Part shown: positions 1 to 64,000 of the stretch, one piece after another | Position numbering within the stretch: the first letter of the stretch is position 1 | Layout of the letters: each line of letters opens with the position of its first letter | Assembly: GCF_900069005.2 (NCBI RefSeq) | Contig: NZ_LN831276.1 | Location: forward strand, 149,874-213,873 | Length of the DNA stretch: 64,000 bases | Reading direction: 5' to 3' | Origin: Paenibacillus sp. GM2 | Lineage (GTDB): Bacteria > Bacillota > Bacilli > Paenibacillales > Paenibacillaceae | Notes under the pieces: generated by a model | Database searches by the model: none | What the model saw: only the letters and a program-made list of their open reading frames with translations | What the model was told of the DNA's origin: nothing | Translations under genes and position numbers: made by a program

Positions 1-95
1 TTGACGGGAACCCTGGTACTTAATGACCTTGTCTCCGTCATATGTAATTGCCCACAAAGTTCTTGTGAAGCTTTTACATCACAGTAGGACCTAAC

Positions 96-1190
96 CTAAA
101 AGCTCTCAAAAGATTGCAAACTATTGAGCAGATCCTGGTCTACTTCGACAACAGCCTTGGACAGCTTATGGCAGATCATTTCTTCATATTTGCTGTCGAT
201 GAAGTCCTTGCGGACTTGTTCCCTGATCTCGTCATAACTGCGATATGCAGTACCCGGCTCCGTTTTGGCGATGCAATCCAGGATATACAACCTGCCGTTC
301 TCATCAATAATACCGCTGGTTTCACCTGGTTCCATCGATTCCGCTGCTCTCGCAACCGGACTTCTGGAGTTTTGACGGACATTCCCCAGGTGGATAATAA
401 GCTCCTGCTCGGTTCCCGGATCTGAATAGCTTTTGGCTATTTTTGCGAAAGAGACTCCAGCAGCCAGCTTGGTCTCTGCTTCTTTTAGTTGCTTATACGC
501 CTGTTCTTTTTTATCTTGATCGATGTGCTGTGTCGAATCTAAATAGGATAGGGATATAATACTTACCTTTACCTCACCGGGATGTGCGTACAGCTCCTTT
601 TTATGTTGATCATAAAAAGACTTGAGCGTCACCTCGTCAGGCCGCAATTTCTCCTCCAGCTTCTGCTTCACGGTGGTTGCCGCATTGGTCATGATATATG
701 CAAAATAAGCTTCTTCGTTATATTGGATCGGCCCGTAGATGACCTGTCCTTTGGCGGTTGCTTTGGCTCTACGCTCGTTCTCCTGCTCAAGCTGCTTCAA
801 AAAATCGCGATAACTAATATCTCCAAGCACCCCTTGCTCTTTGGCAACCATCTGTCTGACCTTTATATCTACGCTCTCATCAAAGGCTGCTTTTTGAAGC
901 TTATCCAGAGGAACTTCCCCACCGATAGAGGTTGTCCAGAAAGACGAAACCTGCTCTGCGCCATACCTTTCATGAAAATAGTTCATTACTCTGGGCTTAT
1001 TTATTTGAATGGCCCTCTTAAACTCCTGTACAGTGATGGGAACACCATCAACGGTTGCTATGATTTCATCCCCCGGGTCATTCGCCTCAGAATTTCCCCG
1101 CGCAAATGCCGCTGAGGTACAAACGGTAAGAACTAACAAACCTGCGATGGTCCACGTAAGCTTGTTCCTTGAACTGGTTTGTCTCGTCAT
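96..1190 (-). CDS. PrsA/SurA-like peptidyl-prolyl isomerase (foldase)
   Basis: This is a 364-residue protein with an N-terminal hydrophobic segment (about residues 13-31) ending near AFARG, which fits a signal peptide or membrane anchor. A SurA-like helical region follows, then a parvulin-like stretch (about 205-310) containing SFAKIAKSYSDPG and the later GETSGIIDENGRLYIL. Family knowledge: such proteins help secreted proteins fold outside the membrane. There is no lipobox Cys, so it is not a canonical PrsA lipoprotein. The parvulin core is divergent (HLGNVRQ where GDLG is usual), so catalysis is uncertain. The ATG has a GGAGGGGG ribosome binding site just upstream. It lies 168 bp downstream of the response regulator gene on the same strand and may be co-transcribed or use its own promoter. 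Confidence 0.75.
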   Translation of the reverse strand: MTRQTSSRNKLTWTIAGLLVLTVCTSAAFARGNSEANDPGDEIIATVDGVPITVQEFKRAIQINKPRVMNYFHERYGAEQVSSFWTTSIGGEVPLDKLQKAAFDESVDIKVRQMVAKEQGVLGDISYRDFLKQLEQENERRAKATAKGQVIYGPIQYNEEAYFAYIMTNAATTVKQKLEEKLRPDEVTLKSFYDQHKKELYAHPGEVKVSIISLSYLDSTQHIDQDKKEQAYKQLKEAETKLAAGVSFAKIAKSYSDPGTEQELIIHLGNVRQNSRSPVARAAESMEPGETSGIIDENGRLYILDCIAKTEPGTAYRSYDEIREQVRKDFIDSKYEEMICHKLSKAVVEVDQDLLNSLQSFESF

Positions 1191-1258
1191 GCTCCCCCTC
1201 CTGCACAGATGATGTACTTGCTGGTCATTCGTGGTTGTACTTCTATTGTAGGTATATA

Positions 1259-1272
1259 AGAAAGCGCTAACA
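1259..1272. promoter_or_regulatory. cre-like site upstream of the foldase gene
   Basis: AGAAAGCGCTAACA resembles the catabolite-responsive element consensus TGWAANCGNTNWCA, with a mismatch at the first base. It lies about 70 bp upstream of the foldase start, in the gap after the response regulator. CcpA control is an inference. Confidence 0.35.
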
Positions 1273-1358
1273 ATTTAAGTTTGTTTACTTTTGTTCTAAT
1301 TTTTTTACTTATTCTGGCGTTTAAAGTCATCCAGCTTCGCTGTTTATTACTTTTATTC

Positions 1359-2975
1359 CTATAGCGCTTCTCTTTCTGTCCGCCCGTCTGCGGACTGCTG
1401 TCTAAGCTGCTGCGGAGAGACATCATATACTTTTCTGAACATTTTGGAGAAATAGGAGAAATTATAATAACCCAAGGTTTTAGCGATATCCGAGATCGGC
1501 AACGTTGAACTCATGATCAGGTCCTTAGCCAAGGACATGCGTGTATTCAAAATATAATCCGTGATCGACTCCCCTAGCTCCCGCTTGAACAGTCGCGATA
1601 AGTAAGCCGGATTCAAGTGCACATAACTGGCCAGCTGCTCTCTAGTAATCGGCTCATTCAGATGCTCGGTGATATAATACTGAATCCGCCGAATGACCGA
1701 ATGATTCTGGTGCAGCTCATCATGGATGATTCCGGCCACCTGGAGCACCTCTTCTTCCAGCTGCAGAAGGCTGCGTGGCTGGTCATTCAGCAGCAGCCCG
1801 TCCTGGCCCTTCAGCAGTTCCACCGCATTCAGCCCGTTCTTATGCAGCACATAGTGCGCCATTTGCATAAATTCATTGCGGAAGCCCTCCAGCTCAGCCA
1901 TAGACAACCGCTCGAACTGTCCTATCTCCGATACTCTGCTGCGGATTTCCTCCTGCAGCTCCTCCAGCTTGCCTTGCTCCAGCAGAATCGTCCACGTTGA
2001 TATCCGCGGGATCATCGATTGAATAGAAGGATTGCAATACGATGCCAGCGTGTAGACCTGATTGGATCTGTTCACATTGTTGTACTCGATCTCCAGAAGC
2101 TGTTTGCAAACGTCCGCAATTTCATACAAGCTAACGTTCCTGCCAATGTAACAGGAAATATTGCAGTCAAAATATTCAAGGCAGCTCTGAATATATTTCT
2201 CGCATCGCGTAGGCAATTCGGAAAGATCGTTCATCTCTTCCTGATCCCCCATGATGATCACGATGTTACCCCCCTGCTTGGTCTGGATTACTTCCCCTCT
2301 GCCATTTGGGAGCAGCACCTCGGCAGCGCCTTTGCGAATCGCATACTCAATAATCTCCTCATCTCGTGTATTGAACTCGCGCAACCAGGATTCCACGCTG
2401 ACAAGCACAGGCAGAAAGACGAACTGCTCCAGCCCGGACAACTGATGCTTCTCCAAAATCCCCTCGATATTGTTCGGGGAGCATACAATCCGGCCGGAAA
2501 ACAGATCATTCCAGAACTTATCGGTAATCAGAGGCTTCTGTTTGCGCCACATCTCATAATAAGGCTTATACTGCTCACGCAATTTGTATAATTCCCGTTC
2601 CTGTAAAATAGACTCCAGCGCCCGATGAATCGTGTCCTCCAGTGCATCGAATTCAATTGGCTTCAGCAAATAGTCGAATCCATCCAACTGAATGGCTCTC
2701 TTCATGAAATTGAAGGCGGAGTGGGCGGTCAGGAAAATGGTCTCCGTCTCAGAAGAGATCTCGTTCACCTTCTCCAGCAGCTCAATTCCTGTCCCTTTTG
2801 GCATTTCAATATCGCAGATCATGACGTCAATCGATGTCTGCTCAAACACTTTCAATGCCTCCCGCATATTATAGGCCTCGTATACCTCGGACACCTGCAG
2901 CCTTTCCCAATTCACACCGCTGCGAATTCCCATTACCGCATAGATCTCGTCGTCTACAATCAGTACCTTAAACAT
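1359..2975 (-). CDS. YesN-type AraC response regulator
   Basis: This 538-residue regulator has an N-terminal receiver domain (residues 3-120: acidic pair DDE at 8-10, phosphoacceptor Asp55 in CDIEMP, Lys105 in LLKP). A long divergent middle region follows, then a C-terminal AraC-type double helix-turn-helix (about 430-530, with YLSRLFKRELGESITDYI and YFSKMFRKVYDVSPQQLR). Its length is typical of the Paenibacillus/Bacillus YesN group. It starts 18 bp after the stop of the cognate kinase gene. By analogy it activates the adjacent sugar-importer operon at 4928-8425 when the kinase senses extracellular sugar. The ligand cannot be read from the sequence. Confidence 0.92.
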   Translation of the reverse strand: MFKVLIVDDEIYAVMGIRSGVNWERLQVSEVYEAYNMREALKVFEQTSIDVMICDIEMPKGTGIELLEKVNEISSETETIFLTAHSAFNFMKRAIQLDGFDYLLKPIEFDALEDTIHRALESILQERELYKLREQYKPYYEMWRKQKPLITDKFWNDLFSGRIVCSPNNIEGILEKHQLSGLEQFVFLPVLVSVESWLREFNTRDEEIIEYAIRKGAAEVLLPNGRGEVIQTKQGGNIVIIMGDQEEMNDLSELPTRCEKYIQSCLEYFDCNISCYIGRNVSLYEIADVCKQLLEIEYNNVNRSNQVYTLASYCNPSIQSMIPRISTWTILLEQGKLEELQEEIRSRVSEIGQFERLSMAELEGFRNEFMQMAHYVLHKNGLNAVELLKGQDGLLLNDQPRSLLQLEEEVLQVAGIIHDELHQNHSVIRRIQYYITEHLNEPITREQLASYVHLNPAYLSRLFKRELGESITDYILNTRMSLAKDLIMSSTLPISDIAKTLGYYNFSYFSKMFRKVYDVSPQQLRQQSADGRTEREAL

Positions 2976-2993
2976 GCTTCTCCCCCACTCTGG

Positions 2994-4739
2994 TCAATAA
3001 GATGTAAATTGCTCTACCGTACGAAATGGAAGCACCATTTGAATTCGCGCCCCCGGAGCATTATCGAACTCCAGCCTGGCGTCTTCCCCGAATAAATGCT
3101 TGATCCGGTACTGCACATTGGAAATGCCCAGATGTTCTCCGTTCTGATGCTCTAAAAAGCTGCCGGACTTCAGCTTCTCCAGCATTTCCTGTGGAAATCC
3201 GTTGCCGTTGTCCATGATCACAATCCGTACCCGGTCCTGTTCCATTAAGCCAACAGCGATATAAATATGAAACGGATGATCCATAAAGTCAAAGCCGTGC
3301 TTAACGGCATTTTCAATGAACGGTTGAATCAGCAGCGGTGGAATCGCAGCCTCTTCCGCACTCTTTTCCATCTGAATCTCATAGGTAATTCGTTCCGGAA
3401 AGCGAACCTGCTGAATTTTGATATAGCTCTCCATATGCTCCATTTCTTCCTGGATCGTGACAGCAACCTGATTCGTCCTCGTCGTAAAGCGGAAATACTT
3501 AACTAGATTCATACACATCAGCTGTATGACGCTGTAATTTTTGATCTCGGCCAGATTATAAATAATATTGATTGTATTCAGGAGGAAATGAGGGTTAATC
3601 TGCAACTGCAAATGCTTGAGCTCAGCTTTATGCGCTTTAACCTGCTCCTCATATACACTGCTCGTCAATTCATGGATTTCAGCGGCCATACTGTTAAACG
3701 TCTCGTTAATAATCGCAAACTCCTTGGCTTTGGAGGATTGAAGCCGGATATTCCAGTCCCCGTGCTTGATCCGACGCATCCCTAAGACGAGATTATTCAT
3801 GGGCTTAAGTATAATGTCATTCAAATAGACGAGGTAAATGACCAGGATTACTAACGCGCCCAACGAAATGAGAACAATACCGCGACTTAATTTCTCCAGA
3901 TCCTTCAGCATTTGGTCTTCGGGAATAAATACACTCAAAATAACGTCTGTGCCTTGAACCGGATTCGTGACTGCAATATATCTGCGATCCTCTTGCTTCA
4001 CAACCTGGTACTCGCCACTTAGCTTCGATTCTATGGAGATGGAACGATTGGATGTGATTGCGCCCGCATTAGTTATCAACCTCCCCTGACTGTTCAAAAA
4101 TCCGGCGAATCCTTCCTTGGAATGAATAATATCTAACGGAATAACCAGATTCTTCAATTCGATAAAGGCGCCTACATAGAAACCGTCTCCTGTGCTTACT
4201 ATGCGGACTAGCGCATATTTCCCTGTGCTATATTCTATAGCCTTCCACTCCCGGAAGTAGTCGCTATCCGGCTTAATTTCCTTGACCAATTTCTCTACAG
4301 TTGTCTTGATGGCATTCAGCCTTTCATAGGAGTTATCCTTGATTTGTGTAGTAAAGAAATCTTGGTTTCGCAATGAATAAATGAACTGCATATCAACACT
4401 GTTGTCAAAGCGATGGTAACGGGAAATGGTACTAATAATCATCGCCTTTGCGAGAAAGTATTCATTCGGTTTATCCATCAGCTGTGGTAATGCGGCGAGA
4501 TTAGGATCTTCCACAGCGATGTTGTAAAGAAAATTTGTCTCTTTGTTCAGCGCCACCTCGATCTGTTGGGAATACAGGATCATCGAGTTCTTATTGGACT
4601 CGGCGACCTGCTCGCGTATCGTGTTCGATGCATAATAATTGTAATAGAGCATTAGTCCAACCAAAGGTACCGTGATGACTACGAAACCAATAATTAGCTT
4701 GAAGCGCAGCGATTGCTTAATATTCGACTTCAGGAACAT
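2994..4739 (-). CDS. YesM-type sensor histidine kinase
   Basis: This 581-residue membrane kinase has a first membrane segment near residues 13-35, a large extracellular Cache-like sensor region, and a second membrane segment near 285-307. HAMP follows, then the His_kinase module with phosphoacceptor His384 in LQINPHFLLNT and a C-terminal HATPase (IQPFIENAVKHGF, DNGNGFP). It lies between the importer genes upstream and its response regulator downstream. The pair probably autoregulates sugar uptake in response to an extracellular solute, perhaps via the adjacent binding protein; that is inference. Confidence 0.92.
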   Translation of the reverse strand: MFLKSNIKQSLRFKLIIGFVVITVPLVGLMLYYNYYASNTIREQVAESNKNSMILYSQQIEVALNKETNFLYNIAVEDPNLAALPQLMDKPNEYFLAKAMIISTISRYHRFDNSVDMQFIYSLRNQDFFTTQIKDNSYERLNAIKTTVEKLVKEIKPDSDYFREWKAIEYSTGKYALVRIVSTGDGFYVGAFIELKNLVIPLDIIHSKEGFAGFLNSQGRLITNAGAITSNRSISIESKLSGEYQVVKQEDRRYIAVTNPVQGTDVILSVFIPEDQMLKDLEKLSRGIVLISLGALVILVIYLVYLNDIILKPMNNLVLGMRRIKHGDWNIRLQSSKAKEFAIINETFNSMAAEIHELTSSVYEEQVKAHKAELKHLQLQINPHFLLNTINIIYNLAEIKNYSVIQLMCMNLVKYFRFTTRTNQVAVTIQEEMEHMESYIKIQQVRFPERITYEIQMEKSAEEAAIPPLLIQPFIENAVKHGFDFMDHPFHIYIAVGLMEQDRVRIVIMDNGNGFPQEMLEKLKSGSFLEHQNGEHLGISNVQYRIKHLFGEDARLEFDNAPGARIQMVLPFRTVEQFTSY

Positions 4740-4853
4740 ACTATCTACCCCGGATCATGCAAAATTAGCGAACCCCTATCTTCCAAAGAGGCACCCGTCT
4801 CAAATTGTACTGTACTGAGGTTCATCTACACCGAGTATAATTTCAGGTAGGAC

Positions 4854-4909
4854 AAAAAGGAATCCTTAGATAGGACCACGGCAATCGTCCCAGTTCGGAA
4901 TTCCTTTTT
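4854..4909 (-). terminator. Probable terminator after the binding-protein gene
   Basis: The arms AAAAAGGAAT and ATTCCTTTTT form a stem around a 36-nt loop, followed by a T run on the minus strand. It lies between the solute-binding protein gene and the kinase gene, so kinase expression would need read-through or its own promoter. Confidence 0.45.
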
Positions 4910-4927
4910 ATTCACCTCTGCAACTGT

Positions 4928-6439
4928 TTATTTCTGCGTCTCAGCCCACGCAGCGAGCTGCTTATCGACCTCGGCCTTCACTCGGTCAAAGCCAGCGGAT
5001 TTACGTTTCTCCTTCCACTTTTCAATCAGCGGCTCTGGATCCACAGCACCCGACCGTAAAGTGGCGTCGAACTCTTTCATTACGTTGGCAAGCGACGCCA
5101 TCTCCGATTTTACAGGCTCCTGGTTAAAGGAGAAGCCCAATGCGATAGATCGCTCCGATCTGTCGTTAAACTTCTGAAATTCCTCCCATTTGTTCGGATC
5201 CTCGTTCACCCACAAATATGAGTTGAACTGATTGCCAAACATCCAGCCACCCGGGTTAGGATAGGTTTGTATATCGGAGTTTACACCCTCCGGAAAATCA
5301 ATCACATTATCGCTTACCTTCACATAATGCTTGCCTTCAATACCCCAATCGAGCATATTCAACAATACCGGGTCCGTATAGAGCATATTCAGGAACATCA
5401 TTACCCTGGCCGGGTCCTTGGAAGTTCGGGAAATGCCAAGCATCGCTCCCTGTGCATCCCCTGTAGTCGTGAAAGGTTCAAATGTCTCAACCTGCACCAA
5501 TTCGATGCCAGCGCTGATACTCATTTCCTTATCCTTACCAGGCTTCAAGGATTGGGCAACGGCAAATGCCTTGCCCGCCTTAAGCATATTAACCCCTTGA
5601 TCATCCGTCGAAGTCAGGATATCTTTATCGAACCAACCGTTCTGATTCCATTGATGCATCCGTTTATAGAACTCAATAAAATGAGGATCTTCCAGCATAT
5701 CAATCGCTTTGAGCTCCTTGCTGCCCCGAGGAATGCCAAGATTGGCAACGATATTATCGTAATTGGCTGCCTCCCAAATATTCGTGAATTTGGCCGATGC
5801 AACCGGGGCCACGTCCGGTTCATTCTCCTTAATGACCTTGAACATTTGCTCCATGTCCTCAATAGACTTTAAACCATTGGTATCGAAGCCGTATTTATCA
5901 ACCAGCTTCTTATCGAGCACGAAGCCAAAGCCTTGGCCGAACTCTTTCTTGGTCGGAAGGGCATACAGTTTGCCATCGATTCTTGATCCCTTAATAAAGT
6001 CGTCGCCAAGAACTCCAGGGATATCCTTGCCGTACTCGTTCATCAGATCATCAAGCTCCAAGTATTGACCTTTGGCGGCATCCTTCGCATACGAGAACCA
6101 GCTAGCTGTGAACATGAGGTCGAATGATTCATTTGATACCTTCATCAAATTCGTCTTGTCGTCCCAGGAGGCCCATTCGATCGGCTTCAACTCGATGGTC
6201 GCATTGATCTTCTCTGTCAAATATTTACTCATTTCGTCCTGGACCAGCTGAAGATCCTTGGCAGCCGAGGCGGGATAGACCATCGTAATTTTATACGGTT
6301 TAAGTCCACTATCCCCTTCTTTATTTTCATTTCCAGCTGCACTCGTATTGCCCTTATTGGTATCCCCCTTGCCGCATCCCGTCAATACCAGCGCACTGCA
6401 CAGCATTATTACGAACAGTAAATTTAACGTCTTCTTCAT
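4928..6439 (-). CDS. Extracellular sugar-binding lipoprotein (LplA-like)
   Basis: This 503-residue lipoprotein has a signal peptide ending in a clear lipobox, LTGCGKG (lipidated Cys22), then a low-complexity linker and a family-1-like periplasmic-binding fold. Length and the late-domain motifs (ARVMMFLNMLYTDPVLLNMLDWGIEGKHY) match the LplA/YtcQ group of oligosaccharide-binding proteins found with LplB/YtcP permeases. It is the third gene of the importer operon, 140 bp after the YtcP-type permease. It would capture substrate outside the membrane and deliver it to the two permeases. The substrate is not identifiable. Confidence 0.92.
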   Translation of the reverse strand: MKKTLNLLFVIMLCSALVLTGCGKGDTNKGNTSAAGNENKEGDSGLKPYKITMVYPASAAKDLQLVQDEMSKYLTEKINATIELKPIEWASWDDKTNLMKVSNESFDLMFTASWFSYAKDAAKGQYLELDDLMNEYGKDIPGVLGDDFIKGSRIDGKLYALPTKKEFGQGFGFVLDKKLVDKYGFDTNGLKSIEDMEQMFKVIKENEPDVAPVASAKFTNIWEAANYDNIVANLGIPRGSKELKAIDMLEDPHFIEFYKRMHQWNQNGWFDKDILTSTDDQGVNMLKAGKAFAVAQSLKPGKDKEMSISAGIELVQVETFEPFTTTGDAQGAMLGISRTSKDPARVMMFLNMLYTDPVLLNMLDWGIEGKHYVKVSDNVIDFPEGVNSDIQTYPNPGGWMFGNQFNSYLWVNEDPNKWEEFQKFNDRSERSIALGFSFNQEPVKSEMASLANVMKEFDATLRSGAVDPEPLIEKWKEKRKSAGFDRVKAEVDKQLAAWAETQK

Positions 6440-6579
6440 ATTCCCGCTGTTCTCCTCTCATATCATTCTTGTCCTAACCTAATCCCCCGGAATTGCACTC
6501 CAATTCATCAGTATCGGTAGCCCCACCTCCTTGAAGTAATGAAACGCTCTGCCTGCATCCTCTAAAGCTATCTCGATAC

Positions 6580-7479
6580 TCAGCCCTTTACTGCCCCAGA
6601 CGTAATTCCGCTGATATAATATTTTTGGAAGAATGGATAAGCGAACAATAATGGAGCCACCCCGATAATGGCAAGTGCCATACGTACTGATTCGCGCGGC
6701 ATTTTGGCCAGCAGCTCTCCAACCTGCGCTGTACTATTTGATTTTGCGATCAGAAATTGAATATTAGTCAGCGTTTTGGTCATCAAATACTGGATGTTAT
6801 AGAGCTCCGGATTGTCGATAAATAGCATGCAATTATACCAGTCATTCCAGTAAGCCAAAGTATTAAAGAGACCAATCGTCGCCATAATCGGCAGGGATAA
6901 CGGAACGACAATCTTGAAGAAGATCGTTAGTTCACCCGCTCCGTCAATCGTGGCCGACTCAATAACCGATTCAGGAATGGTTGAGGCGAAGAAGCTTCTC
7001 ATCAGGAACACGTTAAAAGCGCCTAGCAATAGATTTGGAATAATCATGGAGAAGATCGTATTTTTGAGTCCGAGCATATTCACATAAGTGATATACCATG
7101 GTGCCAGGCCCCCACCGAACAACATCGTAAAAAAGAGATAGAAGGAAATGGTCCGCCTGAATGGCAGATTGGGCCTCGATAAAGGATAAGCAAAGAGCGC
7201 TGTAATTAGCAGGCTTACAACGGTACCAACAAGTGTAGCCACGATGGTGACTCCATAAGCCTTGGAAATTTCAGAAAAATCGTTGAACAGAAACTGATAG
7301 GCGCCAAAGCTGATCTCGTTGGGAAATAGGGAGAATCCCTTTTGCACAATGGAGTCCTCGCTTGATATCGAGACCATAAAAATCAAGACAAACGGAAGTA
7401 AGGATACAATGGTAAAACACCAAAAAAACAGATGGATCATTGCAGGGCCAATTCGCTTGGATATATTTAGTTCTCTCAC
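6580..7479 (-). CDS. Sugar ABC importer permease, YtcP/LplC type
   Basis: This is a roughly 299-residue inner-membrane permease with six predicted membrane segments. The cytoplasmic ATPase-docking EAA loop reads ESATIDGAGELTIFFKIVVPLSLP, and the ending YYISGITSGAVKG is typical of the YtcP group. I chose the GTG at 7479 because GGGAGGGAGAGG lies just upstream and this start removes the overlap with the preceding permease gene. An ATG at 7512 is possible but has no ribosome binding site. No ATPase gene accompanies it, which is usual for this family; a shared MsmX-like ATPase is expected elsewhere. Confidence 0.92.
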   Translation of the reverse strand: MRELNISKRIGPAMIHLFFWCFTIVSLLPFVLIFMVSISSEDSIVQKGFSLFPNEISFGAYQFLFNDFSEISKAYGVTIVATLVGTVVSLLITALFAYPLSRPNLPFRRTISFYLFFTMLFGGGLAPWYITYVNMLGLKNTIFSMIIPNLLLGAFNVFLMRSFFASTIPESVIESATIDGAGELTIFFKIVVPLSLPIMATIGLFNTLAYWNDWYNCMLFIDNPELYNIQYLMTKTLTNIQFLIAKSNSTAQVGELLAKMPRESVRMALAIIGVAPLLFAYPFFQKYYISGITSGAVKG

Positions 7480-7498
7480 GTTGTCCTCTCCCTCCCGG

Positions 7499-8425
7499 CT
7501 AAAACAATGCACTCTGTTTATTTATTCGTCTGACTGCAGAATTGGCTACCAAAATGAGAATGAAGCACATCGCTGATTGATATAATCCCGCTGCCGTAGA
7601 CATCCCAACGTCACCGGATTGGAGCATGGCGCGGTACACGAAGGTATCGATGGTTTGCGTTGTTGGTATAAGCGCCCCGGTATTCATAGGAACCTGATAG
7701 AACAATCCAAAGTCCGAGCGAAGGATCGTGCTTACAGCGAGCAAGGTCAACGTGATAATCACCGGCATGATCAATGGAATAGTTATCCGGGTCATCTGCT
7801 TCCATTTGCTGGCTCCATCGATTGTTGCCGCCTCATAATACTCCTTGTCAATCCCAATGATGGATGCAAAATAAATGATCGACCAATATCCAACGCTTTT
7901 CCAGGCATTGACGATCACCAGAATGAAGGGCCAATATTTCGGCTCCCCATACCATGAGATTCCATCCATGGAGAACCATTTTAACAATAATCTGTTCACC
8001 AGCCCGTTCTCTGCATTCAAGAAGCTGAAGACGAGATAAGCAACCACAACCATTGAAATGATATGCGGAAGCAGGAATGTGCTCTGGTAGAAACGGCTGA
8101 CGACTTTATCTTTAATCTCATTAATTAAGAGTGCGATGGTTACAGACAGAACGAGATTTAAAGTGATAAAGACAAGATTGTATAGGAATGTGTTACGAGT
8201 AATGATATAAGCGTCCTGCGAGTTGAACAGAAATTTGAAGTTATTCCATCCTGACCAGGGGCTTCCCCAGATTCCATCCACGTAATTATAGTCTTTGAAG
8301 GCAAGAATAACTCCGTACATTGGAATATAGTTGTTAATGAAAAGATAGACGATCCCCGGTACTGTCATTAGCAGCAGCCACTTGTACTTCTTAATATCTC
8401 TCTTTAATTGCATTATGTTCCTCAT
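7499..8425 (-). CDS. Sugar ABC importer permease, LplB type
   Basis: This 308-residue permease is the first gene of the operon. It has six membrane segments (for example LLLMTVPGIVYLFINNYIPMYGV near the N terminus). The EAA loop is EAATIDGASKWKQMTRITIPLIMP, with the conserved Gly that contacts the ATPase. The end RINKQSALF matches LplB proteins. The ATG has GGAGGGG at a good distance. It pairs with the YtcP-type permease downstream to form the translocation pore. Confidence 0.92.
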   Translation of the reverse strand: MRNIMQLKRDIKKYKWLLLMTVPGIVYLFINNYIPMYGVILAFKDYNYVDGIWGSPWSGWNNFKFLFNSQDAYIITRNTFLYNLVFITLNLVLSVTIALLINEIKDKVVSRFYQSTFLLPHIISMVVVAYLVFSFLNAENGLVNRLLLKWFSMDGISWYGEPKYWPFILVIVNAWKSVGYWSIIYFASIIGIDKEYYEAATIDGASKWKQMTRITIPLIMPVIITLTLLAVSTILRSDFGLFYQVPMNTGALIPTTQTIDTFVYRAMLQSGDVGMSTAAGLYQSAMCFILILVANSAVRRINKQSALF

Positions 8426-8543
8426 GATCCAGCCCCTCCGCCCAAGTTGTGTAAACCCTTACAGTATTCATTCTAGAGTCTCCCCCTCACCCCAACCACC
8501 ATCTTGATGACTTTCTCATAACACGTTCGTGACTTCTTCTTAT

Positions 8544-8573
8544 CAAGTCAAAAACAAGCCTATAACAAGTCAA
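8544..8573. promoter_or_regulatory. Direct repeats, candidate regulator site
   Basis: CAAGTCAA occurs at 8544-8551 and again at 8566-8573, 22 bp apart (about two helical turns). An inverted partial copy (TGACTT) lies near 8530. The site is upstream of the importer operon (minus) and of the phosphatase gene (plus). AraC-type response regulators often bind such paired direct repeats, so this is a candidate YesN site; inference only. Confidence 0.35.
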
Positions 8574-8582
8574 TAAAAGGCA

Positions 8583-8611
8583 TTGACAGCCCTATCCGCG
8601 ATCATTATGCT
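8583..8611 (+). promoter_or_regulatory. Sigma-A-type promoter of the phosphatase gene
   Basis: A consensus -35 box TTGACA (8583-8588) and a -10 box TATGCT (8606-8611) are separated by exactly 17 bp, 47 bp upstream of the start codon at 8659. Confidence 0.65.
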
Positions 8612-8658
8612 TAGGGCGTGATATCGCTTCATACATCTATTGAGGAGGGTATTCTATC

Positions 8659-9483
8659 ATGAACACCAAGCAGATTAAACGTGTCTTTATACTAGGAATG
8701 GACGGAGCAGGAAACTTCATTCAGCATACGGATACGCCAAATATTGATGCATTTTTGAGCAACGGGGCTGTTACATATATGGCTCAGGCCCAGTCGCCTA
8801 CGATCAGTGCGGAATGCTGGGGCTCCATCCTTCATGGTGTCGTCCCGGAGAAGCACGGATTAAATAATGAGATAGCGTCTACTCAGGCCTATCCTGAAAG
8901 TTCGCCATATCCTTCGATCTTTCGAATGATAAGGGAGGCTCAGCCTGAAGCCAAGCTTGCCGCCTTTTCCAGCTGGGCGCCTATCGTCAACGGGATCATT
9001 GAGGAAGGGTTCGGTATTCACAAGGAGACGCTGCCGGACGATGAGCTCGTGGGGGCTATCGAGACTTACATTCGGAACAACAGCGACGTGAAGCTGCTCT
9101 ACATGCAGCTCGATGATCCGGACGCCTCCGGCCATAAATATGGCTATGGTCCGGATTCGCCAAATTATCTAAAAGCGATTACCAAAATGGATGAGCTTTT
9201 TGGCCGCGTACTGCGCGCAATTGAGCAGCAAGGCCTGCTTGAGGACAGCCTCGTGATCCTCCTTACCGACCATGGCGGTGGCGGAGCTAACAAGCATGAC
9301 CACGGCAGCGATCATCCGATGGACAAAAATGTATTCTGGGGCTGCGCCGGTCCAGGGGTTGCTGCCGACACTGTTCTTCCGGAGCTATTCATCGTAGATA
9401 CAGCGGCAGTTGCGCTTCATGCCCTGGGTTTCGAACTGCCTGCGAATTGGGATGGCAAAGTCCCCGCTGCTTTATTTAGCTAG
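8659..9483 (+). CDS. Alkaline-phosphatase-superfamily phosphodiesterase/phosphatase
   Basis: This 274-residue protein has no signal peptide. It carries the metal-site pattern of the type I phosphodiesterase/nucleotide pyrophosphatase branch: GMDGAG near the N terminus, the nucleophile region SPTISAECWGS, LDDPDASGHKYG in the middle, then LTDHGGGG and the late HGSDHPMDK. GAGGAGGG precedes the ATG. It has its own promoter and is divergent from the sugar importer operon. It could hydrolyse a sugar phosphate, nucleotide sugar or phosphodiester taken up by the cell; the substrate is unknown. Confidence 0.82.
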   Translation: MNTKQIKRVFILGMDGAGNFIQHTDTPNIDAFLSNGAVTYMAQAQSPTISAECWGSILHGVVPEKHGLNNEIASTQAYPESSPYPSIFRMIREAQPEAKLAAFSSWAPIVNGIIEEGFGIHKETLPDDELVGAIETYIRNNSDVKLLYMQLDDPDASGHKYGYGPDSPNYLKAITKMDELFGRVLRAIEQQGLLEDSLVILLTDHGGGGANKHDHGSDHPMDKNVFWGCAGPGVAADTVLPELFIVDTAAVALHALGFELPANWDGKVPAALFS

Positions 9484-9625
9484 AAACGCTTATTGGGCAA
9501 GTGAAGCTTGCTGTTTGTTTCATTGTTCATTGCTCGTTGCTCGCTGTGGCCCGAAACGTAAACGAAACTTGCTTCGTTGGTTGTTAATTATACGCTGCTC
9601 GCTGCTCGTCGGTTCGTTGTTCGTT
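9484..9625. other. GT-rich degenerate sequence leading into tandem repeats
   Basis: This stretch is rich in TTCGTTG and GCTCGTTGCTCG-like words on the plus strand. It grades into the 42-bp tandem array and shows no gene-like reading frame. Open frames through it are by-products of the repetition. Confidence 0.5.
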
Positions 9626-9771
9626 GTGCGTCGGGTTCGTTGTTCGTTGTTCACTTCGTCGATCGTTGTGCGTCGGGTTCGTTGTTCGTTGTTCACTTCG
9701 TCGATTGTTGTGCGTCGGGTTCGTTGTTCGTTGTTCACTTCGTCGATCGTTGTGCGTCGGGTTCGTTGTTG
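9626..9771. repeat. 42-bp tandem repeat array, about 3.5 copies
   Basis: Units begin with GTGCGTCGGGTTCG at 9626, 9668, 9710 and 9752. The first three are full 42-bp copies and the last is partial, with only single-base differences. Because 42 is a multiple of three, several frames stay open on both strands, but none has a ribosome binding site or a sensible protein composition. Confidence 0.9.
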
Positions 9772-9830
9772 AATCGTGCATTGACCGTTATTCACTCCGT
9801 TGCTCGTTTTTGCATCATTCGCTGTGCGTC

Positions 9831-10815
9831 TAACGAAACTACAGAACGCTATTTGAGCAAAAACAGCGCTGATATTTTTTTAACGAAACACCGTATCGTT
9901 ATTCAGGACAAATCGCCGCTTTGGAAGCCAATTTTGCTCCAATAACGATACACAGTTTCGTTAGAATCGGGGACTGTCCGTTGGAGCCCAAATAGCGATA
10001 CCACGTTTCGTTAGCGGTTGTGCCTCTACCCTAACGAAACTACAGAACGCTATTTGAGCAAAAACAGCGCTGATATTTTTTTAACGAAACACCGTATCGT
10101 TATTCAGGGTAAATCGCCGCTTTGGAGCCAATTTTGCTCCAATAACGATACACAGTTTCGTTAGAATCGGGGACTGTCCGTTGGAGCCCAAATAGCGATA
10201 CCACGTTTCGTTAGCGGTTATGCATCTAACGTAACGAAACTACCGAACGCTATTTGAGCAAAAACAGCGCTGATATTTTTTTAACGAAACACCGTATCGT
10301 TATTCAGGGTAAATCGCCGCTTTGGAAACCTATTTTGCTCCAATAACGATACACAGTTTCGTTAGAATCGGGGACTGTTCGTTGGAGCGCAAATAGCGAT
10401 ACCACGTTTCGTTAGCGGTTGTGCCTCTAACGTAACGAAACTACAGAACGCTATTTGAGCAAAAACAGCGCTGATATTTTTTTAACGAAACACCGTATCG
10501 TTATTCAGGGTAAATCGCCGCTTTGGAAGCCAATTTTGCTCCAATAACGATACACAGTTTCGTTAGAATCGGGGACTGTTCGTTGGAGCCCAAATAGCGA
10601 TACCACGTTTCGTTAGCGGTTGTGCCTCTAGCGTAACGAAACTACAGAACGCTATTTGAGCAAAAACAGCGCTGATATTTTTTTAACGAAACACCGTATC
10701 GTTATTCAGGACAAATCGCCGCTTTGGAAGCCAATTTTGCTCCAATAACGATACACAGTTTCGTTAAAATCCGGGACTGTTCGTTGGAGCCCAAATAGCG
10801 ATACCACGTTTCGTT
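9831..10815. repeat. Five tandem copies of the 183-bp ABB'A' palindromic element
   Basis: Copies run 9831-10013, 10032-10213, 10232-10414, 10433-10615 and 10634-10815, with an 18-19 bp linker (GCGGTTGTGCCTCTA-like). Each copy has two forward half-sites (TAACGAAAC, 11-bp gap, CGCTA or CGTTA) and two reverse ones. In copy 1 these start at 9831 (A) and 9881 (B), and end at 9963 (B') and 10013 (A'). A pairs with A' and B with B'. The array fills the gap between the phosphatase and metallophosphoesterase genes. Further copies lie at 16804, 38215, 38520, 54569 and 54924. Confidence 0.93.
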
Positions 10816-10861
10816 AGCGGTTGTGTGTCTTTCAAAAGCGGAAAGGGAGGAATGGTGTGAG

Positions 10862-11824
10862 ATGAGAAAGCAGTTGCATTTCAGGGAAAACGGAACGTTC
10901 AAGATTGTTCAATTCACGGACACAGAGTTTTGTGAGCCGTGTGAGGAAGAAGCACGAATGAGTGCCATGATGAGGGCGATCCTTGAGGCGGAGCGCCCGG
11001 ATCTTGTAGTGTATACCGGAGATGTCATCGCCAGCAATAAGAGCCCGGACCCGGTGCAGGCGTTCCGCGATGCTGTAGCGGTGCCAGAGGAACTGCAGAT
11101 TCCTTGGGCAGCCGTATTTGGCAACCATGATTCCGAGGCGCCGGATTTCACCCGTGAGCAGTTGCACAGGCTCCAGCTGATGCATAAGTTCTGTTACGCA
11201 AAGCCCGATCCCCCAGGTGTCCATGGCTCTGGCAACTACGTACTTGAGATTCTGGATGGACAGCATTTGCCTGCTGCAGCGCTTTATTTTCTCGACACAG
11301 GAAGCTATTCGCCCTTGGTTCATAGAGGAATCGACTACTATGATTGGATCAGAAGAAACCAGATCGACTGGTATACAAGGACTTCCCATCAACTGACAGC
11401 AAATCATGGTGGAACCCCCTTGCCTTCGCTCGGCTTCTTCCATATCCCGCTCCCTGAATATAGCGATATTTGGGATTTCACTATATGCTATGGACAGAAG
11501 CTGGAACGATTAATCTGCGCCCCGCCGTTGAATACAGGCTTCTTCGCAGCTATGGTCGAGATGGGCGACATCATGGGCACCTTTGTCGGTCATGACCACG
11601 GCAACGACTTCTGGGGAACCCTTTACGGGATTCGCCTATGCTACGGACGGACCACCCGAAACGCTTACTTGGATCAGCCGTTCACTACCGGAGCTCGGGT
11701 AATTCAGTTAATGGAGGGTCAGCATAGCTTTGATACCTGGCTGCATCTTGAAGACGGGACGATCATCCGAGATCAGCCCAAGCATATGCCGGAGGGCCGT
11801 GCGCTGCAGATATCATCAAGCTAA
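10862..11824 (+). CDS. Metallophosphoesterase
   Basis: This cytoplasmic protein of about 320 residues has the calcineurin-like fold signatures in order: IVQFTDTEF, then VVYTGDVIAS (GD), GNHDSE, a later FFHIPLPEY histidine and GHDHGNDF. The first metal motif, normally DxH, reads DTE, so one metal ligand is altered. I chose the ATG at 10862 because GGGAGG lies 11 bases upstream; a GTG at 10823 would overlap the end of the repeat array. It probably cleaves a phosphomonoester or diester; the substrate is unknown. It follows another phosphatase-type gene on the same strand, with the repeat array between them. Confidence 0.8.
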   Translation: MRKQLHFRENGTFKIVQFTDTEFCEPCEEEARMSAMMRAILEAERPDLVVYTGDVIASNKSPDPVQAFRDAVAVPEELQIPWAAVFGNHDSEAPDFTREQLHRLQLMHKFCYAKPDPPGVHGSGNYVLEILDGQHLPAAALYFLDTGSYSPLVHRGIDYYDWIRRNQIDWYTRTSHQLTANHGGTPLPSLGFFHIPLPEYSDIWDFTICYGQKLERLICAPPLNTGFFAAMVEMGDIMGTFVGHDHGNDFWGTLYGIRLCYGRTTRNAYLDQPFTTGARVIQLMEGQHSFDTWLHLEDGTIIRDQPKHMPEGRALQISSS

Positions 11825-11860
11825 GTTCTCAGTTCAAGTGGAAGATCTAATGTCAGCATA

Positions 11861-11909
11861 AAAAGGGTTATCTCAGCAGTAGACCTTCTACCTGCGAGAT
11901 AACCCTTTT
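11861..11909. terminator. Bidirectional terminator
   Basis: AAAAGGGTTATCTC and GAGATAACCCTTTT form a long stem with A/T runs on both sides. It serves the convergent metallophosphoesterase (plus) and HAAS protein (minus) genes. Confidence 0.85.
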
Positions 11910-11921
11910 CCTAATCAAACA

Positions 11922-12929
11922 TTAACGGATTTTGGCCTTGCGAAATCCCTCATAAACACTAAGCGCTCCGAAAAAGATAAAGATGAATATTACTCCTCCA
12001 ACAATGGAGGTGCTTACTCCCTCGGTGCTAACTATGAACAAATCAGCTATATAAGCGATAAAGCCTGGATTCAAGAGATTCGGGTTGAGAATAATAACGA
12101 TCATGATAATAATATCTATCAGTTGCACAGCCATGTTGAATATTGCTAATCCCTTGGTCCATTGACCAGCGATATATTTATAAAGAGCCAACGCAACCTC
12201 AAGTCCAGCCAGAATAAGTACAAGCGGCCAATATTGGAGCAATACTCCCTGGTTAAACGTTGGATACTGCAATTGAACCCCGTTCTCTGATCCCAGGTAT
12301 ACACCTACATAATGGTCGGCATAGAAATACAAACTTGTCCAGATCGCCGTCCATAACAAACTTCCGAACACATCCACCTTAGAAATGGACCTCTTCTTAG
12401 GAATATACGCAAGCTTCTTCAAATCATCCGGTGTCCACTGTTTAGATCTTGGAGTAACGGGTGCAGAGCCTTTATTCACATCCGCTCGCTCAATAATCGC
12501 AAATATCACCGTGATCCAGAAGAAGAATTGCAAGATTACCTCGAATGAACCGACAATTCCCCGAACGATCAGATTTACAACAGTATCGATCATTAAATTT
12601 AATTCGGTGCCTCCGCCATAATTAATCAGATGCTCAGCAACGGTAGAAATTATCGAAATAACGATGGCAATCGGTAATATCATCTTTAACAATGACACGT
12701 AAATCTCAAAATAACGCGGCCCAATCAAATGCATTGGGCGATCCATATAGCCATTGGCTAATACGGCCGGGTTGCCCAGCTTCGCAAGCGCCTCCTTGAT
12801 ATCACCCTCGTTGTAATCATCGGGAAGCATATCTTCAATTGTGGAGCGAAGCTCCATGGATACATCATCCCGATCCTTCTCCGGAAGCCGCCTGGTGACT
12901 TCCTGAATGTAAATATCAATCAGATCCAT
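11922..12929 (-). CDS. HAAS-domain multi-pass membrane protein
   Basis: This protein has about 335 residues. The N-terminal 75 or so residues match the HAAS signalling domain (YIQEVTRRLPEKDRDDVSMELRSTIEDM, then EALAKLGNPAVLANGYMD). Several membrane segments follow (for example MILPIAIVISIIS and IIIMIVIILNP). Family knowledge: HAAS proteins are typically coded directly after PadR regulators and are thought to work with them in membrane stress control. The ATG at 12929 has GAGGGGG six bases upstream; the ATG at 12935 sits too close to it. The start overlaps the end of the PadR gene by 14 bp, suggesting translational coupling. Confidence 0.85.
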   Translation of the reverse strand: MDLIDIYIQEVTRRLPEKDRDDVSMELRSTIEDMLPDDYNEGDIKEALAKLGNPAVLANGYMDRPMHLIGPRYFEIYVSLLKMILPIAIVISIISTVAEHLINYGGGTELNLMIDTVVNLIVRGIVGSFEVILQFFFWITVIFAIIERADVNKGSAPVTPRSKQWTPDDLKKLAYIPKKRSISKVDVFGSLLWTAIWTSLYFYADHYVGVYLGSENGVQLQYPTFNQGVLLQYWPLVLILAGLEVALALYKYIAGQWTKGLAIFNMAVQLIDIIIMIVIILNPNLLNPGFIAYIADLFIVSTEGVSTSIVGGVIFIFIFFGALSVYEGFRKAKIR

Positions 12930-13263
12930 CGTCATCCCCCTCTGCTAATAAACGGTACAATTCTTTCGAATTGCTTAACCACTCCTGCTTCAATTGCCCG
13001 TAAATCTCAAATCCATATTCACTCAGCACATAATACTTACGCGGTCTGCTTTCGGTTGTATCCCAGCTGCTGGTGACCAATTCCTGCTTCTCAAGCCTCC
13101 TTAGCAAAGGATACAATGTGCTCTGATCAATCCCGATGCCTGACTCCTCCAGCAGTTGTACTAGTGAATATCCATATTGAGGCGTTCGCAATTGGCTTAA
13201 TACGGCTAAAGTCAATGTTCCTCGTCTAAGCTCCGTTATGAGAGAATTCAGTAGAGTACTCAT
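12916..13263 (-). CDS. PadR-family transcriptional regulator
   Basis: This 115-residue protein is a winged-helix PadR regulator: SELRRGTLTLAVLSQLRTPQYGYSLVQLL followed by STLYPLLRRLEKQELVTSSW and the wing PRKYYVLSEYG. It lies first in a two-gene operon with the HAAS membrane protein. Two tandem operator-like repeats lie 30-80 bp upstream, so autorepression is likely. PadR proteins respond to small molecules such as phenolics or drugs; the inducer here is unknown. Confidence 0.93.
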   Translation of the reverse strand: MSTLLNSLITELRRGTLTLAVLSQLRTPQYGYSLVQLLEESGIGIDQSTLYPLLRRLEKQELVTSSWDTTESRPRKYYVLSEYGFEIYGQLKQEWLSNSKELYRLLAEGDDDGSD

Positions 13264-13291
13264 TTGAAGTACACCTCTTTTTCAACTTAAC

Positions 13292-13340
13292 TTACTATGT
13301 GTCATACAGTATATGATTTATACTATGTATCATACAGTAT
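13292..13340. promoter_or_regulatory. Tandem PadR operator-like sites
   Basis: Two near-identical 20-bp units (TACTATGTRTCATACAGTAT) start at 13293 and 13321, 28 bp apart. Each has inverted arms (A/T)TACT and AGTAT separated by 11 bp, resembling the ATACT...AGTAT operators reported for PadR proteins. The position upstream of the PadR gene supports autoregulation. Confidence 0.65.
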
Positions 13341-13432
13341 TATTGTTACGAAATCAATTGATTTCTCCCACTAATGCACAAAATTCAATTACTCTGTTCC
13401 TCATCAGCCTTTAGTCGACCATAAAAATAAAA

Positions 13433-13477
13433 ATCGGCGACCTAATTTCGGTATAACACCGAAATCAAGCCACCGAT
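13433..13477 (-). terminator. Terminator of the SDR gene
   Basis: On the minus strand, ATTTCGGT and ACCGAAAT form an inner stem extended by ATCGG...CCGAT arms, followed by TTTTATTTTT. It lies just after the SDR stop codon. Confidence 0.85.
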
Positions 13478-13502
13478 GATCGTTATATTCAAGTCCCGCC
13501 GC

Positions 13503-14255
13503 TTACTTGGCAGTTACACCGCCGTCTACAGGCAACTCAATCCCCGTAATATAAGAGGATGCATCCGAAGCAAGGAACAAAACAGCCTTGGCCACTTCTG
13601 AGGCTTCGCCCACGCGTGGCAGCGCCGTCTGCATCAGGAACCATTGCAGCATTTGCTCATTCTTAATCAGATCCGAGCTCATTGGAGTCTCGATAAAACC
13701 GGGGTGAACGGAGTTTACGCGGATATGATCCTTGCCGAAATCAACGGCCGCGGCTTTGCTCAACATCCGAACCGCTCCCTTCGATGCCGTATATGCACCG
13801 GCACCGCTGCTGCCTGTCAATCCGGCAATCGAGGATATATTGATAATGGATCCTCCTTGCATCTTTTGCATATGTGGAATCACATATTTCATTCCCAGGA
13901 AGACACTCTTTACATTGATGTCCATCACTCTATCCCATTGAGAGACCGTGGTTTCCAGCAATCCGGCAGGCAAAGACACACCTGCGTTGTTTACGAGGGC
14001 ATCGATTTTACCGTGCTTCTGTATGGTTCCGTCCACAACCTTTACCCATTCTTCCTCAGAAGCTACATTGTGTGCATAAGCAACCGCTTGTCCTCCCGCC
14101 GCTTCAATCTCTTGGACTACAGCTTGCACTGCGGCTTCATTAATGTCTGTAGCTACCACACTGGCTCCCTCTTTAGCGAACAAAATAGCCTCTTCACGAC
14201 CCATACCGCTTCCCGCACCTGTGATGATTACTACTTTCCCTGACATACTTGCCAT
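13503..14255 (-). CDS. SDR-family oxidoreductase
   Basis: This 250-residue classical short-chain dehydrogenase/reductase has the cofactor motif TGAGSGMG near residues 12-19, the NNAG motif (DALVNNAGVS), the catalytic Ser in INISSIAG and the YTASKGA Tyr/Lys pair. It ends ASSYITGIELPVDGGVTAK, as in many NAD(P)-dependent sugar, alcohol or 3-oxoacyl reductases. It is a single-gene unit with a good terminator. Three tandem 20-bp units upstream suggest a dedicated repressor. The substrate is not predictable. Confidence 0.88.
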   Translation of the reverse strand: MASMSGKVVIITGAGSGMGREEAILFAKEGASVVATDINEAAVQAVVQEIEAAGGQAVAYAHNVASEEEWVKVVDGTIQKHGKIDALVNNAGVSLPAGLLETTVSQWDRVMDINVKSVFLGMKYVIPHMQKMQGGSIINISSIAGLTGSSGAGAYTASKGAVRMLSKAAAVDFGKDHIRVNSVHPGFIETPMSSDLIKNEQMLQWFLMQTALPRVGEASEVAKAVLFLASDASSYITGIELPVDGGVTAK

Positions 14256-14300
14256 ACTTACATCCCCTTTGTGATTGGTAAGTAAATTGTCAATATAGTT

Positions 14301-14360
14301 AATGATATATAGACTATCATTATGATATATAGACTATCATTATGATATTCATCATATCAT
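14301..14360. promoter_or_regulatory. Three tandem 20-bp operator-like units
   Basis: Units at 14301-14320 and 14321-14340 (ATGATATATAGACTATCAT) are identical except for the first base. The third, at 14341-14360, is degenerate (ATGATATTCATCATATCAT). Each has inverted ATGATA...TATCAT arms. They lie 45-105 bp upstream of the SDR start and probably overlap its promoter. Confidence 0.6.
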
Positions 14361-14424
14361 TATTAATTTACAAACTCAATCTCTCCTCAGGCCCGCGCAC
14401 GTCGCCAGCAATACGAATAGCAAA

Positions 14425-14457
14425 AAGCCTTCATTTCGTCTTGCGAAAAGAAGGCTT
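14425..14457 (-). terminator. Terminator of the MBL-fold gene
   Basis: AAGCCTTC and GAAGGCTT form a stem; on the minus strand it is followed by a T run. It lies just after the stop codon of the hydrolase gene. Confidence 0.75.
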
Positions 14458-14480
14458 CATATAAGCACCTTACTGTCCCT

Positions 14481-15218
14481 CTATGATTTATATTTCTGGA
14501 CGAGCTCCTGCAGGGCTTCTTTTGCATCTCCATTATAGAGACCCCCGTGATAGCAAATGATTCGCTCTATATCATAATCCAGCAAACGCTGGACAGAGCG
14601 TACCGCCTCTTCCAAATCAAGGGTAAATTGTGGATTCGCAATATTCAGCTGACCCTGCTCAATAACTACGGCATCTGCTGCAATTAATGTTTTGCTGGAA
14701 GGGAGATATAACGAGATATGACCTGGCATATGACCGGGTGTATGAACAATTTCAATTCCCCCGCACCAAGGCAAAAGCTCATCGCTGTGCACCGTCTGAT
14801 CGACAAGCGCCGGTTCGAGCGACTGCAGTGATCGAATAAACTCCTCTGCCTGCGGTTTGGCTTCATCCGGTATAACATCGAGCGTGGATTCCGCTTGCTC
14901 AAGCCGTAGCGAACGTCTTGTTCCCTCAACATAGGGTGCATCCCATTCATGCGCAATGATCCTGATATGCGGATAAGAGCGTTTGATCTCCGCAAGGGAA
15001 CCGATATGATCGATGTCGTGATGGGTCACGATCAGCTTGGTAATCGACTCGAAGGCGATCCCCTGCTTGTCAGCCGCTGCTTCCAGCAGATGCATAAAAT
15101 CAGGGTAGCCACAGTCAATGAGAATGGTATCCTGCTCATCCTGCAGAAGAACCGGGGTAATCACCTGCTTATGCCCCCCATACTCAAATTCGATATGGAG
15201 CAAATGGTAATTATTCAT
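14481..15218 (-). CDS. MBL-fold metallo-hydrolase
   Basis: This is a metallo-beta-lactamase-fold protein of about 245 residues. The metal-binding motif reads THHDIDHIGS, followed by the HTPGHMPGHISLY motif, an ADAVV aspartate and a late CYHGG histidine. I chose the ATG at 15218 because AAGGAGG lies just upstream. A longer frame from 15353 would add 45 poorly matching residues and reach the end of the next gene. Family roles include thioester and lactone hydrolysis; no specific substrate can be named. Confidence 0.85.
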   Translation of the reverse strand: MNNYHLLHIEFEYGGHKQVITPVLLQDEQDTILIDCGYPDFMHLLEAAADKQGIAFESITKLIVTHHDIDHIGSLAEIKRSYPHIRIIAHEWDAPYVEGTRRSLRLEQAESTLDVIPDEAKPQAEEFIRSLQSLEPALVDQTVHSDELLPWCGGIEIVHTPGHMPGHISLYLPSSKTLIAADAVVIEQGQLNIANPQFTLDLEEAVRSVQRLLDYDIERIICYHGGLYNGDAKEALQELVQKYKS

Positions 15219-15300
15219 AGCTGCCTCCTTGTATCTATGTTGTTCAAGACTAAGCTTAGCCGATAACATAGCTAGGGAAAAGGGCAAGCATAACCCAGCA

Positions 15301-15579
15301 TCAAAGTCGTCCGCTTCGCTGCTCGCGAATAATTCTTCGTATGCTGTGCTCACTTAAATAATAATGATGCGCAAGTTCCTTCACGGATATACCTGAACAG
15401 AAGCTTTGCAGGATCTCGGCGTTCCGCTCTTCAAGCATCCGCCTGTAGCCGGAACACTCTCCCCATTGCCGCTTCTGCTCTTGCCGGATCGGAATATATA
15501 AATAGTCGCCCTGGATATATTGTTGGATACTGCTCAGCAGTTCCTCTGGCAATATCGATTGTGCATTCTGATATTTCAT
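15301..15579 (-). CDS. CD3324-family small helix-turn-helix protein
   Basis: This 92-residue protein begins MKYQNAQSILPEELLSSIQQYIQGDYLYIP and has a C-terminal helix-turn-helix (SVKELAHHYYLSEHSIRRIIREQ). The pattern matches the widespread Firmicute CD3324 family of unknown function, related to Mor-like DNA-binding proteins. GGGAG lies before the ATG. It sits 82 bp upstream of the MBL hydrolase gene on the same strand, so the two may be co-transcribed. Confidence 0.75.
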   Translation of the reverse strand: MKYQNAQSILPEELLSSIQQYIQGDYLYIPIRQEQKRQWGECSGYRRMLEERNAEILQSFCSGISVKELAHHYYLSEHSIRRIIREQRSGRL

Positions 15580-15780
15580 CTTTCTACTCCCATCTATATA
15601 ACTTATTGCGATATATAGAGGAGCAGAGAGCTCCAGTTCAGTATGAGATCGGCCCTAAGCAAAGATCAGTTGGAACCCTCTGCTCAGAGCCATATCCATA
15701 GATACGTACTAGCAAGTTTATCATGCAATCAACTCCTGTCTTTTAGCAATGTGTAATGACGAATATGTCCGTACTGCCTT

Positions 15781-16152
15781 CTATTTGACTCTCAGGTTCT
15801 TCGTGATAGATTCGCGCTCGTTCTTTGTCAGACTGCGGAATACAAGATCATAAGAATGATCGATCATCGCTTTCAGATCCGCAAGCGGAAGACTGCCGTC
15901 CACAATGACTGTATTCCAATGCTTTTTGTTCAAATGGTACCCTGCTATTACGCATTGATGCTGCTCCCGCAGGTTCTCGGCAATGATCGGATCGCATTTC
16001 AATGAGATGTTCACCGTGTCTTGCTGTCCTTGCTCGCTCAGTAGGGCGAACATCTTTCCCCCCACCTTCATGACGAGTGGCTCTGGACCAAACGGATAAT
16101 CCTGAACCGCTCCTTTTTTGGAGGTACAATAGGCACTCAGCTTGCTATACAC
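15781..16152 (-). CDS. MmcQ/YjbR-like protein
   Basis: This protein of about 123 residues matches the MmcQ/YjbR family (CyaY-like fold): KGAVQDYPFGPEPLVMKVGGKMFALL, the CDP segment, YHLNKKHWNTVIVDG and the late DHSYDLVFRSLTK. The GTG at 16152 is preceded by AAAGGAGAG and gives the family's usual start region. An ATG at 16236 would add 28 atypical residues. The molecular role of the family is poorly defined. It is monocistronic as far as I can see. Confidence 0.8.
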   Translation of the reverse strand: MYSKLSAYCTSKKGAVQDYPFGPEPLVMKVGGKMFALLSEQGQQDTVNISLKCDPIIAENLREQHQCVIAGYHLNKKHWNTVIVDGSLPLADLKAMIDHSYDLVFRSLTKNERESITKNLRVK

Positions 16153-16305
16153 AGGAATCTCTCCTTTATTTGAAAAAATAATGCTGTTGCTAATATACCA
16201 TGTTTGCTGAAAATATCGTATCATCTGTAAGTCCATCCTTCCCTATTATAGCGATTGCACTTCATAGACATGTAATCTATCCCATTCCTGCAAGTGAGGG
16301 GTAAT

Positions 16306-16644
16306 ATGAAAAAATGCTTCGACCGCTGCCATTGCCGTTCATTCTAACCTTGCTAGGTTTGTTGCCCGCCGTTGTGCCGTTCCCAAGCAAGGCCATCTTA
16401 TACAGTTAGTACTATATTCTCGCCACTGCTCTCGTCTATTCTCATCTATGAATCCGGCCATCTATTCGTCGGCAGCTTCGTCGGACTGAAGCCCGAGGAG
16501 ATGATTGTTGGCCCGTTCCGCCTCCTCTTTACTAAGCGGCCCCTTCGCCTGTATTCCAACCACAATTGGCTCTATTTCGGCGGTATTATACACTTTGCAC
16601 CTCGCTCCTCTGATCCGCAAGCGATGACTCGTAAATGGTGCTGA
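16306..16644 (+). pseudogene. Decayed M50-like membrane peptidase
   Basis: Two frames together resemble one small membrane peptidase. From 16314 the frame reads a hydrophobic start (PLPLPFILTLLGLLPAVVPF) and then stops. From about 16405 a second frame continues with IYESGHLFVGSFVGLKPEE, MIVGPFRLL and NHNWLYFGGIIHFAP, which resembles the HExGH and NxNWxxFGG blocks of M50-type proteins. The first catalytic His is Tyr (YESGH), there is a frameshift, and the protein ends early. I interpret it as a pseudogene; the family assignment is from memory of motifs. Confidence 0.5.
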
Positions 16645-16803
16645 AAGAACTCTCTTCCCTCCTATTAACAGCTCATTCCGCGCATAACTTTATCTTTGTA
16701 AAATGTCGTGTTATACTTACTTTTATAAAGTTACTTAATTTACTCGCTGATTTATTAACCGTAGAGTGCCGTATTCCAGAATTTCCACAAGCGTTGACTT
16801 CTT
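16645..16803. other. Gap with no recognised feature
   Basis: AT-rich sequence between the decayed peptidase and the palindromic element. I see no gene, terminator or clear promoter in it. Confidence 0.5.
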
Positions 16804-16986
16804 TAACGAAACTGGGGATTGCTATTGAGGCCAAAAAGGACTGCTGTAAATTGTAACGAAACTGGGGATCGCTATTGAAGCAAATATGCGGTCTGAAGCG
16901 GGGATTTCCCCTGAATAGCGATATTGAGATTCGTTAGGTTGTTTTCACCGCTGTTTATAGAGAAATAGCGATCTGCAGTTTCGTTA
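16804..16986. repeat. Single 183-bp ABB'A' palindromic element
   Basis: Half-sites start at 16804 (A) and 16854 (B); reverse half-sites end at 16936 (B') and 16986 (A'). Spacing is exactly 50/83/50, as in the 9.8-kb array, although sequence between the half-sites is largely different. It is about 170 bp upstream of the flavin reductase gene. Confidence 0.88.
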
Positions 16987-17153
16987 GAGCTTCAAACGGA
17001 TAGCCGATTGGCTGATTAGCTAACAGGCTAATATTGATGCAGTTGCAAGAGCTAGCTCGACAGTCTGAATTAGCGGCCTTCCCCTGGACCCCGCCTTCTC
17101 ATTGAATCCGAACCCCAGGGCACACTAAAATACTACACAAACAGAGGTGACCT

Positions 17154-17765
17154 ATGCTAACGATTTACCCGGAAAATCAGGCGGAAAGAGACAATTATAA
17201 GCTGCTGATCGGCAGCATCATCCCGCGTCCTACAGCCTTTATTACAACACAATCCCATGCCGGTGTAGTAAATGCCGCTCCGTTCAGCTACTTCAATGTC
17301 GTCACCGCTGATCCGCCAATGATCTCTGTATCGATTCAACGGAAGCAAGGCGACTATAAGGATACTTCAAGAAATATCATAGAGACGGGAGAGTTTGTCG
17401 TTCATATCTCCGATGAGGATTATATTGAAGCGATCAATCAGACGGCCGCCAATCTGCCTGCTAATCAGAGTGAATTAGACTTAGCCAGGCTTACCACTGT
17501 TCCTAGCGTAAAGCTCAAAGTCCCCGGCATTGCCGAGGCCAAAATCCGCATGGAATGCGTACTGGAGAGAGCAATTGAACTGGGTGGAACTCCTTCATCC
17601 CCTACCTGCGACCTTATTATCGGCAGGGTCATCTGCTTCCATATCGAAGACGATCTGTACGAGAACGGCCGGATTGATGCCGAAAAGCTGAAGCCAGTCA
17701 GTCGTCTCGCCGGCAACAACTATTCGAAGTTGGGCGAGATCTTCGCTATTGCACGGCCGGAGTAA
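17154..17765 (+). CDS. Flavin reductase-like FMN-binding protein
   Basis: This 203-residue cytoplasmic protein matches the flavin reductase-like split-barrel family: IGSIIPRPTAFITTQS, NAAPFSYFNVVTADPPMISVSI, KDTSRNIIETGEFVVHI and a C-terminal KPVSRLAGNNYSKLGEIF. Family members bind FMN and act as NAD(P)H:flavin oxidoreductases or partners of monooxygenases. GAGGTG precedes the ATG. It stands alone, with a palindromic element upstream and a terminator downstream. Confidence 0.88.
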   Translation: MLTIYPENQAERDNYKLLIGSIIPRPTAFITTQSHAGVVNAAPFSYFNVVTADPPMISVSIQRKQGDYKDTSRNIIETGEFVVHISDEDYIEAINQTAANLPANQSELDLARLTTVPSVKLKVPGIAEAKIRMECVLERAIELGGTPSSPTCDLIIGRVICFHIEDDLYENGRIDAEKLKPVSRLAGNNYSKLGEIFAIARPE

Positions 17766-17799
17766 AGAAACCTGCCCATCCGCCACGCTCATTCTAAAA

Positions 17800-17835
17800 A
17801 AAGACGATTCCCGATATGTGGGAATCGTCTCTTTA
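17800..17835. terminator. Bidirectional terminator
   Basis: AGACGATTCCC and GGGAATCGTCT form a perfect 11-bp stem with an A run on the left and CTTT on the right. It serves the flavin reductase (plus) and the glycosidase gene (minus). Confidence 0.85.
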
Positions 17836-17884
17836 GGCTGAATTTCCATCCAATGTGTAATACCAGAACAGAAGCCAGTACCTG

Positions 17885-20482
17885 TTATTTTCTTTGAAGC
17901 TTATACAGTTTAGATTCAGCCGGTTTTAAAGATATGTCGAACACTCCATTCACCTTCCAGTTCTCCCCTGTCCAAATATCCGTCAGCATATAGGCGTCAT
18001 TGCTGTTCCCTGTTACGCCGGCCCTCGCCAGATCAATCTGGCGCCCGACCGAATCTTGAGTATAGTTAAATACAGCAAGATAATAAGTGTCCTGACCCTC
18101 GGCCAAGACGAACATATCAGCAGCCTGGGTTCCCGTATTTCCTTCCACAGCCTTGAAGGCCTTCCCTTTGACAGCAAGCTCATTTACGCGAGGATTGGTT
18201 AGGAGACGCTTCATATACTGCTGTGCCGTCCCATCCAATACGTCATCGGAATTGAGATAGACCGTTCCCGAAATAACAGCGGCATTGACGCGGGACTGCG
18301 CTCCCTCAAGCGAGCCCCCTTTGGTAAGGTGCATATAATCGGGATCTGTGTAATGATAAATGGTCCCGTTCTGCCACCATCCATAAGTTAAATTGTTCAG
18401 CTGGTATTCCGTGCTGCCAAGACTGCCGTCAACATCGCAGGAAATGCGGCGGCTGTGCGCATACTGGCTTGGGAACAAAGGGGCTATCGAAGCGCTGATG
18501 AACATGGTACCGTCCAACGCTTTATTTACATAAGCCATCCCCTGATTATACGCTTGAATGCCTGTCTCAATCTGCGGGTCATAATGCTTGGCTTCAAGCG
18601 CTCCATGGCTTAGAAAATCAATCTTCATATATTCAAAGCCCTGCTGCTTAAAGCGATTCATATAGTAATCAATGCGCTGCTTGGTTCCCGGGTGTGTAGG
18701 GTCTACAGCATAAGCTCCGTCCAGCTTTGGCAAAATATTGCCTGCCGGATCTCGTAGAACGATATCCCCATAGGTGTACTTGCCGTTAGTGCCTTCAACC
18801 TCCTGATTCATATTGTCTCCCCAATAGACGAATGGCGAGTAATAAATTCCTGCTCTCTGCCCGTTATTATGAATAAGCTTCACGAGGTCTGACAACTGTT
18901 GATCCGTCATGTTATCCCAATAGGAATCCAGATTAATATAAAGGTTGCCCTCATTTTCGAAGGAGGCGTTTTGCAGATTCGCCTTAAAATAATTTGAGAC
19001 GGCTACTGCTTTCTCATAGCTTAGCCCACTGTCATATGCACCCCAGCTATTCCATCCCACCGGGACTCCTGTCGGCACCTTTTGCCCGAAGGCCAGCGGA
19101 GGGGCAATGGCCGCATTGATCCGGCCGTATTCCTCCAATCCGTCGCGATAATCGCTGTAATACCCGATAAGAACCTTCGGCGAGCTGATCTGCTGCCCTG
19201 TGACCACACCGTGTGGAAGACTGTCATGCGTTGAGGCGGAGGATGTGAATCCTCCATACACACGCAGCTTGTTCAACTTGTCATTAGTCCCGCTCCAGGC
19301 AATGCCTGTCTTCCAGATATCATGCGTCACCGAACCTACTACCAGACCGATGCGGCTTGTGTTGTCATATATCGCTGTAAGCTCCGAGCTCGTGTAATTG
19401 TCCGTATTCAAAAACGTATTGATCGTCTTCGCCTGATATCTGGACCAGTTATCGTTATCGAACGGAACGACCAGCACCCGGTTGTCGTTATCACTGCCAA
19501 GGTCGATGCCGCCTTTGGAATGGAGAACTACCGGCGCAATCTCCGCGATCCCTAACGCCTTGGAACGGGATACATTTATCTCTGTAAGCAAATAATTACC
19601 TTCATTGTAGATATAATAGATTTGCTGAAGCTTAGGCAAGTCTTGCTGCTCATTACTGACGGTTAATTTAATACCGGAACCGGTTGCATCCTGAAAGGAC
19701 TTAATGTCTGCCTTTTCAAAAATATGTTGCTCATAATCAATGCTGGCCACAATCCGATCGAGCTTCACTTCGCTATACAACCCCTTGGCGACGAACCTTC
19801 CGTGCCAATTATATTGGGATAAGCCAGTCCTTGTATTGTAGAGCAAATCATAGGACGGGTTTGAAGCCTTGAAGCCTTGCTTATATTCTGTCAGGGTAAT
19901 ATTCCCGTATTTTGAAACCCTGACCTGCTCTCCAAGCTCTCCGATATCTCCGTCATTTCCGGATCCGGCTCCATCATCGGATACGTAGCTTAATACGATT
20001 TTATCTATATCCGGAGAATATCCCCCTTGATCATCGAACAGAATCGTATTGTTTCCTTGGGATAGGTAAACCTGAAAATCATAGGTTCCTACGGTGTTCC
20101 AATCGGCTGTCTTGGGGAAATCAACCCGTTCCGGCTCCGCCCCGTTCACCGATATAGCAGCTGGCCTGGAATCTCCGGAGATATAAGAGATTCTCAGGTT
20201 ATACACCCCTTCAACTTCTGCGGTTATATTATTAAATTGAAGCGAAGAACCGCCGTATAAATTACCTACCTTGCGTCCGCCTGAACACACCGGACAATCG
20301 GTTATTTCAGCCTTGCCCGATAAGCTATTTACCGCAGCTTCTGCCTCGTAGGCACGTGAGCCGGATGTCACCCCGGTATTTCCATCTGCTATCGCCTGAT
20401 GAACTGAAATAGGCCACATAAGAACCAAACATAAACATAGGATCATGACTTTTGAAATGAAGCCAAATCGCTGGATATGCAT
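17885..20482 (-). CDS. Secreted clan GH-D glycosidase (alpha-galactosidase-like) with N-terminal CBM
   Basis: This 865-residue protein has a signal peptide (cleavage near AIADG) and a carbohydrate-binding-like domain at about 40-170 (YEAEAAVNSLSG, VEGVYNLRISYISGDSRPA, GGYSPDIDKIVLSY), CBM6/CBM35-like. A long beta-sandwich region precedes the catalytic barrel (PVGWNSWGAYDSG onward). The clan GH-D catalytic pair is visible: nucleophile Asp622 in YMKIDF and acid/base Asp683 in RRISCDVDG. The C-terminal domain ends LKPAESKLYKLQRK. It follows a related cytoplasmic enzyme by 14 bp, so the two form an operon. It would act outside the cell on alpha-galactosyl or related bonds; exact specificity is uncertain. 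Confidence 0.85.
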   Translation of the reverse strand: MHIQRFGFISKVMILCLCLVLMWPISVHQAIADGNTGVTSGSRAYEAEAAVNSLSGKAEITDCPVCSGGRKVGNLYGGSSLQFNNITAEVEGVYNLRISYISGDSRPAAISVNGAEPERVDFPKTADWNTVGTYDFQVYLSQGNNTILFDDQGGYSPDIDKIVLSYVSDDGAGSGNDGDIGELGEQVRVSKYGNITLTEYKQGFKASNPSYDLLYNTRTGLSQYNWHGRFVAKGLYSEVKLDRIVASIDYEQHIFEKADIKSFQDATGSGIKLTVSNEQQDLPKLQQIYYIYNEGNYLLTEINVSRSKALGIAEIAPVVLHSKGGIDLGSDNDNRVLVVPFDNDNWSRYQAKTINTFLNTDNYTSSELTAIYDNTSRIGLVVGSVTHDIWKTGIAWSGTNDKLNKLRVYGGFTSSASTHDSLPHGVVTGQQISSPKVLIGYYSDYRDGLEEYGRINAAIAPPLAFGQKVPTGVPVGWNSWGAYDSGLSYEKAVAVSNYFKANLQNASFENEGNLYINLDSYWDNMTDQQLSDLVKLIHNNGQRAGIYYSPFVYWGDNMNQEVEGTNGKYTYGDIVLRDPAGNILPKLDGAYAVDPTHPGTKQRIDYYMNRFKQQGFEYMKIDFLSHGALEAKHYDPQIETGIQAYNQGMAYVNKALDGTMFISASIAPLFPSQYAHSRRISCDVDGSLGSTEYQLNNLTYGWWQNGTIYHYTDPDYMHLTKGGSLEGAQSRVNAAVISGTVYLNSDDVLDGTAQQYMKRLLTNPRVNELAVKGKAFKAVEGNTGTQAADMFVLAEGQDTYYLAVFNYTQDSVGRQIDLARAGVTGNSNDAYMLTDIWTGENWKVNGVFDISLKPAESKLYKLQRK

Positions 20483-20496
20483 AGCGCTTCCTCCTT

Positions 20497-22545
20497 TTAC
20501 TTGTTCTTCAGGGTCAACTTGAATAGTTTAGATTCCGCAGGCTCCAAGCTTACAGCCAGTTCTTCCTGAACCTCGCTCGCCGTTCCCTCCCATAAATCAA
20601 AGGCATCATATATTCCCCCCGGAGCAAGTCCAGCACGATGCAAAGGAACGGATTTGCGGACGGACTGTTGTCCATCAAAATTAAATACGGCAATATAGAC
20701 CGATTGATCATGATTTAACAGCATAAAAGTATCTGACGCCCTGTCTTGCCAATTTCCTTCCAACGGCCTGAATGTTTTACCTAATCGGGCAACCTCCAGG
20801 ATCTCCCGATTTTTGAGCCAGGCCTTGGCGCGCCAGGCAGCCTCCTCATAGCGGAAATCATCGCCTAGCAGCAATACCGTTCCGGCAATAACCGAGGCTG
20901 TCAGCCGGCTACGCCCCTCATGACGAGTCGTCGCCTCCTGATTGCAGCTCCTATAGATCACAGAATGGTCGGGATCATTAAACCGGTACAACGTATTGTT
21001 CATCCACCATCCATGCGTCAAAGAATTCAGCAAATACTCCGTATCCGCAATCGTCCCGAATACGTCGCATGAAATCCGTCGGCTATGCGCATAGGCATAG
21101 GGGAATAACGGCGCGATAGACAGGTTGATAAATATCGATTTGCCGGTCGCTTCCGGCGACAACTTGCTTGCTAAATAGGACAAGCCATAATTGTAGGCGG
21201 CAATTCCTGTCGTGATGTCCGGGTTATCATGTCTGCCTTCCAAAGCACCATGCGCCATGAAATCGAGCTTGATATATTCGAACCCTTCCGAGAGCATCTT
21301 ATTGGTGAACCAATCGATACGCTGAAGCGCTCCGGGATGTGTTGGATCAATAGCCAGACCGCCGGCAATATCCGGGAGAATCTCTCCGTCCGCATCACGC
21401 AGCAAAATATCACTGTACGTATATTGGCCATCTGTTCCTTCGACCGGGCTGACCATCTGATCAGGACTTCCCCAAAAAGCAAAGGGCGTCCAGTAGGTCC
21501 CTGGCTTGTGTCCGTTCCTGCGGACTCTGTTCAGCGCATCCTCCATTTCCGATTTCGTTAATCGATCCCAAAAGGCATCAAAATTGATATAAAGCGTATT
21601 TTCATTCTGGAACCCTAACGGCTGTACTTCTTGATGCAGGAAATCGCTCGTGGAGGTATACAACTCATAATCCAGATTGCTCATCGCGGCCGACCAGCTA
21701 TTCCAGCCGAACGGAGCACCCAGCTTCCAGGGCAAAGGAGGCACTGCACATGTGTTAGCCCAGCCGTATTTTTCAAGTCCGTCCCGATAATCCGCGAAAA
21801 ATCCTGCAAATACTAGCGGTGATTCGACCCGCGTCCCCTTCAAGTAACCATGCGGTTGTGAATCTCGGGTCATCATCCCCGTGGCCCCGCCATACAGATC
21901 AAGCTCATCCAGCTTGCCTGCTTGCTCTCCCTTTATCCGGACCCCTGTCTTCCACTGATCATGAGTGATGGACCCCAGAATCAGACCCTGGCGGCTGTCC
22001 GGCAGAAACAAGGCAGCAACCTCATAACTTTCCGTCTCAAGCGGAAAAGGCTGCGCCAAATAGCGGACCCACTTGTCATTATCATAGGGCACCCGAAGCG
22101 CATACAGCTCATCCCCAAGATCAGCATTGCGGTCAAACAGATCTTCATTGGTATTTATGACCGAGATCCGATTGGTTCGAATCTCTTCTTCATGCTGAAC
22201 AACCACCTTTGTGAGAAAAAAGGATGAATCCTCATATAAATAAAAATGCTGTTCTATCCGGGGAAGACGTGGATCTTCATGCTGCACCACAATATGCTTT
22301 CCGCTGCCAAAGCCGTTCTCAAGCGCGTCTTCCTCCCTCCATTTATGGCGCTCATACAGACCTGTATGATACTCCCGGCCCTTCCAACGAAACGCACTGC
22401 GCACACCCTGCAATAAAAATAAGCCTTGCCCGACAGCCGAATACTCCCCGTTGTCCAAATGGATCTCGACGCGTACCCATCCATTATCCATGCGAACCAG
22501 CGACTCCGACTCCACACTAACGTTCACGTTATTTCCATGGTCCAT
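20497..22545 (-). CDS. Cytoplasmic clan GH-D glycosidase (alpha-galactosidase-like)
   Basis: This roughly 682-residue enzyme is a paralogue of the next gene but lacks its signal peptide and CBM. Shared blocks include APFGWNSWSAAMSNLDYE, NENTLYINFDAFWDRLT, LAIDPTHPGALQRIDWF and the end SLEPAESKLFKLTLKNK. Predicted catalytic residues are nucleophile Asp428 (YIKLDF) and acid/base Asp494 (RRISCDVFG). The ATG at 22545 has AAGGAGG upstream. The pair may split the work: one enzyme trims polymer outside, this one hydrolyses imported oligosaccharide inside. Confidence 0.85.
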   Translation of the reverse strand: MDHGNNVNVSVESESLVRMDNGWVRVEIHLDNGEYSAVGQGLFLLQGVRSAFRWKGREYHTGLYERHKWREEDALENGFGSGKHIVVQHEDPRLPRIEQHFYLYEDSSFFLTKVVVQHEEEIRTNRISVINTNEDLFDRNADLGDELYALRVPYDNDKWVRYLAQPFPLETESYEVAALFLPDSRQGLILGSITHDQWKTGVRIKGEQAGKLDELDLYGGATGMMTRDSQPHGYLKGTRVESPLVFAGFFADYRDGLEKYGWANTCAVPPLPWKLGAPFGWNSWSAAMSNLDYELYTSTSDFLHQEVQPLGFQNENTLYINFDAFWDRLTKSEMEDALNRVRRNGHKPGTYWTPFAFWGSPDQMVSPVEGTDGQYTYSDILLRDADGEILPDIAGGLAIDPTHPGALQRIDWFTNKMLSEGFEYIKLDFMAHGALEGRHDNPDITTGIAAYNYGLSYLASKLSPEATGKSIFINLSIAPLFPYAYAHSRRISCDVFGTIADTEYLLNSLTHGWWMNNTLYRFNDPDHSVIYRSCNQEATTRHEGRSRLTASVIAGTVLLLGDDFRYEEAAWRAKAWLKNREILEVARLGKTFRPLEGNWQDRASDTFMLLNHDQSVYIAVFNFDGQQSVRKSVPLHRAGLAPGGIYDAFDLWEGTASEVQEELAVSLEPAESKLFKLTLKNK

Positions 22546-22708
22546 TCCGGTGTTATGCCTCCTTGTCTTTACAAACAGAATGCAAATACTCCCTCTCCTT
22601 GATGCTAAGTCGCAACTTGCTATCATTATAAAAGACATAATTAAGCGCCTTCTATACAACAATGTTCCGATCTATAACGGGAAATGACTAATCTTATCCG
22701 CTCGATTT

Positions 22709-23662
22709 CTACGCTTGGTCTGCAAGAGACATCTCGATTTCCAAAAACCAGTGGTAAGTGCCATGCTCTTTAATAATCGCAGCCTGTCCGTGTTCCATTG
22801 CATAAGACAGATCATCCAGGAACCCGGTTGCCGGCTCAAGCGCCACATGATACTGATTGCGGTAGCCGCCATAGTTCGCCCAGATCGACAAATATGGAAC
22901 CTTCTCTTTTGGAAACAGGAGCGTCAGCCGCTCTTTTGTTCCCGGGTCGTACAGCGCTGCTCTCCCTTCCGGCAGCTCCCCCTGAAAATAAAACTTCTCG
23001 GCTGTTCTCGCCGCTTCTGATTCAATCCGATCCAATCTGATCTCCCCCGCATCCATACAAGGATTGGGCCAAAAGTGAGCATCCCCCATCTCCCCCAAAC
23101 GCCGATTTTGGGAATAGGAAACCACGATCTTATTTAACTCACTTGGTACAATCATCTCCATCCCTTCCTTGACACGAAACAACGGATGCGCCGCCCATAG
23201 GAACGAGAACGGAAATGGGCTGAGATTCCTAACCCGATAATCGATCCGCAGGCGTTCCTCTTCCGTAAAAGAATAGGTTTTGCTTAGATGATAAGGGAAT
23301 CTTATTCCATGGACCTCGCACCTCAGCTTCCCATCCTGTGCGCTAGTCTGCCAAGGCAGCGACCACACTTCACCATGATCCGGCAGCTCTACCCCCTGCC
23401 AAGGGAACGTCGGATAATTACAGCCATTCACGGTAGGGAATATCTCGTCCCAGCCGCTGCCGTCACTAGCTGCGAAGGAGCTGGCGTAACCGCCATTTCC
23501 ATAACCTTGATCAGGCTGGGCCAGCCACTCCCTTCCGGTCCTAACATTCTTCAGCGAAATGACTTTGCTTCCCAGCTCAGGGGCAATTGTAATCTGCATC
23601 ATGGAATTCAACCCTGTCCATCGCTCATATCCCTCTATCCGCTGCCGCTTCCAAAAGAACAT
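22709..23662 (-). CDS. Aldose 1-epimerase-like (galactose mutarotase fold) protein
   Basis: This 317-residue protein has the beta-sandwich pattern of aldose epimerases: an early MQITIAPELGSKVISLKNVRTGREWL, the SGWDEIFPTVNGC block, LPDHGEVWSLPW (His near the active site), FLWAAHPLFRVKEGMEM and a late ALEPATGFLDDLSYA. GGGGAGG precedes the ATG. It lies between the DUF5107 protein and the glycosidases, so it probably acts on the released hexose or a related aldose. A terminator upstream suggests separate transcription from the DUF5107 gene. Confidence 0.78.
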   Translation of the reverse strand: MFFWKRQRIEGYERWTGLNSMMQITIAPELGSKVISLKNVRTGREWLAQPDQGYGNGGYASSFAASDGSGWDEIFPTVNGCNYPTFPWQGVELPDHGEVWSLPWQTSAQDGKLRCEVHGIRFPYHLSKTYSFTEEERLRIDYRVRNLSPFPFSFLWAAHPLFRVKEGMEMIVPSELNKIVVSYSQNRRLGEMGDAHFWPNPCMDAGEIRLDRIESEAARTAEKFYFQGELPEGRAALYDPGTKERLTLLFPKEKVPYLSIWANYGGYRNQYHVALEPATGFLDDLSYAMEHGQAAIIKEHGTYHWFLEIEMSLADQA

Positions 23663-23702
23663 GCGATCCTCCCCTTTTCCCTTAAACTTTCTGCAAAAAA
23701 CA

Positions 23703-23739
23703 AAGAACGCGCCGCGGTATCATTCACGGCTGCGTTCTT
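23703..23739 (-). terminator. Terminator after the DUF5107 gene
   Basis: AAGAACGC and GCGTTCTT arms form a stem on the minus strand, followed by TTTGTTTTTTG. It separates the DUF5107 gene from the epimerase gene. Confidence 0.7.
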
Positions 23740-23748
23740 GTAAGGTAT

Positions 23749-26700
23749 CTATGGATTACAGCTTCCCAAAGCCAGCTGCAAATGAATGGCCACGCCTTGA
23801 TGATGAGGATCCAGCTCAAGCGCCTGCCGGAAATTCCGCACAGCTTCGCCCTGTTGACCCAGACCCAGATGGCCAAGCCCCATCATATAGAAGCAATGGA
23901 TGCGGTTCCTCTTATTCAAATCCTCATCGAAGACGAGAAAGTCCGGTAGGGATACAGCAAAATAATCAATTTTTTGATCGATAAAAATATGCTGCTCACC
24001 ATAGTCTACAAGTTTATTGAACCGGCCTCGCGCCGCCTTCTCATTCCCTAACTCGCGCAGAGCAGCGCCCTGATAGAATATCATGTGCGGCGGCTGGTCA
24101 TTATAGTACATTGCGCTAGTCGGCTCGGCGAGACCCTGCGAAGCCTCGGTCAAGTATTCCGCCGCCAGCTCTTGCAGCCCCAACATACGATAAGCAAGGC
24201 CTAAGTAATAATGGATATTGTTCTCCTGCGCCCCATCCAGCTTACCTTCGCCAATGTTCTGCGGATACCGCTTTGCTGCCAGAAGATGCTCGATAGCTTC
24301 CTCAGCCTGGCCCTCCTGAAGCCGCTTCTTCGCGCATTCAACATGCGCCAGCACATACTGCGCCGGCACTTTGCCTTCGCCGCCTTCCCACGGATGAAAA
24401 TGCCGGTTCAAGATAAGTGAGATGGCTTCCTCATGGCGGTGCAAAGAGTTATGCAGCGTAATATATTCCAGGTACAGGTCATCGCGGAGCAGGACAAGTT
24501 CCTGGTGCTGCTCCAAATTCGCCAAGCGTTGTTCAGATGAATACGCAAGCTTCTTGTACAACTGATCAAGCTCATAGAAGACGCGGGCATCCGAAGGATT
24601 TAAGGCAAATGCCTTCTCAAGCTCTTGCAGCGCCGCTTCCGGATCATGCTTCTTATTGTAGTAAGCCAAAGCCAGATTGCGATGCGCAGTCGCGAACGAT
24701 TCATCCAGCTTCACCGCTGTCTCCCAGCAAGCGATCGCTTCGCCATGGCGTTTCTTGTCATACAGCAGATTCCCCAAATAATAAGGTGCTCTCGAATCAA
24801 GAGGATGGGTCGCACATACCTGCCGCAAGACAAGCTCATCCTGCAGGGAATTCGGGAAGCAGTAGGCCGGATTTGCAAGCGCGCCTAAGCGATAGTAGGA
24901 ATCACGCGCAGCTGTATCATTGCCTTTGTTGCTATAATAACCCTGATAATAATGAACCATCGGGTACACTCGCCCGGCTGTGATCGCTTCAATACGGCTT
25001 AATACCTCCAAGGCTTCGGCATACATTCCCGCCTCGGCATAGTCCTGAGCGAGCGCCAGATAGTTATGGACATCGTCGCGCATCAGTCGCGTCAATCGCT
25101 GCTTCGCCTGGGCTGCTTCTTCGTGTTCACCCGAAAGCTCATAGAGGAGGATCACCTCATTGCGGGAACCGAATTCTACCGGATCCAGCTTTATTGTATC
25201 CCCGGCTAGCTGCATAGCTTCCGGCACACGGCCCAGCTTGCGCAGGATGGCTGTTCTCAGATTGCGGGCTTTATAGTTCCGCTGCTGCATATCCAACGAT
25301 CGCTCGATCAGTCCAAGCGCTTCTTCATATTCCTGCTTCTCACACGCAATTTGAGCCAGCGAATAATATCCGTTAGACTGCCAGGCCGCAGACCAGACCG
25401 ATTTGTAGAACATCGCATAAGCCTCGTCCAATCTGCCTTGCCATTTCAAGCTTTTCCCCAGATTATAAAATGGTTCGCCATCATAAGGACGAGCATTATG
25501 ACGCGTCAATGATTCAATCGCTCTTCTGAAATACACTTCGCTCTGTTCCAGCATTCCTCTGCGCAATAAGAGCTGGCCATATGCATTGTTCAGACGGATA
25601 TCCCGAGGGTCGCGCTTCAATCCTTCTAAATAATAGGGATCAGGCTCAGAAGTGGCATGACGGTATTGTTCAAGATGGAGGCCTGCCAAATAAAGCGCTT
25701 CGGTATTCTTTAATTCTTCCGGCGCGCCAATGGCCTTCGCAGGATCCGGTATCCGCTCCAGCTTCTTCGACTGAGGCTGATACGAGATTAACTCTCTGCC
25801 ATCCGCAGTCAGTACCGTAACTGTCAGGTCTGCTGCCTGATCCGTACTGGCGAGCTGAAGGGTTGCCGTATACGTATCTGTCGGGGACAGGGTGAGCCGC
25901 TTATCAAGATAGGTGTCACGGGCACCCTTTAGAATGACCCGGGCATTCTCAAAGACAGATGTCGCATAGACATGAATCGTCGCTTGTCTTCCGCTCACTT
26001 CGAGGTTTACGGCAGCATCAACAGAAGCGTTCTTCACCATGCCGACCTGCTTATATGGCATAAAATACTGCTTGAAGCTCTTCTCCTCGTAAGGCTGCAG
26101 CCAGGTGAAATCCGGCTGATTATCGGTGTAAACCCCTGTCATCAATTCAATGTACGGACCATCTTCGTCTGTCAGATTGCGATCCCATGCTCGTCCGAAC
26201 TCTCCGTTCCCCCAGGTCCACTGCTTCTTCCCGGGCGAGATATGCTTATTGGCAATATGGAGGATGCCCGCCTGCTTGGCATGGTCATAACCGCCTACAA
26301 AGTTGAAATCCGAATGATAGGCCATATAGGAAGTCGGCACAGGAATATTGCGGTACCTCGAAATATCAACGCCCTCCGAGTAATCCATCTTATAGTAGGT
26401 CCCGGTTGCGATCGGGAATTTGGATACATCCCTTTTTCCATGGTCAAATACAGCATGCACATCCGGAGGAAATACAGATTGCGTCTGATCGTGCACGGCG
26501 ACGGCCGGGTTCGCCCACCACAGAAAGGTCTGCGGTTCAGAAGTGCGGTTATACATCTGGGCGTGGATCTCCAGATAAGCTTTGCCCGGATATAGAGTGA
26601 ACCCCGTCGTCACTTTTGTGCCGTACATCCGGTCGATTTCTCCTACCCACACCGTCTTGCTCCCGTCCGCATTCGCGGCGATATGATACTCGACAGGACC

Positions 26701-27090
26701 AAATGTGTTCGGGCGGTGATGCTGCGGCCAATTAAACTCGATTCCGCCGGAAATCCAAGGCCCTATGAGGCCAACCAACGCGGGTTTAATCACTTGGTTA
26801 TAGTATACAAAGTCATAGTTGTTCGTCTTATCGACCGCACGGTATATCCGTCCCCCGATTTGCGGCATGATTTGAATCTGCAAATATTCATTCTCCAGAA
26901 ATATAACCTGATACGGCTTCATGACCTTCTCATCATAGATTTTATCGATCACCGGATGCGGATAGACTCGTCCGGAGCTGCCTTGATAGACCCTCTTCTC
27001 CAGAAACATCGGGTTCTTGTCCGGCTCTCCTACTTCATAGGTTGGAATATCTAATGTTTCCTCCCACACTTTTACTTCCGCCTGCTCCAT
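23749..27090 (-). CDS. DUF5107 and TPR-repeat protein
   Basis: This large protein of about 1113 residues has two parts. Residues 1-360 are a DUF5107 domain, a galactose-mutarotase-like sandwich (NPMFLEKRVYQGSSGRVYPHPV, IMPQIGGRIYRAVDKTNNYDFVYYN, GGIEFNWPQHHRPNTF, GGYDHAKQAGILHIANKH). From about 470 it carries many tetratricopeptide repeats (FYNLGKSLKWQGRLDEAYAMF and ATAHRNLALAYYNKKHDPEAA are clear units). There is no signal peptide, so it is probably cytoplasmic. Family function is unknown; related proteins occur in carbohydrate-use clusters. The ATG at 27090 is preferred over a TTG at 27093. The AraC gene is divergent and may regulate it. Confidence 0.88.
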   Translation of the reverse strand: MEQAEVKVWEETLDIPTYEVGEPDKNPMFLEKRVYQGSSGRVYPHPVIDKIYDEKVMKPYQVIFLENEYLQIQIMPQIGGRIYRAVDKTNNYDFVYYNQVIKPALVGLIGPWISGGIEFNWPQHHRPNTFGPVEYHIAANADGSKTVWVGEIDRMYGTKVTTGFTLYPGKAYLEIHAQMYNRTSEPQTFLWWANPAVAVHDQTQSVFPPDVHAVFDHGKRDVSKFPIATGTYYKMDYSEGVDISRYRNIPVPTSYMAYHSDFNFVGGYDHAKQAGILHIANKHISPGKKQWTWGNGEFGRAWDRNLTDEDGPYIELMTGVYTDNQPDFTWLQPYEEKSFKQYFMPYKQVGMVKNASVDAAVNLEVSGRQATIHVYATSVFENARVILKGARDTYLDKRLTLSPTDTYTATLQLASTDQAADLTVTVLTADGRELISYQPQSKKLERIPDPAKAIGAPEELKNTEALYLAGLHLEQYRHATSEPDPYYLEGLKRDPRDIRLNNAYGQLLLRRGMLEQSEVYFRRAIESLTRHNARPYDGEPFYNLGKSLKWQGRLDEAYAMFYKSVWSAAWQSNGYYSLAQIACEKQEYEEALGLIERSLDMQQRNYKARNLRTAILRKLGRVPEAMQLAGDTIKLDPVEFGSRNEVILLYELSGEHEEAAQAKQRLTRLMRDDVHNYLALAQDYAEAGMYAEALEVLSRIEAITAGRVYPMVHYYQGYYSNKGNDTAARDSYYRLGALANPAYCFPNSLQDELVLRQVCATHPLDSRAPYYLGNLLYDKKRHGEAIACWETAVKLDESFATAHRNLALAYYNKKHDPEAALQELEKAFALNPSDARVFYELDQLYKKLAYSSEQRLANLEQHQELVLLRDDLYLEYITLHNSLHRHEEAISLILNRHFHPWEGGEGKVPAQYVLAHVECAKKRLQEGQAEEAIEHLLAAKRYPQNIGEGKLDGAQENNIHYYLGLAYRMLGLQELAAEYLTEASQGLAEPTSAMYYNDQPPHMIFYQGAALRELGNEKAARGRFNKLVDYGEQHIFIDQKIDYFAVSLPDFLVFDEDLNKRNRIHCFYMMGLGHLGLGQQGEAVRNFRQALELDPHHQGVAIHLQLALGSCNP

Positions 27091-27255
27091 CAACAGGATT
27101 CATCCTTTCTCCATTAGGGTGGCTGTTGTTACCCTCATCTTACGGTGGAATACCCGCAAACACCATTCACGATCCAATGAAGTTGATGGACTATCTTATG
27201 ATTTACCCACCTACTTTTATTTGACAACCTCCTGCGGAAACGGCATATTGAACAT

Positions 27256-28149
27256 ATGGATAAAATCAAAAAACAAGACGGTTTCATGTCGCAACTGCTC
27301 ATTGTTCTTCCGGACCATATCCTTGAGGCCTACGCGGCTCACCCTCTGATTCGGCCTTTGTATATCACCGATATCGGGTACTTTCCGCATGCGCAGCACC
27401 ACTATCGAGAGCGGCCGACAGGAAGCGAGTCTTATATCATCTTGTATTGTATCGAGGGGGAAGGATGGATTCGCCTGGCCGGACAGAAACAGCAAACGAT
27501 GCAAAAAGGGGCGCTGATCGTCATCCCGGCCCATACGCCTCATGAGTACGCCTCCTCTGAAGATCGCCCATGGACTATTTATTGGTTTCATATGAAGGGG
27601 GAGCAGGTTGGGGATTATTTCGAAGGCATCGATGAGCATACATCGCCAACCCCCGTATCAGTGGAGCATTCCTCTCAAATCATTAAGCTTTTTCAGGATA
27701 GTTACAATCTGCTGCAGAAGGGATATTCACTGGACCGCATCATATATGTCTCGCAACTGGCAGGCCATCTTGCCGCTTTTATTCGTTTCAATCTGCAACA
27801 TCCGCATCTGGCCTTGAACCGGCAGAAAAAACACGATGTGGAGGAATCGCTCCAGTACATGACCGAGCATCTGGATAAGAATGTTACCTTGCAGGAATTA
27901 GCGGATCAAGCCAAGTTGTCCGTCCCGCACTATACACATGTATTTAAAAAAACGACAGGCTACTCGCCCATTGATTACTATTTGCGGCTCAAGATTCAGC
28001 GGGCCTGCCAGTATCTTGATCTGACAGAGCAGAGCGTGAAGGAGATCAGCATCCAGCTCGGATTTCAGGACCCTTACTATTTCTCCCGCCTCTTCAAAAA
28101 AATAATGGGGAAGTCCCCTTCCGCTTATCGAAATACGCGAAAGGGGTAA
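27256..28149 (+). CDS. AraC-family transcriptional regulator
   Basis: This regulator of up to 297 residues has an N-terminal cupin-like sugar-sensing domain (RPTGSESYIILYCIEGEGWIRLAG, then IPAHTPHEYAS) and a C-terminal double helix-turn-helix (LQELADQAKLSVPHYTHVFKKTTGYSPIDYY, then QDPYYFSRLFKKIMGKSPSAYR). The start is uncertain: the ATG at 27256 lacks a clear ribosome binding site, and the ATG at 27286 is an alternative that fits the domain start. It is divergent from the DUF5107 gene and convergent with GH36, so it probably controls one or both with a galactoside inducer. Confidence 0.88.
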   Translation: MDKIKKQDGFMSQLLIVLPDHILEAYAAHPLIRPLYITDIGYFPHAQHHYRERPTGSESYIILYCIEGEGWIRLAGQKQQTMQKGALIVIPAHTPHEYASSEDRPWTIYWFHMKGEQVGDYFEGIDEHTSPTPVSVEHSSQIIKLFQDSYNLLQKGYSLDRIIYVSQLAGHLAAFIRFNLQHPHLALNRQKKHDVEESLQYMTEHLDKNVTLQELADQAKLSVPHYTHVFKKTTGYSPIDYYLRLKIQRACQYLDLTEQSVKEISIQLGFQDPYYFSRLFKKIMGKSPSAYRNTRKG

Positions 28150-28159
28150 CTTCCCCTTT
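28140..28159 (+). terminator. Terminator of the AraC gene
   Basis: AAAGGGG and CCCCTTT form a 7-bp stem at the stop codon, followed by GGTTTATTTTA. The U tract is interrupted, so strength is moderate. Confidence 0.55.
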
Positions 28160-28167
28160 GGTTTATT

Positions 28168-30294
28168 TTATTGTTCCCGAATCCGGTATAAGAGACTATC
28201 AAAATCTCCGCGCAATGGGAGGTCTATCCCGATATTCATAAGCGCACGGCCGCTCCATTCTCCATCCTGCCCCTCGATGACATATGTCTTGAGCGGATTC
28301 AAGCCTTGCAGCCGCAGGCGCGGAAGTGGCTCGCCCAGATGCTGTGAATGAAGGAAGGCGAACACGACCGACTCAGCTGCATCTTGGCCGATATATTGTA
28401 CTGCCATAACACCTTGGCGCTTCCATTCATCGAGCCGATACTGCTTGCCGTATTGCACCAACGGACGAATTTCCTTATATTGCTTAATGTAGCCAGCGGA
28501 CTCCTCTATCAATCCGTCGCTCCATCTGTTCAGATTCGAACCGATGCCAAGCGTTCCCATCATCGCGCTGTGGAACCGGTACTTCAAAGAAGTGATGCGC
28601 TTGTTCATGCCGCTGACCTCTTCAGTTACCCAACAAGTCATCAGCTTAGGTGCATAAGCATAGGAGAAGCCCTCTTGAATACTTAAGCGATCAAAAGCAT
28701 CGGTATTGTCGCTTGGCCAGGCCTGGTCCGCATAACGAAGAATGCCTAAGTCGATGCGTGAGCCCCCGCCCGCGCAGGTCTCAAAGGCCACCTGCGGGAA
28801 TCGCTCGCGAAGCTCTGCCCAAATCTCATAGAGCGCGCGCACGTGCCGAATCCATACTTCCTTCTGCTGATTCAGCGGATGATCCTTCATGCCCGGTTCT
28901 GTAATCGTCCGATTCATATCCCATTTCATAAACGAAATATTATGGTTAGTGAGAAGCTGAGCCATAAAATCTAGGATGTAGCGCTTTACTTCGGGTTTGG
29001 AGATATTAAGCAGCAATTGATTCCGCAGTTCTGTTCGTCCTCGTGTCGGGAAATGATAGACCCAATCCGGGTGTTCACGATACAAGTCGCTGTCCGGATT
29101 CACCGCTTCCGGTTCAACCCAGATGCCGAACTCCATCCCCAGATCCTGTACTTTGCGAATCAGCTCGCTCAAGCCGTTCGGGAACTTCTCCGGATTCACG
29201 AACCAGTCTCCCAGACCTGCACGGTCATGATTTCGTCCGCCAAACCAACCATCATCAACAACGAACAGCTCTACGCCCATGCGGGCGGCTCGCTCTGCGA
29301 GCGCCATCTGATCCTGCACATTCACATCGAAATAGGTCGCTTCCCATGAATTGTAGAGCACCCTGCGCGGCACCTGGCTAGGAATGACATAATCGTATTG
29401 GTATTGATGCAAGTGCCGGCTCATCTCTCCGAATCCATCCGCCGTGTAGCCTCCTACAAAAACTGGCGTCTCGAAAGACTCCCCTGCACCGAGAACCCAT
29501 TCACTGTCAAAATCATTGATCCCGCCGGTCACTTTTACCAGATTGAACGCCGTCTTCTCCGCTGTAATCCTCCAGTTGCCGCTCCATGCTAGTGCGCCGA
29601 ACCATACCTCCCCGGTTGCTTCTGTTGCTTGACCATTATCGATTGCGAACCAGGGATTGGCGTGGCTATCCGTAAATCCCCTGCGGGATTCAAGCACTTT
29701 TTTTCCCTCCGACAGCACCGTATCCCGTAATTGGAATTCACCGGACCATTTGCCGGTAACATGTGTCATCCGATAATCCTGCAGATAGGGTATCGACCAG
29801 GCTGCCGACTGGACGTTTTCCAACACCATTTTCTCGGCGCCGGTATTTACAATTTGGGCTGAACGTTCGATCAGATCCAGTTCCGGAATTACTGTGTATG
29901 ATAACTGCGTCTCGAGCGGGTAGTATTCATCCCGCAATATAATGACCAGTTTCTCTTGCCCTTCCTGCAAGGTTATCCGATGCTCACTGTATTTCATTAC
30001 AAGATCGCGTACGCCGTCCGGCATCGTCGCCTTAAGCGACGGCTCGGTATACACCAGGTTCCCCCAGAAGCTATACTCTTCCCGTTCTCTCTCAACTTCT
30101 GCATCAAAAGAGCTATGCGACCAGGTTCCCAGCAAAGGGATACAATCTGCAAGATCTACGGGAGAGCCCCAGTAAAGGTGCTGGAGCCTTCCCCGATCGT
30201 TCAACGCAAATACATAGGAGCTTTGCAGCGTCTGAATCGCAAAGATGCGATGTTGTTCATGATATTTAATAGCCAATGTCTTCACCTGCTTCAT
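28168..30294 (-). CDS. GH36 alpha-galactosidase
   Basis: This cytoplasmic enzyme of about 708 residues is a full-length GH36 alpha-galactosidase. It has an N-terminal beta-sandwich, then the barrel with NSWEATYFDV, VVDDGWFGGRNHDRAGLGDW, LGMEFGIWVEPEAVNPDSD and the catalytic nucleophile Asp459 in FMKWDMNR. CAGGGSRIDLGIL and acid/base Asp529 in WPSDNTD follow. It would remove terminal alpha-galactosyl groups from raffinose-type sugars or galactomannan oligosaccharides. The ATG at 30294 lies 4 bp after the preceding stop codon, so it is coupled to the binding-protein gene. This suggests that the importer carries alpha-galactosides. Confidence 0.95.
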   Translation of the reverse strand: MKQVKTLAIKYHEQHRIFAIQTLQSSYVFALNDRGRLQHLYWGSPVDLADCIPLLGTWSHSSFDAEVEREREEYSFWGNLVYTEPSLKATMPDGVRDLVMKYSEHRITLQEGQEKLVIILRDEYYPLETQLSYTVIPELDLIERSAQIVNTGAEKMVLENVQSAAWSIPYLQDYRMTHVTGKWSGEFQLRDTVLSEGKKVLESRRGFTDSHANPWFAIDNGQATEATGEVWFGALAWSGNWRITAEKTAFNLVKVTGGINDFDSEWVLGAGESFETPVFVGGYTADGFGEMSRHLHQYQYDYVIPSQVPRRVLYNSWEATYFDVNVQDQMALAERAARMGVELFVVDDGWFGGRNHDRAGLGDWFVNPEKFPNGLSELIRKVQDLGMEFGIWVEPEAVNPDSDLYREHPDWVYHFPTRGRTELRNQLLLNISKPEVKRYILDFMAQLLTNHNISFMKWDMNRTITEPGMKDHPLNQQKEVWIRHVRALYEIWAELRERFPQVAFETCAGGGSRIDLGILRYADQAWPSDNTDAFDRLSIQEGFSYAYAPKLMTCWVTEEVSGMNKRITSLKYRFHSAMMGTLGIGSNLNRWSDGLIEESAGYIKQYKEIRPLVQYGKQYRLDEWKRQGVMAVQYIGQDAAESVVFAFLHSQHLGEPLPRLRLQGLNPLKTYVIEGQDGEWSGRALMNIGIDLPLRGDFDSLLYRIREQ

Positions 30295-30298
30295 CCGC

Positions 30299-31915
30299 TT
30301 ATTTCCACAATTCCAAACGGGACTGATAGTTCTCGTTATATACTTTCTCCAGCTTGCTGAGACCTGCGGCTTCAACTTCCTTCATCATCGTGTTGTATAA
30401 TTCAACAACCTGATCTTCGGACGGGGCCAGGGCCATTTTTAAGTAGTATTTATTAATCGTCTCATTGACCTTTTGATCCATAATCGCTTCAGGTGTCCCT
30501 CCGGCAGGACCCAGGTTATCATAAGGCGCGGTATCATACGATGTATCGGCAAGGTTCTTAATGGCTAAATCTGTCGTGGGATCGGACTTATAGCGACCAA
30601 TCAGATCATAAGGCGTGCCATCCGATCCCGGACCGTTCTTAATCACCCAGGTCCACTTGCGAATGCCTGTCGACTTGGAGGCTTCATCCCAGTCCTTCGT
30701 GAATGCATCCAATACCTCTTGGCGCGGCACATGTTTACCGTCCTTCATATCCCAATGCTCGCCTTCCACTCCCCACATTAGCAAATATTGGCCTTCTTCA
30801 CTGGCCAGGAAATCCAGCATTTTAATTGTACGTACCGGGTCTTTATTGGTCTTCGAGATCATGACGCCATCCCAGCCCAGAGAACTCTTGGGTCCGTATG
30901 TGGTCTGATCCGCGGAGACTCCAGGGCCAAGCACTTTATACTGGTACAATTGTCGTTCTTCAGCATTTGCCCCTTCAGGCGCATCCGCCTTCAGCAAAGT
31001 ATTTGGTGATCCTACGTTCCAGGAAGCGTTTGCAGTAGCAAATACATTTCCGGCCGCAATTTTCTGTTCGTATTGCTTCGTCTTGAGCGTAGCCCACTCT
31101 TTATCTATCAATCCTTTATTGTATAAGGAATTGATGAACTGCATCATCTCAAGATAGCGAGGATCGCGTATATCTTTTTTCAACTCGCCGTCAACTTCAT
31201 AAAATGGCTTTAAGCCGAACATTCCCTTGAACGTCCACTGTACACTGCCTATGTCCTCGCCGTTCAAGGTCATCGGGATAGAAGGCTTGCCGTCGATCGT
31301 AGGATAATTCTCCTTAAACTTCACAAGCAAATCCTCGAACTCCTGCGCAGTGAAGGGCTCGCCGTTGTTCACTTTGTCCCCTACTCCCAGCTCTTTCAGA
31401 ATATCCATGCGCATAAGGAAACCGAATACCGGATACTGCTCCAGTCCGTACCAGTTGGCAAGGTAATAATTTTTCCCGTCCTCGCTTCTGGTCTTCTTCA
31501 AGGTATCACCGTACATCTTCGTTATATTCGGAGCATATTGATCGATCAGATCATTCAGCGGAATAACCGCTCCGGAAGCTATATACTTATTCATGATGTC
31601 ACTGCCGCGGTCTATGAGCAGCACATCCGGCAGATCATTGCTTGCCAGCATTAAGTTTAGCTTTTCAAGAGGATTTCCTGTGGGCTGTTGTATCTCCACT
31701 GTTACTCCCGTTTTCTCTATAATCGCTTTCGCAACCGGATTGTCGAAGGCATCCCCTGTGTTTTTATCAAACCACGTTAGCTTAATCGGTGAAGTATCGT
31801 CTACTGCATTTGCGTTACTTCCTGTTGAGGTTCCATTTGAAGCCGGTTTGGCACCGCAGCCGGCCAGCAGGCCCAACACTATTGTTGCAGCCAGAACTAC
31901 CTTTAACTTCTTCAT
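30299..31915 (-). CDS. Extracellular sugar-binding lipoprotein
   Basis: This 538-residue lipoprotein has a signal peptide with lipobox LLAGCGAKP, then an LplA-type binding fold (TWFDKNTGDAFDNPVAKAIIEKTGV, LMLASNDLPDVLLID, TIKMLDFLASEEGQYLLMWGVEGEHW). GAGAGGGG lies upstream of the ATG. It is co-transcribed with GH36 and lies beyond the two-component genes from its likely permeases at 35572-37462. The substrate is probably an alpha-galactoside, by context. Confidence 0.92.
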   Translation of the reverse strand: MKKLKVVLAATIVLGLLAGCGAKPASNGTSTGSNANAVDDTSPIKLTWFDKNTGDAFDNPVAKAIIEKTGVTVEIQQPTGNPLEKLNLMLASNDLPDVLLIDRGSDIMNKYIASGAVIPLNDLIDQYAPNITKMYGDTLKKTRSEDGKNYYLANWYGLEQYPVFGFLMRMDILKELGVGDKVNNGEPFTAQEFEDLLVKFKENYPTIDGKPSIPMTLNGEDIGSVQWTFKGMFGLKPFYEVDGELKKDIRDPRYLEMMQFINSLYNKGLIDKEWATLKTKQYEQKIAAGNVFATANASWNVGSPNTLLKADAPEGANAEERQLYQYKVLGPGVSADQTTYGPKSSLGWDGVMISKTNKDPVRTIKMLDFLASEEGQYLLMWGVEGEHWDMKDGKHVPRQEVLDAFTKDWDEASKSTGIRKWTWVIKNGPGSDGTPYDLIGRYKSDPTTDLAIKNLADTSYDTAPYDNLGPAGGTPEAIMDQKVNETINKYYLKMALAPSEDQVVELYNTMMKEVEAAGLSKLEKVYNENYQSRLELWK

Positions 31916-32051
31916 ACCTTAACCCCTCTCATGAGTTGATTGGACGAATATCTATTGTCAAGTTAATTGTAAGAAGGTCCAGTATGAGAATCTATAACGC
32001 AATGTTATAATTCATAGTGGAAAATGTCTTTCATATTCTGCCATAAAAATG

Positions 32052-32082
32052 GCCTATTCTCTTACTCGTGAAGAAAATAGGC
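32052..32082 (-). terminator. Terminator of the two-component operon
   Basis: GCCTATT and AATAGGC arms form a stem; on the minus strand it is followed by CATTTTTATGG. It lies 20 bp after the kinase stop, so the binding-protein gene has its own promoter. Confidence 0.65.
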
Positions 32083-32101
32083 TTTATCTTTTATAGTCTC
32101 G

Positions 32102-33862
32102 TTAGCAATGACTTTTGGGAATCCGCAGCGTCACGGTCGTCCCAATCCCGATACGGCTAAATATGCTGACCCCGTAACGTTCTCCATAGGTTAGCTGAAG
32201 ACGGTCATTTACATTTTTAATGCCATAACCGGAAAGATTATTTGCTTTTTGGAAGGCTTCCTCCACATGCCTTGAGCTCATCCCTGCACCATCATCGATA
32301 ATTTGAAATACAATGTCATTCCCATCGGAATAGACCTTAACAATGATATTAATCCCCGACTCGTCACATATTGCATGATGAATGCAATTCTCGATAAATG
32401 GCTGAAGGATCAGTTTGATTGTCTTATATTTAAAGAGTTGTTCATCCAGGTCATAATGCATATGCAGCATTCCCCGAAAACGTATCTCCTGAATCGAAAT
32501 ATAGTTTTTCACAAGCTCGATTTCTTGATGAATAAGTATAATTCGTTTGCCTTTATTCAACGACACCCGATAATATTTCGCCAGATAGCTCACCATTTTG
32601 TAGACCTGGGTCCCCCCCTCCTTCAACGCCAATGAAGAAATCGAGGCCAAAGTATTGTACAAAAAATGGGGATTAATCTGCGCTTGAAGCGTATTAAGCT
32701 CTGCCTCTTTCATGGAAATTTCCTTGACATAGACATCTTCGATTAAATTCTCGATTTTTGAGGCCATTTTATTGAAGGCAAAGGAGAGCTGTCCGATTTC
32801 ATCATGTCCCATCGGCTTCACCGATACCTGAAAATCACCGCGTTCCACCTTGCGAATTTGGCTCAGCAGTCTCTCTATCCGTTTCGTAATAACTTTCGTC
32901 GTTAAATAGATCAAGAGCATCGAAGCTATAAAAGCGATGGCTGAGATCCAAATAATCCGCGTCGTAGCCCGGTTTGTATTTTCTAGAAGCTCGTGATAGG
33001 GGACCGTAATCACCGTCTTCCAGCCATTGCTTAGCTGCTTGTATGTAAAAAAACGTTCCTCGCCATTCACCATCTTATCAAACTTTCCAAAATTCGATTG
33101 CAGCTCTTCTTCGATCGGAAAAGTATCATAGAGGCGGCTATACTTCATATCCTGATCCACCGAGGTTACAACATCCCCTTTTTCATCAATGATATAGACG
33201 CTTTTGTTCATATTCTCCTTCTCAATAAGCGAGAACAGCTCGACATCATGAATCTGGATCACCAGCACTCCGTAAGGATGCATCAGGCTGAAATAACTGA
33301 GCGAACGGGCCAGCGTAATTGTGTTGGCCTCCGTCCTGGTATATATCGTATCCCCGGTTTCCTGAAGCGCCAGGTTCTTAACCTCTTCGGGAAGCTCCTC
33401 CATGTAACGGATATACTCTCCATCCGAGTACAACGTTTTGTTGTTCGTATACACCGTAATGCCCTTCACATTTGTGTTCATAGCCAGCATGGAAGAAAAG
33501 GTACGATTGATATATTCAAAGGCATCTAGATAATAGAAGGCTTTCTCGTAATTATTGGACAAAAAGTTGCGCAATTGAGAGTCCATATACAATATGTTGG
33601 ATAACTGATGGTAGTAGTCGAGGCGATTCTCGATATTATTGTTAATCTGATTCAGGGTCCCGCTCAGGCTGGCATAGGTCTGCTCGGTAATCTGGTCCCT
33701 GGTAGTGGTGTACGAGTAATAAATCAATCCGAAAAAAGGAACGATCGAGATTAGAAAAATCAAAATGAACTTCGAGCGTAATCTCAGATTTTTGATTCCA
33801 TTCGATAATCGCCCCAGCAGCTGTATAAATGACAGATTGCTATAGTTTTTTTCGATATTCAT
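32102..33862 (-). CDS. YesM-type sensor histidine kinase
   Basis: This 586-residue membrane kinase has a first membrane segment near residues 31-50 (FILIFLISIVPFFGLIYYS), an extracellular sensor and a second segment near 300-325. A HAMP domain follows, with phosphoacceptor His399 in LQAQINPHFLYNT and HATPase motifs (LILQPFIENCIHHAI, IDDGAGM). Its start overlaps the end of the response regulator gene by 23 bp, which implies coupled translation. Gene order is regulator then kinase, the reverse of the 1.4-4.7 kb pair. Confidence 0.92.
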   Translation of the reverse strand: MNIEKNYSNLSFIQLLGRLSNGIKNLRLRSKFILIFLISIVPFFGLIYYSYTTTRDQITEQTYASLSGTLNQINNNIENRLDYYHQLSNILYMDSQLRNFLSNNYEKAFYYLDAFEYINRTFSSMLAMNTNVKGITVYTNNKTLYSDGEYIRYMEELPEEVKNLALQETGDTIYTRTEANTITLARSLSYFSLMHPYGVLVIQIHDVELFSLIEKENMNKSVYIIDEKGDVVTSVDQDMKYSRLYDTFPIEEELQSNFGKFDKMVNGEERFFTYKQLSNGWKTVITVPYHELLENTNRATTRIIWISAIAFIASMLLIYLTTKVITKRIERLLSQIRKVERGDFQVSVKPMGHDEIGQLSFAFNKMASKIENLIEDVYVKEISMKEAELNTLQAQINPHFLYNTLASISSLALKEGGTQVYKMVSYLAKYYRVSLNKGKRIILIHQEIELVKNYISIQEIRFRGMLHMHYDLDEQLFKYKTIKLILQPFIENCIHHAICDESGINIIVKVYSDGNDIVFQIIDDGAGMSSRHVEEAFQKANNLSGYGIKNVNDRLQLTYGERYGVSIFSRIGIGTTVTLRIPKSHC

Positions 33863-35393
33863 TTGGCGTGACTCCCTGGCTTTTCAGAAATAAAGAAATA
33901 AAATAAGAAGTACTCTCGTAGCCAACTTTCATAGCAATATCCTGAACCTTTAACGATGGATCATTCAGCATTTCCTTTGCCTTCTCCAAGCGAATTCCTG
34001 TTAAATACTCATGAATGGTTACACCGGTTTTCTCCTTGAAGATAGAACGCAAATAATTCGGCGAAAGATAGACTTGCCCCGATAAGCTGGAAATCGTAAG
34101 CGGCTCATAGTATTTTTGCTGAATAATACTGCTTACCTGATGAACCAATTTTAAATTTTTATCGGTAAATCGATCTTTCATCATGTCGATCGTATGCTTT
34201 ATGATCTGCACAACGACCTCCTCGACCTCATAGATCGTCAGGCAGTCGTAGATGGAATGGAACAGTTCCGCGCGTTGTCCTGCCGAGCCTTGCGACTCCG
34301 AATGTCTGCTGCGAATTTCATGCTGCAGCTTATCAATCAATTCAAGCACCCAATCAAAAATATACTCCTTGCGGATTCGCAGCAGCTTCAGCCTGGAGAA
34401 ATACTCCCGCAGCTTCGCAACAGCCTTCTCCTCCTCCAGTGCCTGCACAGCTTCAAACACTTCATGCTCCGGAAAAGGAGGCATCTGATTGCTATCGAAA
34501 TTCACCTCGATATCCGATGCAAAGATCACTTTGCCATATCCGCAGTAGAACAACTCATCCATTACTTTTTTGGCGTAATTATACAAGCTTTGGATATTCA
34601 TGAGGGCATCCTTTTTCTCACATACGGCCAGTGTCACCGTAAAAGGCAAGCTTTGCCGGAGGCCCCAGGCGAGTTCGGTCCAGAAGCTCCTGTTGATTTC
34701 CGGCTGGCTTGTATCCACCAATATACACATTTCGCCTTCGCGAAGAGAGGTATCATTCCAATGAACCTGATGCTCTCTGCAAAACTCGTCCGTATATGCT
34801 CGCAGCTGACTTAAAGCATCCTCCGCAGAGCTCTCCTGCTCCCAAGCATGATTATCAAACTGAGCCAGTACTACCGTATATCCAAGCACATCCTTCCTGC
34901 GGTCCAGATGCTGAAAGCTATCAACCAGCTTCTGCTTGCGCTGCGGCTGCTTCTCATAGATCAATTCTTTTAAAATATTCGATTTGGTTACCTGAATGGA
35001 CTTATTCTTAAATCGAACTTCTTCGCACTTTTCCTTCACGCGATCCATAACATCGGCGATCTCTTCAAGATCAAGCGGTTTCAGCAAATAACCTACGGCT
35101 CCCACATTCAAAGCAGACTTCACATAATTAAATTCATCATGTCCCGTCAAAAATACGATCGTCATCCAATCAAACTGCTTGATAATTTGTTTGGCCAGAT
35201 CAATCCCGTTCATGATAGGCATTTGAACATCTGTAAGTACAATATCAGGTTGAATGACTTCAATCTTCTCCATCGCATCCTTGCCATTGATGGCAGTCCC
35301 CGCAACATAGATCCCCATATCTTCCCAACCTATGATATCACGCATCATTTCTAATTCGATTTCTTCATCATCTACTAGAAAAATGCTATACAT
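33840..35393 (-). CDS. YesN-type AraC response regulator
   Basis: This 517-residue regulator has a receiver domain (acidic residues near DDEE 8-11, phosphoacceptor Asp55 in LTDVQMP, Lys in YLLKPLDL), a long central region and a C-terminal AraC double helix-turn-helix (YLSPNYLRSIFKEKTGVTIHEYL, YFISLFLKSQGVTPNEYRKKL). The ATG at 35393 follows GAGGGG; a GTG at 35402 is less well placed. It is divergent from the permease operon at 35572 and probably activates it as well as the binding-protein/GH36 unit. Confidence 0.92.
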   Translation of the reverse strand: MYSIFLVDDEEIELEMMRDIIGWEDMGIYVAGTAINGKDAMEKIEVIQPDIVLTDVQMPIMNGIDLAKQIIKQFDWMTIVFLTGHDEFNYVKSALNVGAVGYLLKPLDLEEIADVMDRVKEKCEEVRFKNKSIQVTKSNILKELIYEKQPQRKQKLVDSFQHLDRRKDVLGYTVVLAQFDNHAWEQESSAEDALSQLRAYTDEFCREHQVHWNDTSLREGEMCILVDTSQPEINRSFWTELAWGLRQSLPFTVTLAVCEKKDALMNIQSLYNYAKKVMDELFYCGYGKVIFASDIEVNFDSNQMPPFPEHEVFEAVQALEEEKAVAKLREYFSRLKLLRIRKEYIFDWVLELIDKLQHEIRSRHSESQGSAGQRAELFHSIYDCLTIYEVEEVVVQIIKHTIDMMKDRFTDKNLKLVHQVSSIIQQKYYEPLTISSLSGQVYLSPNYLRSIFKEKTGVTIHEYLTGIRLEKAKEMLNDPSLKVQDIAMKVGYESTSYFISLFLKSQGVTPNEYRKKL

Positions 35394-35450
35394 GATGCCC
35401 ACCCCTCACCTAGTATTCTTCAATTGCATTATAACGTGGTATCGGGAAAT

Positions 35451-35470
35451 TTCTGAATCCCCTTTCAGAA
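35451..35470. promoter_or_regulatory. Inverted repeat in the divergent promoter region
   Basis: TTCTGAA and TTCAGAA are perfect inverted arms separated by 6 bp, between the response regulator (minus) and permease (plus) genes. A TATAAT lies downstream at 35534-35539. It is a candidate operator. Confidence 0.35.
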
Positions 35471-35571
35471 TGAAAGTTATTTTCAAGCATCATTCGGAAC
35501 ATTGTCATATCGACATTCATTTTTTGGGCCACTTATAATTTGGGTATAACATGAACAGCGAGGTGTAACAC

Positions 35572-36549
35572 ATGCAATCAAACATAAATACACGAGATGG
35601 AATTGGGATAGAGATTCCTAGGCGCAAGCCCAAGCTTTGGCCGATTTTCAAAGAACAGAAATATTTGTTCCTTATGATGCTTCCCGCGCTGATCTGGGCC
35701 ATATTGTTCGCCTATGCACCTATGGCGGGCCTTTATATGTCATTCGTCAATTACAAGCCTAATCTGGGGAGCTTCTGGACGACCCTGTTCCATAGTGAAT
35801 TCGTCGGCTTCGAATGGTTCCGGTATTTCTTCACGAACGGGGACTTTCTCAAGGTTATGCGCAACACGCTGGCCTCTACTTTAATTACCCTGTGCTTCTC
35901 TTTTCCGATGCCGATTATTATTGCAATAGCCATTAATGAAATCAAAAATGTCGCCTTTAAGAAAACCGTTCAAACCGCTTCTTACTTACCCTATTTCATC
36001 TCCTGGGTTATTGCAGCGAATATTATCGTCACCCTGCTGTCATCCGATGGAGCCATCAATGCGATTCTTAAATTTCTTCATATTACCAATGAAAGTATCC
36101 TGTTCTTACAAAACGGCAAATATTTCTGGTGGATTGTAGCTATTGGCAACACCTGGAAGGATATGGGCTATAGTTCCATTATGTACTTGGCGGCTATTTC
36201 ATCCATTAATCCCGAGCTGTATGAGGCGTCCAAGGTGGATGGAGCCAACCGCTTCCAGCAAATTCGTTATATCACCTTTCCTCACTTAAAGCCGACGATC
36301 GTGATCCTCCTGATTTTGGCTTTGGGCGGTATTTTAAATGCAGGATTTGACCAGCATTTCCTGTTGGGGAATGAGCTTACCCGCGATTATTCCGATGTCC
36401 TGTCAACTTATTCGTTCAGGTATGGGATTCAGAATGGCATGTTCTCCTATGCCTCAGCAGTTGGAATGTTCAGTTCAGTCGTGGCCTTTATCATCGTCTG
36501 CATTGTGAATTTCACCGCCAAAAAGTTGAATGGTCAATCATTATTCTAG
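35572..36549 (+). CDS. Sugar ABC importer permease, LplB type
   Basis: This 325-residue permease has six membrane segments (for example FLMMLPALIWAILFAYAPMAG) and the EAA loop EASKVDGANRFQQIRYITFPHLKP. The C-terminal KKLNGQSLF is typical of LplB. GAGGTG precedes the ATG. It is the first gene of a two-gene operon divergent from the two-component genes. With the YtcP-type partner it likely serves the binding protein at 30299-31915, since no other binding-protein gene adjoins it. Confidence 0.92.
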   Translation: MQSNINTRDGIGIEIPRRKPKLWPIFKEQKYLFLMMLPALIWAILFAYAPMAGLYMSFVNYKPNLGSFWTTLFHSEFVGFEWFRYFFTNGDFLKVMRNTLASTLITLCFSFPMPIIIAIAINEIKNVAFKKTVQTASYLPYFISWVIAANIIVTLLSSDGAINAILKFLHITNESILFLQNGKYFWWIVAIGNTWKDMGYSSIMYLAAISSINPELYEASKVDGANRFQQIRYITFPHLKPTIVILLILALGGILNAGFDQHFLLGNELTRDYSDVLSTYSFRYGIQNGMFSYASAVGMFSSVVAFIIVCIVNFTAKKLNGQSLF

Positions 36550-36568
36550 TCAGCGAGGAGGTCCCCAA

Positions 36569-37462
36569 GTGAAGAGCAAAAAAAACATAACCGAATATAT
36601 CTTTGATGCATCCTTATACTTATTTCTGACAGGTATTTTTATCGTGACCTTTTACCCGTTCTGGAATATACTCGTTATCTCATTGAACGATGCAACCGAC
36701 ACCCTGCGAGGTGGGCTTTACTTCTGGCCGCGAGAGATCACATTTGACAGCTATCGTACTATTTTCCGAAATCCTGAAATATGGAGTGCCATTAAGGTTA
36801 CCGCACTGCGTACTGTCATAGGGACGGCGATATCCATCTTTTGCATTTCCATGCTGGCTTATGTTCTAAGCAAACGGCAGTTGCTAGGCTGGAGGTTCTT
36901 CTCTTTATTTTTTGTCTTTACCATGTACTTTGGCGGAGGGTTGATTCCAACCTATATGATTATCAAATCGCTTGGACTGATCGACTCGTTCTGGGTGTTC
37001 ATCTTTCCGGGCCTAATCGGCGTATTCTTGATGATTCTGGTAAGAACTTTCATAGAGCAGCTTCCCGGTGAAATTGAAGAGTCTGCCAAAATAGACGGTG
37101 CGAACGATCTTCATATCTTCTTCCGGATTATTATGCCTCTCTGTGTCCCTGTGCTGGCTACCATTGGCTTGTTTCTGGCCATCGGCCATTGGAATTCCTG
37201 GTATGATTCATATATCTACACCTATAAGCCGGAGCTTAAAACATTGCAGGCGGTTATGGTTAAAATACTGAATCAATTCCAGACAGCAAGTATGATGTCA
37301 GACGCACAGCAGCTTGCTAAGAGCAATACCCGAATGCCGGTATCCAGCGAAAGCATCCGGATGGCTGTAACTATGGTAGCTACCCTGCCAATCATACTCG
37401 TCTACCCGTTCGTTCAGAAATATTTTGTTAAAGGGATCATGATGGGGGCCATTAAGAGTTAG
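36569..37462 (+). CDS. Sugar ABC importer permease, YtcP type
   Basis: This permease of about 297 residues has six membrane segments, the EAA loop EESAKIDGANDLHIFFRIIMPLCVP and the ending KYFVKGIMMGAIKS. The GTG at 36569 has GAGGAGG at good spacing; an upstream in-frame start at 36530 would overlap the preceding gene. No ATPase gene follows. The long repeat-filled gap starts just after its stop. Confidence 0.92.
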   Translation: MKSKKNITEYIFDASLYLFLTGIFIVTFYPFWNILVISLNDATDTLRGGLYFWPREITFDSYRTIFRNPEIWSAIKVTALRTVIGTAISIFCISMLAYVLSKRQLLGWRFFSLFFVFTMYFGGGLIPTYMIIKSLGLIDSFWVFIFPGLIGVFLMILVRTFIEQLPGEIEESAKIDGANDLHIFFRIIMPLCVPVLATIGLFLAIGHWNSWYDSYIYTYKPELKTLQAVMVKILNQFQTASMMSDAQQLAKSNTRMPVSSESIRMAVTMVATLPIILVYPFVQKYFVKGIMMGAIKS

Positions 37463-37567
37463 TCGCATCAAATTTAGTACGGATTAAGCGAATAGTGTGT
37501 GTTATTCGGCAGGGCGTAGTCTTTCAACCAACTTTATATTTATGACGGCCAGGTACGTTAGATATTA

Positions 37568-37715
37568 GTCAGTCAAAAGTTCATCTCGAAAAATCATAGC
37601 CCAGAAAAATGACAGCCCAATTAGGCTATGACCTGTAACCTTAGGTTCTCCCCATAAGGAGGGCAGCGGATTCGCTGGCTTCTTAGACCTCAGAACCTAA
37701 GAACTTTTGACTGAC
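37568..37715. repeat. 148-bp element with 15-bp terminal inverted repeats
   Basis: GTCAGTCAAAAGTTC (37568-37582) and its perfect reverse complement (37701-37715) bound a 148-bp segment. Inside are nested inverted pairs: TCATAGCC/GGCTATGA (37594/37624), CTTAGGTTCT/AGAACCTAAG (37640/37692) and a small AGCG-GATT-CGCT hairpin (37666-37677). It could be a non-autonomous MITE-like element or a structured RNA. I saw no second copy in the window. Confidence 0.7.
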
Positions 37716-37831
37716 CCAGCCGTTAGCATTTGCAACCTATTATTTTCGGCTCTATAGTGGCCTACACTTCCGTTAGCTCTCCGGCTTAGCTCTTAGTGCT
37801 CTGTTTCCAACTTCTTTGCCGTTGTGCCTCT

Positions 37832-38160
37832 GCTTCCACACTTCACTTTTACTCTAACCTTTACGCCCCAGCTTCCGCACTTCACTTCTACTCTAACCTT
37901 TGTACCTCTGCTTCCACACTTCACTTCTACTCTAATCGTTGCACATCTGCTTCCACACTCCACTTTTACTCTAGCCGTTGCGCCCCAGCTTCCGCACTTC
38001 ACTTCTACTCTAACCGTTGCACATCTGCTTTCACACTCCACTTCTACTCTAACCGTTGCACATCTGCTTCCACACTTCACTTCTACTCTAACCGTTGCAC
38101 ATCTGCTTCCGCACTTCACTTCTACTCTAGCCGTTGCGCCCCAGCTTCCGCACTTCACTA
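37832..38160. repeat. 39-bp tandem repeat array, eight full copies plus a partial
   Basis: Units start with GCTTCC at 37832 and then every 39 bp (37871, 37910, 37949, 37988, 38027, 38066, 38105, 38144). The core is CTTCACTTCTACTCTAACC-like and varies at a few positions. All frames on both strands stay open because 39 is divisible by three, but there is no ribosome binding site and the predicted proteins are low complexity. I do not call a gene. Confidence 0.92.
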
Positions 38161-38716
38161 ACCTTTGCGCCTTCCAAGATTCTGCACATTAACTTGCTGA
38201 ACTCCAAATGATGCTAACGGAAATCACAGCCCTTATTTCGATGAAATAAGGCTATTTGAATTTCTAACGGAACTAGGGGACGTTATTTGATCCAAAACAA
38301 GGGTTTTTCCTTGGATCTTGCCTGAATAACGCACCTCAGTTCCGTTAGAATCTGCATCCTATTGATTTTAGCCCTATAACGGACTACATTTCCGTTAGAT
38401 CTCCAAATTTAGCTAATGCGCAGTTTCAACACTTTGCATTTGCGCCCCAGCTTCCGCACTTCACTAACCTTTGCGCCTTCCAAGATTCTGCGCATAATTT
38501 GCTGAACTCCAAATACTGCTAACGGAAATCACAGCCCTTATTTCGATGAAATAAGGCTATTTAAATTTCTAACGGAACTAGGGGACGTTATTTGATCCAA
38601 ACCAAGGGTTTTCCCTTGGTTTTTGCCTAAATAACGCACCTCAGTTCCGTTAGAATCTGCATCCTATTGATTTTAGCCCTATAACGGACTACATTTCCGT
38701 TAGATCTCCGAACTTA
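38136..38716. repeat. 306-bp tandem duplication containing the palindromic element
   Basis: The block starting GCGCCCCAGCTTCCGCACTT at 38136 recurs at 38442, an offset of 306 bp. The similarity runs through the element and into TCCGTTAGATCTCC. The duplicated unit therefore joins the tail of the 39-bp array to one ABB'A' element. Confidence 0.8.
38215..38702. repeat. Two ABB'A' palindromic elements, TAACGGAA variant
   Basis: Copies are 38215-38397 and 38520-38702, both 183 bp. Half-sites start at 38215 and 38265 and end at 38347 and 38397; the second copy has the same 50/83/50 spacing. All four arms carry TAACGGAA rather than TAACGAAA. A and A' share GGAAAT while B and B' share GGAACT, as expected if A pairs with A' and B with B'. 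Confidence 0.9.
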
Positions 38717-39112
38717 GATCTCCCAACTTAGCTCTTCGTACGTAGAATACGTAGAACACGTAGAGCTAGCCTTTCGGCCGACCACCATTCCTTAAAAGCG
38801 ACTATCCCGCTAAAAGGCGCGTTAGCGTAAGGCTCCTTACTTATTAATGCGTGATTGCAAATACTTGCAATTACATGAAGCTTTTTTTAACCACTTCGAA
38901 GTATCCAGCTTAGTTTGCTAATCATCACACATCATCGTCCATACTCCATAAACCATGATCTTAGCTTCCGGCTCTCTAGCATCACAGTAAATTTCCCAGA
39001 CTTCATCCCCAAAACAAGGGATTATTTGAGAGGATTCTACTATATCTTCAAAAAAAACAACCCCAGCCCAATTCCCCGACTGTACGTTGTCCTCTACTAT
39101 TAATTCGTTAAG
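38703..39112. other. Gap with short repeats, no gene seen
   Basis: This gap contains three ACGTAGAA-like 9-bp units near 38740-38765 and AT-rich sequence after that. I see no convincing gene, and no strong terminator for the fucosidase gene that ends at 39113. Confidence 0.45.
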
Positions 39113-41422
39113 TTATTGCAGGTTCAAACGGCTATCCAGGCGGTACAAACCACCCGGCTCAGCGTCAAGTCTGACTTGGTATTCTCCGAACCGGATAACT
39201 ACGGGAGATGTGGAAAAAGTACGTACCACAGCTTCCGTTAACAGCCCCTTCTCCCAGGCCATATCGATCTCCACATTTCCTATGGCGCGAAATCCCTGTA
39301 CGGAGCCGGTCTGCCAAGCCTGTGGCAAAGCCGGAAGCAAGTGAATAACACCCGTATGACTCTGCAGCAGCATCTCGGCAATAGCGGCCGTACCGCCAAA
39401 GTTCCCGTCAATGACGAAAATATTGGACTCTGCGCCAGCGATTCCTGGCTTGGAGTACGTAAGCAGATTATCGAAGCATAACTCTCCAACTAAATGAGAG
39501 ATATGATGGTATGCCCTCTCTCCATCGTGAAGACGAGCGAAGTTCAAACCGAATAATGCTGCCGTAAATTCAATATCCTCCAATTCATCCTGCAGCATTC
39601 GGTTCTCTAAACTGACTCTGGCTGCTTTTGACCATTCCGGCGTTCCTTCCGGCGTGATCTGGCTGCTTGGATACAATGCATACAGATGTGACAGATGGCG
39701 GTGCTCAGGCTGGGCTTCTTCATAATCCTCAAGCCATTCCTGAAGCTGCCCCTTTCCGCCGACCTGAAGTGGCGGCAGCTTGGCTATAGCTTCCTTCCAA
39801 CGCTGCTGCAGCATATCATCTATCTGCAGCAATCCGGCCGCTTGCAGACAGAAGGTAAACAAATCCCTGACCAGTGCCTGATCTAATGTGGGGCCCATGG
39901 ATAATTGCTGGACTCCCTGGCTTCGGTCCACCCCATAGAAATGATTCTCCGGCGAATTCGACGGCCCTGTCACCAGCCAACCGTAATCAGGATGTACTGT
40001 CATGTAATCCAGAAAGAAAGCTGCCGCATCCTTGAGTACAGGATAAGCCGCTTGCCTCAGAAATTGAATGTCCTGATTAAATTCATAATGCTCAATCATT
40101 TGCCGGGCAATCCAAAGTCCGCCCGTTACATTTAACCCCCAGGATGTCTCCCAACCCGGAGCCGTAAACCCCCAAGCATTTGAGAATACATGAGCCACCC
40201 AGCCCTCGCAGCCGTAAAAATCCTCTGCCGTTGTCCGCCCAGCTTGTGCAAGGCTCTGGATATACCGCATTAAAGGGAGATGGCTTTCGGCCAGATTCGT
40301 TACTTCCGTCGGGAAATAATTCATCTCTGTATTAATATCAAGATGGTAATCACAGCTCCAGCCCATACGGCAAGCTTCACCATCATTCCAAATGCCTTGC
40401 AAATGCATCGGCAGCGGTGAACTTGCACGCGATCCCGAAATGGTTAAATAACGTCCATATTGCAGAAATAAAGCAAACAGTTGTGGATCTCGGTCTTGCC
40501 CCTCTCTGAACATACGAATTCGTTCATCCGTGGGAAGAGTCGCCTGTTCCGATAAACCCAATTGAATTTTTACTTTGTCGTACTGGCCGCGATAATCTGC
40601 AACATGCTCCTCCCGGAGCTGGTCATATCCTTTGACAAGTGCGGTTTCCAACCGCTGCTCAGGAATCTCATGCCAGCGATCCCCCGCTTGATAATCCGTA
40701 CCCACAGCAAAATAAATCCAGGCTTCATCCGCATCGGAAACAACAAGCTTATCCGCATGACTGTACACTGCGCCACCGGAAGCTTGGACATGCACAAGAC
40801 CTTGACTGCGTACCCCACAGGTTCCGTCACTATGCACCTTCTCCAGCGCACAACTCTTAAAATGGAGGGTCTGACTGGCAGTTTCTATCTCAAAAGCTTC
40901 TGTACTGCCTTCTATACCAAGTGTGAAGGATACCATGCCTGGACGATCCGCCCATATTCGAGATGCAACAATATCGCCAGCTTGCGTCGCGAATACTTCA
41001 CGATTCACTACTGCCCCATCGAGCTGATAAGAGACTCTTGAAATGGCTTGATCAAGCAGCAGTTCCCGGATAAAGTCGGTCACCGTTCCGGTAGCCTTAT
41101 AAGCAAATTTCAATTCACACAGCGGCAAATTCGTTCCAAAGTTAGGTTTCTGCGGCTGCAGCAGCTCCTTCGCCAGCCGATCTCCTTCGGCAAAATTTCC
41201 GGAGAAGAAATGCTGCCGTATTCTCTCTAAATCGGCCTTCCCTTTAAAAGCAGATACAACCCGCTCCGGGCGACCTGACCAATATGTAACCTCGGTCATG
41301 CTCCAGCTTTCCCGCTCGATTCCGCCACAAATAACCGCTCCGATTCTTCCATTGCCTATCGGTAATCCTTGCGACCAATGGGCAGCCGGATGATCGTACC
41401 ATAACTTACATTCATTCATCAT
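39113..41422 (-). CDS. GH95 alpha-L-fucosidase-like glycosidase
   Basis: This protein of about 769 residues matches glycoside hydrolase family 95 over its full length. It starts LWYDHPAAHWSQGLPIGNGRIGAVICGG and continues with LQGIWNDGEACRMGWSCDYHLDINTEMNYF, LVTGPSNSPENHF, QPEHRHLSHLYALYPSSQI and FVIDGNFGGTAAIAEMLLQSH. The NINTEMNY-like, SPEN and DGNFG blocks hold the catalytic residues described for this inverting family. There is no signal peptide, so it acts inside the cell. The ATG at 41422 has AGGAGAG upstream; the in-frame ATG at 41446 does not. The AraC gene is divergent. Substrates would be alpha-L-fucosides or L-galactosides. Confidence 0.9.
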   Translation of the reverse strand: MMNECKLWYDHPAAHWSQGLPIGNGRIGAVICGGIERESWSMTEVTYWSGRPERVVSAFKGKADLERIRQHFFSGNFAEGDRLAKELLQPQKPNFGTNLPLCELKFAYKATGTVTDFIRELLLDQAISRVSYQLDGAVVNREVFATQAGDIVASRIWADRPGMVSFTLGIEGSTEAFEIETASQTLHFKSCALEKVHSDGTCGVRSQGLVHVQASGGAVYSHADKLVVSDADEAWIYFAVGTDYQAGDRWHEIPEQRLETALVKGYDQLREEHVADYRGQYDKVKIQLGLSEQATLPTDERIRMFREGQDRDPQLFALFLQYGRYLTISGSRASSPLPMHLQGIWNDGEACRMGWSCDYHLDINTEMNYFPTEVTNLAESHLPLMRYIQSLAQAGRTTAEDFYGCEGWVAHVFSNAWGFTAPGWETSWGLNVTGGLWIARQMIEHYEFNQDIQFLRQAAYPVLKDAAAFFLDYMTVHPDYGWLVTGPSNSPENHFYGVDRSQGVQQLSMGPTLDQALVRDLFTFCLQAAGLLQIDDMLQQRWKEAIAKLPPLQVGGKGQLQEWLEDYEEAQPEHRHLSHLYALYPSSQITPEGTPEWSKAARVSLENRMLQDELEDIEFTAALFGLNFARLHDGERAYHHISHLVGELCFDNLLTYSKPGIAGAESNIFVIDGNFGGTAAIAEMLLQSHTGVIHLLPALPQAWQTGSVQGFRAIGNVEIDMAWEKGLLTEAVVRTFSTSPVVIRFGEYQVRLDAEPGGLYRLDSRLNLQ

Positions 41423-41622
41423 CGCTTTTAACTCTCCTGAATCCATTTTTTATCGAAAATCTGTTTTTATTTGATATTTCATCCGCTATTCCAAGCCTTG
41501 TTCTTGTTGCAAATATTATTTATAGAGTATCATTGGTATGATCTATTGTATTTGCACAACCATTCATTAATTTGATAAATTATCCGCTAATCTTCGTAAT
41601 AGGATCAAAGGGGATATTACCA

Positions 41623-42555
41623 TTGAAATCATTAAAAGAGCTGACTCCTTATGTAGGCGATGTGATGACTTATTTATATGATGGCAGTTCCAATGAACGG
41701 CTTCGCTCCTGCAGCGTATTCGCCTTTCATTTGTTCACAGACGGGCCGGGAAAGATGGAAGTCGACGGGCTGATTTATCCGATAGATAAGCAGACCCTGG
41801 TGTTTCTCCGTCCAGGTCAAAAACATGCCTTTCATATTTCCTCGGATCATCCCTTATCTTCCTACAATATTTATTTTGATCTGTGGGATACAACTCAGCC
41901 GCGTTCTTTAAACCGCTCGTTTGCTTATGCGCCTGAACGGCTGCATGAGAGCCTTCTCTCGTCAGTTCTCCCGTGCAGCGAACTGGATCAACTGCCTAGC
42001 GTGTTCTCATTGCAGTCCTATCCTATGCTTCTTGACCTGTTCACCACGGTTGTGAACACCTTCAGCGCATCCCGTTACTATTCAAATGAAGCGGCAAACA
42101 GCCTGCTCTATGCCTGGATATTGAACTGGTATAGTGCGCTTCATTCCTATCAACTTTCTGATTATCGGATTATCCGTCTGCTATCACATTTGAATAAGCA
42201 TCCGGATCAGAGAGGATCGGTGGAAGCCTGGGCCTTGTTCTGCGGACTCAAACGCACTTATTTCCATGAGCTGTTTCTCCGTGAGACCGGGATGACACCA
42301 AGAGCTTATCACCATAAACTGCGTATGCAGCGAGCATCCCAGCTGCTCATTGAGAGCGAATTGAGCATAACCTCCATTGCTGAAAGGCTAGGATATGTGT
42401 CTATCCATCCGTTTACAAGACATTTCAGCGCATACTACGGTACGAGCCCAAAACGCTACAGGGTGAAACCTGAGAAACATGGACAAGATTTTCCTCATCC
42501 ACTTCCTGCTTTGCCAGACCAGCCTGAAACGCAAAACAGAGATGGCTTCTCATAA
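41623..42555 (+). CDS. AraC-family transcriptional regulator
   Basis: This regulator of about 310 residues has an N-terminal cupin-like domain (FHLFTDGPGKMEVDGLIYPIDKQTLVFLRPGQKHAFHISS) and a C-terminal double helix-turn-helix (CGLKRTYFHELFLRETGMTPRAYHHKLRMQRA, IAERLGYVSIHPFTRHFSAYYGTSPKRY). The start appears to be a TTG at 41623, nine bases after AAAGGGG. It is divergent from the GH95 gene and likely controls it in response to fucose or an oligosaccharide. Confidence 0.88.
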   Translation: MKSLKELTPYVGDVMTYLYDGSSNERLRSCSVFAFHLFTDGPGKMEVDGLIYPIDKQTLVFLRPGQKHAFHISSDHPLSSYNIYFDLWDTTQPRSLNRSFAYAPERLHESLLSSVLPCSELDQLPSVFSLQSYPMLLDLFTTVVNTFSASRYYSNEAANSLLYAWILNWYSALHSYQLSDYRIIRLLSHLNKHPDQRGSVEAWALFCGLKRTYFHELFLRETGMTPRAYHHKLRMQRASQLLIESELSITSIAERLGYVSIHPFTRHFSAYYGTSPKRYRVKPEKHGQDFPHPLPALPDQPETQNRDGFS

Positions 42556-42580
42556 AACAGAGGCCATCTCTTTGGGTTTT
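42538..42580 (+). terminator. Terminator of the AraC gene
   Basis: AGAGATGGC and GCCATCTCT form a 9-bp stem followed by TTGGGTTTT. It overlaps the stop codon and may also act on the convergent sugar-acid operon. Confidence 0.7.
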
Positions 42581-42613
42581 GATCATGCATAAATTTAGTC
42601 TGAGGAAGCATGA

Positions 42614-43516
42614 TTAATCAAGCAGTTCTGCTTCCTGCATGTATTTCTTCATATAATCCAGCAATCCGTCCTCACTTCGCAGACTCGGTTTGACTGGATT
42701 ACCGACATCCAGCCCAAGTATATTCGCCATGTCCTTGGTCGCAGCCGGGAAGCCCGCTTTGTCCTGGGATATCCTTACCGGATTTAACCTGAATTGCGCC
42801 TCCAAGGCGCCCTCCAAGTCCCCTGCAACGAATTTGGTATATATCGACGTTACAAGCGGAGCAAACATATTCGCCGTCGAACAGACACTTCCTACGGTTC
42901 CCGTACATAACCCGGCATATACTAACGTATCCTTGCCAGCCAGAACTTTAAAGCCGATATCTCGGGTCCGCCTGATATACTCGCTTAATAGGGTAAAATC
43001 ACCGCTTGAATCTTTGATTCCCACAATGTTCTCCACATTACGCGCTAAACTCTCTACCAGATCAGCGGACATGGAGTAGCCGATTCTTCCGGGATTATTA
43101 TAGAGCAGTACCGGCGTATCGGGGATTGCCTCCGCGACGGTCTTAAAATGAATAAACAGTTCTTCGGAGCTAGGTTTGATAAACATCGGCGGCAGAATGG
43201 AGACTCCATCGGCTCCCGTAGCTTCAGCCATTTTGGCCAGGCGCACTGCATTTCGGGTACGGATCGCTCCGATTCCGAAAAATACCGGGACAAGCTCATG
43301 TGACTGCTCCAGGATCACTTCCAATCCCCGCTGAAGTTCATTCTCCTCAAACATATAAAACTCCCCGTTGCTCCCAAAAGCAAGGATACCGTGGACACCT
43401 CCTTCTATGACATGGTCCACCATAAAACGCAGCCTGGTTTCATCCAGTCTCTCGTCTTTGTCTACCGGGGTGACAATCGGAACAATGATTCCTTTGATCG
43501 GGTCAGTATTAAGCAT
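42614..43516 (-). CDS. DapA/NanA-family aldolase or dehydratase
   Basis: This 300-residue TIM-barrel enzyme belongs to the dihydrodipicolinate synthase/N-acetylneuraminate lyase family: GIIVPIVTPVDKDERLD, FGSNGEFYM, the Tyr-containing VLLYNNPGRIGYS and Schiff-base Lys168 in GIKDSSGD. In this operon, with a GarR-like reductase, a sugar-acid porter and a mannonate dehydratase-like enzyme, it more likely cleaves or dehydrates a 2-keto-3-deoxy sugar acid than makes dihydrodipicolinate. It is the last gene of the operon. Confidence 0.88.
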   Translation of the reverse strand: MLNTDPIKGIIVPIVTPVDKDERLDETRLRFMVDHVIEGGVHGILAFGSNGEFYMFEENELQRGLEVILEQSHELVPVFFGIGAIRTRNAVRLAKMAEATGADGVSILPPMFIKPSSEELFIHFKTVAEAIPDTPVLLYNNPGRIGYSMSADLVESLARNVENIVGIKDSSGDFTLLSEYIRRTRDIGFKVLAGKDTLVYAGLCTGTVGSVCSTANMFAPLVTSIYTKFVAGDLEGALEAQFRLNPVRISQDKAGFPAATKDMANILGLDVGNPVKPSLRSEDGLLDYMKKYMQEAELLD

Positions 43517-43559
43517 TTTATTCTCCTATCCGTTTATAAGGAAGTCAGGGCACAGACCT

Positions 43560-44441
43560 CTATTCAATCGTCAAATTGTTTATTTTCTCGTAATACTTGG
43601 CGATGCTGGCATGGTCGTCCTTTTCATGTCCATCCACCTTAAGAGCCTGTAGAATCTCCATAATTTGCGAGGTTAACGGAAGAGATGCATGGATGGAATG
43701 AGAGGTATCCAGAGCGTTTTGCAAATCTTTAATATGCAGCTCAATTCTAAATCCAGGGTTGAAATTTCTCGATAAAATCATAGGGACCTTCGCATTCATT
43801 ACCGTACTTCCGGCGAGTCCTCCCCGGATCGCCTCAAAGACCAGTTGGGGATCTACCCCAGCTTTCTTGGACAAAGCCATCGCTTCACTGACTGCTGCGA
43901 TATTCAAAGCAACGATAATCTGATTGGCCAGCTTTGTAATATTGCCTGCGCCTACATCACCGACATAGGTTACCGATCCGGCCATAGACATCAATAAATC
44001 ATAATATTTATCGAAAACCTCTTTTTTGCCGCCAACCATAACAGCTATTGTTCCGTCAATGGCCTTGGGTTCTCCTCCGGAAACAGGCGCATCCAAAAAC
44101 TCAACGCCCAGCTCTGCTAATTGCTGTGAAAATTCCCGACTTGCAACGGGAGATATGGAACTCATATCAATGACAGCTTTATCCTTAGACAAACCTTCTG
44201 CTATGCCGTTTTTAGAAAATAAAGCATTTTCAACATTGGGCGAATTGGGCAACATCGTAATAATTACGTCCGACTGTTCCGCTGTCTTCTTGCCGTCCGA
44301 CGCTTTTTTCGCCCCCAACTTCACCAGTTCCTCCATGTTCTTCTCATGGATATCAAATACCGTGAGCTCATAACCTGCATTCAGGATGTTTTTTGCCATC
44401 GGCTTGCCCATAATTCCCAATCCAATAAAACCAACTTTCAT
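43560..44441 (-). CDS. garR: Tartronate semialdehyde reductase-like (GarR/3-HIBDH family)
   Basis: This enzyme of about 293 residues belongs to the beta-hydroxyacid dehydrogenase family: N-terminal Rossmann GFIGLGIMGKPMAKNILNAGY, the substrate motif DAPVSGGEPKAIDGT and the Lys-containing GNITKLANQIIVALNIAA. It would reduce tartronate semialdehyde to glycerate (or act on a related acid) with NAD(P)H. The ATG at 44441 has GGGGAG upstream. The GarR label rests on operon context and is not certain; 3-hydroxyisobutyrate dehydrogenase is the main alternative. Confidence 0.85.
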   Translation of the reverse strand: MKVGFIGLGIMGKPMAKNILNAGYELTVFDIHEKNMEELVKLGAKKASDGKKTAEQSDVIITMLPNSPNVENALFSKNGIAEGLSKDKAVIDMSSISPVASREFSQQLAELGVEFLDAPVSGGEPKAIDGTIAVMVGGKKEVFDKYYDLLMSMAGSVTYVGDVGAGNITKLANQIIVALNIAAVSEAMALSKKAGVDPQLVFEAIRGGLAGSTVMNAKVPMILSRNFNPGFRIELHIKDLQNALDTSHSIHASLPLTSQIMEILQALKVDGHEKDDHASIAKYYEKINNLTIE

Positions 44442-44478
44442 TCCTTTACTCCCCTTCCAAATTGAATTTATTGTACTT

Positions 44479-45822
44479 CTATCTTTCTTCGGGCAGCTCG
44501 ATCCGCTGCGGGTTATTAACAATAAAGATATAAGACAATGCACCAACTAACAGGACGGCGCCAACAAAGGTTAATGCCCCGCTGTAAGAATTCGTCTGGG
44601 CGATAATATAGCCGACCACGATCGGAGTCACAATCCCCGCCGTATTCCCGATGGTATTAAAGATACCCGCGCTCAGGCCGATAAGCTCTTTGGGAGCCAT
44701 ATCCCCAACGAGGGACCAGGTAAGACCGGCCATGCCCTTGGCAAAAAACGCGATGCCCATAACCATAATGACCAGGAAGTGATTTTGCGTAAAATTGGCT
44801 AAGACGATCGTGCTGGACAACAGGAAGCCGATAACGATCGGGACCTTACGGGCCACAGCAAGCGATTTCCCTCTTTTCAGAAGCAGATCGGAAAGAATTC
44901 CGCCGAGAATTCCGCCAACAAAAGCTCCCAAATAAGGCACTGAGGCGGCAAATCCGGTCTGGATCAAGGACATTCCCTTCTCTTTGACCAGATAGGACGG
45001 GAACCAGGTCAGGAAGAACCAGACGATAGTATTTAAGGCATATTGACCAATGTAAATTCCAATCAACTGGCGGTTTGTCAGCAGCAGTTTGATATGACTC
45101 CACTTCACCTTTACCTTCTTGGAATCCGCGTCCGTCAACCCGCCGCCGGCATTAATATAGTCGATCTCCGCCTGATTGACATAGGGATGCTTGGAAGGTT
45201 CATGGATAAATATAAACCAGAGAATCGCTATAATAATGCCAAGTCCACCGGCTAAATAGAAAACATATTCGTAACCGAAGCGTTCCGAGATCCAGGCCAT
45301 TACCGGCGTAAAAAGGGCCAAACCGAAATATTGCGCCGAGTTGTAGATAGATACCGCTCTGCCGCGCTCATCCTGCGGGAACCACATCGTGGTCAATCGG
45401 CTGTTGCCGGGAAATGACGGGGCTTCGCAGAGTCCGACCAAAAACCGTAATATAAACAACGCCACGATCGTGCTGACGAAGCCCTGGTACATCGTAAATG
45501 CGGACCACAGCAGCAGACCTATCCCGTAGACTCTCTTGGCACCAAATCTGTCGAGAAGCCAGCCACCGGGAATATTAAATATGGTATAGGCCCAGTTAAA
45601 GGCAGAGAAGACCAGACCCAACTTCACGGAGTCGATAAGCAGACTCTCCTGCAGCAGCGGGGCCGCAACTCCTAACGCCGAGCGGTCTATATAGTTCACG
45701 ACCGTTACAATAAACAGCATCGCCAGGATCAAATAACGGACATTGCTTCTGCGCGGTGCAGGCACATTCGGAGCGGGGCCATTTTGATTGGCGTATTCGA
45801 CGCTTTCAGAACTCAATTGCAA
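44479..45822 (-). CDS. MFS sugar-acid transporter (ACS family, GudP-like)
   Basis: This 447-residue membrane protein has twelve predicted segments. The signature of the anion:cation symporter family is clear: NYIDRSALGVAAPLLQESL, AFNWAYTIFNIPGGWLLDRFGAKRVYG, LVGLCEAPSFPGNSRLTTMWFPQDERGRAVSIYNS. Close relatives carry glucarate, galactarate, hexuronates or tartrate by proton symport. It follows the dehydratase gene by 41 bp and precedes the reductase gene by 37 bp, so it supplies the operon's sugar-acid substrate. Confidence 0.9.
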   Translation of the reverse strand: MQLSSESVEYANQNGPAPNVPAPRRSNVRYLILAMLFIVTVVNYIDRSALGVAAPLLQESLLIDSVKLGLVFSAFNWAYTIFNIPGGWLLDRFGAKRVYGIGLLLWSAFTMYQGFVSTIVALFILRFLVGLCEAPSFPGNSRLTTMWFPQDERGRAVSIYNSAQYFGLALFTPVMAWISERFGYEYVFYLAGGLGIIIAILWFIFIHEPSKHPYVNQAEIDYINAGGGLTDADSKKVKVKWSHIKLLLTNRQLIGIYIGQYALNTIVWFFLTWFPSYLVKEKGMSLIQTGFAASVPYLGAFVGGILGGILSDLLLKRGKSLAVARKVPIVIGFLLSSTIVLANFTQNHFLVIMVMGIAFFAKGMAGLTWSLVGDMAPKELIGLSAGIFNTIGNTAGIVTPIVVGYIIAQTNSYSGALTFVGAVLLVGALSYIFIVNNPQRIELPEER

Positions 45823-45863
45823 TACCTCCTCTTAAATCGATGGATTTGGCCTGTCAAGGCGAT

Positions 45864-46880
45864 CTATTTGCCCCGGTATTCTGTCAATGCGTTCAGCAGA
45901 GCCCTGATATAACCTATCGAATAGGCGTAGCCGACATTGTTGTAGTTCCATTTGATACAAGTATTAGGCCAGCTGGGATGAATATCTGGCTCAGCGCCTT
46001 CGAGAATCGGGACATGGTCAGGATTCAGGCAGCCGTCGTATCCCACTTTGTCCAGTTCGAGCAACAGCTTGAATATATTGATATCCCCGTCGTCCAATAA
46101 GGTTTCTTCAAAGGCTCGCGTGGTTGCCAGACTTCCTCTGACATTTCTTAAATGCACAAGAAATATCTTGCCTTTCCTTCCGTAGTTACTAACTTCATCC
46201 AGCACTAGCGAGCTGCCGCCTTCCTCTGCCCTAGTCCCTACGCAGTAGACATAACCGACATTTTTGCTTGGGAACAGGTCAATAATTCTGTGATAGCCAA
46301 GCCCGCCAAAAAGTGTTCCCGGGTGCGGAACATCGGAAGGATGCATGCCCAGCAAGACGTTGCTGGCCTCGGCTGCAGGAACCAGTTGCTTGTAGGCGTC
46401 ACAGAAACGGTCCAGCATTTTCTCATAGTTCTCCAGCGTAGTGTATGGAAGCTTTTCTTCTGTAAAAGAAATACTCTCTCCGCGGGCAATAGCTCCCCCT
46501 CTTTGCAGAGCGCGATACTTTATTGTTGAGTTCGGAAAAGTGTCGCCTTCAAACCTTTGCCTCGCTAAGGTAATTCCCGCCTCGCCAAATGCTTTTATCG
46601 CCTGGATTGAATTTTCGACTTCCCTTTCACTGCCTGGTTCATTATTCATAAATTTCTTGGTAATGTCGGGCAAGGTCACTCGATTAACATCCAAGCCAAA
46701 TGAACGGAGCCTTTTTCTTAAGGCCAGTATGGCGTCGAGATCCGGATACCCCTGCTCCTTTACACCCGGAAAGGCGTTGCCGCCGCCAAAATCAATGCAA
46801 TCCACCCCAAGCTGGCTTAATTGTTTTAATTCCTGGTCCGTAAAATCCGTCTTGTAAGAAGTAATTGAAATTCTCATCAT
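45864..46880 (-). CDS. Mannonate dehydratase-like enzyme (UxuA family)
   Basis: This 338-residue TIM-barrel protein begins MMRISITSYKTDFTDQELKQL and has the metal and substrate motifs of the mannonate dehydratase family: LLGMHPSDVPHPG, IFLVHLRNVRGSLATTRAFEETLLDDGDIN and CLNPDHVPILEGAEP. It would dehydrate a sugar acid (D-mannonate or a relative) to 2-keto-3-deoxygluconate. It is the first gene of the operon and is divergent from the LysR gene. It is shorter than classical UxuA (about 360), so a related aldonate may be the real substrate. Confidence 0.8.
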   Translation of the reverse strand: MMRISITSYKTDFTDQELKQLSQLGVDCIDFGGGNAFPGVKEQGYPDLDAILALRKRLRSFGLDVNRVTLPDITKKFMNNEPGSEREVENSIQAIKAFGEAGITLARQRFEGDTFPNSTIKYRALQRGGAIARGESISFTEEKLPYTTLENYEKMLDRFCDAYKQLVPAAEASNVLLGMHPSDVPHPGTLFGGLGYHRIIDLFPSKNVGYVYCVGTRAEEGGSSLVLDEVSNYGRKGKIFLVHLRNVRGSLATTRAFEETLLDDGDINIFKLLLELDKVGYDGCLNPDHVPILEGAEPDIHPSWPNTCIKWNYNNVGYAYSIGYIRALLNALTEYRGK

Positions 46881-46927
46881 CCTGGTCTTCTTCCCTTCCG
46901 TGGCCTACTAAATATTCCTGATCATTT

Positions 46928-46969
46928 ACAAAAGACGTCTTTTGTGAAAAAACTAACAAACCGTTTGTT
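46928..46969. promoter_or_regulatory. Two perfect palindromes, candidate operators
   Basis: ACAAAAGACGTCTTTTGT (46928-46945) is an 18-bp perfect palindrome. AACAAACCGTTTGTT (46955-46969) is a 15-bp inverted repeat around a central C. They are 27 bp apart centre to centre, between the divergent dehydratase and LysR genes, and are probably binding sites for the operon regulator. Confidence 0.6.
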
Positions 46970-46971
46970 TA

Positions 46972-46980
46972 TGGTATAAT
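46972..46980 (+). promoter_or_regulatory. Extended -10 promoter of the LysR gene
   Basis: TGGTATAAT is a perfect extended -10 box lying 96 bp upstream of the LysR start. No good -35 box is present, and the palindrome at 46955-46969 occupies that place, which fits a regulator-controlled promoter. Confidence 0.5.
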
Positions 46981-47076
46981 CATAAGTTGAATCCGCTTTC
47001 CTATAAAATATTGGTTTTTTATCGAGAATCGAAAAAAAATTTTATAGCAAATCACTTTAGATGGGGGGATCAGTTT

Positions 47077-47943
47077 ATGGATTTCAGGGATATCGCCATT
47101 CTGCAGCAGCTTTATAAAGAAAAAAACATAAAAAAGACAGCAGACCTTCTTTTTCTCTCACAGCCCGCCATTACCTATCGAATTCATCAATTAGAGAAGG
47201 AATTAAATACCGATATTCTGATCAGAGAGAAAAAGGGAGTTCAATTCACACTTGCCGGGGAATATTTGGTTGAACACAGCAGGGAGCTGTTGGCCGAACG
47301 GGATCGCATTATCGAACATATCCAAAACATGGGCGATGAAGTCCAAGGAACACTAAAAATTGGAGTGTCCAATAATTTTGCTCTCTATAAACTGCCTCCT
47401 ATTATTCGAAGATTCAGCCGAAAGTTCCCCAAAGTAAAAATAATGCTTAAAACCGGATTAGGAAGAGAGATTCTGAAAGAGCTTGAGAACGGCGATATAT
47501 ATATTGGGATTGAAAGCGGAGGGCACCGGTGGGTCGGGCAGAAAACCCTGATTGACCGCAGTAAAATATGTATGATATCAAAAAATAAATTCCGTCTGGA
47601 AGATTTGCCGCAGCAGCCTTTGATCTATGTTGGAACTCCCTCTGTTGAGAGGGTCTTTAATGTATGGTGGCCGCGCAGATTCCACTCCGTTCCGCAGATC
47701 GTAATCAGAACAGATTATGTCGAGACCTGCAAACATATGGTTATGAACGGGCTAGGCACGGCATTTGTCCCTTCCTTCTGCCTGGAAGAGAATGATCCCT
47801 TATTTATCGAAGAAATTCAAACGGAAGATATGGATGAAGAATTTTACACAGAAAGCTGGATCAACTACAAGGAGTCTTCCCTGGAATTATCCGTCGTCAA
47901 AGAATTCGTAAACTTTATGATTGCGGATAATAAGGCTAATTAA
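47077..47943 (+). CDS. LysR-family transcriptional regulator
   Basis: This LysR-type regulator of about 288 residues has an N-terminal winged helix (DIAILQQLYKEKNIKKTADLLFLSQPAITYRIHQLEKELNTDIL) and a periplasmic-binding-like effector domain. The ATG at 47077 follows GGGGGG. It is divergent from the sugar-acid operon and probably activates or represses it with a sugar-acid co-inducer. Confidence 0.92.
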   Translation: MDFRDIAILQQLYKEKNIKKTADLLFLSQPAITYRIHQLEKELNTDILIREKKGVQFTLAGEYLVEHSRELLAERDRIIEHIQNMGDEVQGTLKIGVSNNFALYKLPPIIRRFSRKFPKVKIMLKTGLGREILKELENGDIYIGIESGGHRWVGQKTLIDRSKICMISKNKFRLEDLPQQPLIYVGTPSVERVFNVWWPRRFHSVPQIVIRTDYVETCKHMVMNGLGTAFVPSFCLEENDPLFIEEIQTEDMDEEFYTESWINYKESSLELSVVKEFVNFMIADNKAN

Positions 47944-48033
47944 CTTGAAGCTGGGCATTGCCGTTCATGAACTGGCGTATATTCTGGTGCTGAATCTCTT
48001 CTCGGTGGAGAGTTATTATGAAAGGAGTATAAA

Positions 48034-48468
48034 ATGCTTAATAGAAAAGCTGCGAAGAACGACTACGAGCTTATTTTGGAGCTATGGGAGAGGTCGGTTA
48101 TAGCTACCCATCATTTTTTGGCGGTCGATGATAGGCTTAAGCTAAAGGAAGAGATTCCTTCATATTTTCCCAATCTTGATGTCCGGCTGTGGTATATTGA
48201 AGATCAATTGATCGGATTCTCGGGGGTTCATCAATCCCATCTCGAAATGTTATTTCTAGATCCCGATCTGACCGGAAAAGGATATGGGACACAAATGATC
48301 CGCTCTTTGATCGAAGATTATGGAGTAACGAGTGTGGATGTGAATAAAGACAATGAAAACGCCACACGATTCTATTTAAAAAGCAGCTTTACCGTGGTTA
48401 GCGAGAAACCGACCGATGGCGAGGGCCGCCCCTATCCAATCCTGAATTTAAAATTAAAATCCCGATGA
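48034..48468 (+). CDS. GNAT-family acetyltransferase (YjaB-like)
   Basis: This 144-residue acetyltransferase begins RKAAKNDYELILELWERSVIATHHFL and has the acetyl-CoA loop LDPDLTGKGYGTQMIRSLI, then VDVNKDNENATRFYLKSSF, as in YjaB-type enzymes. AAAGGAG precedes the ATG. The acceptor is unknown. It lies after the LysR gene but 90 bp away, so co-transcription is possible. Confidence 0.88.
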   Translation: MLNRKAAKNDYELILELWERSVIATHHFLAVDDRLKLKEEIPSYFPNLDVRLWYIEDQLIGFSGVHQSHLEMLFLDPDLTGKGYGTQMIRSLIEDYGVTSVDVNKDNENATRFYLKSSFTVVSEKPTDGEGRPYPILNLKLKSR

Positions 48469-48489
48469 TCACATAATCATCGGGATTTT
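48456..48489. terminator. Bidirectional terminator
   Basis: AAAATCCCGATGAT and ATCATCGGGATTTT form a perfect 14-bp stem that includes the acetyltransferase stop region. It serves that gene and the importer operon on the minus strand. Confidence 0.88.
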
Positions 48490-48499
48490 ACTATATCTC

Positions 48500-49348
48500 C
48501 TACCCCTTCAACCCCGTTGTCGATATGCCTTCCACGAAGTATTTCTGGGCGAAGAAGAAGAGCAGAATGCAAGGAACAATACTGACTACAGACATCGCCA
48601 GCACCTGGTTCCAGGATACGGCCGAGGATGCGTCCAGGGATAGACGCAAACCCAGCGATACGGTAAATCTCTTCACACTGCTGATATAGATAATCGAGTT
48701 AAAGAAGTCATTCCATGTCCACATAAACTGGAAGATGCCCACGGAGAAGATCGCCGGTTTACAAAGCGGCATCAACACCCGCGTCAATACTGTAAAGGAG
48801 TTGCAGCCATCAATCGTCGCGGCTTCGTCCAAATCACGTGGAAGACCGCGCAGGAACTGAATCATCATGTATACGAAGAAGGCCCCCGTTGCGAAAGCCG
48901 CCGGAACAATAAATGGCAAGTAGGTATCCAGCCATTTCATCTTGTTAAACAAAATGTAGCGTGGAATCATAATAGAAGCATTCGGCAGCATAAGCGTAGC
49001 GATCATGATTGAGAACAGCGCTGTTTTCATAGGGAACTCAAATCTGGCGAAGCCGTAGGCAACGATCACGCTGGAAATAATCGTGAACAGCACCGTTGGC
49101 ACAACCAGGAGCAATGTATTAATGAAGAAATCATTAAATCCGTATTGTCCGGTGCCCTGCCAACCCAATGTGTAGGAATCCCACACCAAGGTCGTTGGCA
49201 TCAGCTTGCTGGAGCCAAATATTTCAGCATTCGTCTTGAAGGATGACGCGAACAGCCAGATGAGCGGGTATACCATTACGAAGCCAAGAATAATTAGAAA
49301 AGAATAATTGAGTATCGTGCTGGACCTGCTGCTGGAATCTTTCATCAT
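48500..49348 (-). CDS. Sugar ABC importer permease, MalG type
   Basis: This 282-residue permease has six membrane segments, the EAA loop DEAATIDGCNSFTVLTRVLMPLCKP and the ending KYFVEGISTTGLKG. The ATG follows the previous stop codon directly, with GGGAGAGG inside the preceding gene's end, so translation is coupled. It belongs to the MalFG/UgpAE-like group rather than the LplB/YtcP group used by the other two importers. Confidence 0.92.
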   Translation of the reverse strand: MMKDSSSRSSTILNYSFLIILGFVMVYPLIWLFASSFKTNAEIFGSSKLMPTTLVWDSYTLGWQGTGQYGFNDFFINTLLLVVPTVLFTIISSVIVAYGFARFEFPMKTALFSIMIATLMLPNASIMIPRYILFNKMKWLDTYLPFIVPAAFATGAFFVYMMIQFLRGLPRDLDEAATIDGCNSFTVLTRVLMPLCKPAIFSVGIFQFMWTWNDFFNSIIYISSVKRFTVSLGLRLSLDASSAVSWNQVLAMSVVSIVPCILLFFFAQKYFVEGISTTGLKG

Positions 49349-50290
49349 TTATCCTCTCCCGTCCTCATAATATACCCAGCTGTTGGATGTCTTGAAGATA
49401 ATCGCCGTAACGACCATAATAATCATGAACAAAATCCAGGAAAGAGCCGAAGCATAACCCATTTTAAAGAAGCTAAAGGCCTCTTCATACAGCTTCAACG
49501 CATAAAGGAAGGTTGACTTCATCGGTCCGCCGTTTGTGATGACAAACGCTCCGGTGAATTCCTGAAAGGCGTTAACCATCTGCATGACCAGATTGAATAA
49601 TACGATAGGCGTAAGCAGCGGCACCGTAATCTTAAAGAACATGCCCGGCTTGGAAGCACCATCGATCGCCCCGGCTTCATATAAATCCTTAGGGATCTGC
49701 TGCAGACCGGCCAGAAATAACACCATGGATGAACCGAATTGCCATACGGTAAGCAAGCCGAGTGTATACAGAGCCACATCCGGACTGCCAAGCCAATCAA
49801 CCGGACCGATATGCAAATAGCTCAGCAGATTGTTGATAACCCCTTCCTTCATGAACAAGAAGCGCCATAATACAGAGATTGCGACGCTCCCGCCCAGAAT
49901 GGAAGGCAAATAGTACACCGTTCTGAAGATGTTAATCCCCTTTAGCTTTGCGCTAAGCAGCACGGCGATGAACAGCGCAAAAGCCAGCTTCACGGGAACA
50001 GCGAGCAACACATATATCCCTGTCACCTTTAATGATTGATAGAACTCTGGATCCGCTGTAAAGATCTTAATATAGTTGTCCAGGCCGATAAATTTAGGAG
50101 TGCTGACCATATTGTAATCCGTGAACGAATAGTACAAGGATGATAGAAACGGATAAAATTGAAAGATTAGCAAGCCTATAATCCAAGGTGCGATGTATAA
50201 CAGTCCGATGTACTGGTAGTTTTTCTTGGCCTTTATCTTGTGTCCCGTCTGACTCTGTGGCTTGGTCCATGCAGTTGGAGACATAGACAT
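49349..50290 (-). CDS. Sugar ABC importer permease, MalF/UgpA type
   Basis: This 313-residue permease has six membrane segments (for example LLYIAPWIIGLLIFQFYPFLSSLYYS). The EAA loop is YEAGAIDGASKPGMFFKITVPLLTP. It lies between the binding-protein gene (53 bp upstream) and the MalG-type gene (directly downstream). Confidence 0.92.
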   Translation of the reverse strand: MSMSPTAWTKPQSQTGHKIKAKKNYQYIGLLYIAPWIIGLLIFQFYPFLSSLYYSFTDYNMVSTPKFIGLDNYIKIFTADPEFYQSLKVTGIYVLLAVPVKLAFALFIAVLLSAKLKGINIFRTVYYLPSILGGSVAISVLWRFLFMKEGVINNLLSYLHIGPVDWLGSPDVALYTLGLLTVWQFGSSMVLFLAGLQQIPKDLYEAGAIDGASKPGMFFKITVPLLTPIVLFNLVMQMVNAFQEFTGAFVITNGGPMKSTFLYALKLYEEAFSFFKMGYASALSWILFMIIMVVTAIIFKTSNSWVYYEDGRG

Positions 50291-50343
50291 AACGGACTCT
50301 CTCCCTTCCTACCCTACGAGCTCTCACATGATTCGCTGCTTAA

Positions 50344-51684
50344 CTATCTGTTCTTGATCTCCTCAAGCTTGGATGTCAGACTGGATATCAATTCATCCGC
50401 AGCCTGTTCCGGTGTTGATTTTCCATAGCTAACCTTCTGAATAATATCTTCAAGTACTTTCTGCACTTCCGAGTTGTTCGCGATGCTATTGTCAACGATC
50501 CCCGCATGGCTAAGGCCTAATTCAACTGCATTCGTAATCGCCGGATCGATCTTGCCTGCCGCAACTGCTGCCGCTTGAGCCGATTTCACCGGTGGAACAG
50601 ATCGTACATCCCCCAGGATCGCAGCCGCATCCGGATCATTCATGAACCAGTTCAAAAATTTAACCGCTTCCTCCTGATGCTTGCTCTTGTTGCTAATGGC
50701 GAACAATTGGGAAGGTCTGACCAGAACGCCCGAGTCTTTGGCTTCTTTGGCGATTACCGGAAGGCTGGTAACGATCTCTACATCATCCGGCAGGACGGTC
50801 TTGAGCGATAGCATCGTACTGCTCATGGACGGAGCCATCGGGATCTCCTGATTAATCCACTTCGGATTCTGATCGATTTTGCCGAAGAACAGATCGCTCT
50901 CTCCGATCGGCTGGTATACGCCAGCTTCCATCGCCTTATGAAGCCACTCAAAGCTTGCCGTAGCATCCTCTTTACTGAAGCCTACGGTGTAGTCCTCGTT
51001 CACCCATTGATTGCCCGTTCGCTGCTTCAACATCGTGATCATATCCTGGCGCAATGCCGCGTGGTCGGCGAGCAGCAAATATTTGGAGCTGTCCTCCGCA
51101 TGCAGCTTCTTCCCGGCTTCATAGATAGAATCCCAGTCCCATTGCGTATCGACTGCGATGCCCAGCTTGTCCGCCAGCGTCTTGTTAATAATCATGCAAT
51201 AGGCATTCACACCGGTAGGCACAGCTACCAGCTTACCGTCGTATTGACCAAAGTTGTTCAGGAAGTTCGAATCGAACCCACTTAAGTCAAAGCTCGAAAA
51301 GTCCTTCAAATCAACGAAGAAGTCTCCCTTGCTGGTCAACTCCTGCAGCCATGGCAAGTCAAGCTGCATGATGTCAGCAGAGGTCTCACCGGACAGCTGG
51401 GTCTTGATCTTCTGCTCATACCCGTCAAAGCCTTGATATTCTGCTTCGATGGTCACATTCGGGGCTATTTGTTTGTAAGCCTCGATTGCGGCAATTGTAG
51501 CCGCGTGTCTATCCTCTCCCCCCCACCAGCTGAAACGCAGGGTAACTTTCTTATCTCCTTCCGCTGGGCCAGCATTCGCTTTTCCATCCTCTGATTTGCT
51601 ATTCCCCCCGGAACAACCACTAAGAAGGACAAGAACCATCACCGTGGCAATAAATGCCAGTCCTACTTTTTTTCCTCTCATCAT
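50344..51684 (-). CDS. Sugar-binding lipoprotein (family 1 SBP)
   Basis: This lipoprotein of about 446 residues has a signal peptide with lipobox VLLSGCSGG and a family 1 binding-protein body (VTLRFSWWGGEDRHAATIAAIEAYKQ, SADIMQLDLPWLQEL, AVKFLNWFMNDPDAAAILGDVRSVPP). The ATG at 51684 has AAAGGAGA seven bases upstream. It is the first gene of the third importer operon. A cre-like site lies about 100 bp upstream, which suggests glucose repression. The substrate is not identifiable. Confidence 0.92.
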   Translation of the reverse strand: MMRGKKVGLAFIATVMVLVLLSGCSGGNSKSEDGKANAGPAEGDKKVTLRFSWWGGEDRHAATIAAIEAYKQIAPNVTIEAEYQGFDGYEQKIKTQLSGETSADIMQLDLPWLQELTSKGDFFVDLKDFSSFDLSGFDSNFLNNFGQYDGKLVAVPTGVNAYCMIINKTLADKLGIAVDTQWDWDSIYEAGKKLHAEDSSKYLLLADHAALRQDMITMLKQRTGNQWVNEDYTVGFSKEDATASFEWLHKAMEAGVYQPIGESDLFFGKIDQNPKWINQEIPMAPSMSSTMLSLKTVLPDDVEIVTSLPVIAKEAKDSGVLVRPSQLFAISNKSKHQEEAVKFLNWFMNDPDAAAILGDVRSVPPVKSAQAAAVAAGKIDPAITNAVELGLSHAGIVDNSIANNSEVQKVLEDIIQKVSYGKSTPEQAADELISSLTSKLEEIKNR

Positions 51685-51782
51685 CTCATGTCTCCTTTGT
51701 CCACATTTTCTTTCCATTGGGATGAGACCGTGTAAGTCTCTATAGAGTGAAACGCTAGAGTTGATCTGGATCGCTGATTATT

Positions 51783-51795
51783 TGTAAGCGTTTCA
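51783..51795. promoter_or_regulatory. cre site between the importer and two-component genes
   Basis: TGTAAGCGTTTCA matches the catabolite-responsive element consensus well. It lies 99 bp upstream of the binding-protein gene (minus strand) and 222 bp upstream of the response regulator (plus). CcpA control of the importer is likely. The rest of the 332-bp gap holds an inverted repeat GTAAAAA/TTTTTAC (51893-51912) and a TATAAT at 51965. Confidence 0.6.
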
Positions 51796-52016
51796 TTAAT
51801 TATGCGGCCGATTTCCCTTTTTTTTAAGGTAGCCCATCTTAGAAAAAGGTATCATTTATACACTGTATATCGGTTCCAGGTATCTTATTGTTGTAAAAAG
51901 AATCATTTTTACAGCATTCCGCAATCTTTTAAAATCGCTTACATTACAAATACAGTGACTCTGATATAATTACTGTAAGCTGCTAAAGAGTTCCTTAAAA
52001 TACATGAGGTGAAATG

Positions 52017-52778
52017 ATGTATAATCTTCTAATTGTCGATGACGAGGCGGAGACGCGTGAAGCCTTAGCCATTTATTTTCCCTGGAATGATATTGGCTTC
52101 CAAATTGTTGGCCAGGTCAATAACGGACTGGAAGCCCTCCAATTCATAGACGGAGAGGAACGCGTAGATATTGTTTTTACTGATATTAAAATGCCCGTTA
52201 TGTCCGGAATCGAATTAGCGGAGAATTTATATAACCATAAGCAAAATATTAAGATTGTATTTCTTAGCGGATATCGGGATTTCGAATATGCCAGGCAGGC
52301 GCTGCATTACCGGGTCATGAATTATGTGCTCAAGCCGGCCAAATATCATGTGCTGATGGATGTATTCGTTAAGCTTCGTAACGAAATGGAGGCGGGAGGA
52401 ACTTCTTTAGAATCGGAGGATACCGCACCGGATTATAGCTATAGCAAGGGTGACGAGAGCCTGGTCATCAAGAAAGTGAAGGAATACGTGAAGCAGAACT
52501 ACAAGGAGGCTACGCTTGAGGAAGTGGCTCGGCAGGTTTATATGAACGCCAACTATCTCAGCTTTTTCTTTAAACAGAAGACGGGACAGAACTTCTCTGA
52601 CTACCTGATTCAGACCAAGATGGAGATGGCTCTCCACCTGCTGCAGGATTTCAATTATAAAACCTATGAGATCAGCGAGATGGTCGGCTACAGCAACGCC
52701 AAAAATTTCACTCGGACTTTTAAAAGTTATTATGGGAAGACGCCTAGTGAATACCGGAGTGGACAAGCCTCTATATGA
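52017..52778 (+). CDS. Short YesN-type AraC response regulator
   Basis: This regulator has about 253 residues, half the length of the other two in the window. The receiver domain (acidic DDEAE near 8-12, phosphoacceptor Asp56 in FTDIKMP, Lys in YVLKPAKY) joins the AraC double helix-turn-helix (YMNANYLSFFFKQKTGQNFSDYL, NAKNFTRTFKSYYGKTPSEYR) by a linker of only about 40 residues. The ATG at 52017 follows GAGGTG. Its stop overlaps the kinase start (ATGA). Confidence 0.92.
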   Translation: MYNLLIVDDEAETREALAIYFPWNDIGFQIVGQVNNGLEALQFIDGEERVDIVFTDIKMPVMSGIELAENLYNHKQNIKIVFLSGYRDFEYARQALHYRVMNYVLKPAKYHVLMDVFVKLRNEMEAGGTSLESEDTAPDYSYSKGDESLVIKKVKEYVKQNYKEATLEEVARQVYMNANYLSFFFKQKTGQNFSDYLIQTKMEMALHLLQDFNYKTYEISEMVGYSNAKNFTRTFKSYYGKTPSEYRSGQASI

Positions 52779-54535
52779 GAGAGAAATATTTTATTAAGCA
52801 GCTGATGACTTTTCTGATCCCATTGCTCATCCCTATCATTATTCTCGGCTCGCTCTCTACCATTTCGGTACAGCATGATATTAAGGCAGATATTAATCAG
52901 AACAGCAGCTTCCTGCTGCTGCAATCGCAGACCCAACTGGAAATGATTCTGAATGAGTTGGATACGTTGTATCTGGCTCTGTATGATAATACGAATATTT
53001 TCAATGAGTTGTCTTCTGTGCTCAAAAATCCCTCTTACACCTATGAGAGTTCGACAGCCAATTCGATTATTTCCAGCTTTCTGAATGCTTTTACGAGCTC
53101 CAAGCCCTATATTCAATCCTTCTATCTGTATGTAGACAATCCATATCATCGATTCCTGTCCTCTGTTGATGGGCTGGTGACCTTGGATCATTTCTATGAT
53201 ACGGCTTGGTATAGCGAGTTCATGGAATATTCCGGACCAGCAACAAAGTGGACGGAACGCAGAAATATCCGCTTCTATGATTTCGAGAATGACCCAACGG
53301 CTATTGTCACCTTCTATAATGTACTGGTACCGCAGAAAATTGGTATTATTCTTAACATTCGGCCCAAGTATATTGAGAATCTGCTCGACGACATTACAAC
53401 CTATGACGGACAGCAATTATTTGTATTAAATGAAGAGAATAAGGTGATCTTCTCCAATCATTCGGGCGAGTTGCTTCAGGCTAAAGACATTTACTGGATT
53501 GCGAATCAGCCGGCATCGGTCTTCGATCTGAATACCTCACAGGGATTGGTTAATGTGACCAAAGTGGAGTCGGAGCGCTATAAGTGGAAGTATGTCTCGG
53601 CCATACCGCATTCGGATCTGTATAAGACGCCGACGCGAATTTTTAAATACACGCTGCTGTTTGCCGTGATCGCTATCATATGCGGATTCATTCTGACCTA
53701 CTATGTTGTGCGCCGCAACTTTAACCAGCTCAAGATGATCCGGCTGCTGATCAAATCGGCTGAGGATCGCCATGTTCCACTGAAGCCGCCGGCGAAGATC
53801 AAAGATCAATATTCATATATTATCCATGATATGATGACGCATTTTATTGAGCACCGCTATATCCATACCCAGCTGCTGGAGAAAAAGTACAGACTCCAGG
53901 TTATGGAGTTGCTTGCCCTACAGTCGCAGATTAACCCCCACTTCCTCTATAACACCTTGCATTCCGTGTATTGGGAGTCGGTCGCACTGACAGGCCAGCC
54001 AAACAAGGCAAGCGAGATGATTGAGGACCTGTCCGATATTCTCTCCTACTCCTTCAGTAATCCAACCCGGACAGTGACTTGGGGCGAGGAGATCGCCAAT
54101 GCGATCAGTTACATCAATATTCAGAAGAAAAGGTATAAGGACAAGTTCGATGTGATCTATGAGTACGATGAGGAGATTACCGAATTATCGACGATGAAGC
54201 TGATTCTACAGCCACTGTTGGAGAACAGCATCTATCACGGCATTAAGGAGAAGGACGGGCCTGGCCTGATTAAGGTGAAGCTTGCGAGGAGGTTCGAGCG
54301 GCTGCGTATCACAGTAACGGATAATGGAATCGGTATCCCGCCCCATTCGTTGACCGAAGTGATGCGGCGGCTCGATATCGATGAGGAGCGCACCAAGCAT
54401 GTGGGGCTATTTAATACAAACAAACGCCTGAAGCTCAGGTATAATGAGCTCTACCACCTGCGTATCCGCAGCAAGCAAGGCTTTGGGACGATGGTAGAGA
54501 TCACCATCCCTATCGAAGAAGACCGGCATGGTTAA
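52775..54535 (+). CDS. YesM-type sensor histidine kinase
   Basis: This 586-residue kinase has a first membrane segment at about 8-28 (LMTFLIPLLIPIIILGSLST), an extracellular sensor, a second segment near 290-310 and a linker. Phosphoacceptor His389 lies in LQSQINPHFLYNT, with HATPase motifs (LILQPLLENSIYHGI, VTDNGIGIP) and the end EITIPIEEDRHG. It overlaps the response regulator by 4 bp, so translation is coupled. Part of its 3' end is duplicated downstream at 54775. Confidence 0.92.
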   Translation: MREKYFIKQLMTFLIPLLIPIIILGSLSTISVQHDIKADINQNSSFLLLQSQTQLEMILNELDTLYLALYDNTNIFNELSSVLKNPSYTYESSTANSIISSFLNAFTSSKPYIQSFYLYVDNPYHRFLSSVDGLVTLDHFYDTAWYSEFMEYSGPATKWTERRNIRFYDFENDPTAIVTFYNVLVPQKIGIILNIRPKYIENLLDDITTYDGQQLFVLNEENKVIFSNHSGELLQAKDIYWIANQPASVFDLNTSQGLVNVTKVESERYKWKYVSAIPHSDLYKTPTRIFKYTLLFAVIAIICGFILTYYVVRRNFNQLKMIRLLIKSAEDRHVPLKPPAKIKDQYSYIIHDMMTHFIEHRYIHTQLLEKKYRLQVMELLALQSQINPHFLYNTLHSVYWESVALTGQPNKASEMIEDLSDILSYSFSNPTRTVTWGEEIANAISYINIQKKRYKDKFDVIYEYDEEITELSTMKLILQPLLENSIYHGIKEKDGPGLIKVKLARRFERLRITVTDNGIGIPPHSLTEVMRRLDIDEERTKHVGLFNTNKRLKLRYNELYHLRIRSKQGFGTMVEITIPIEEDRHG

Positions 54536-54568
54536 TCCTGTCGGTCTTCTTTGCCTTTACAGTAGTTC

Positions 54569-55106
54569 TAACGAAACTGGGAAGCGTTATTGGGGGCAAA
54601 AACGGCCTTCGGATATTTTAACGAAACTGACAATCGCTATTCCGGCTATTTCACCCTCTAAAGCTTGCATTTCCCGCCAATAACGATTCTGTAGTTTCGT
54701 TAGTTCTAAATTACCCTTGTTTTCGGGGAAATAGCGTTATGGAGTTTCGTTAGAAGGATCGGTGGCTCAGGGGAACAAACGTTGAAGCTCAGGTATAACG
54801 AGCTCTCCCCCCTGCGTATCCGCAGCAAGCAAGGCTTTGGGACGATGCTAGAGATTACCATCCCTATCGAAGAAGACCGGCATGGAAAATCCCGTCGAAC
54901 TTTTTTGGCCTTTACAGTAGTTCTAACGAAACTGGGAAGCGTTATTGGGGGCAAAAACGGCCTTCGGATATTTTAACGAAACTGACAATCGCTATTCCGG
55001 CCATTTCACCCTCTAAAGCTCGCATTTCCCGCCAATAACGATATATAGTTTCGTTAGTTCCAAATCCCCCTCGTTTTCGGGAAAATAGCGTTATGGAGTT
55101 TCGTTA
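54569..55106. repeat. Two ABB'A' palindromic elements
   Basis: Copies are 54569-54752 (184 bp) and 54924-55106 (183 bp). Half-sites begin at 54569 and 54619 and end at 54702 and 54752; the second copy has 50/83/50 spacing. All half-sites begin TAACGAAACT. They lie in the gap between the kinase and AraC genes, which converge. Confidence 0.92.
54784..54976 (+). pseudogene. Duplicated 3' fragment of the histidine kinase gene
   Basis: The frame encodes LKLRYNELSPLRIRSK and GFGTMLEITIPIEEDRHG, nearly identical to the last residues of the upstream kinase. The original stop is lost and the frame runs into the duplicated repeat. It has no start signal and only about 38 homologous codons, so it is a remnant of the tandem duplication. 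Confidence 0.85.
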
Positions 55107-55122
55107 GAAGGATCGCTTATGG

Positions 55123-55170
55123 TTTGGTGGTTTGGTGGTTTGGTGGTTTGGTGGTTTGGTGGTTTGGTGG
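55123..55170. repeat. 8-bp microsatellite, six copies of TTTGGTGG
   Basis: Six perfect copies of TTTGGTGG follow closely after the second palindromic element. Confidence 0.95.
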
Positions 55171-55982
55171 TCAATAGTCGCTGGTTCGTTGGTTCAGTGA
55201 TTTGTTGGTTTGTTGGTCGCTGAGTTCTTTGGCTCCTCGATTCGTCGGTCGTTGGCTCGGTGGTTCGCTATTTGCTGGCATGTTGGATCGTTAGTTCACT
55301 AACTCATAGTTTAGTAGTTCGCTGGCTTATTGTTTTCCTCGGTTCGTCGGTTCGGTGACTCGTTGGTCCGTTGGTTCGTAAGTTTGCTGGCCAGTTGGCT
55401 CATCGGTTCGTTGGTTCACTGGCTCATAGTTCGATAATCTGATGGCCTATTGGATTACTGGATTCGCAGGTTCGGTGGCTCGTTGATTTGCTAGTTCGCT
55501 AGTTTGCTGGCCTGCTGCTCGCCGATCTTTGGTTCGTTGCTCGGTGGCTCTTTGGCCCGATGGTTCATCGGTTTGCTAGTTCACTGGTCCGTAGGGACGG
55601 TTGGTCGTTGATTCGTTGCGCTAGCCTGATAGACCACTCGTTTGTTGATTCATCGAGCCGCTGGTTCGCTGGCACGTTGCTCGCTAATTCGTTAAATTTC
55701 ATTATCTCGTTAATTCGCTGGCCCGGTGTGATTTATTGGTTCACTAGCCTGCTGGACCACCCGTTTGTTAATTCTTCGATCCACTGGTGCGCTGGCACGT
55801 TGCTCGCTGATTCGTTGCGTTTCGTTGGATCGTTAATTCACTGGTCTGGTGGTGCGCTAGTCACTCCGTTAATTTTTTATTTTCGTTAGCTCACTGGTTC
55901 GTTAATCCGATAGTTCATTGGTCCACTAGTCCACTGCGTTAGTCCGTCGGTCCGCTGGTGCGTTCTCCCCCTCTTGTTTGAC
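55171..55982. repeat. Low-complexity G/T-rich region with a 123-bp degenerate duplication
   Basis: The sequence is a long walk of TTCGTTGG, CTGGTTCGC and related words, strongly poor in A on the plus strand. A degenerate 123-bp unit starting CTAGCCT is repeated at 55621 and 55744. Open frames here are by-products of the composition. No gene is supported. Confidence 0.8.
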
Positions 55983-56807
55983 TCACTCCTGATTTTGCTT
56001 GCGATATTGCAGCGGGGAACGCTTCGCAATCTGCTTGAATACTCGGCCGAAATGAGCAATGCTATCAAAGCCCGTCTCCTCAGCGATTCTCGTAATCCTA
56101 TCATCCGTCTCTCGCAGCAAGGTCTGCGCTTCCCGAATTCGAATATAATTCAAATATTCAATGACCGTAAAACCTGTGGTCTGCTTGAAAATACGGCAGA
56201 GATAGGTCTCGCTGATATAGAATTGCTCGGCAATCCCCGGCAAAGTCAGCTTCTGTCTGTATTCCATATTTAAATATTCGATGATGCGGTATACCCTGCG
56301 CTGCTTCTCGCTCGATTCAGGCGGAATCGGCTCCGGCTTGGCTTCGCGGATACGGGCAATAAGAATGAGCATCTGTAGAAGCAAAGCCAGCAAATATTCT
56401 GTAGAACTGCTTCCTGCTTCCTTCTGCTCGCGCAGCATGTTGTGGAAAAGATCTTCAAACCGTCCCTGCTCATGCACATCTGGACGAAGCAAGAAGCTCT
56501 CCCCGTGATACAAAGGCAGCTCCCCCACTCCCAGACCCAGCAACGGCTCAATGAACAGATCATCAAAATTAACCAATATCCGCTCATGAGAGAACCTTCC
56601 CTTGCTCGTCGTTCGATGTAAATGGTTCTTGTTAATAAACAGCAGGTCGCCAACCTGCAGAGCATAAACCCGATCATTAATATAGTAGTACCGTTCACCC
56701 GACAGTAAATAATAGATTTCATAACTTTCATGAAAATGATCAGAATCCATACTAAAATGTTTAGTTCGCTTGATCTGCTCCACGGCAAAATATGGTGTTG
56801 TGCTCAC
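55983..56807 (-). CDS. AraC-family transcriptional regulator
   Basis: This regulator of about 274 residues has an N-terminal cupin-like domain (MDSDHFHESYEIYYLLSGERYYYINDRVYALQVGDLLFINKNHLHRT) and a C-terminal double helix-turn-helix (QFYISETYLCRIFKQTTGFTVIEYLNYIRI, DSIAHFGRVFKQIAKRSPLQYRKQ). The GTG at 56807 has GGAAGGAG just upstream; longer starts lack one. It is divergent from the Gfo/Idh/MocA gene and probably controls it. Confidence 0.88.
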   Translation of the reverse strand: MSTTPYFAVEQIKRTKHFSMDSDHFHESYEIYYLLSGERYYYINDRVYALQVGDLLFINKNHLHRTTSKGRFSHERILVNFDDLFIEPLLGLGVGELPLYHGESFLLRPDVHEQGRFEDLFHNMLREQKEAGSSSTEYLLALLLQMLILIARIREAKPEPIPPESSEKQRRVYRIIEYLNMEYRQKLTLPGIAEQFYISETYLCRIFKQTTGFTVIEYLNYIRIREAQTLLRETDDRITRIAEETGFDSIAHFGRVFKQIAKRSPLQYRKQNQE

Positions 56808-56967
56808 AAAACTCCTTCCTTTCTCGATCCTGATATCTGAACTTTTTGAACATGACATTTTAGATAAAATATGCATAGTTTTTATTAAAACGACTAATAA
56901 ACGCTTAGATTCTTGCATTTCATATACTATAAAATAGATTTATACCAATGTAAATGGAGTGATCATC

Positions 56968-58272
56968 TTGTCCAAGAAGAAATACGTCATCGTAGGTACC
57001 GGAGGTCGGGCAGAGTTTTTCTATAGCGAGTTGGTAACTACTTTCAAGGAAACTTCAGAGCTGGTTGCAATTTGCGATGTCAATCAGACCAGAATGAATT
57101 ATGCGAATAGACTGTTACAAGAGAAATACCATTATCATGAGGTCCCTACTTACAAATCGGAGAAATTCGATCAAATGATCGAGGATACCAAGCCGGATTT
57201 TGTGCTTGTATGCTCGATTGATCGCACGCATCATAAATATATCGTCCGCGCGATGGAACTCGGCTGTGACGTCATCTCCGAGAAGCCGATGACCATAGAC
57301 GAAGAGAAATGTCAGGAGATCTACGATGCCATCGAACGCACTGGACGAAACCTTCGCGTAACGTTCAATTACCGCTATGCGCCGCATAACACGAAGATTC
57401 GTGAATTAATTATGGATGGAACCATCGGCGAAATACTGTCCGTCAACTTCGAATGGCTGCTCAACACGCAGCATGGCGCCGACTACTTCCGCAGATGGCA
57501 TCGCGATAAAAGAAACAGCGGCGGATTGCTCGTACACAAATCTACGCACCATTTCGACCTGATGAATTTCTGGCTGGGTTCCAAACCCGACACCGTATTT
57601 GCCATGGGCGACCTGCGCTTCTATGGCAGGGAGAACGCTGAGAAGCGCGGCGTTACTGAATTTTACCAACGCGCTTACGGCAGCGAAACGGCGCAGAACG
57701 ATCCGTTCGCGCTCCATCTCGACCAGAATGAGCATTTGAAGAGCATGTATCTTGATGCCGAGCAGGAGGATGGATATCAACGCGATCAGAGCGTATTCGG
57801 AGACAATATCAGTATAGAAGATACGATGAGCGTGATGGTTAAATACAAGAACAAGACCGTGATGAACTATTCGCTAAATGCTTATCTGCCATGGGAAGGC
57901 TTCATTATTGTTTTTAATGGTACACAGGGCCGTATGGAAGTACGAATCACCGAGCAATCCTACGTCAATTCCGGTGGCGATAAGGCGGATGAAGGCGCTT
58001 TGCAAGGCATGGATATCATGATCTACCCTCACTTTGCAGCGCCATATCGCGTTGAAATTGAGCAAGGGGTAGGCGGCCATGGCGGTGGCGACCCCGTTAT
58101 GCTGCGCGATATCTTCGATAAGAAGCAGGAGGATCGCTTCAACCGTGCCGCTTCCCATATCGACGGAGCTATGTCGATCATGACTGGCATCGCAGCTAAC
58201 CGCTCCATTCGGACCGGCCAACCGGTCAAGGTCGACGACCTGTTCAAGTTCCCTGCCGGAAGCTTGAAGTAA
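56968..58272 (+). CDS. Gfo/Idh/MocA-family oxidoreductase
   Basis: This protein of about 434 residues has the N-terminal Rossmann fold of the family (YVIVGTGGRAEFFYSEL), the SEKPMTIDEEKC motif with the conserved Lys, and FNYRYAPHNTKIRELI, followed by the alpha/beta substrate domain. Family members oxidise or reduce sugars, inositols or their derivatives with NAD(P). The start appears to be a TTG at 56968 after GGAGTG. A strong terminator follows. No partner sugar-phosphate isomerase gene is adjacent, so it is a single-gene unit. Confidence 0.88.
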   Translation: MSKKKYVIVGTGGRAEFFYSELVTTFKETSELVAICDVNQTRMNYANRLLQEKYHYHEVPTYKSEKFDQMIEDTKPDFVLVCSIDRTHHKYIVRAMELGCDVISEKPMTIDEEKCQEIYDAIERTGRNLRVTFNYRYAPHNTKIRELIMDGTIGEILSVNFEWLLNTQHGADYFRRWHRDKRNSGGLLVHKSTHHFDLMNFWLGSKPDTVFAMGDLRFYGRENAEKRGVTEFYQRAYGSETAQNDPFALHLDQNEHLKSMYLDAEQEDGYQRDQSVFGDNISIEDTMSVMVKYKNKTVMNYSLNAYLPWEGFIIVFNGTQGRMEVRITEQSYVNSGGDKADEGALQGMDIMIYPHFAAPYRVEIEQGVGGHGGGDPVMLRDIFDKKQEDRFNRAASHIDGAMSIMTGIAANRSIRTGQPVKVDDLFKFPAGSLK

Positions 58273-58308
58273 GACCGTTAAATTAGGGACCCCAATTTCC
58301 ATATACAG

Positions 58309-58345
58309 CAACAGCCTCCTGGAATCACCAGGAGGCTGTTGCTTA
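58309..58345. terminator. Strong terminator
   Basis: CAACAGCCTCCTGG and CCAGGAGGCTGTTG form a perfect 14-bp stem followed by CTT. It ends the oxidoreductase gene and may also act on the convergent ABC permease gene. Confidence 0.85.
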
Positions 58346-58384
58346 TCAGCGCTCTAACTCGATATGGGTTTCCAGCGCCATTTT

Positions 58385-60292
58385 TTATACCAAATTCTTA
58401 ATTAATGCTCTTCTATATCTGTGGTTCACTGCCAGGTAACCCAAGCATTGAATGACCAGGAAGATAACAAAGCTGGCTGCTGTAACACTGCCTAGTGAAC
58501 CACCGATGACCTCGCGCAGGTAGGCAACACCAATTAAGAAGAACAAGCTTGCCACGACAAAAGGCGCAAATATTAACACAGCAAGCTGCTTTGACACAAT
58601 TGAGAACAGCTCCTTTTGAGACAGCCCGATCTTCAGAATGCCCTTATATTTCTCGCGTTCCTTGTCCAAATCCGTAATCAGTCGGAAATAGATCATGCTG
58701 AGCGCTGCGATCATAAATATCAAGCTGAGCATAAAGCCTACATAGAGCATTAGATTTTTCGAGCTTTTCTCTACATAAAACAGATCCCCCGCGCTGAAAA
58801 AGCCAAATTCACCATGATCACTGTACCCGATGCGATCTATTAGAGCCTGTGTCGTAGCTATGTCCTCTTTCCAGTTATCAACGTTATAAGCAAACACATG
58901 CAGCAGATTCAAGCCTTGCCTCCGCTCAATATTCACATAGTCCTGATTCGATACCACCAGGAGACGATTGAAGTAACCGGCAGGCATAATATTCTGACTG
59001 CTCCCTCCGACCATTTGAGGATTCATATTCGTCTGTTGAAAGACCTGCTGCATAGGATCAGAGATATTTAGATCCGTCTTCTCCTTAGGCAGGAAGTTAA
59101 CCGCATAAATCTCATTCTGATCTAAGGATAGGGGTTCCCCACCAAGCCCTTGAATCGCTTCATTGTAGCTACTCAGAGAGACGATGGCCTGCCTCCGATG
59201 CTCAGCAATATAGAGAACATCATATTTATAAGGAGCATAGCCGGCCTGATTTTGCAGGCTTTGTTGCAGCAGCTCCACATGCTCTGATTGACGCGGGTTA
59301 TCCGCTTGAGATACATACATATAGTCATAAGGATAATTCGCCTTCGTATTCTGCTCCACATTCACATTCGCACTATACAATCCAACAATAGCGAAGAACG
59401 TTCCCATAAGGAGCAATGAGACAAGATACATCATCTTCACATTGCTTCGTAAATGCGACTTCATTCCGGAGAGGGTGAGCATATTCGTCTTCTGAAGATA
59501 ACGCTTCTGCTTCTGAACAAGCTCCAACACGAGCACGCACAACTGTAAATATAAGAAATACAAACCAATCACAAAGACAATGAATAAGAAAAATACCCCC
59601 AGAATGTTATTCGATACCTGATGCACAAACGCAACGTTATGCCCAATCGTTATCATAGACAGGGTTCCTCCCGTTGCAAGCAACGCAAAGGTCAACCCGA
59701 TAGGAGAGAAGCGGACCTCTGCTTCCATCCTCTTATCCGACTTGAGCAACTGAATGATTTTTTGCTTTCGGATGAATAGCGGAGAGAAGAAGGAGACGAG
59801 CAAGAACAACATAAAGAACATCACCAAGGTCAAAGCGATAGCCCTGCTTGGAAAATACATCACAAAGCCTTCCACCTGCATCACCTTCCGCGTCACCATC
59901 AGAAACAATGGGGCAAAGACGAGTCCTAATACAAGCGCCATGATGATCGCCGCGATACCGATAAACATATTTTCTCGGAAGACCATCTTTTTAATCTGGC
60001 GCTTGGAAGCCCCCATCATGACGAATAGCCCCAGCGTCCTCTGCCTTACCCTCATAAATGACATGACCGAATAGGAGATGAACACAAATGAGAATAAATA
60101 CACCAGTACCGTGCCTACCATCATCGCGAAGGATAGGGATGAACCATTTGCAATAACCGATAGATCGGGATGGAACATCGACACTGAGAACGAGAAAAAG
60201 ATAAAAATTGAAAATACACTGCTTAGGAAATAAGCGATATACGTCCATTTATCCCGTAAAATATTGTTCAGAACAATATTATTGAATGTCAC
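58385..60292 (-). CDS. BceB-like ABC transporter permease
   Basis: This permease of about 635 residues has ten predicted membrane segments, FtsX-like domains at the start and end and a large extracellular domain of about 200 residues in the second half (AEHRRQAIVSLSSYNEAIQ region). That layout is typical of BceB-type permeases for peptide-antibiotic sensing and detoxification. The GTG at 60292 follows GGAGGTG and overlaps the ATPase gene by 14 bp. The antibiotic specificity is unknown. Confidence 0.9.
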   Translation of the reverse strand: MTFNNIVLNNILRDKWTYIAYFLSSVFSIFIFFSFSVSMFHPDLSVIANGSSLSFAMMVGTVLVYLFSFVFISYSVMSFMRVRQRTLGLFVMMGASKRQIKKMVFRENMFIGIAAIIMALVLGLVFAPLFLMVTRKVMQVEGFVMYFPSRAIALTLVMFFMLFLLVSFFSPLFIRKQKIIQLLKSDKRMEAEVRFSPIGLTFALLATGGTLSMITIGHNVAFVHQVSNNILGVFFLFIVFVIGLYFLYLQLCVLVLELVQKQKRYLQKTNMLTLSGMKSHLRSNVKMMYLVSLLLMGTFFAIVGLYSANVNVEQNTKANYPYDYMYVSQADNPRQSEHVELLQQSLQNQAGYAPYKYDVLYIAEHRRQAIVSLSSYNEAIQGLGGEPLSLDQNEIYAVNFLPKEKTDLNISDPMQQVFQQTNMNPQMVGGSSQNIMPAGYFNRLLVVSNQDYVNIERRQGLNLLHVFAYNVDNWKEDIATTQALIDRIGYSDHGEFGFFSAGDLFYVEKSSKNLMLYVGFMLSLIFMIAALSMIYFRLITDLDKEREKYKGILKIGLSQKELFSIVSKQLAVLIFAPFVVASLFFLIGVAYLREVIGGSLGSVTAASFVIFLVIQCLGYLAVNHRYRRALIKNLV

Positions 60293-61043
60293 TTCGCCCA
60301 CCTCCAAGGAAAGTCAAGGTGTCCATAATATTTTGATAGAAGTTCCCCTGAAGGTTGCCGCGATGGATCTCGTTATACAACTTGCCGTCCTTAATGAAAA
60401 TCACACGGTTACAGAAGCTCGCCACATAGGGATCATGAGTAACCATAAGAATCGTCGTCTGCAAGGTTCGGTTTATAGACTTGAACAGCTCCATCACATC
60501 CTTGGCCGATTTCGTATCCAGATTTCCTGTAGGCTCATCCGCAAGCAGCAGCGAAGGCTGATGGATGATTGCTCTGGCCACGGCCACCCGCTGCGCTTGT
60601 CCTCCGGAGATCTCGAAGGTGCGCTTAGGCAGTAACGACTCGATGCCTAGCAATGAGGAGGCTTGCTCCAAGCGTCGCTCCATCTCAGGTACAGAAACGC
60701 TATCCAAAGTAAGCGGCAGAAGAATGTTCTCCCGAACCGTCAACGTATGAACAAGGTTGAAATCCTGAAACACAAAGCCCAGCTCATTCCGCCTGAACTT
60801 GGCCAACTTTTCATCATTTAAAGAGTGGGGCTGCTGTCCGTTCACAGTAATCTCCCCACCGCTGGGAATATCAATCGTGGAAATACAATTCAGCAGCGTC
60901 GTCTTGCCGCTTCCGGAAGGTCCCATAATCGCCGCAAAATCCCCTTGCTCCAGATCAAAGGAGACATCATTCAGCGCCGTATAGTTCACTTTACCCACAT
61001 ATGTTTTCTCAAGCTGATGCACTTGTAATATTTTTATACTCAT
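60279..61043 (-). CDS. BceA-like ABC transporter ATPase
   Basis: This 254-residue ATPase has Walker A GPSGSGKTT, the signature ISGGQAQRVAVARAI, Walker B SLLLADEPTGNLD and the switch His in MVTHDP. It belongs to the LolD/BceA group that works with FtsX-type permeases. It is the first gene of the transporter pair, with a good promoter upstream. The pair probably removes bacitracin-like or lantibiotic peptides from their lipid targets. Confidence 0.93.
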   Translation of the reverse strand: MSIKILQVHQLEKTYVGKVNYTALNDVSFDLEQGDFAAIMGPSGSGKTTLLNCISTIDIPSGGEITVNGQQPHSLNDEKLAKFRRNELGFVFQDFNLVHTLTVRENILLPLTLDSVSVPEMERRLEQASSLLGIESLLPKRTFEISGGQAQRVAVARAIIHQPSLLLADEPTGNLDTKSAKDVMELFKSINRTLQTTILMVTHDPYVASFCNRVIFIKDGKLYNEIHRGNLQGNFYQNIMDTLTFLGGGRSDIQ

Positions 61044-61098
61044 AAAATCTCCTTACTTCATTGTCGTATACTAAGCTTCTGCCCTCCGAAGCATCTTC

Positions 61099-61127
61099 AT
61101 CATAAGTGATGTACGACCCGTCGACAA
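61099..61127 (-). promoter_or_regulatory. Promoter of the BceA-like gene
   Basis: On the minus strand TTGTCG (61122-61127) and TATGAT (61099-61104) are separated by 17 bp, about 55 bp upstream of the ATPase start. The adjacent two-component system would act here. Confidence 0.5.
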
Positions 61128-61167
61128 TTCCCCTTCATTTCAGTTCCCTTACAAGTTCGTAATAAAA

Positions 61168-61193
61168 AAATCATGACCCTAATCATGATTTCT
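61168..61193 (-). terminator. Terminator overlapping the kinase stop
   Basis: AATCATGA and TCATGATT arms around TTAGGG, followed by TTTTTATT on the minus strand. The kinase stop codon is inside the hairpin, so the sensor and transporter genes are separate units. Confidence 0.75.
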
Positions 61194-62162
61194 AAAATAA
61201 AAATAAAATGTGGTTGCCCCGTCAACCATCGATTCCAGCTTATATTGATGCTGCAGCATATCAGCTATTCTCTTCACCAGGTACAATCCCATCCCTGTAG
61301 ATTCGCCGAACCTTCGTCCGTTCTCACCGGTAAAGAACAAATCAAACACCCGGTTCAGATCACTCGGCTCGATCCCGCCCCCTTCATTCGTAATACTGAG
61401 GACAACGGTACTCTCTGCTATTTTTGCTGCTATCTGCACGTTCTTGCCTGGCTTGCTGTACTTAATAGCGTTATTCATGACCTGATATAACATGGTTTTT
61501 AGCCACTTTCGATCTGTATAGACCGATAAATTACCTTCGATAGAGACGCTTGGATAGACAGAGCCCGAGATGAAGAAATCCTTCAAATCGTTAATTACTT
61601 CGGACACGGCGTTTCTTAATGGAACCTGCTCAATTTTAAGATCCGCGGCAAAATCCTCTGTGCGAAGATAAGTCAGGAGCTGTGATAAATTATAATTAAT
61701 CTTGTTAATAGACGCTTGAACCTTGGCGAAATCTTCATTACCTTCGTTTATTTGCGTGAGCATGCTGATGACTGACACCGGAGTTTTAATCTGATGCACC
61801 CAATGACCCAACATCGTCTGATACTCTTGTTGCCGGTTCTTCAAATGGTTCATTTGAGAATGATATAGCTGTAGATTGGCACGCATACTCTGGGCATAAG
61901 CTTCCTCCAGAACCGAATGCGGATTATGAATGAGCATATCCTCTGGCTTGGTTGGTATTGCGGATAACTGCTCATACACCTTTCGACGCGTGATATACCG
62001 ATAAAGAAGAAAGATCAACAAAAGAACCAAACTTACAAACACAAAATAAACTTTTCCACCGACCTCAAACCCATCCAGCCAGTCATACAGAAGGAATAAG
62101 CCGAAAAAAGTAACCAGATATAGTATTCCAATGGACAAATGGTCCTTAATAAACAGCTTCAT
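61179..62162 (-). CDS. BceS-like intramembrane-sensing histidine kinase
   Basis: This 327-residue kinase has two membrane segments close together near residues 11-60 and almost no extracellular loop, typical of intramembrane-sensing kinases. Phosphoacceptor His123 lies in GHWVHQIKTP and the ATPase domain carries NAIKYSKPGKNV, NEGGGIEPSDL and GRRFGESTGMGLYLVKRI. Its start overlaps the response regulator stop (ATGA). By analogy it senses through the BceAB-like transporter rather than by binding drug directly. Confidence 0.92.
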   Translation of the reverse strand: MKLFIKDHLSIGILYLVTFFGLFLLYDWLDGFEVGGKVYFVFVSLVLLLIFLLYRYITRRKVYEQLSAIPTKPEDMLIHNPHSVLEEAYAQSMRANLQLYHSQMNHLKNRQQEYQTMLGHWVHQIKTPVSVISMLTQINEGNEDFAKVQASINKINYNLSQLLTYLRTEDFAADLKIEQVPLRNAVSEVINDLKDFFISGSVYPSVSIEGNLSVYTDRKWLKTMLYQVMNNAIKYSKPGKNVQIAAKIAESTVVLSITNEGGGIEPSDLNRVFDLFFTGENGRRFGESTGMGLYLVKRIADMLQHQYKLESMVDGATTFYFYFRNHD

Positions 62163-62851
62163 ATCGGTTCCTCTAGCAACCGGTACCCTACACCGCGTAC
62201 GGCTTCAATTGCAGCATCGGCCCCAACATCTTGCAGCTTCTTGCGGAGCCGAGCGATATTCACATTGAGCGTGTTCTCCTCTACGAAGCTCTCATCATCC
62301 CATAGCTTGGAGAGCAGGGTCTCCCGGCTCAGCACCTTTGGAGCATTCTCCAGCAGCATACCCGCCAGCATCGCTTCCTTCTTGGTCAACAACACTTGCT
62401 GTTCCTGGTGTTCCAGGATCAAGCTCTCCAGATACAGCTTCAGCTCGCCGCAAACCACAGTCCGCTCGGATGGATTGGCGGCATAATCCCCGTAATTTCT
62501 GCGGATCTGCCCGTTCACCTTAGCAACCACCACTTCTAGCGAGAAGGGTTTGGTAATATAGTCATCTGCCCCATTCTCGATACCGTAGATCTGCTCCATC
62601 TCACTGCTGCGTGCCGAGATAATGATAATCGGACAAGTTGAGAACTGTCTGATTTTCCGGCACCAATAGAAGCCATCATACTTTGGCAAATTAATATCCA
62701 GCAGAACCAGATGGGGATCAAACTGCTCAACCTCCCCTGAGATATCATTAAAATCAGAGCAAACCTTGCATTCATAATCGTATTTGTGCAAATGTCCGGA
62801 CAGTAATTCCGCAAGCGATTGATCATCTTCCACCAGCAATATTCGATACAT
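62159..62851 (-). CDS. BceR-like OmpR-family response regulator
   Basis: This response regulator has about 230 residues: receiver domain with DD near 9-10, phosphoacceptor Asp52 in LLDINLPKYDG and Lys in YITKPFSL, then an OmpR/PhoB winged helix (LTKKEAMLAGMLLENAPKVLSRETLLSKLW, NVNIARLRKKLQDVGADAAIEAVRGVGYRL). I use the ATG at 62851, which has GGGTGA upstream; ATG 62857 and GTG 62860 are also in frame. It would activate the adjacent transporter genes. Confidence 0.93.
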   Translation of the reverse strand: MYRILLVEDDQSLAELLSGHLHKYDYECKVCSDFNDISGEVEQFDPHLVLLDINLPKYDGFYWCRKIRQFSTCPIIIISARSSEMEQIYGIENGADDYITKPFSLEVVVAKVNGQIRRNYGDYAANPSERTVVCGELKLYLESLILEHQEQQVLLTKKEAMLAGMLLENAPKVLSRETLLSKLWDDESFVEENTLNVNIARLRKKLQDVGADAAIEAVRGVGYRLLEEPI

Positions 62852-62930
62852 AGTCATCACCCAGCCTATAATTCACGTCATTAATAAGTTGTCTGTCTTA
62901 CTATTATCTACATATTTTGGAGCAAATAAA

Positions 62931-62968
62931 AAGCCTGTATAGAGTAAAACATACAAACTCCATACAGA
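62931..62968 (-). terminator. Terminator after the unknown/flavodoxin operon
   Basis: CTGTATGGAGT and ACTCTATACAG arms on the minus strand, followed by GCTTTTTATTT. It lies about 65 bp after the stop at 63032. Confidence 0.6.
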
Positions 62969-63031
62969 CCAATTACATTTGTGTAATATTAGGACGGTTT
63001 AAAGGACGGCCCATTCCTGAATGCTCAAAGC

Positions 63032-63736
63032 TTATATGGCCCAGGCGCTTGATGATGTTATCGTTGCCTCCCGATCCTTCCCGCCAGTCCCTTGTATTTC
63101 GGTTTCCCAAGCATCGGTCAGCAGTCTCACATAATCCAGCGAGGCCTGTAATTCCAGTGACTCCCCGATTATGTCATGCTTCCGATCGTCCAGTAAGGTG
63201 TAGACTTCAATAATGCCGGGAGGGCAGCCAAAAGCACCATGCCAAAACACATTGGTTAAATGCGAAAACGCCTTGACCAGCTCTACATTATCCTCCAAAA
63301 GAAACTTCTGCACAGTTATTCGCGTCGGATCTCTCCTGTCCTGCCATAACGCCTGAAAAATAATAGAAATCTGCATGCCCAATACGTCTGATTTCATCGA
63401 CCAGTTCTCATACAAGGCCACAGGATAGTCATAAATCAGCATTCCCGTGATCAAAGTCAGCTGAGCCACGACCTGATTATATACCTGCCAATAAAATAGG
63501 GGATCGGGAAATTCATCCTGATTGCGCGGCCAACGCCGGTTAAGCAGCACCTGTATCGGTGTCTGCAGACGTACCGCAGGCATCAGCGTGTAGTAATCGT
63601 TAATCGCATGCCCTACAGCGTATTGCACACGCTGCCGCCACGTTACCTTCCGTTCTCCGCTTCCCTGGCTTACCTCCGCCGCTGAGTACGAATGGATCCA
63701 CCCTTCCAACTCATAGTCCACAATTCGTCTCATCAT
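63032..63736 (-). CDS. Hypothetical protein coupled to flavodoxin
   Basis: I do not recognise this protein of about 234 residues. It begins MMRRIVDYELEGWIHSYSAAEVSQG and is rich in aromatic residues and Gln, with several hydrophobic helices (PDPLFYWQVYNQVVAQLTLITGMLIYDYP) but no clear membrane segments, signal peptide or motif. The ATG at 63736 overlaps the flavodoxin stop (ATGA), with GGAGGG 12 bases upstream. The coupling suggests a redox partner or a shared regulatory role; function is unknown. Confidence 0.7.
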   Translation of the reverse strand: MMRRIVDYELEGWIHSYSAAEVSQGSGERKVTWRQRVQYAVGHAINDYYTLMPAVRLQTPIQVLLNRRWPRNQDEFPDPLFYWQVYNQVVAQLTLITGMLIYDYPVALYENWSMKSDVLGMQISIIFQALWQDRRDPTRITVQKFLLEDNVELVKAFSHLTNVFWHGAFGCPPGIIEVYTLLDDRKHDIIGESLELQASLDYVRLLTDAWETEIQGTGGKDREATITSSSAWAI

Positions 63737-64000
63737 ACTTGATGCAATCCCTCCAGGCTTTTGGCGAAATTCGCCCCGAATTCCCGGCATAACACCTTCT
63801 CTTCCGCGCTTGGCCCGTATTCTACCTTTAAGCCGTCCTGTACGACCTGTACGCCAAAGTCCTTAATCCGCTCCTCCAATTCATCGACAGCTCCGCAGTA
63901 CAGCCGATAAGTGGTGTCTCCGCTTCCGAAGACAGCGCTGCGTGTACCCTGCAAATCCAGTTCCTTCATTTCGTCCAAGAAGTCCTCGAATTCATCAGGA
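63733..64000 (-). CDS. Flavodoxin, 5' part outside the window
   Basis: This is the C-terminal 88 or so residues of a flavodoxin, continuing beyond the right edge. The visible part, DEFEDFLDEMKELDL, then the loop SAVFGSGDTTYRLYCGAVDELEERIKDFG and the late EYGPSAEEKVLCREFGANFAKSL, matches the second half of short-chain flavodoxins including the FMN-ring loop. It carries electrons as an FMN protein. Confidence 0.85.
   Translation of the reverse strand, partial: PDEFEDFLDEMKELDLQGTRSAVFGSGDTTYRLYCGAVDELEERIKDFGVQVVQDGLKVEYGPSAEEKVLCREFGANFAKSLEGLHQV

Follow-up and report, generated by a model that had tools for sequence, protein, structure and literature searches.

Dispersed four-site elements with helically phased spacing in Paenibacillus genomes are candidate DNA-wrapping sites

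What maintains the near-constant internal spacing of a 183-bp intergenic palindrome, present in ten copies in a stretch of 64,000 nucleotides from Paenibacillus sp. GM2 (contig NZ_LN831276.1, positions 149,874 to 213,873; hereafter the window)? Each element carries four 21-bp sites of the form TAACG-N11-CGYTA (A, B, B' and A'), which start at about 0, 50, 112 and 162 of the element. Counted on both strands, the pattern matches the window 55 times where 0.10 matches would be expected, palindromic sites being counted twice. All ten copy starts named by a prior sequence-only reading of the window were recovered, one mismatch being tolerated in some sites (spacings below are distances between successive site starts).

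9831 to 10013: quartet 1 of a five-copy array; sites at 9831, 9881, 9943 and 9993; 50/62/50
10032 to 10213: quartet 2 of the array; sites at 10032, 10082, 10143 and 10193; 50/61/50, 182 bp
10232 to 10414: quartet 3 of the array; sites at 10232, 10282, 10344 and 10394
10433 to 10615: quartet 4 of the array; sites at 10433, 10483, 10545 and 10595
10634 to 10816: quartet 5 of the array; sites at 10634, 10684, 10746 and 10796
16804 to 16986: lone quartet between a YjbR-domain ORF (15784-16236, minus strand) and a flavin-reductase-like ORF (17154-17762, plus strand)
38215 to 38397: first of two quartets of the G6 subfamily (TAACGGAA), with one mismatch in its first site
38520 to 38702: second quartet of the G6 subfamily
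54569 to 54752: quartet with a 22-base B' (one extra base inside), so that B to A' is 113
54924 to 55106: quartet; sites at 54924, 54974, 55036 and 55086; 50/62/50

The spacing, described before as nearly invariant, is exactly 50/62/50 (183 bp) in eight of the ten copies, but the copies at 10032 and 54569 deviate as listed; nine of the ten measure 182-183 bp, and the first array closes with a site that reaches 10816, one base beyond the 10815 given before. The neighbours of the elements are ordinary, judging by the nearest larger ORFs searched at the four loci: besides the two ORFs around the lone quartet, these are phosphodiesterase-like and calcineurin-like at the 9831 array; at 38215 they encode a transporter component and a family-95 glycosidase, and at 54569 a histidine kinase and an AraC-type regulator. 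Positions 9571-9790, immediately upstream of the array of five, are occupied by degenerate tandem repeats in which TTCGTTG / GTGCGTCGGG is frequent.

Ten copies at four loci, true as this is of the window, proved to be a local view of a family that numbers in the hundreds genome-wide and has relatives in another genus and two other families. Across the whole genome (5.85 Mb), the pattern gives 503 forward and 532 reverse matches, against 25 and 26 for a control in which it was read backward. The true excess is larger than this control suggests, because the control is imperfectly matched and because 137 of 139 genomes outside the Paenibacillaceae have at most 19 matches per strand, mostly fewer than 10 and often below their own control. 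The commonest inter-site distances in 1.18 Mb were 112, 50, 62 and 162, and the observation thereby withstands the genome-wide test of half-site distances that the prior reading had set for its own refutation. Only 23 perfect sites lay outside quartets in the same 1.18 Mb, and most of them look like pieces of broken quartets. In about 1.4 Mb, part of which was chosen for containing matches and from which eight bridging false quartets were removed, we counted 95 quartets at 52 loci, 84 of them exactly 50/62/50. Two contiguous 400-kb blocks held 21 and 17 quartets, and scaling these 38 per 800 kb to 5.85 Mb gives an expectation of about 280 copies in the genome. The intergenic location noted before was borne out: in 1.04 Mb, 58 of 61 quartets overlapped coding sequence, as predicted by a simple purpose-made gene caller, by 2% or less.

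Among 33 clustered elements, mean pairwise identity was 58.5%. One of the 33 was a false bridging quartet (L046:6083), which remained in the identity, first pairing and target-duplication tests; the aligned set (A2) is the 32 rows left once it was removed, and these align without gaps, which alone proves little since all rows had been picked for exact 50/62/50 spacing. Modules beyond the quartet are rare, with at most 2 of 90 flanks showing one at any single offset. Additional phased sites occur in one array of the GM2 genome (C10:1344301), and the G011 locus on its contig C1 that is orthologous to C10:1297283 of GM2 has five modules (50/62/50/49), the extra one lying in one arm and nearly in phase. 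Another dispersed repeat, about 200-360 bp long and with TTCAAAA...TTTTTGAA at its ends, lies right next to two quartets; it occupies L030:10178-10545 (about C10 1190180-1190550 of GM2) and about 7760-8010 of L033. BLAST matched it many times in G011 and G031, L030 gave no Rfam match, and the repeat looks unrelated to the quartet.

Elements could be followed in place through two related genomes, G011 and G031, which share synteny with parts of the window. At the 9831 locus each of the two carries a single copy, orthologous to quartet 5, against five in the window genome; the 16804 quartet is decayed in G011 and missing from G031. In a comparison of 400 kb that includes 13 element loci, G011 has an intact element at 6 of the 12 loci that could be anchored and G031 at 3 of 9, and of the lost loci some retain fragments of one to three modules and others have no recognisable remnant. 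Conversely, of seven pattern-found loci of Paenibacillus sp. D2_2 (NZ_CP133605.1, taken to be the same genome as G031) that overlap the examined stretches of the window genome, six have an intact partner there, and at one D2_2 keeps three of the four sites.

Where both copies were intact, the sites and the spacing between them had been conserved. Across 17 ortholog comparisons, not all independent and including two with a spacing change, identity was 0.92 in sites, 0.76 in spacers and 0.65 in flanks; gaps numbered 0, 2 and 76, a contrast that is partly built in because only pairs intact on both sides were compared and gaps are fewer in such pairs, although detection tolerated a spacing change of a few bases. 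When each of 11 loci contributed a single comparison (ten against G011 or G031/D2_2 and one against the Fux382 metagenome assembly), 831 of 924 site positions (90%), 811 of 1089 spacer positions (74%) and 1575 of 2433 flank positions (65%) were identical. Sites thus exceeded spacers (p = 9e-20, with the requirement for few site mismatches somewhat favouring conserved sites), and spacers exceeded flanks. Altogether, the conservation of sites and spacers and the rarity of gaps within orthologous elements indicate that some loci are inherited vertically and that sites and spacing are under purifying selection in place, which supports the earlier view of the element as a maintained structure rather than a passive repeat.

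What is conserved in the spacers became apparent from their base composition. Averaged over 46 loci and both halves, the AT fraction oscillates between about 0.2 and 1.0 along the element, with peaks near 22, 32, 72, 82 and 92. The best period of the central AT/GC alternation is 10.1 bp, a power that none of 2000 column shuffles reached, and at that pitch 50/62/50 corresponds to 5, 6 and 5 helical turns, with A and A' 16 turns apart. In orthologs, substitutions kept the AT or GC class more often in spacers (91 of 278) than in flanks (200 of 858; p = 0.002). Geometry is therefore conserved and individual spacer bases vary, as had been claimed, but the AT/GC pattern of the spacers is itself strongly conserved. 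This class makes up 36.7 of 66.6 raw bits of spacer information, and since that is only about half, bendability is not the whole story. The four sites of an element also resemble one another: base 6 is A in all four sites at 41 loci and G in all four at 6, with none of 47 loci mixed against 19.8 expected. The site centres are also polar with respect to strand, and at 20 of 47 loci all four have the same sign, against 3.2 expected by shuffling, a sharing that can be explained by common descent from a polar ancestor.

On the strength of these patterns, we consider it probable that the element is a duplex-DNA platform that a putative sequence-specific, oligomeric protein wraps into a compact particle. 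The 21-bp dyads would serve as docking sites, probably for a dimer, two of them pointing inward from each side across the central two-fold axis. At 5, 6 and 5 turns of about 10.1 bp, all four sites face the same side of the helix, and the AT-rich and GC-rich stretches that alternate with each turn could ease the bending of the intervening DNA round the protein. Because the elements are intergenic without a clear preference for promoters or gene ends, the role would most likely lie in a function of the host chromosome, be it local compaction, supercoil constraint or domain marking. The turnover of loci between relatives counts against the wrapping reading. As to the protein, the Myb-like RsfA was considered, a Myb site resembling TAACGG; all 39 of 39 genomes have it whether or not they carry elements, so that its presence does not follow theirs and is uninformative.

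Known architectural systems offer partial parallels. The sopC, parS and matS sites are short palindromes, some in tandem arrays at regular spacing, and are bound by architectural proteins. Our elements share with them palindromic sites at regular spacing, but differ in being dispersed in hundreds of copies, in setting two sites inverted against two others, and in inner bases that vary by lineage. A further parallel is with RemA and LrpC of Bacillus, for which wrapping by a ring or octamer has been proposed: according to PMC8481266, RemA forms octameric rings proposed to wrap DNA, and it protects 7-bp AT-rich repeats with 3 bp between them, so that the protected unit recurs about every 10 bp, against 10.1 bp here. 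The RemA sites described there are poorly conserved and lie upstream of target promoters, unlike the four strong 21-bp dyads at fixed spacing in many intergenic places found here. By analogy, RemA makes such wrapping plausible in this class, and we do not claim RemA as the protein.

The main rival to the wrapping reading, which we nevertheless regard as unlikely, is that the element is a non-autonomous, MITE-like transposon with two transposase sites per end, mobilised in trans, its geometry being a requirement of the transpososome. The ends of Mu, Tn7 and Tn552 carry several transposase sites, two of them facing inward at each end, and the element matches them in its inverted layout with two sites, hence terminal inverted repeats, at each end. 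Dispersed copies of common descent, the two unlike arms, the strand polarity and a very uneven distribution among species would all suit a transposon, as would two pairs of loci that are unusually alike (92%, 20 kb apart; 88.5%, about 2.1 Mb apart). However, the median best non-local identity between elements is 0.765, so recent spread is rare, and array units include flanking DNA: 19 of 52 loci are local arrays of two to five copies, with units of 149-1903 bp. Adjacent array copies are mostly 92-99% identical (60-85% in three measured pairs). In 1.04 Mb, 11 of 19 local tandem duplications carry a quartet, although just about 1% of this stretch consists of quartets.

Target duplications were not enriched among the 33 elements at offsets of 0-12 and lengths of 2-10, and no longer parent copy was found in 1.41 Mb, about a quarter of the genome; outside quartets, the same 1.41 Mb held six leftover site pairs and no facing A-B and B'-A' pairs within 12 kb. 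Two gaps of more than 1 kb between array copies contain a 241-residue ORF and an ORF that a database search showed to be DUF2268 protease-like, and no transposase was recognised there. Orthologs sit in the same place with sites more conserved than spacers, as a dead insertion would not. A transposon accounts for dispersal and patchiness, but not for the missing duplications, the lack of a longer copy in that quarter of the genome or vertical inheritance with purifying selection.

We think it improbable that the element is an operator, or acts close to promoters, for a single regulator that binds several sites. Operators of that kind often have their sites spaced by whole turns, and element polarity showed a weak link to the direction of co-directional genes (10 of 13 versus 4 of 13; p = 0.047), the expected direction being seen in 10 of 13 and 9 of 13. 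This link is post hoc and borderline, having been noticed before it was tested, and we make no claim of it. The placement of the loci argues against an operator: 19 are co-directional, 7 convergent and 6 divergent, against 377, 85 and 97 among all gaps of at least 50 bp, so that they follow the general intergenic distribution without a clear preference for promoters or gene ends, and 7 of 32 lie between convergent genes. No widespread gene family that might hint at a cognate protein recurs beside them either, the 1266 flanking ORFs giving only 10 small cross-species clusters, which join the close trio of genomes or one member of it, or two other sources, across species.

That the two arms pair into an RNA hairpin or a cruciform, the RNA half of the earlier suggestion of a nucleoprotein or RNA structure, is very doubtful. 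The consensus is palindromic at both site and element level, and single sites are near-perfect palindromes in three other genomes (G243, G266 and G382). Within elements, however, A/A' and B/B' pair at 80.4% against 79.9% for re-dealt partners (119 of 500 shuffles as high), the site covariation score is 0.124 against 0.113 shuffled (49 of 500 as high), and mirror pairing of the spacers, at 50.7% against 56.0%, was equalled or exceeded by all 500 shuffles. Pairing of sites in register (80%, against 32-41% in slid registers) is what any palindromic consensus must give, and 3 of 30 off-register slides reached z of 2.1-3.0. Base 6 moreover co-varies not only between A and A' but also between A and B, which are direct repeats and therefore not pairing partners. 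Rfam gave no match in the window and, at 12 further loci, only an unrelated tRNA (L112). With arm pairing no better than shuffled at sites and worse in spacers, we reject the hairpin and the cruciform; the dyad symmetry belongs to the consensus, as for a DNA-binding complex, and not to the single molecule. The nucleoprotein half of the suggestion gains indirect support from the helical phasing and the absent pairing covariation.

REP, BIME and REPIN repeats, BOX and bcr1 are likewise small, intergenic, palindromic and present in many copies per genome, and the hundreds of short palindromic intergenic repeats seen here, together with Y1 matches in site-rich G007 (14), G013 and G015 (2 each), recall REPINs moved by a RAYT (Y1) transposase; this is almost certainly not their origin, as PF01797 (Y1_Tnp) has no match in site-rich G000, G011, G012 and G031, G038 has 20 Y1 matches yet background site counts, the arms show no excess pairing and the spacing is conserved in place, and we reject it for the GM2 genome and three site-rich relatives provided that the gene is not missing from the assemblies. 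A CRISPR array was also discarded, the spacers of most one-way arrays (see below) being near copies of each other instead of differing. Phage and plasmid records gave no similarity to a 201-base query.

How far does the design extend beyond the species? Site counts range from background to hundreds both within the genus (40 genomes) and within the family (245 genomes of 19 genera); the genus-wide range is more what one would expect of a dispensable or selfish system than of a general function in the nucleoid, and so speaks against the wrapping reading. Among quartets at fetched loci, spacing was exactly 50/62/50 in 29 of 38 from named Paenibacillus, 3 of 3 from G051, 2 of 4 from G003 and 1 of 2 from G174. 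One-way arrays with sites 51-52 bp apart occur in G078, G187, G239 and G243, and a single 51/62/51 quartet was seen in G078 besides. Outside the family, 2 of 139 genomes are site-rich. One, G382, belongs to a second family, and its four fetched places are 51/62/51 or 51/61/51; among at least 69 sites listed, its 36 consecutive distances of up to 300 are 51 (19), 62 (7), 113 (6), 112 (2), 61 and 54. The other, G266, belongs to a third family and has mostly 41-bp one-way arrays, the closest likeness to sopC that we found.

Spacings elsewhere are thus mostly near whole turns (41, 51-52 and 61-62), and some outside the genus are not (45, 53 and 54); AT phasing in the arrays of other genera is clear in some and weak or absent in several. 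The inner bases vary by lineage, while TAACG/CGYTA, which the search pattern required, and the turn-quantised spacing stay. In G187 and G239, neighbouring arrays (L113 and L116) differ in inner sequence, with GATG beside GAAC or GGAA, which indicates that several specificities coexist in single genomes. A bolder proposal, which we advance tentatively, is that these are nucleosome-like wrapping sites of a new class, in which geometry and helical phase are inherited and sequence drifts, and in which docking specificity (TAACGAAAC, TAACGGAA, TAACGGAC, TAACGGCAC, TAACGGTGC, TAACGATG) may have switched repeatedly together with the putative protein in at least three families of Bacilli.

The impression that no description of the element existed held for the open-access literature searched, for Rfam at the loci searched and for phage and plasmid records; a literature match in PMC10343464 is in its matching passage a PCR primer. 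We rate the element as belonging among interspersed protein-site repeats and as not previously described in the literature covered. Short intergenic repeats of bacteria are usually ascribed to selfish elements or RNA hairpins, and in the present case comparative sequence by itself reveals in-place selection on the sites, their spacing and their helical phase. Should a protein indeed wrap the sites, about 280 places on one chromosome would be marked in advance for packing into compact nucleoprotein particles, and DNA wrapping encoded in bacterial sequence would be open to direct test. The genus includes both species rich in copies and species that lack them, a natural experiment for the function of the element and for finding its cognate protein.
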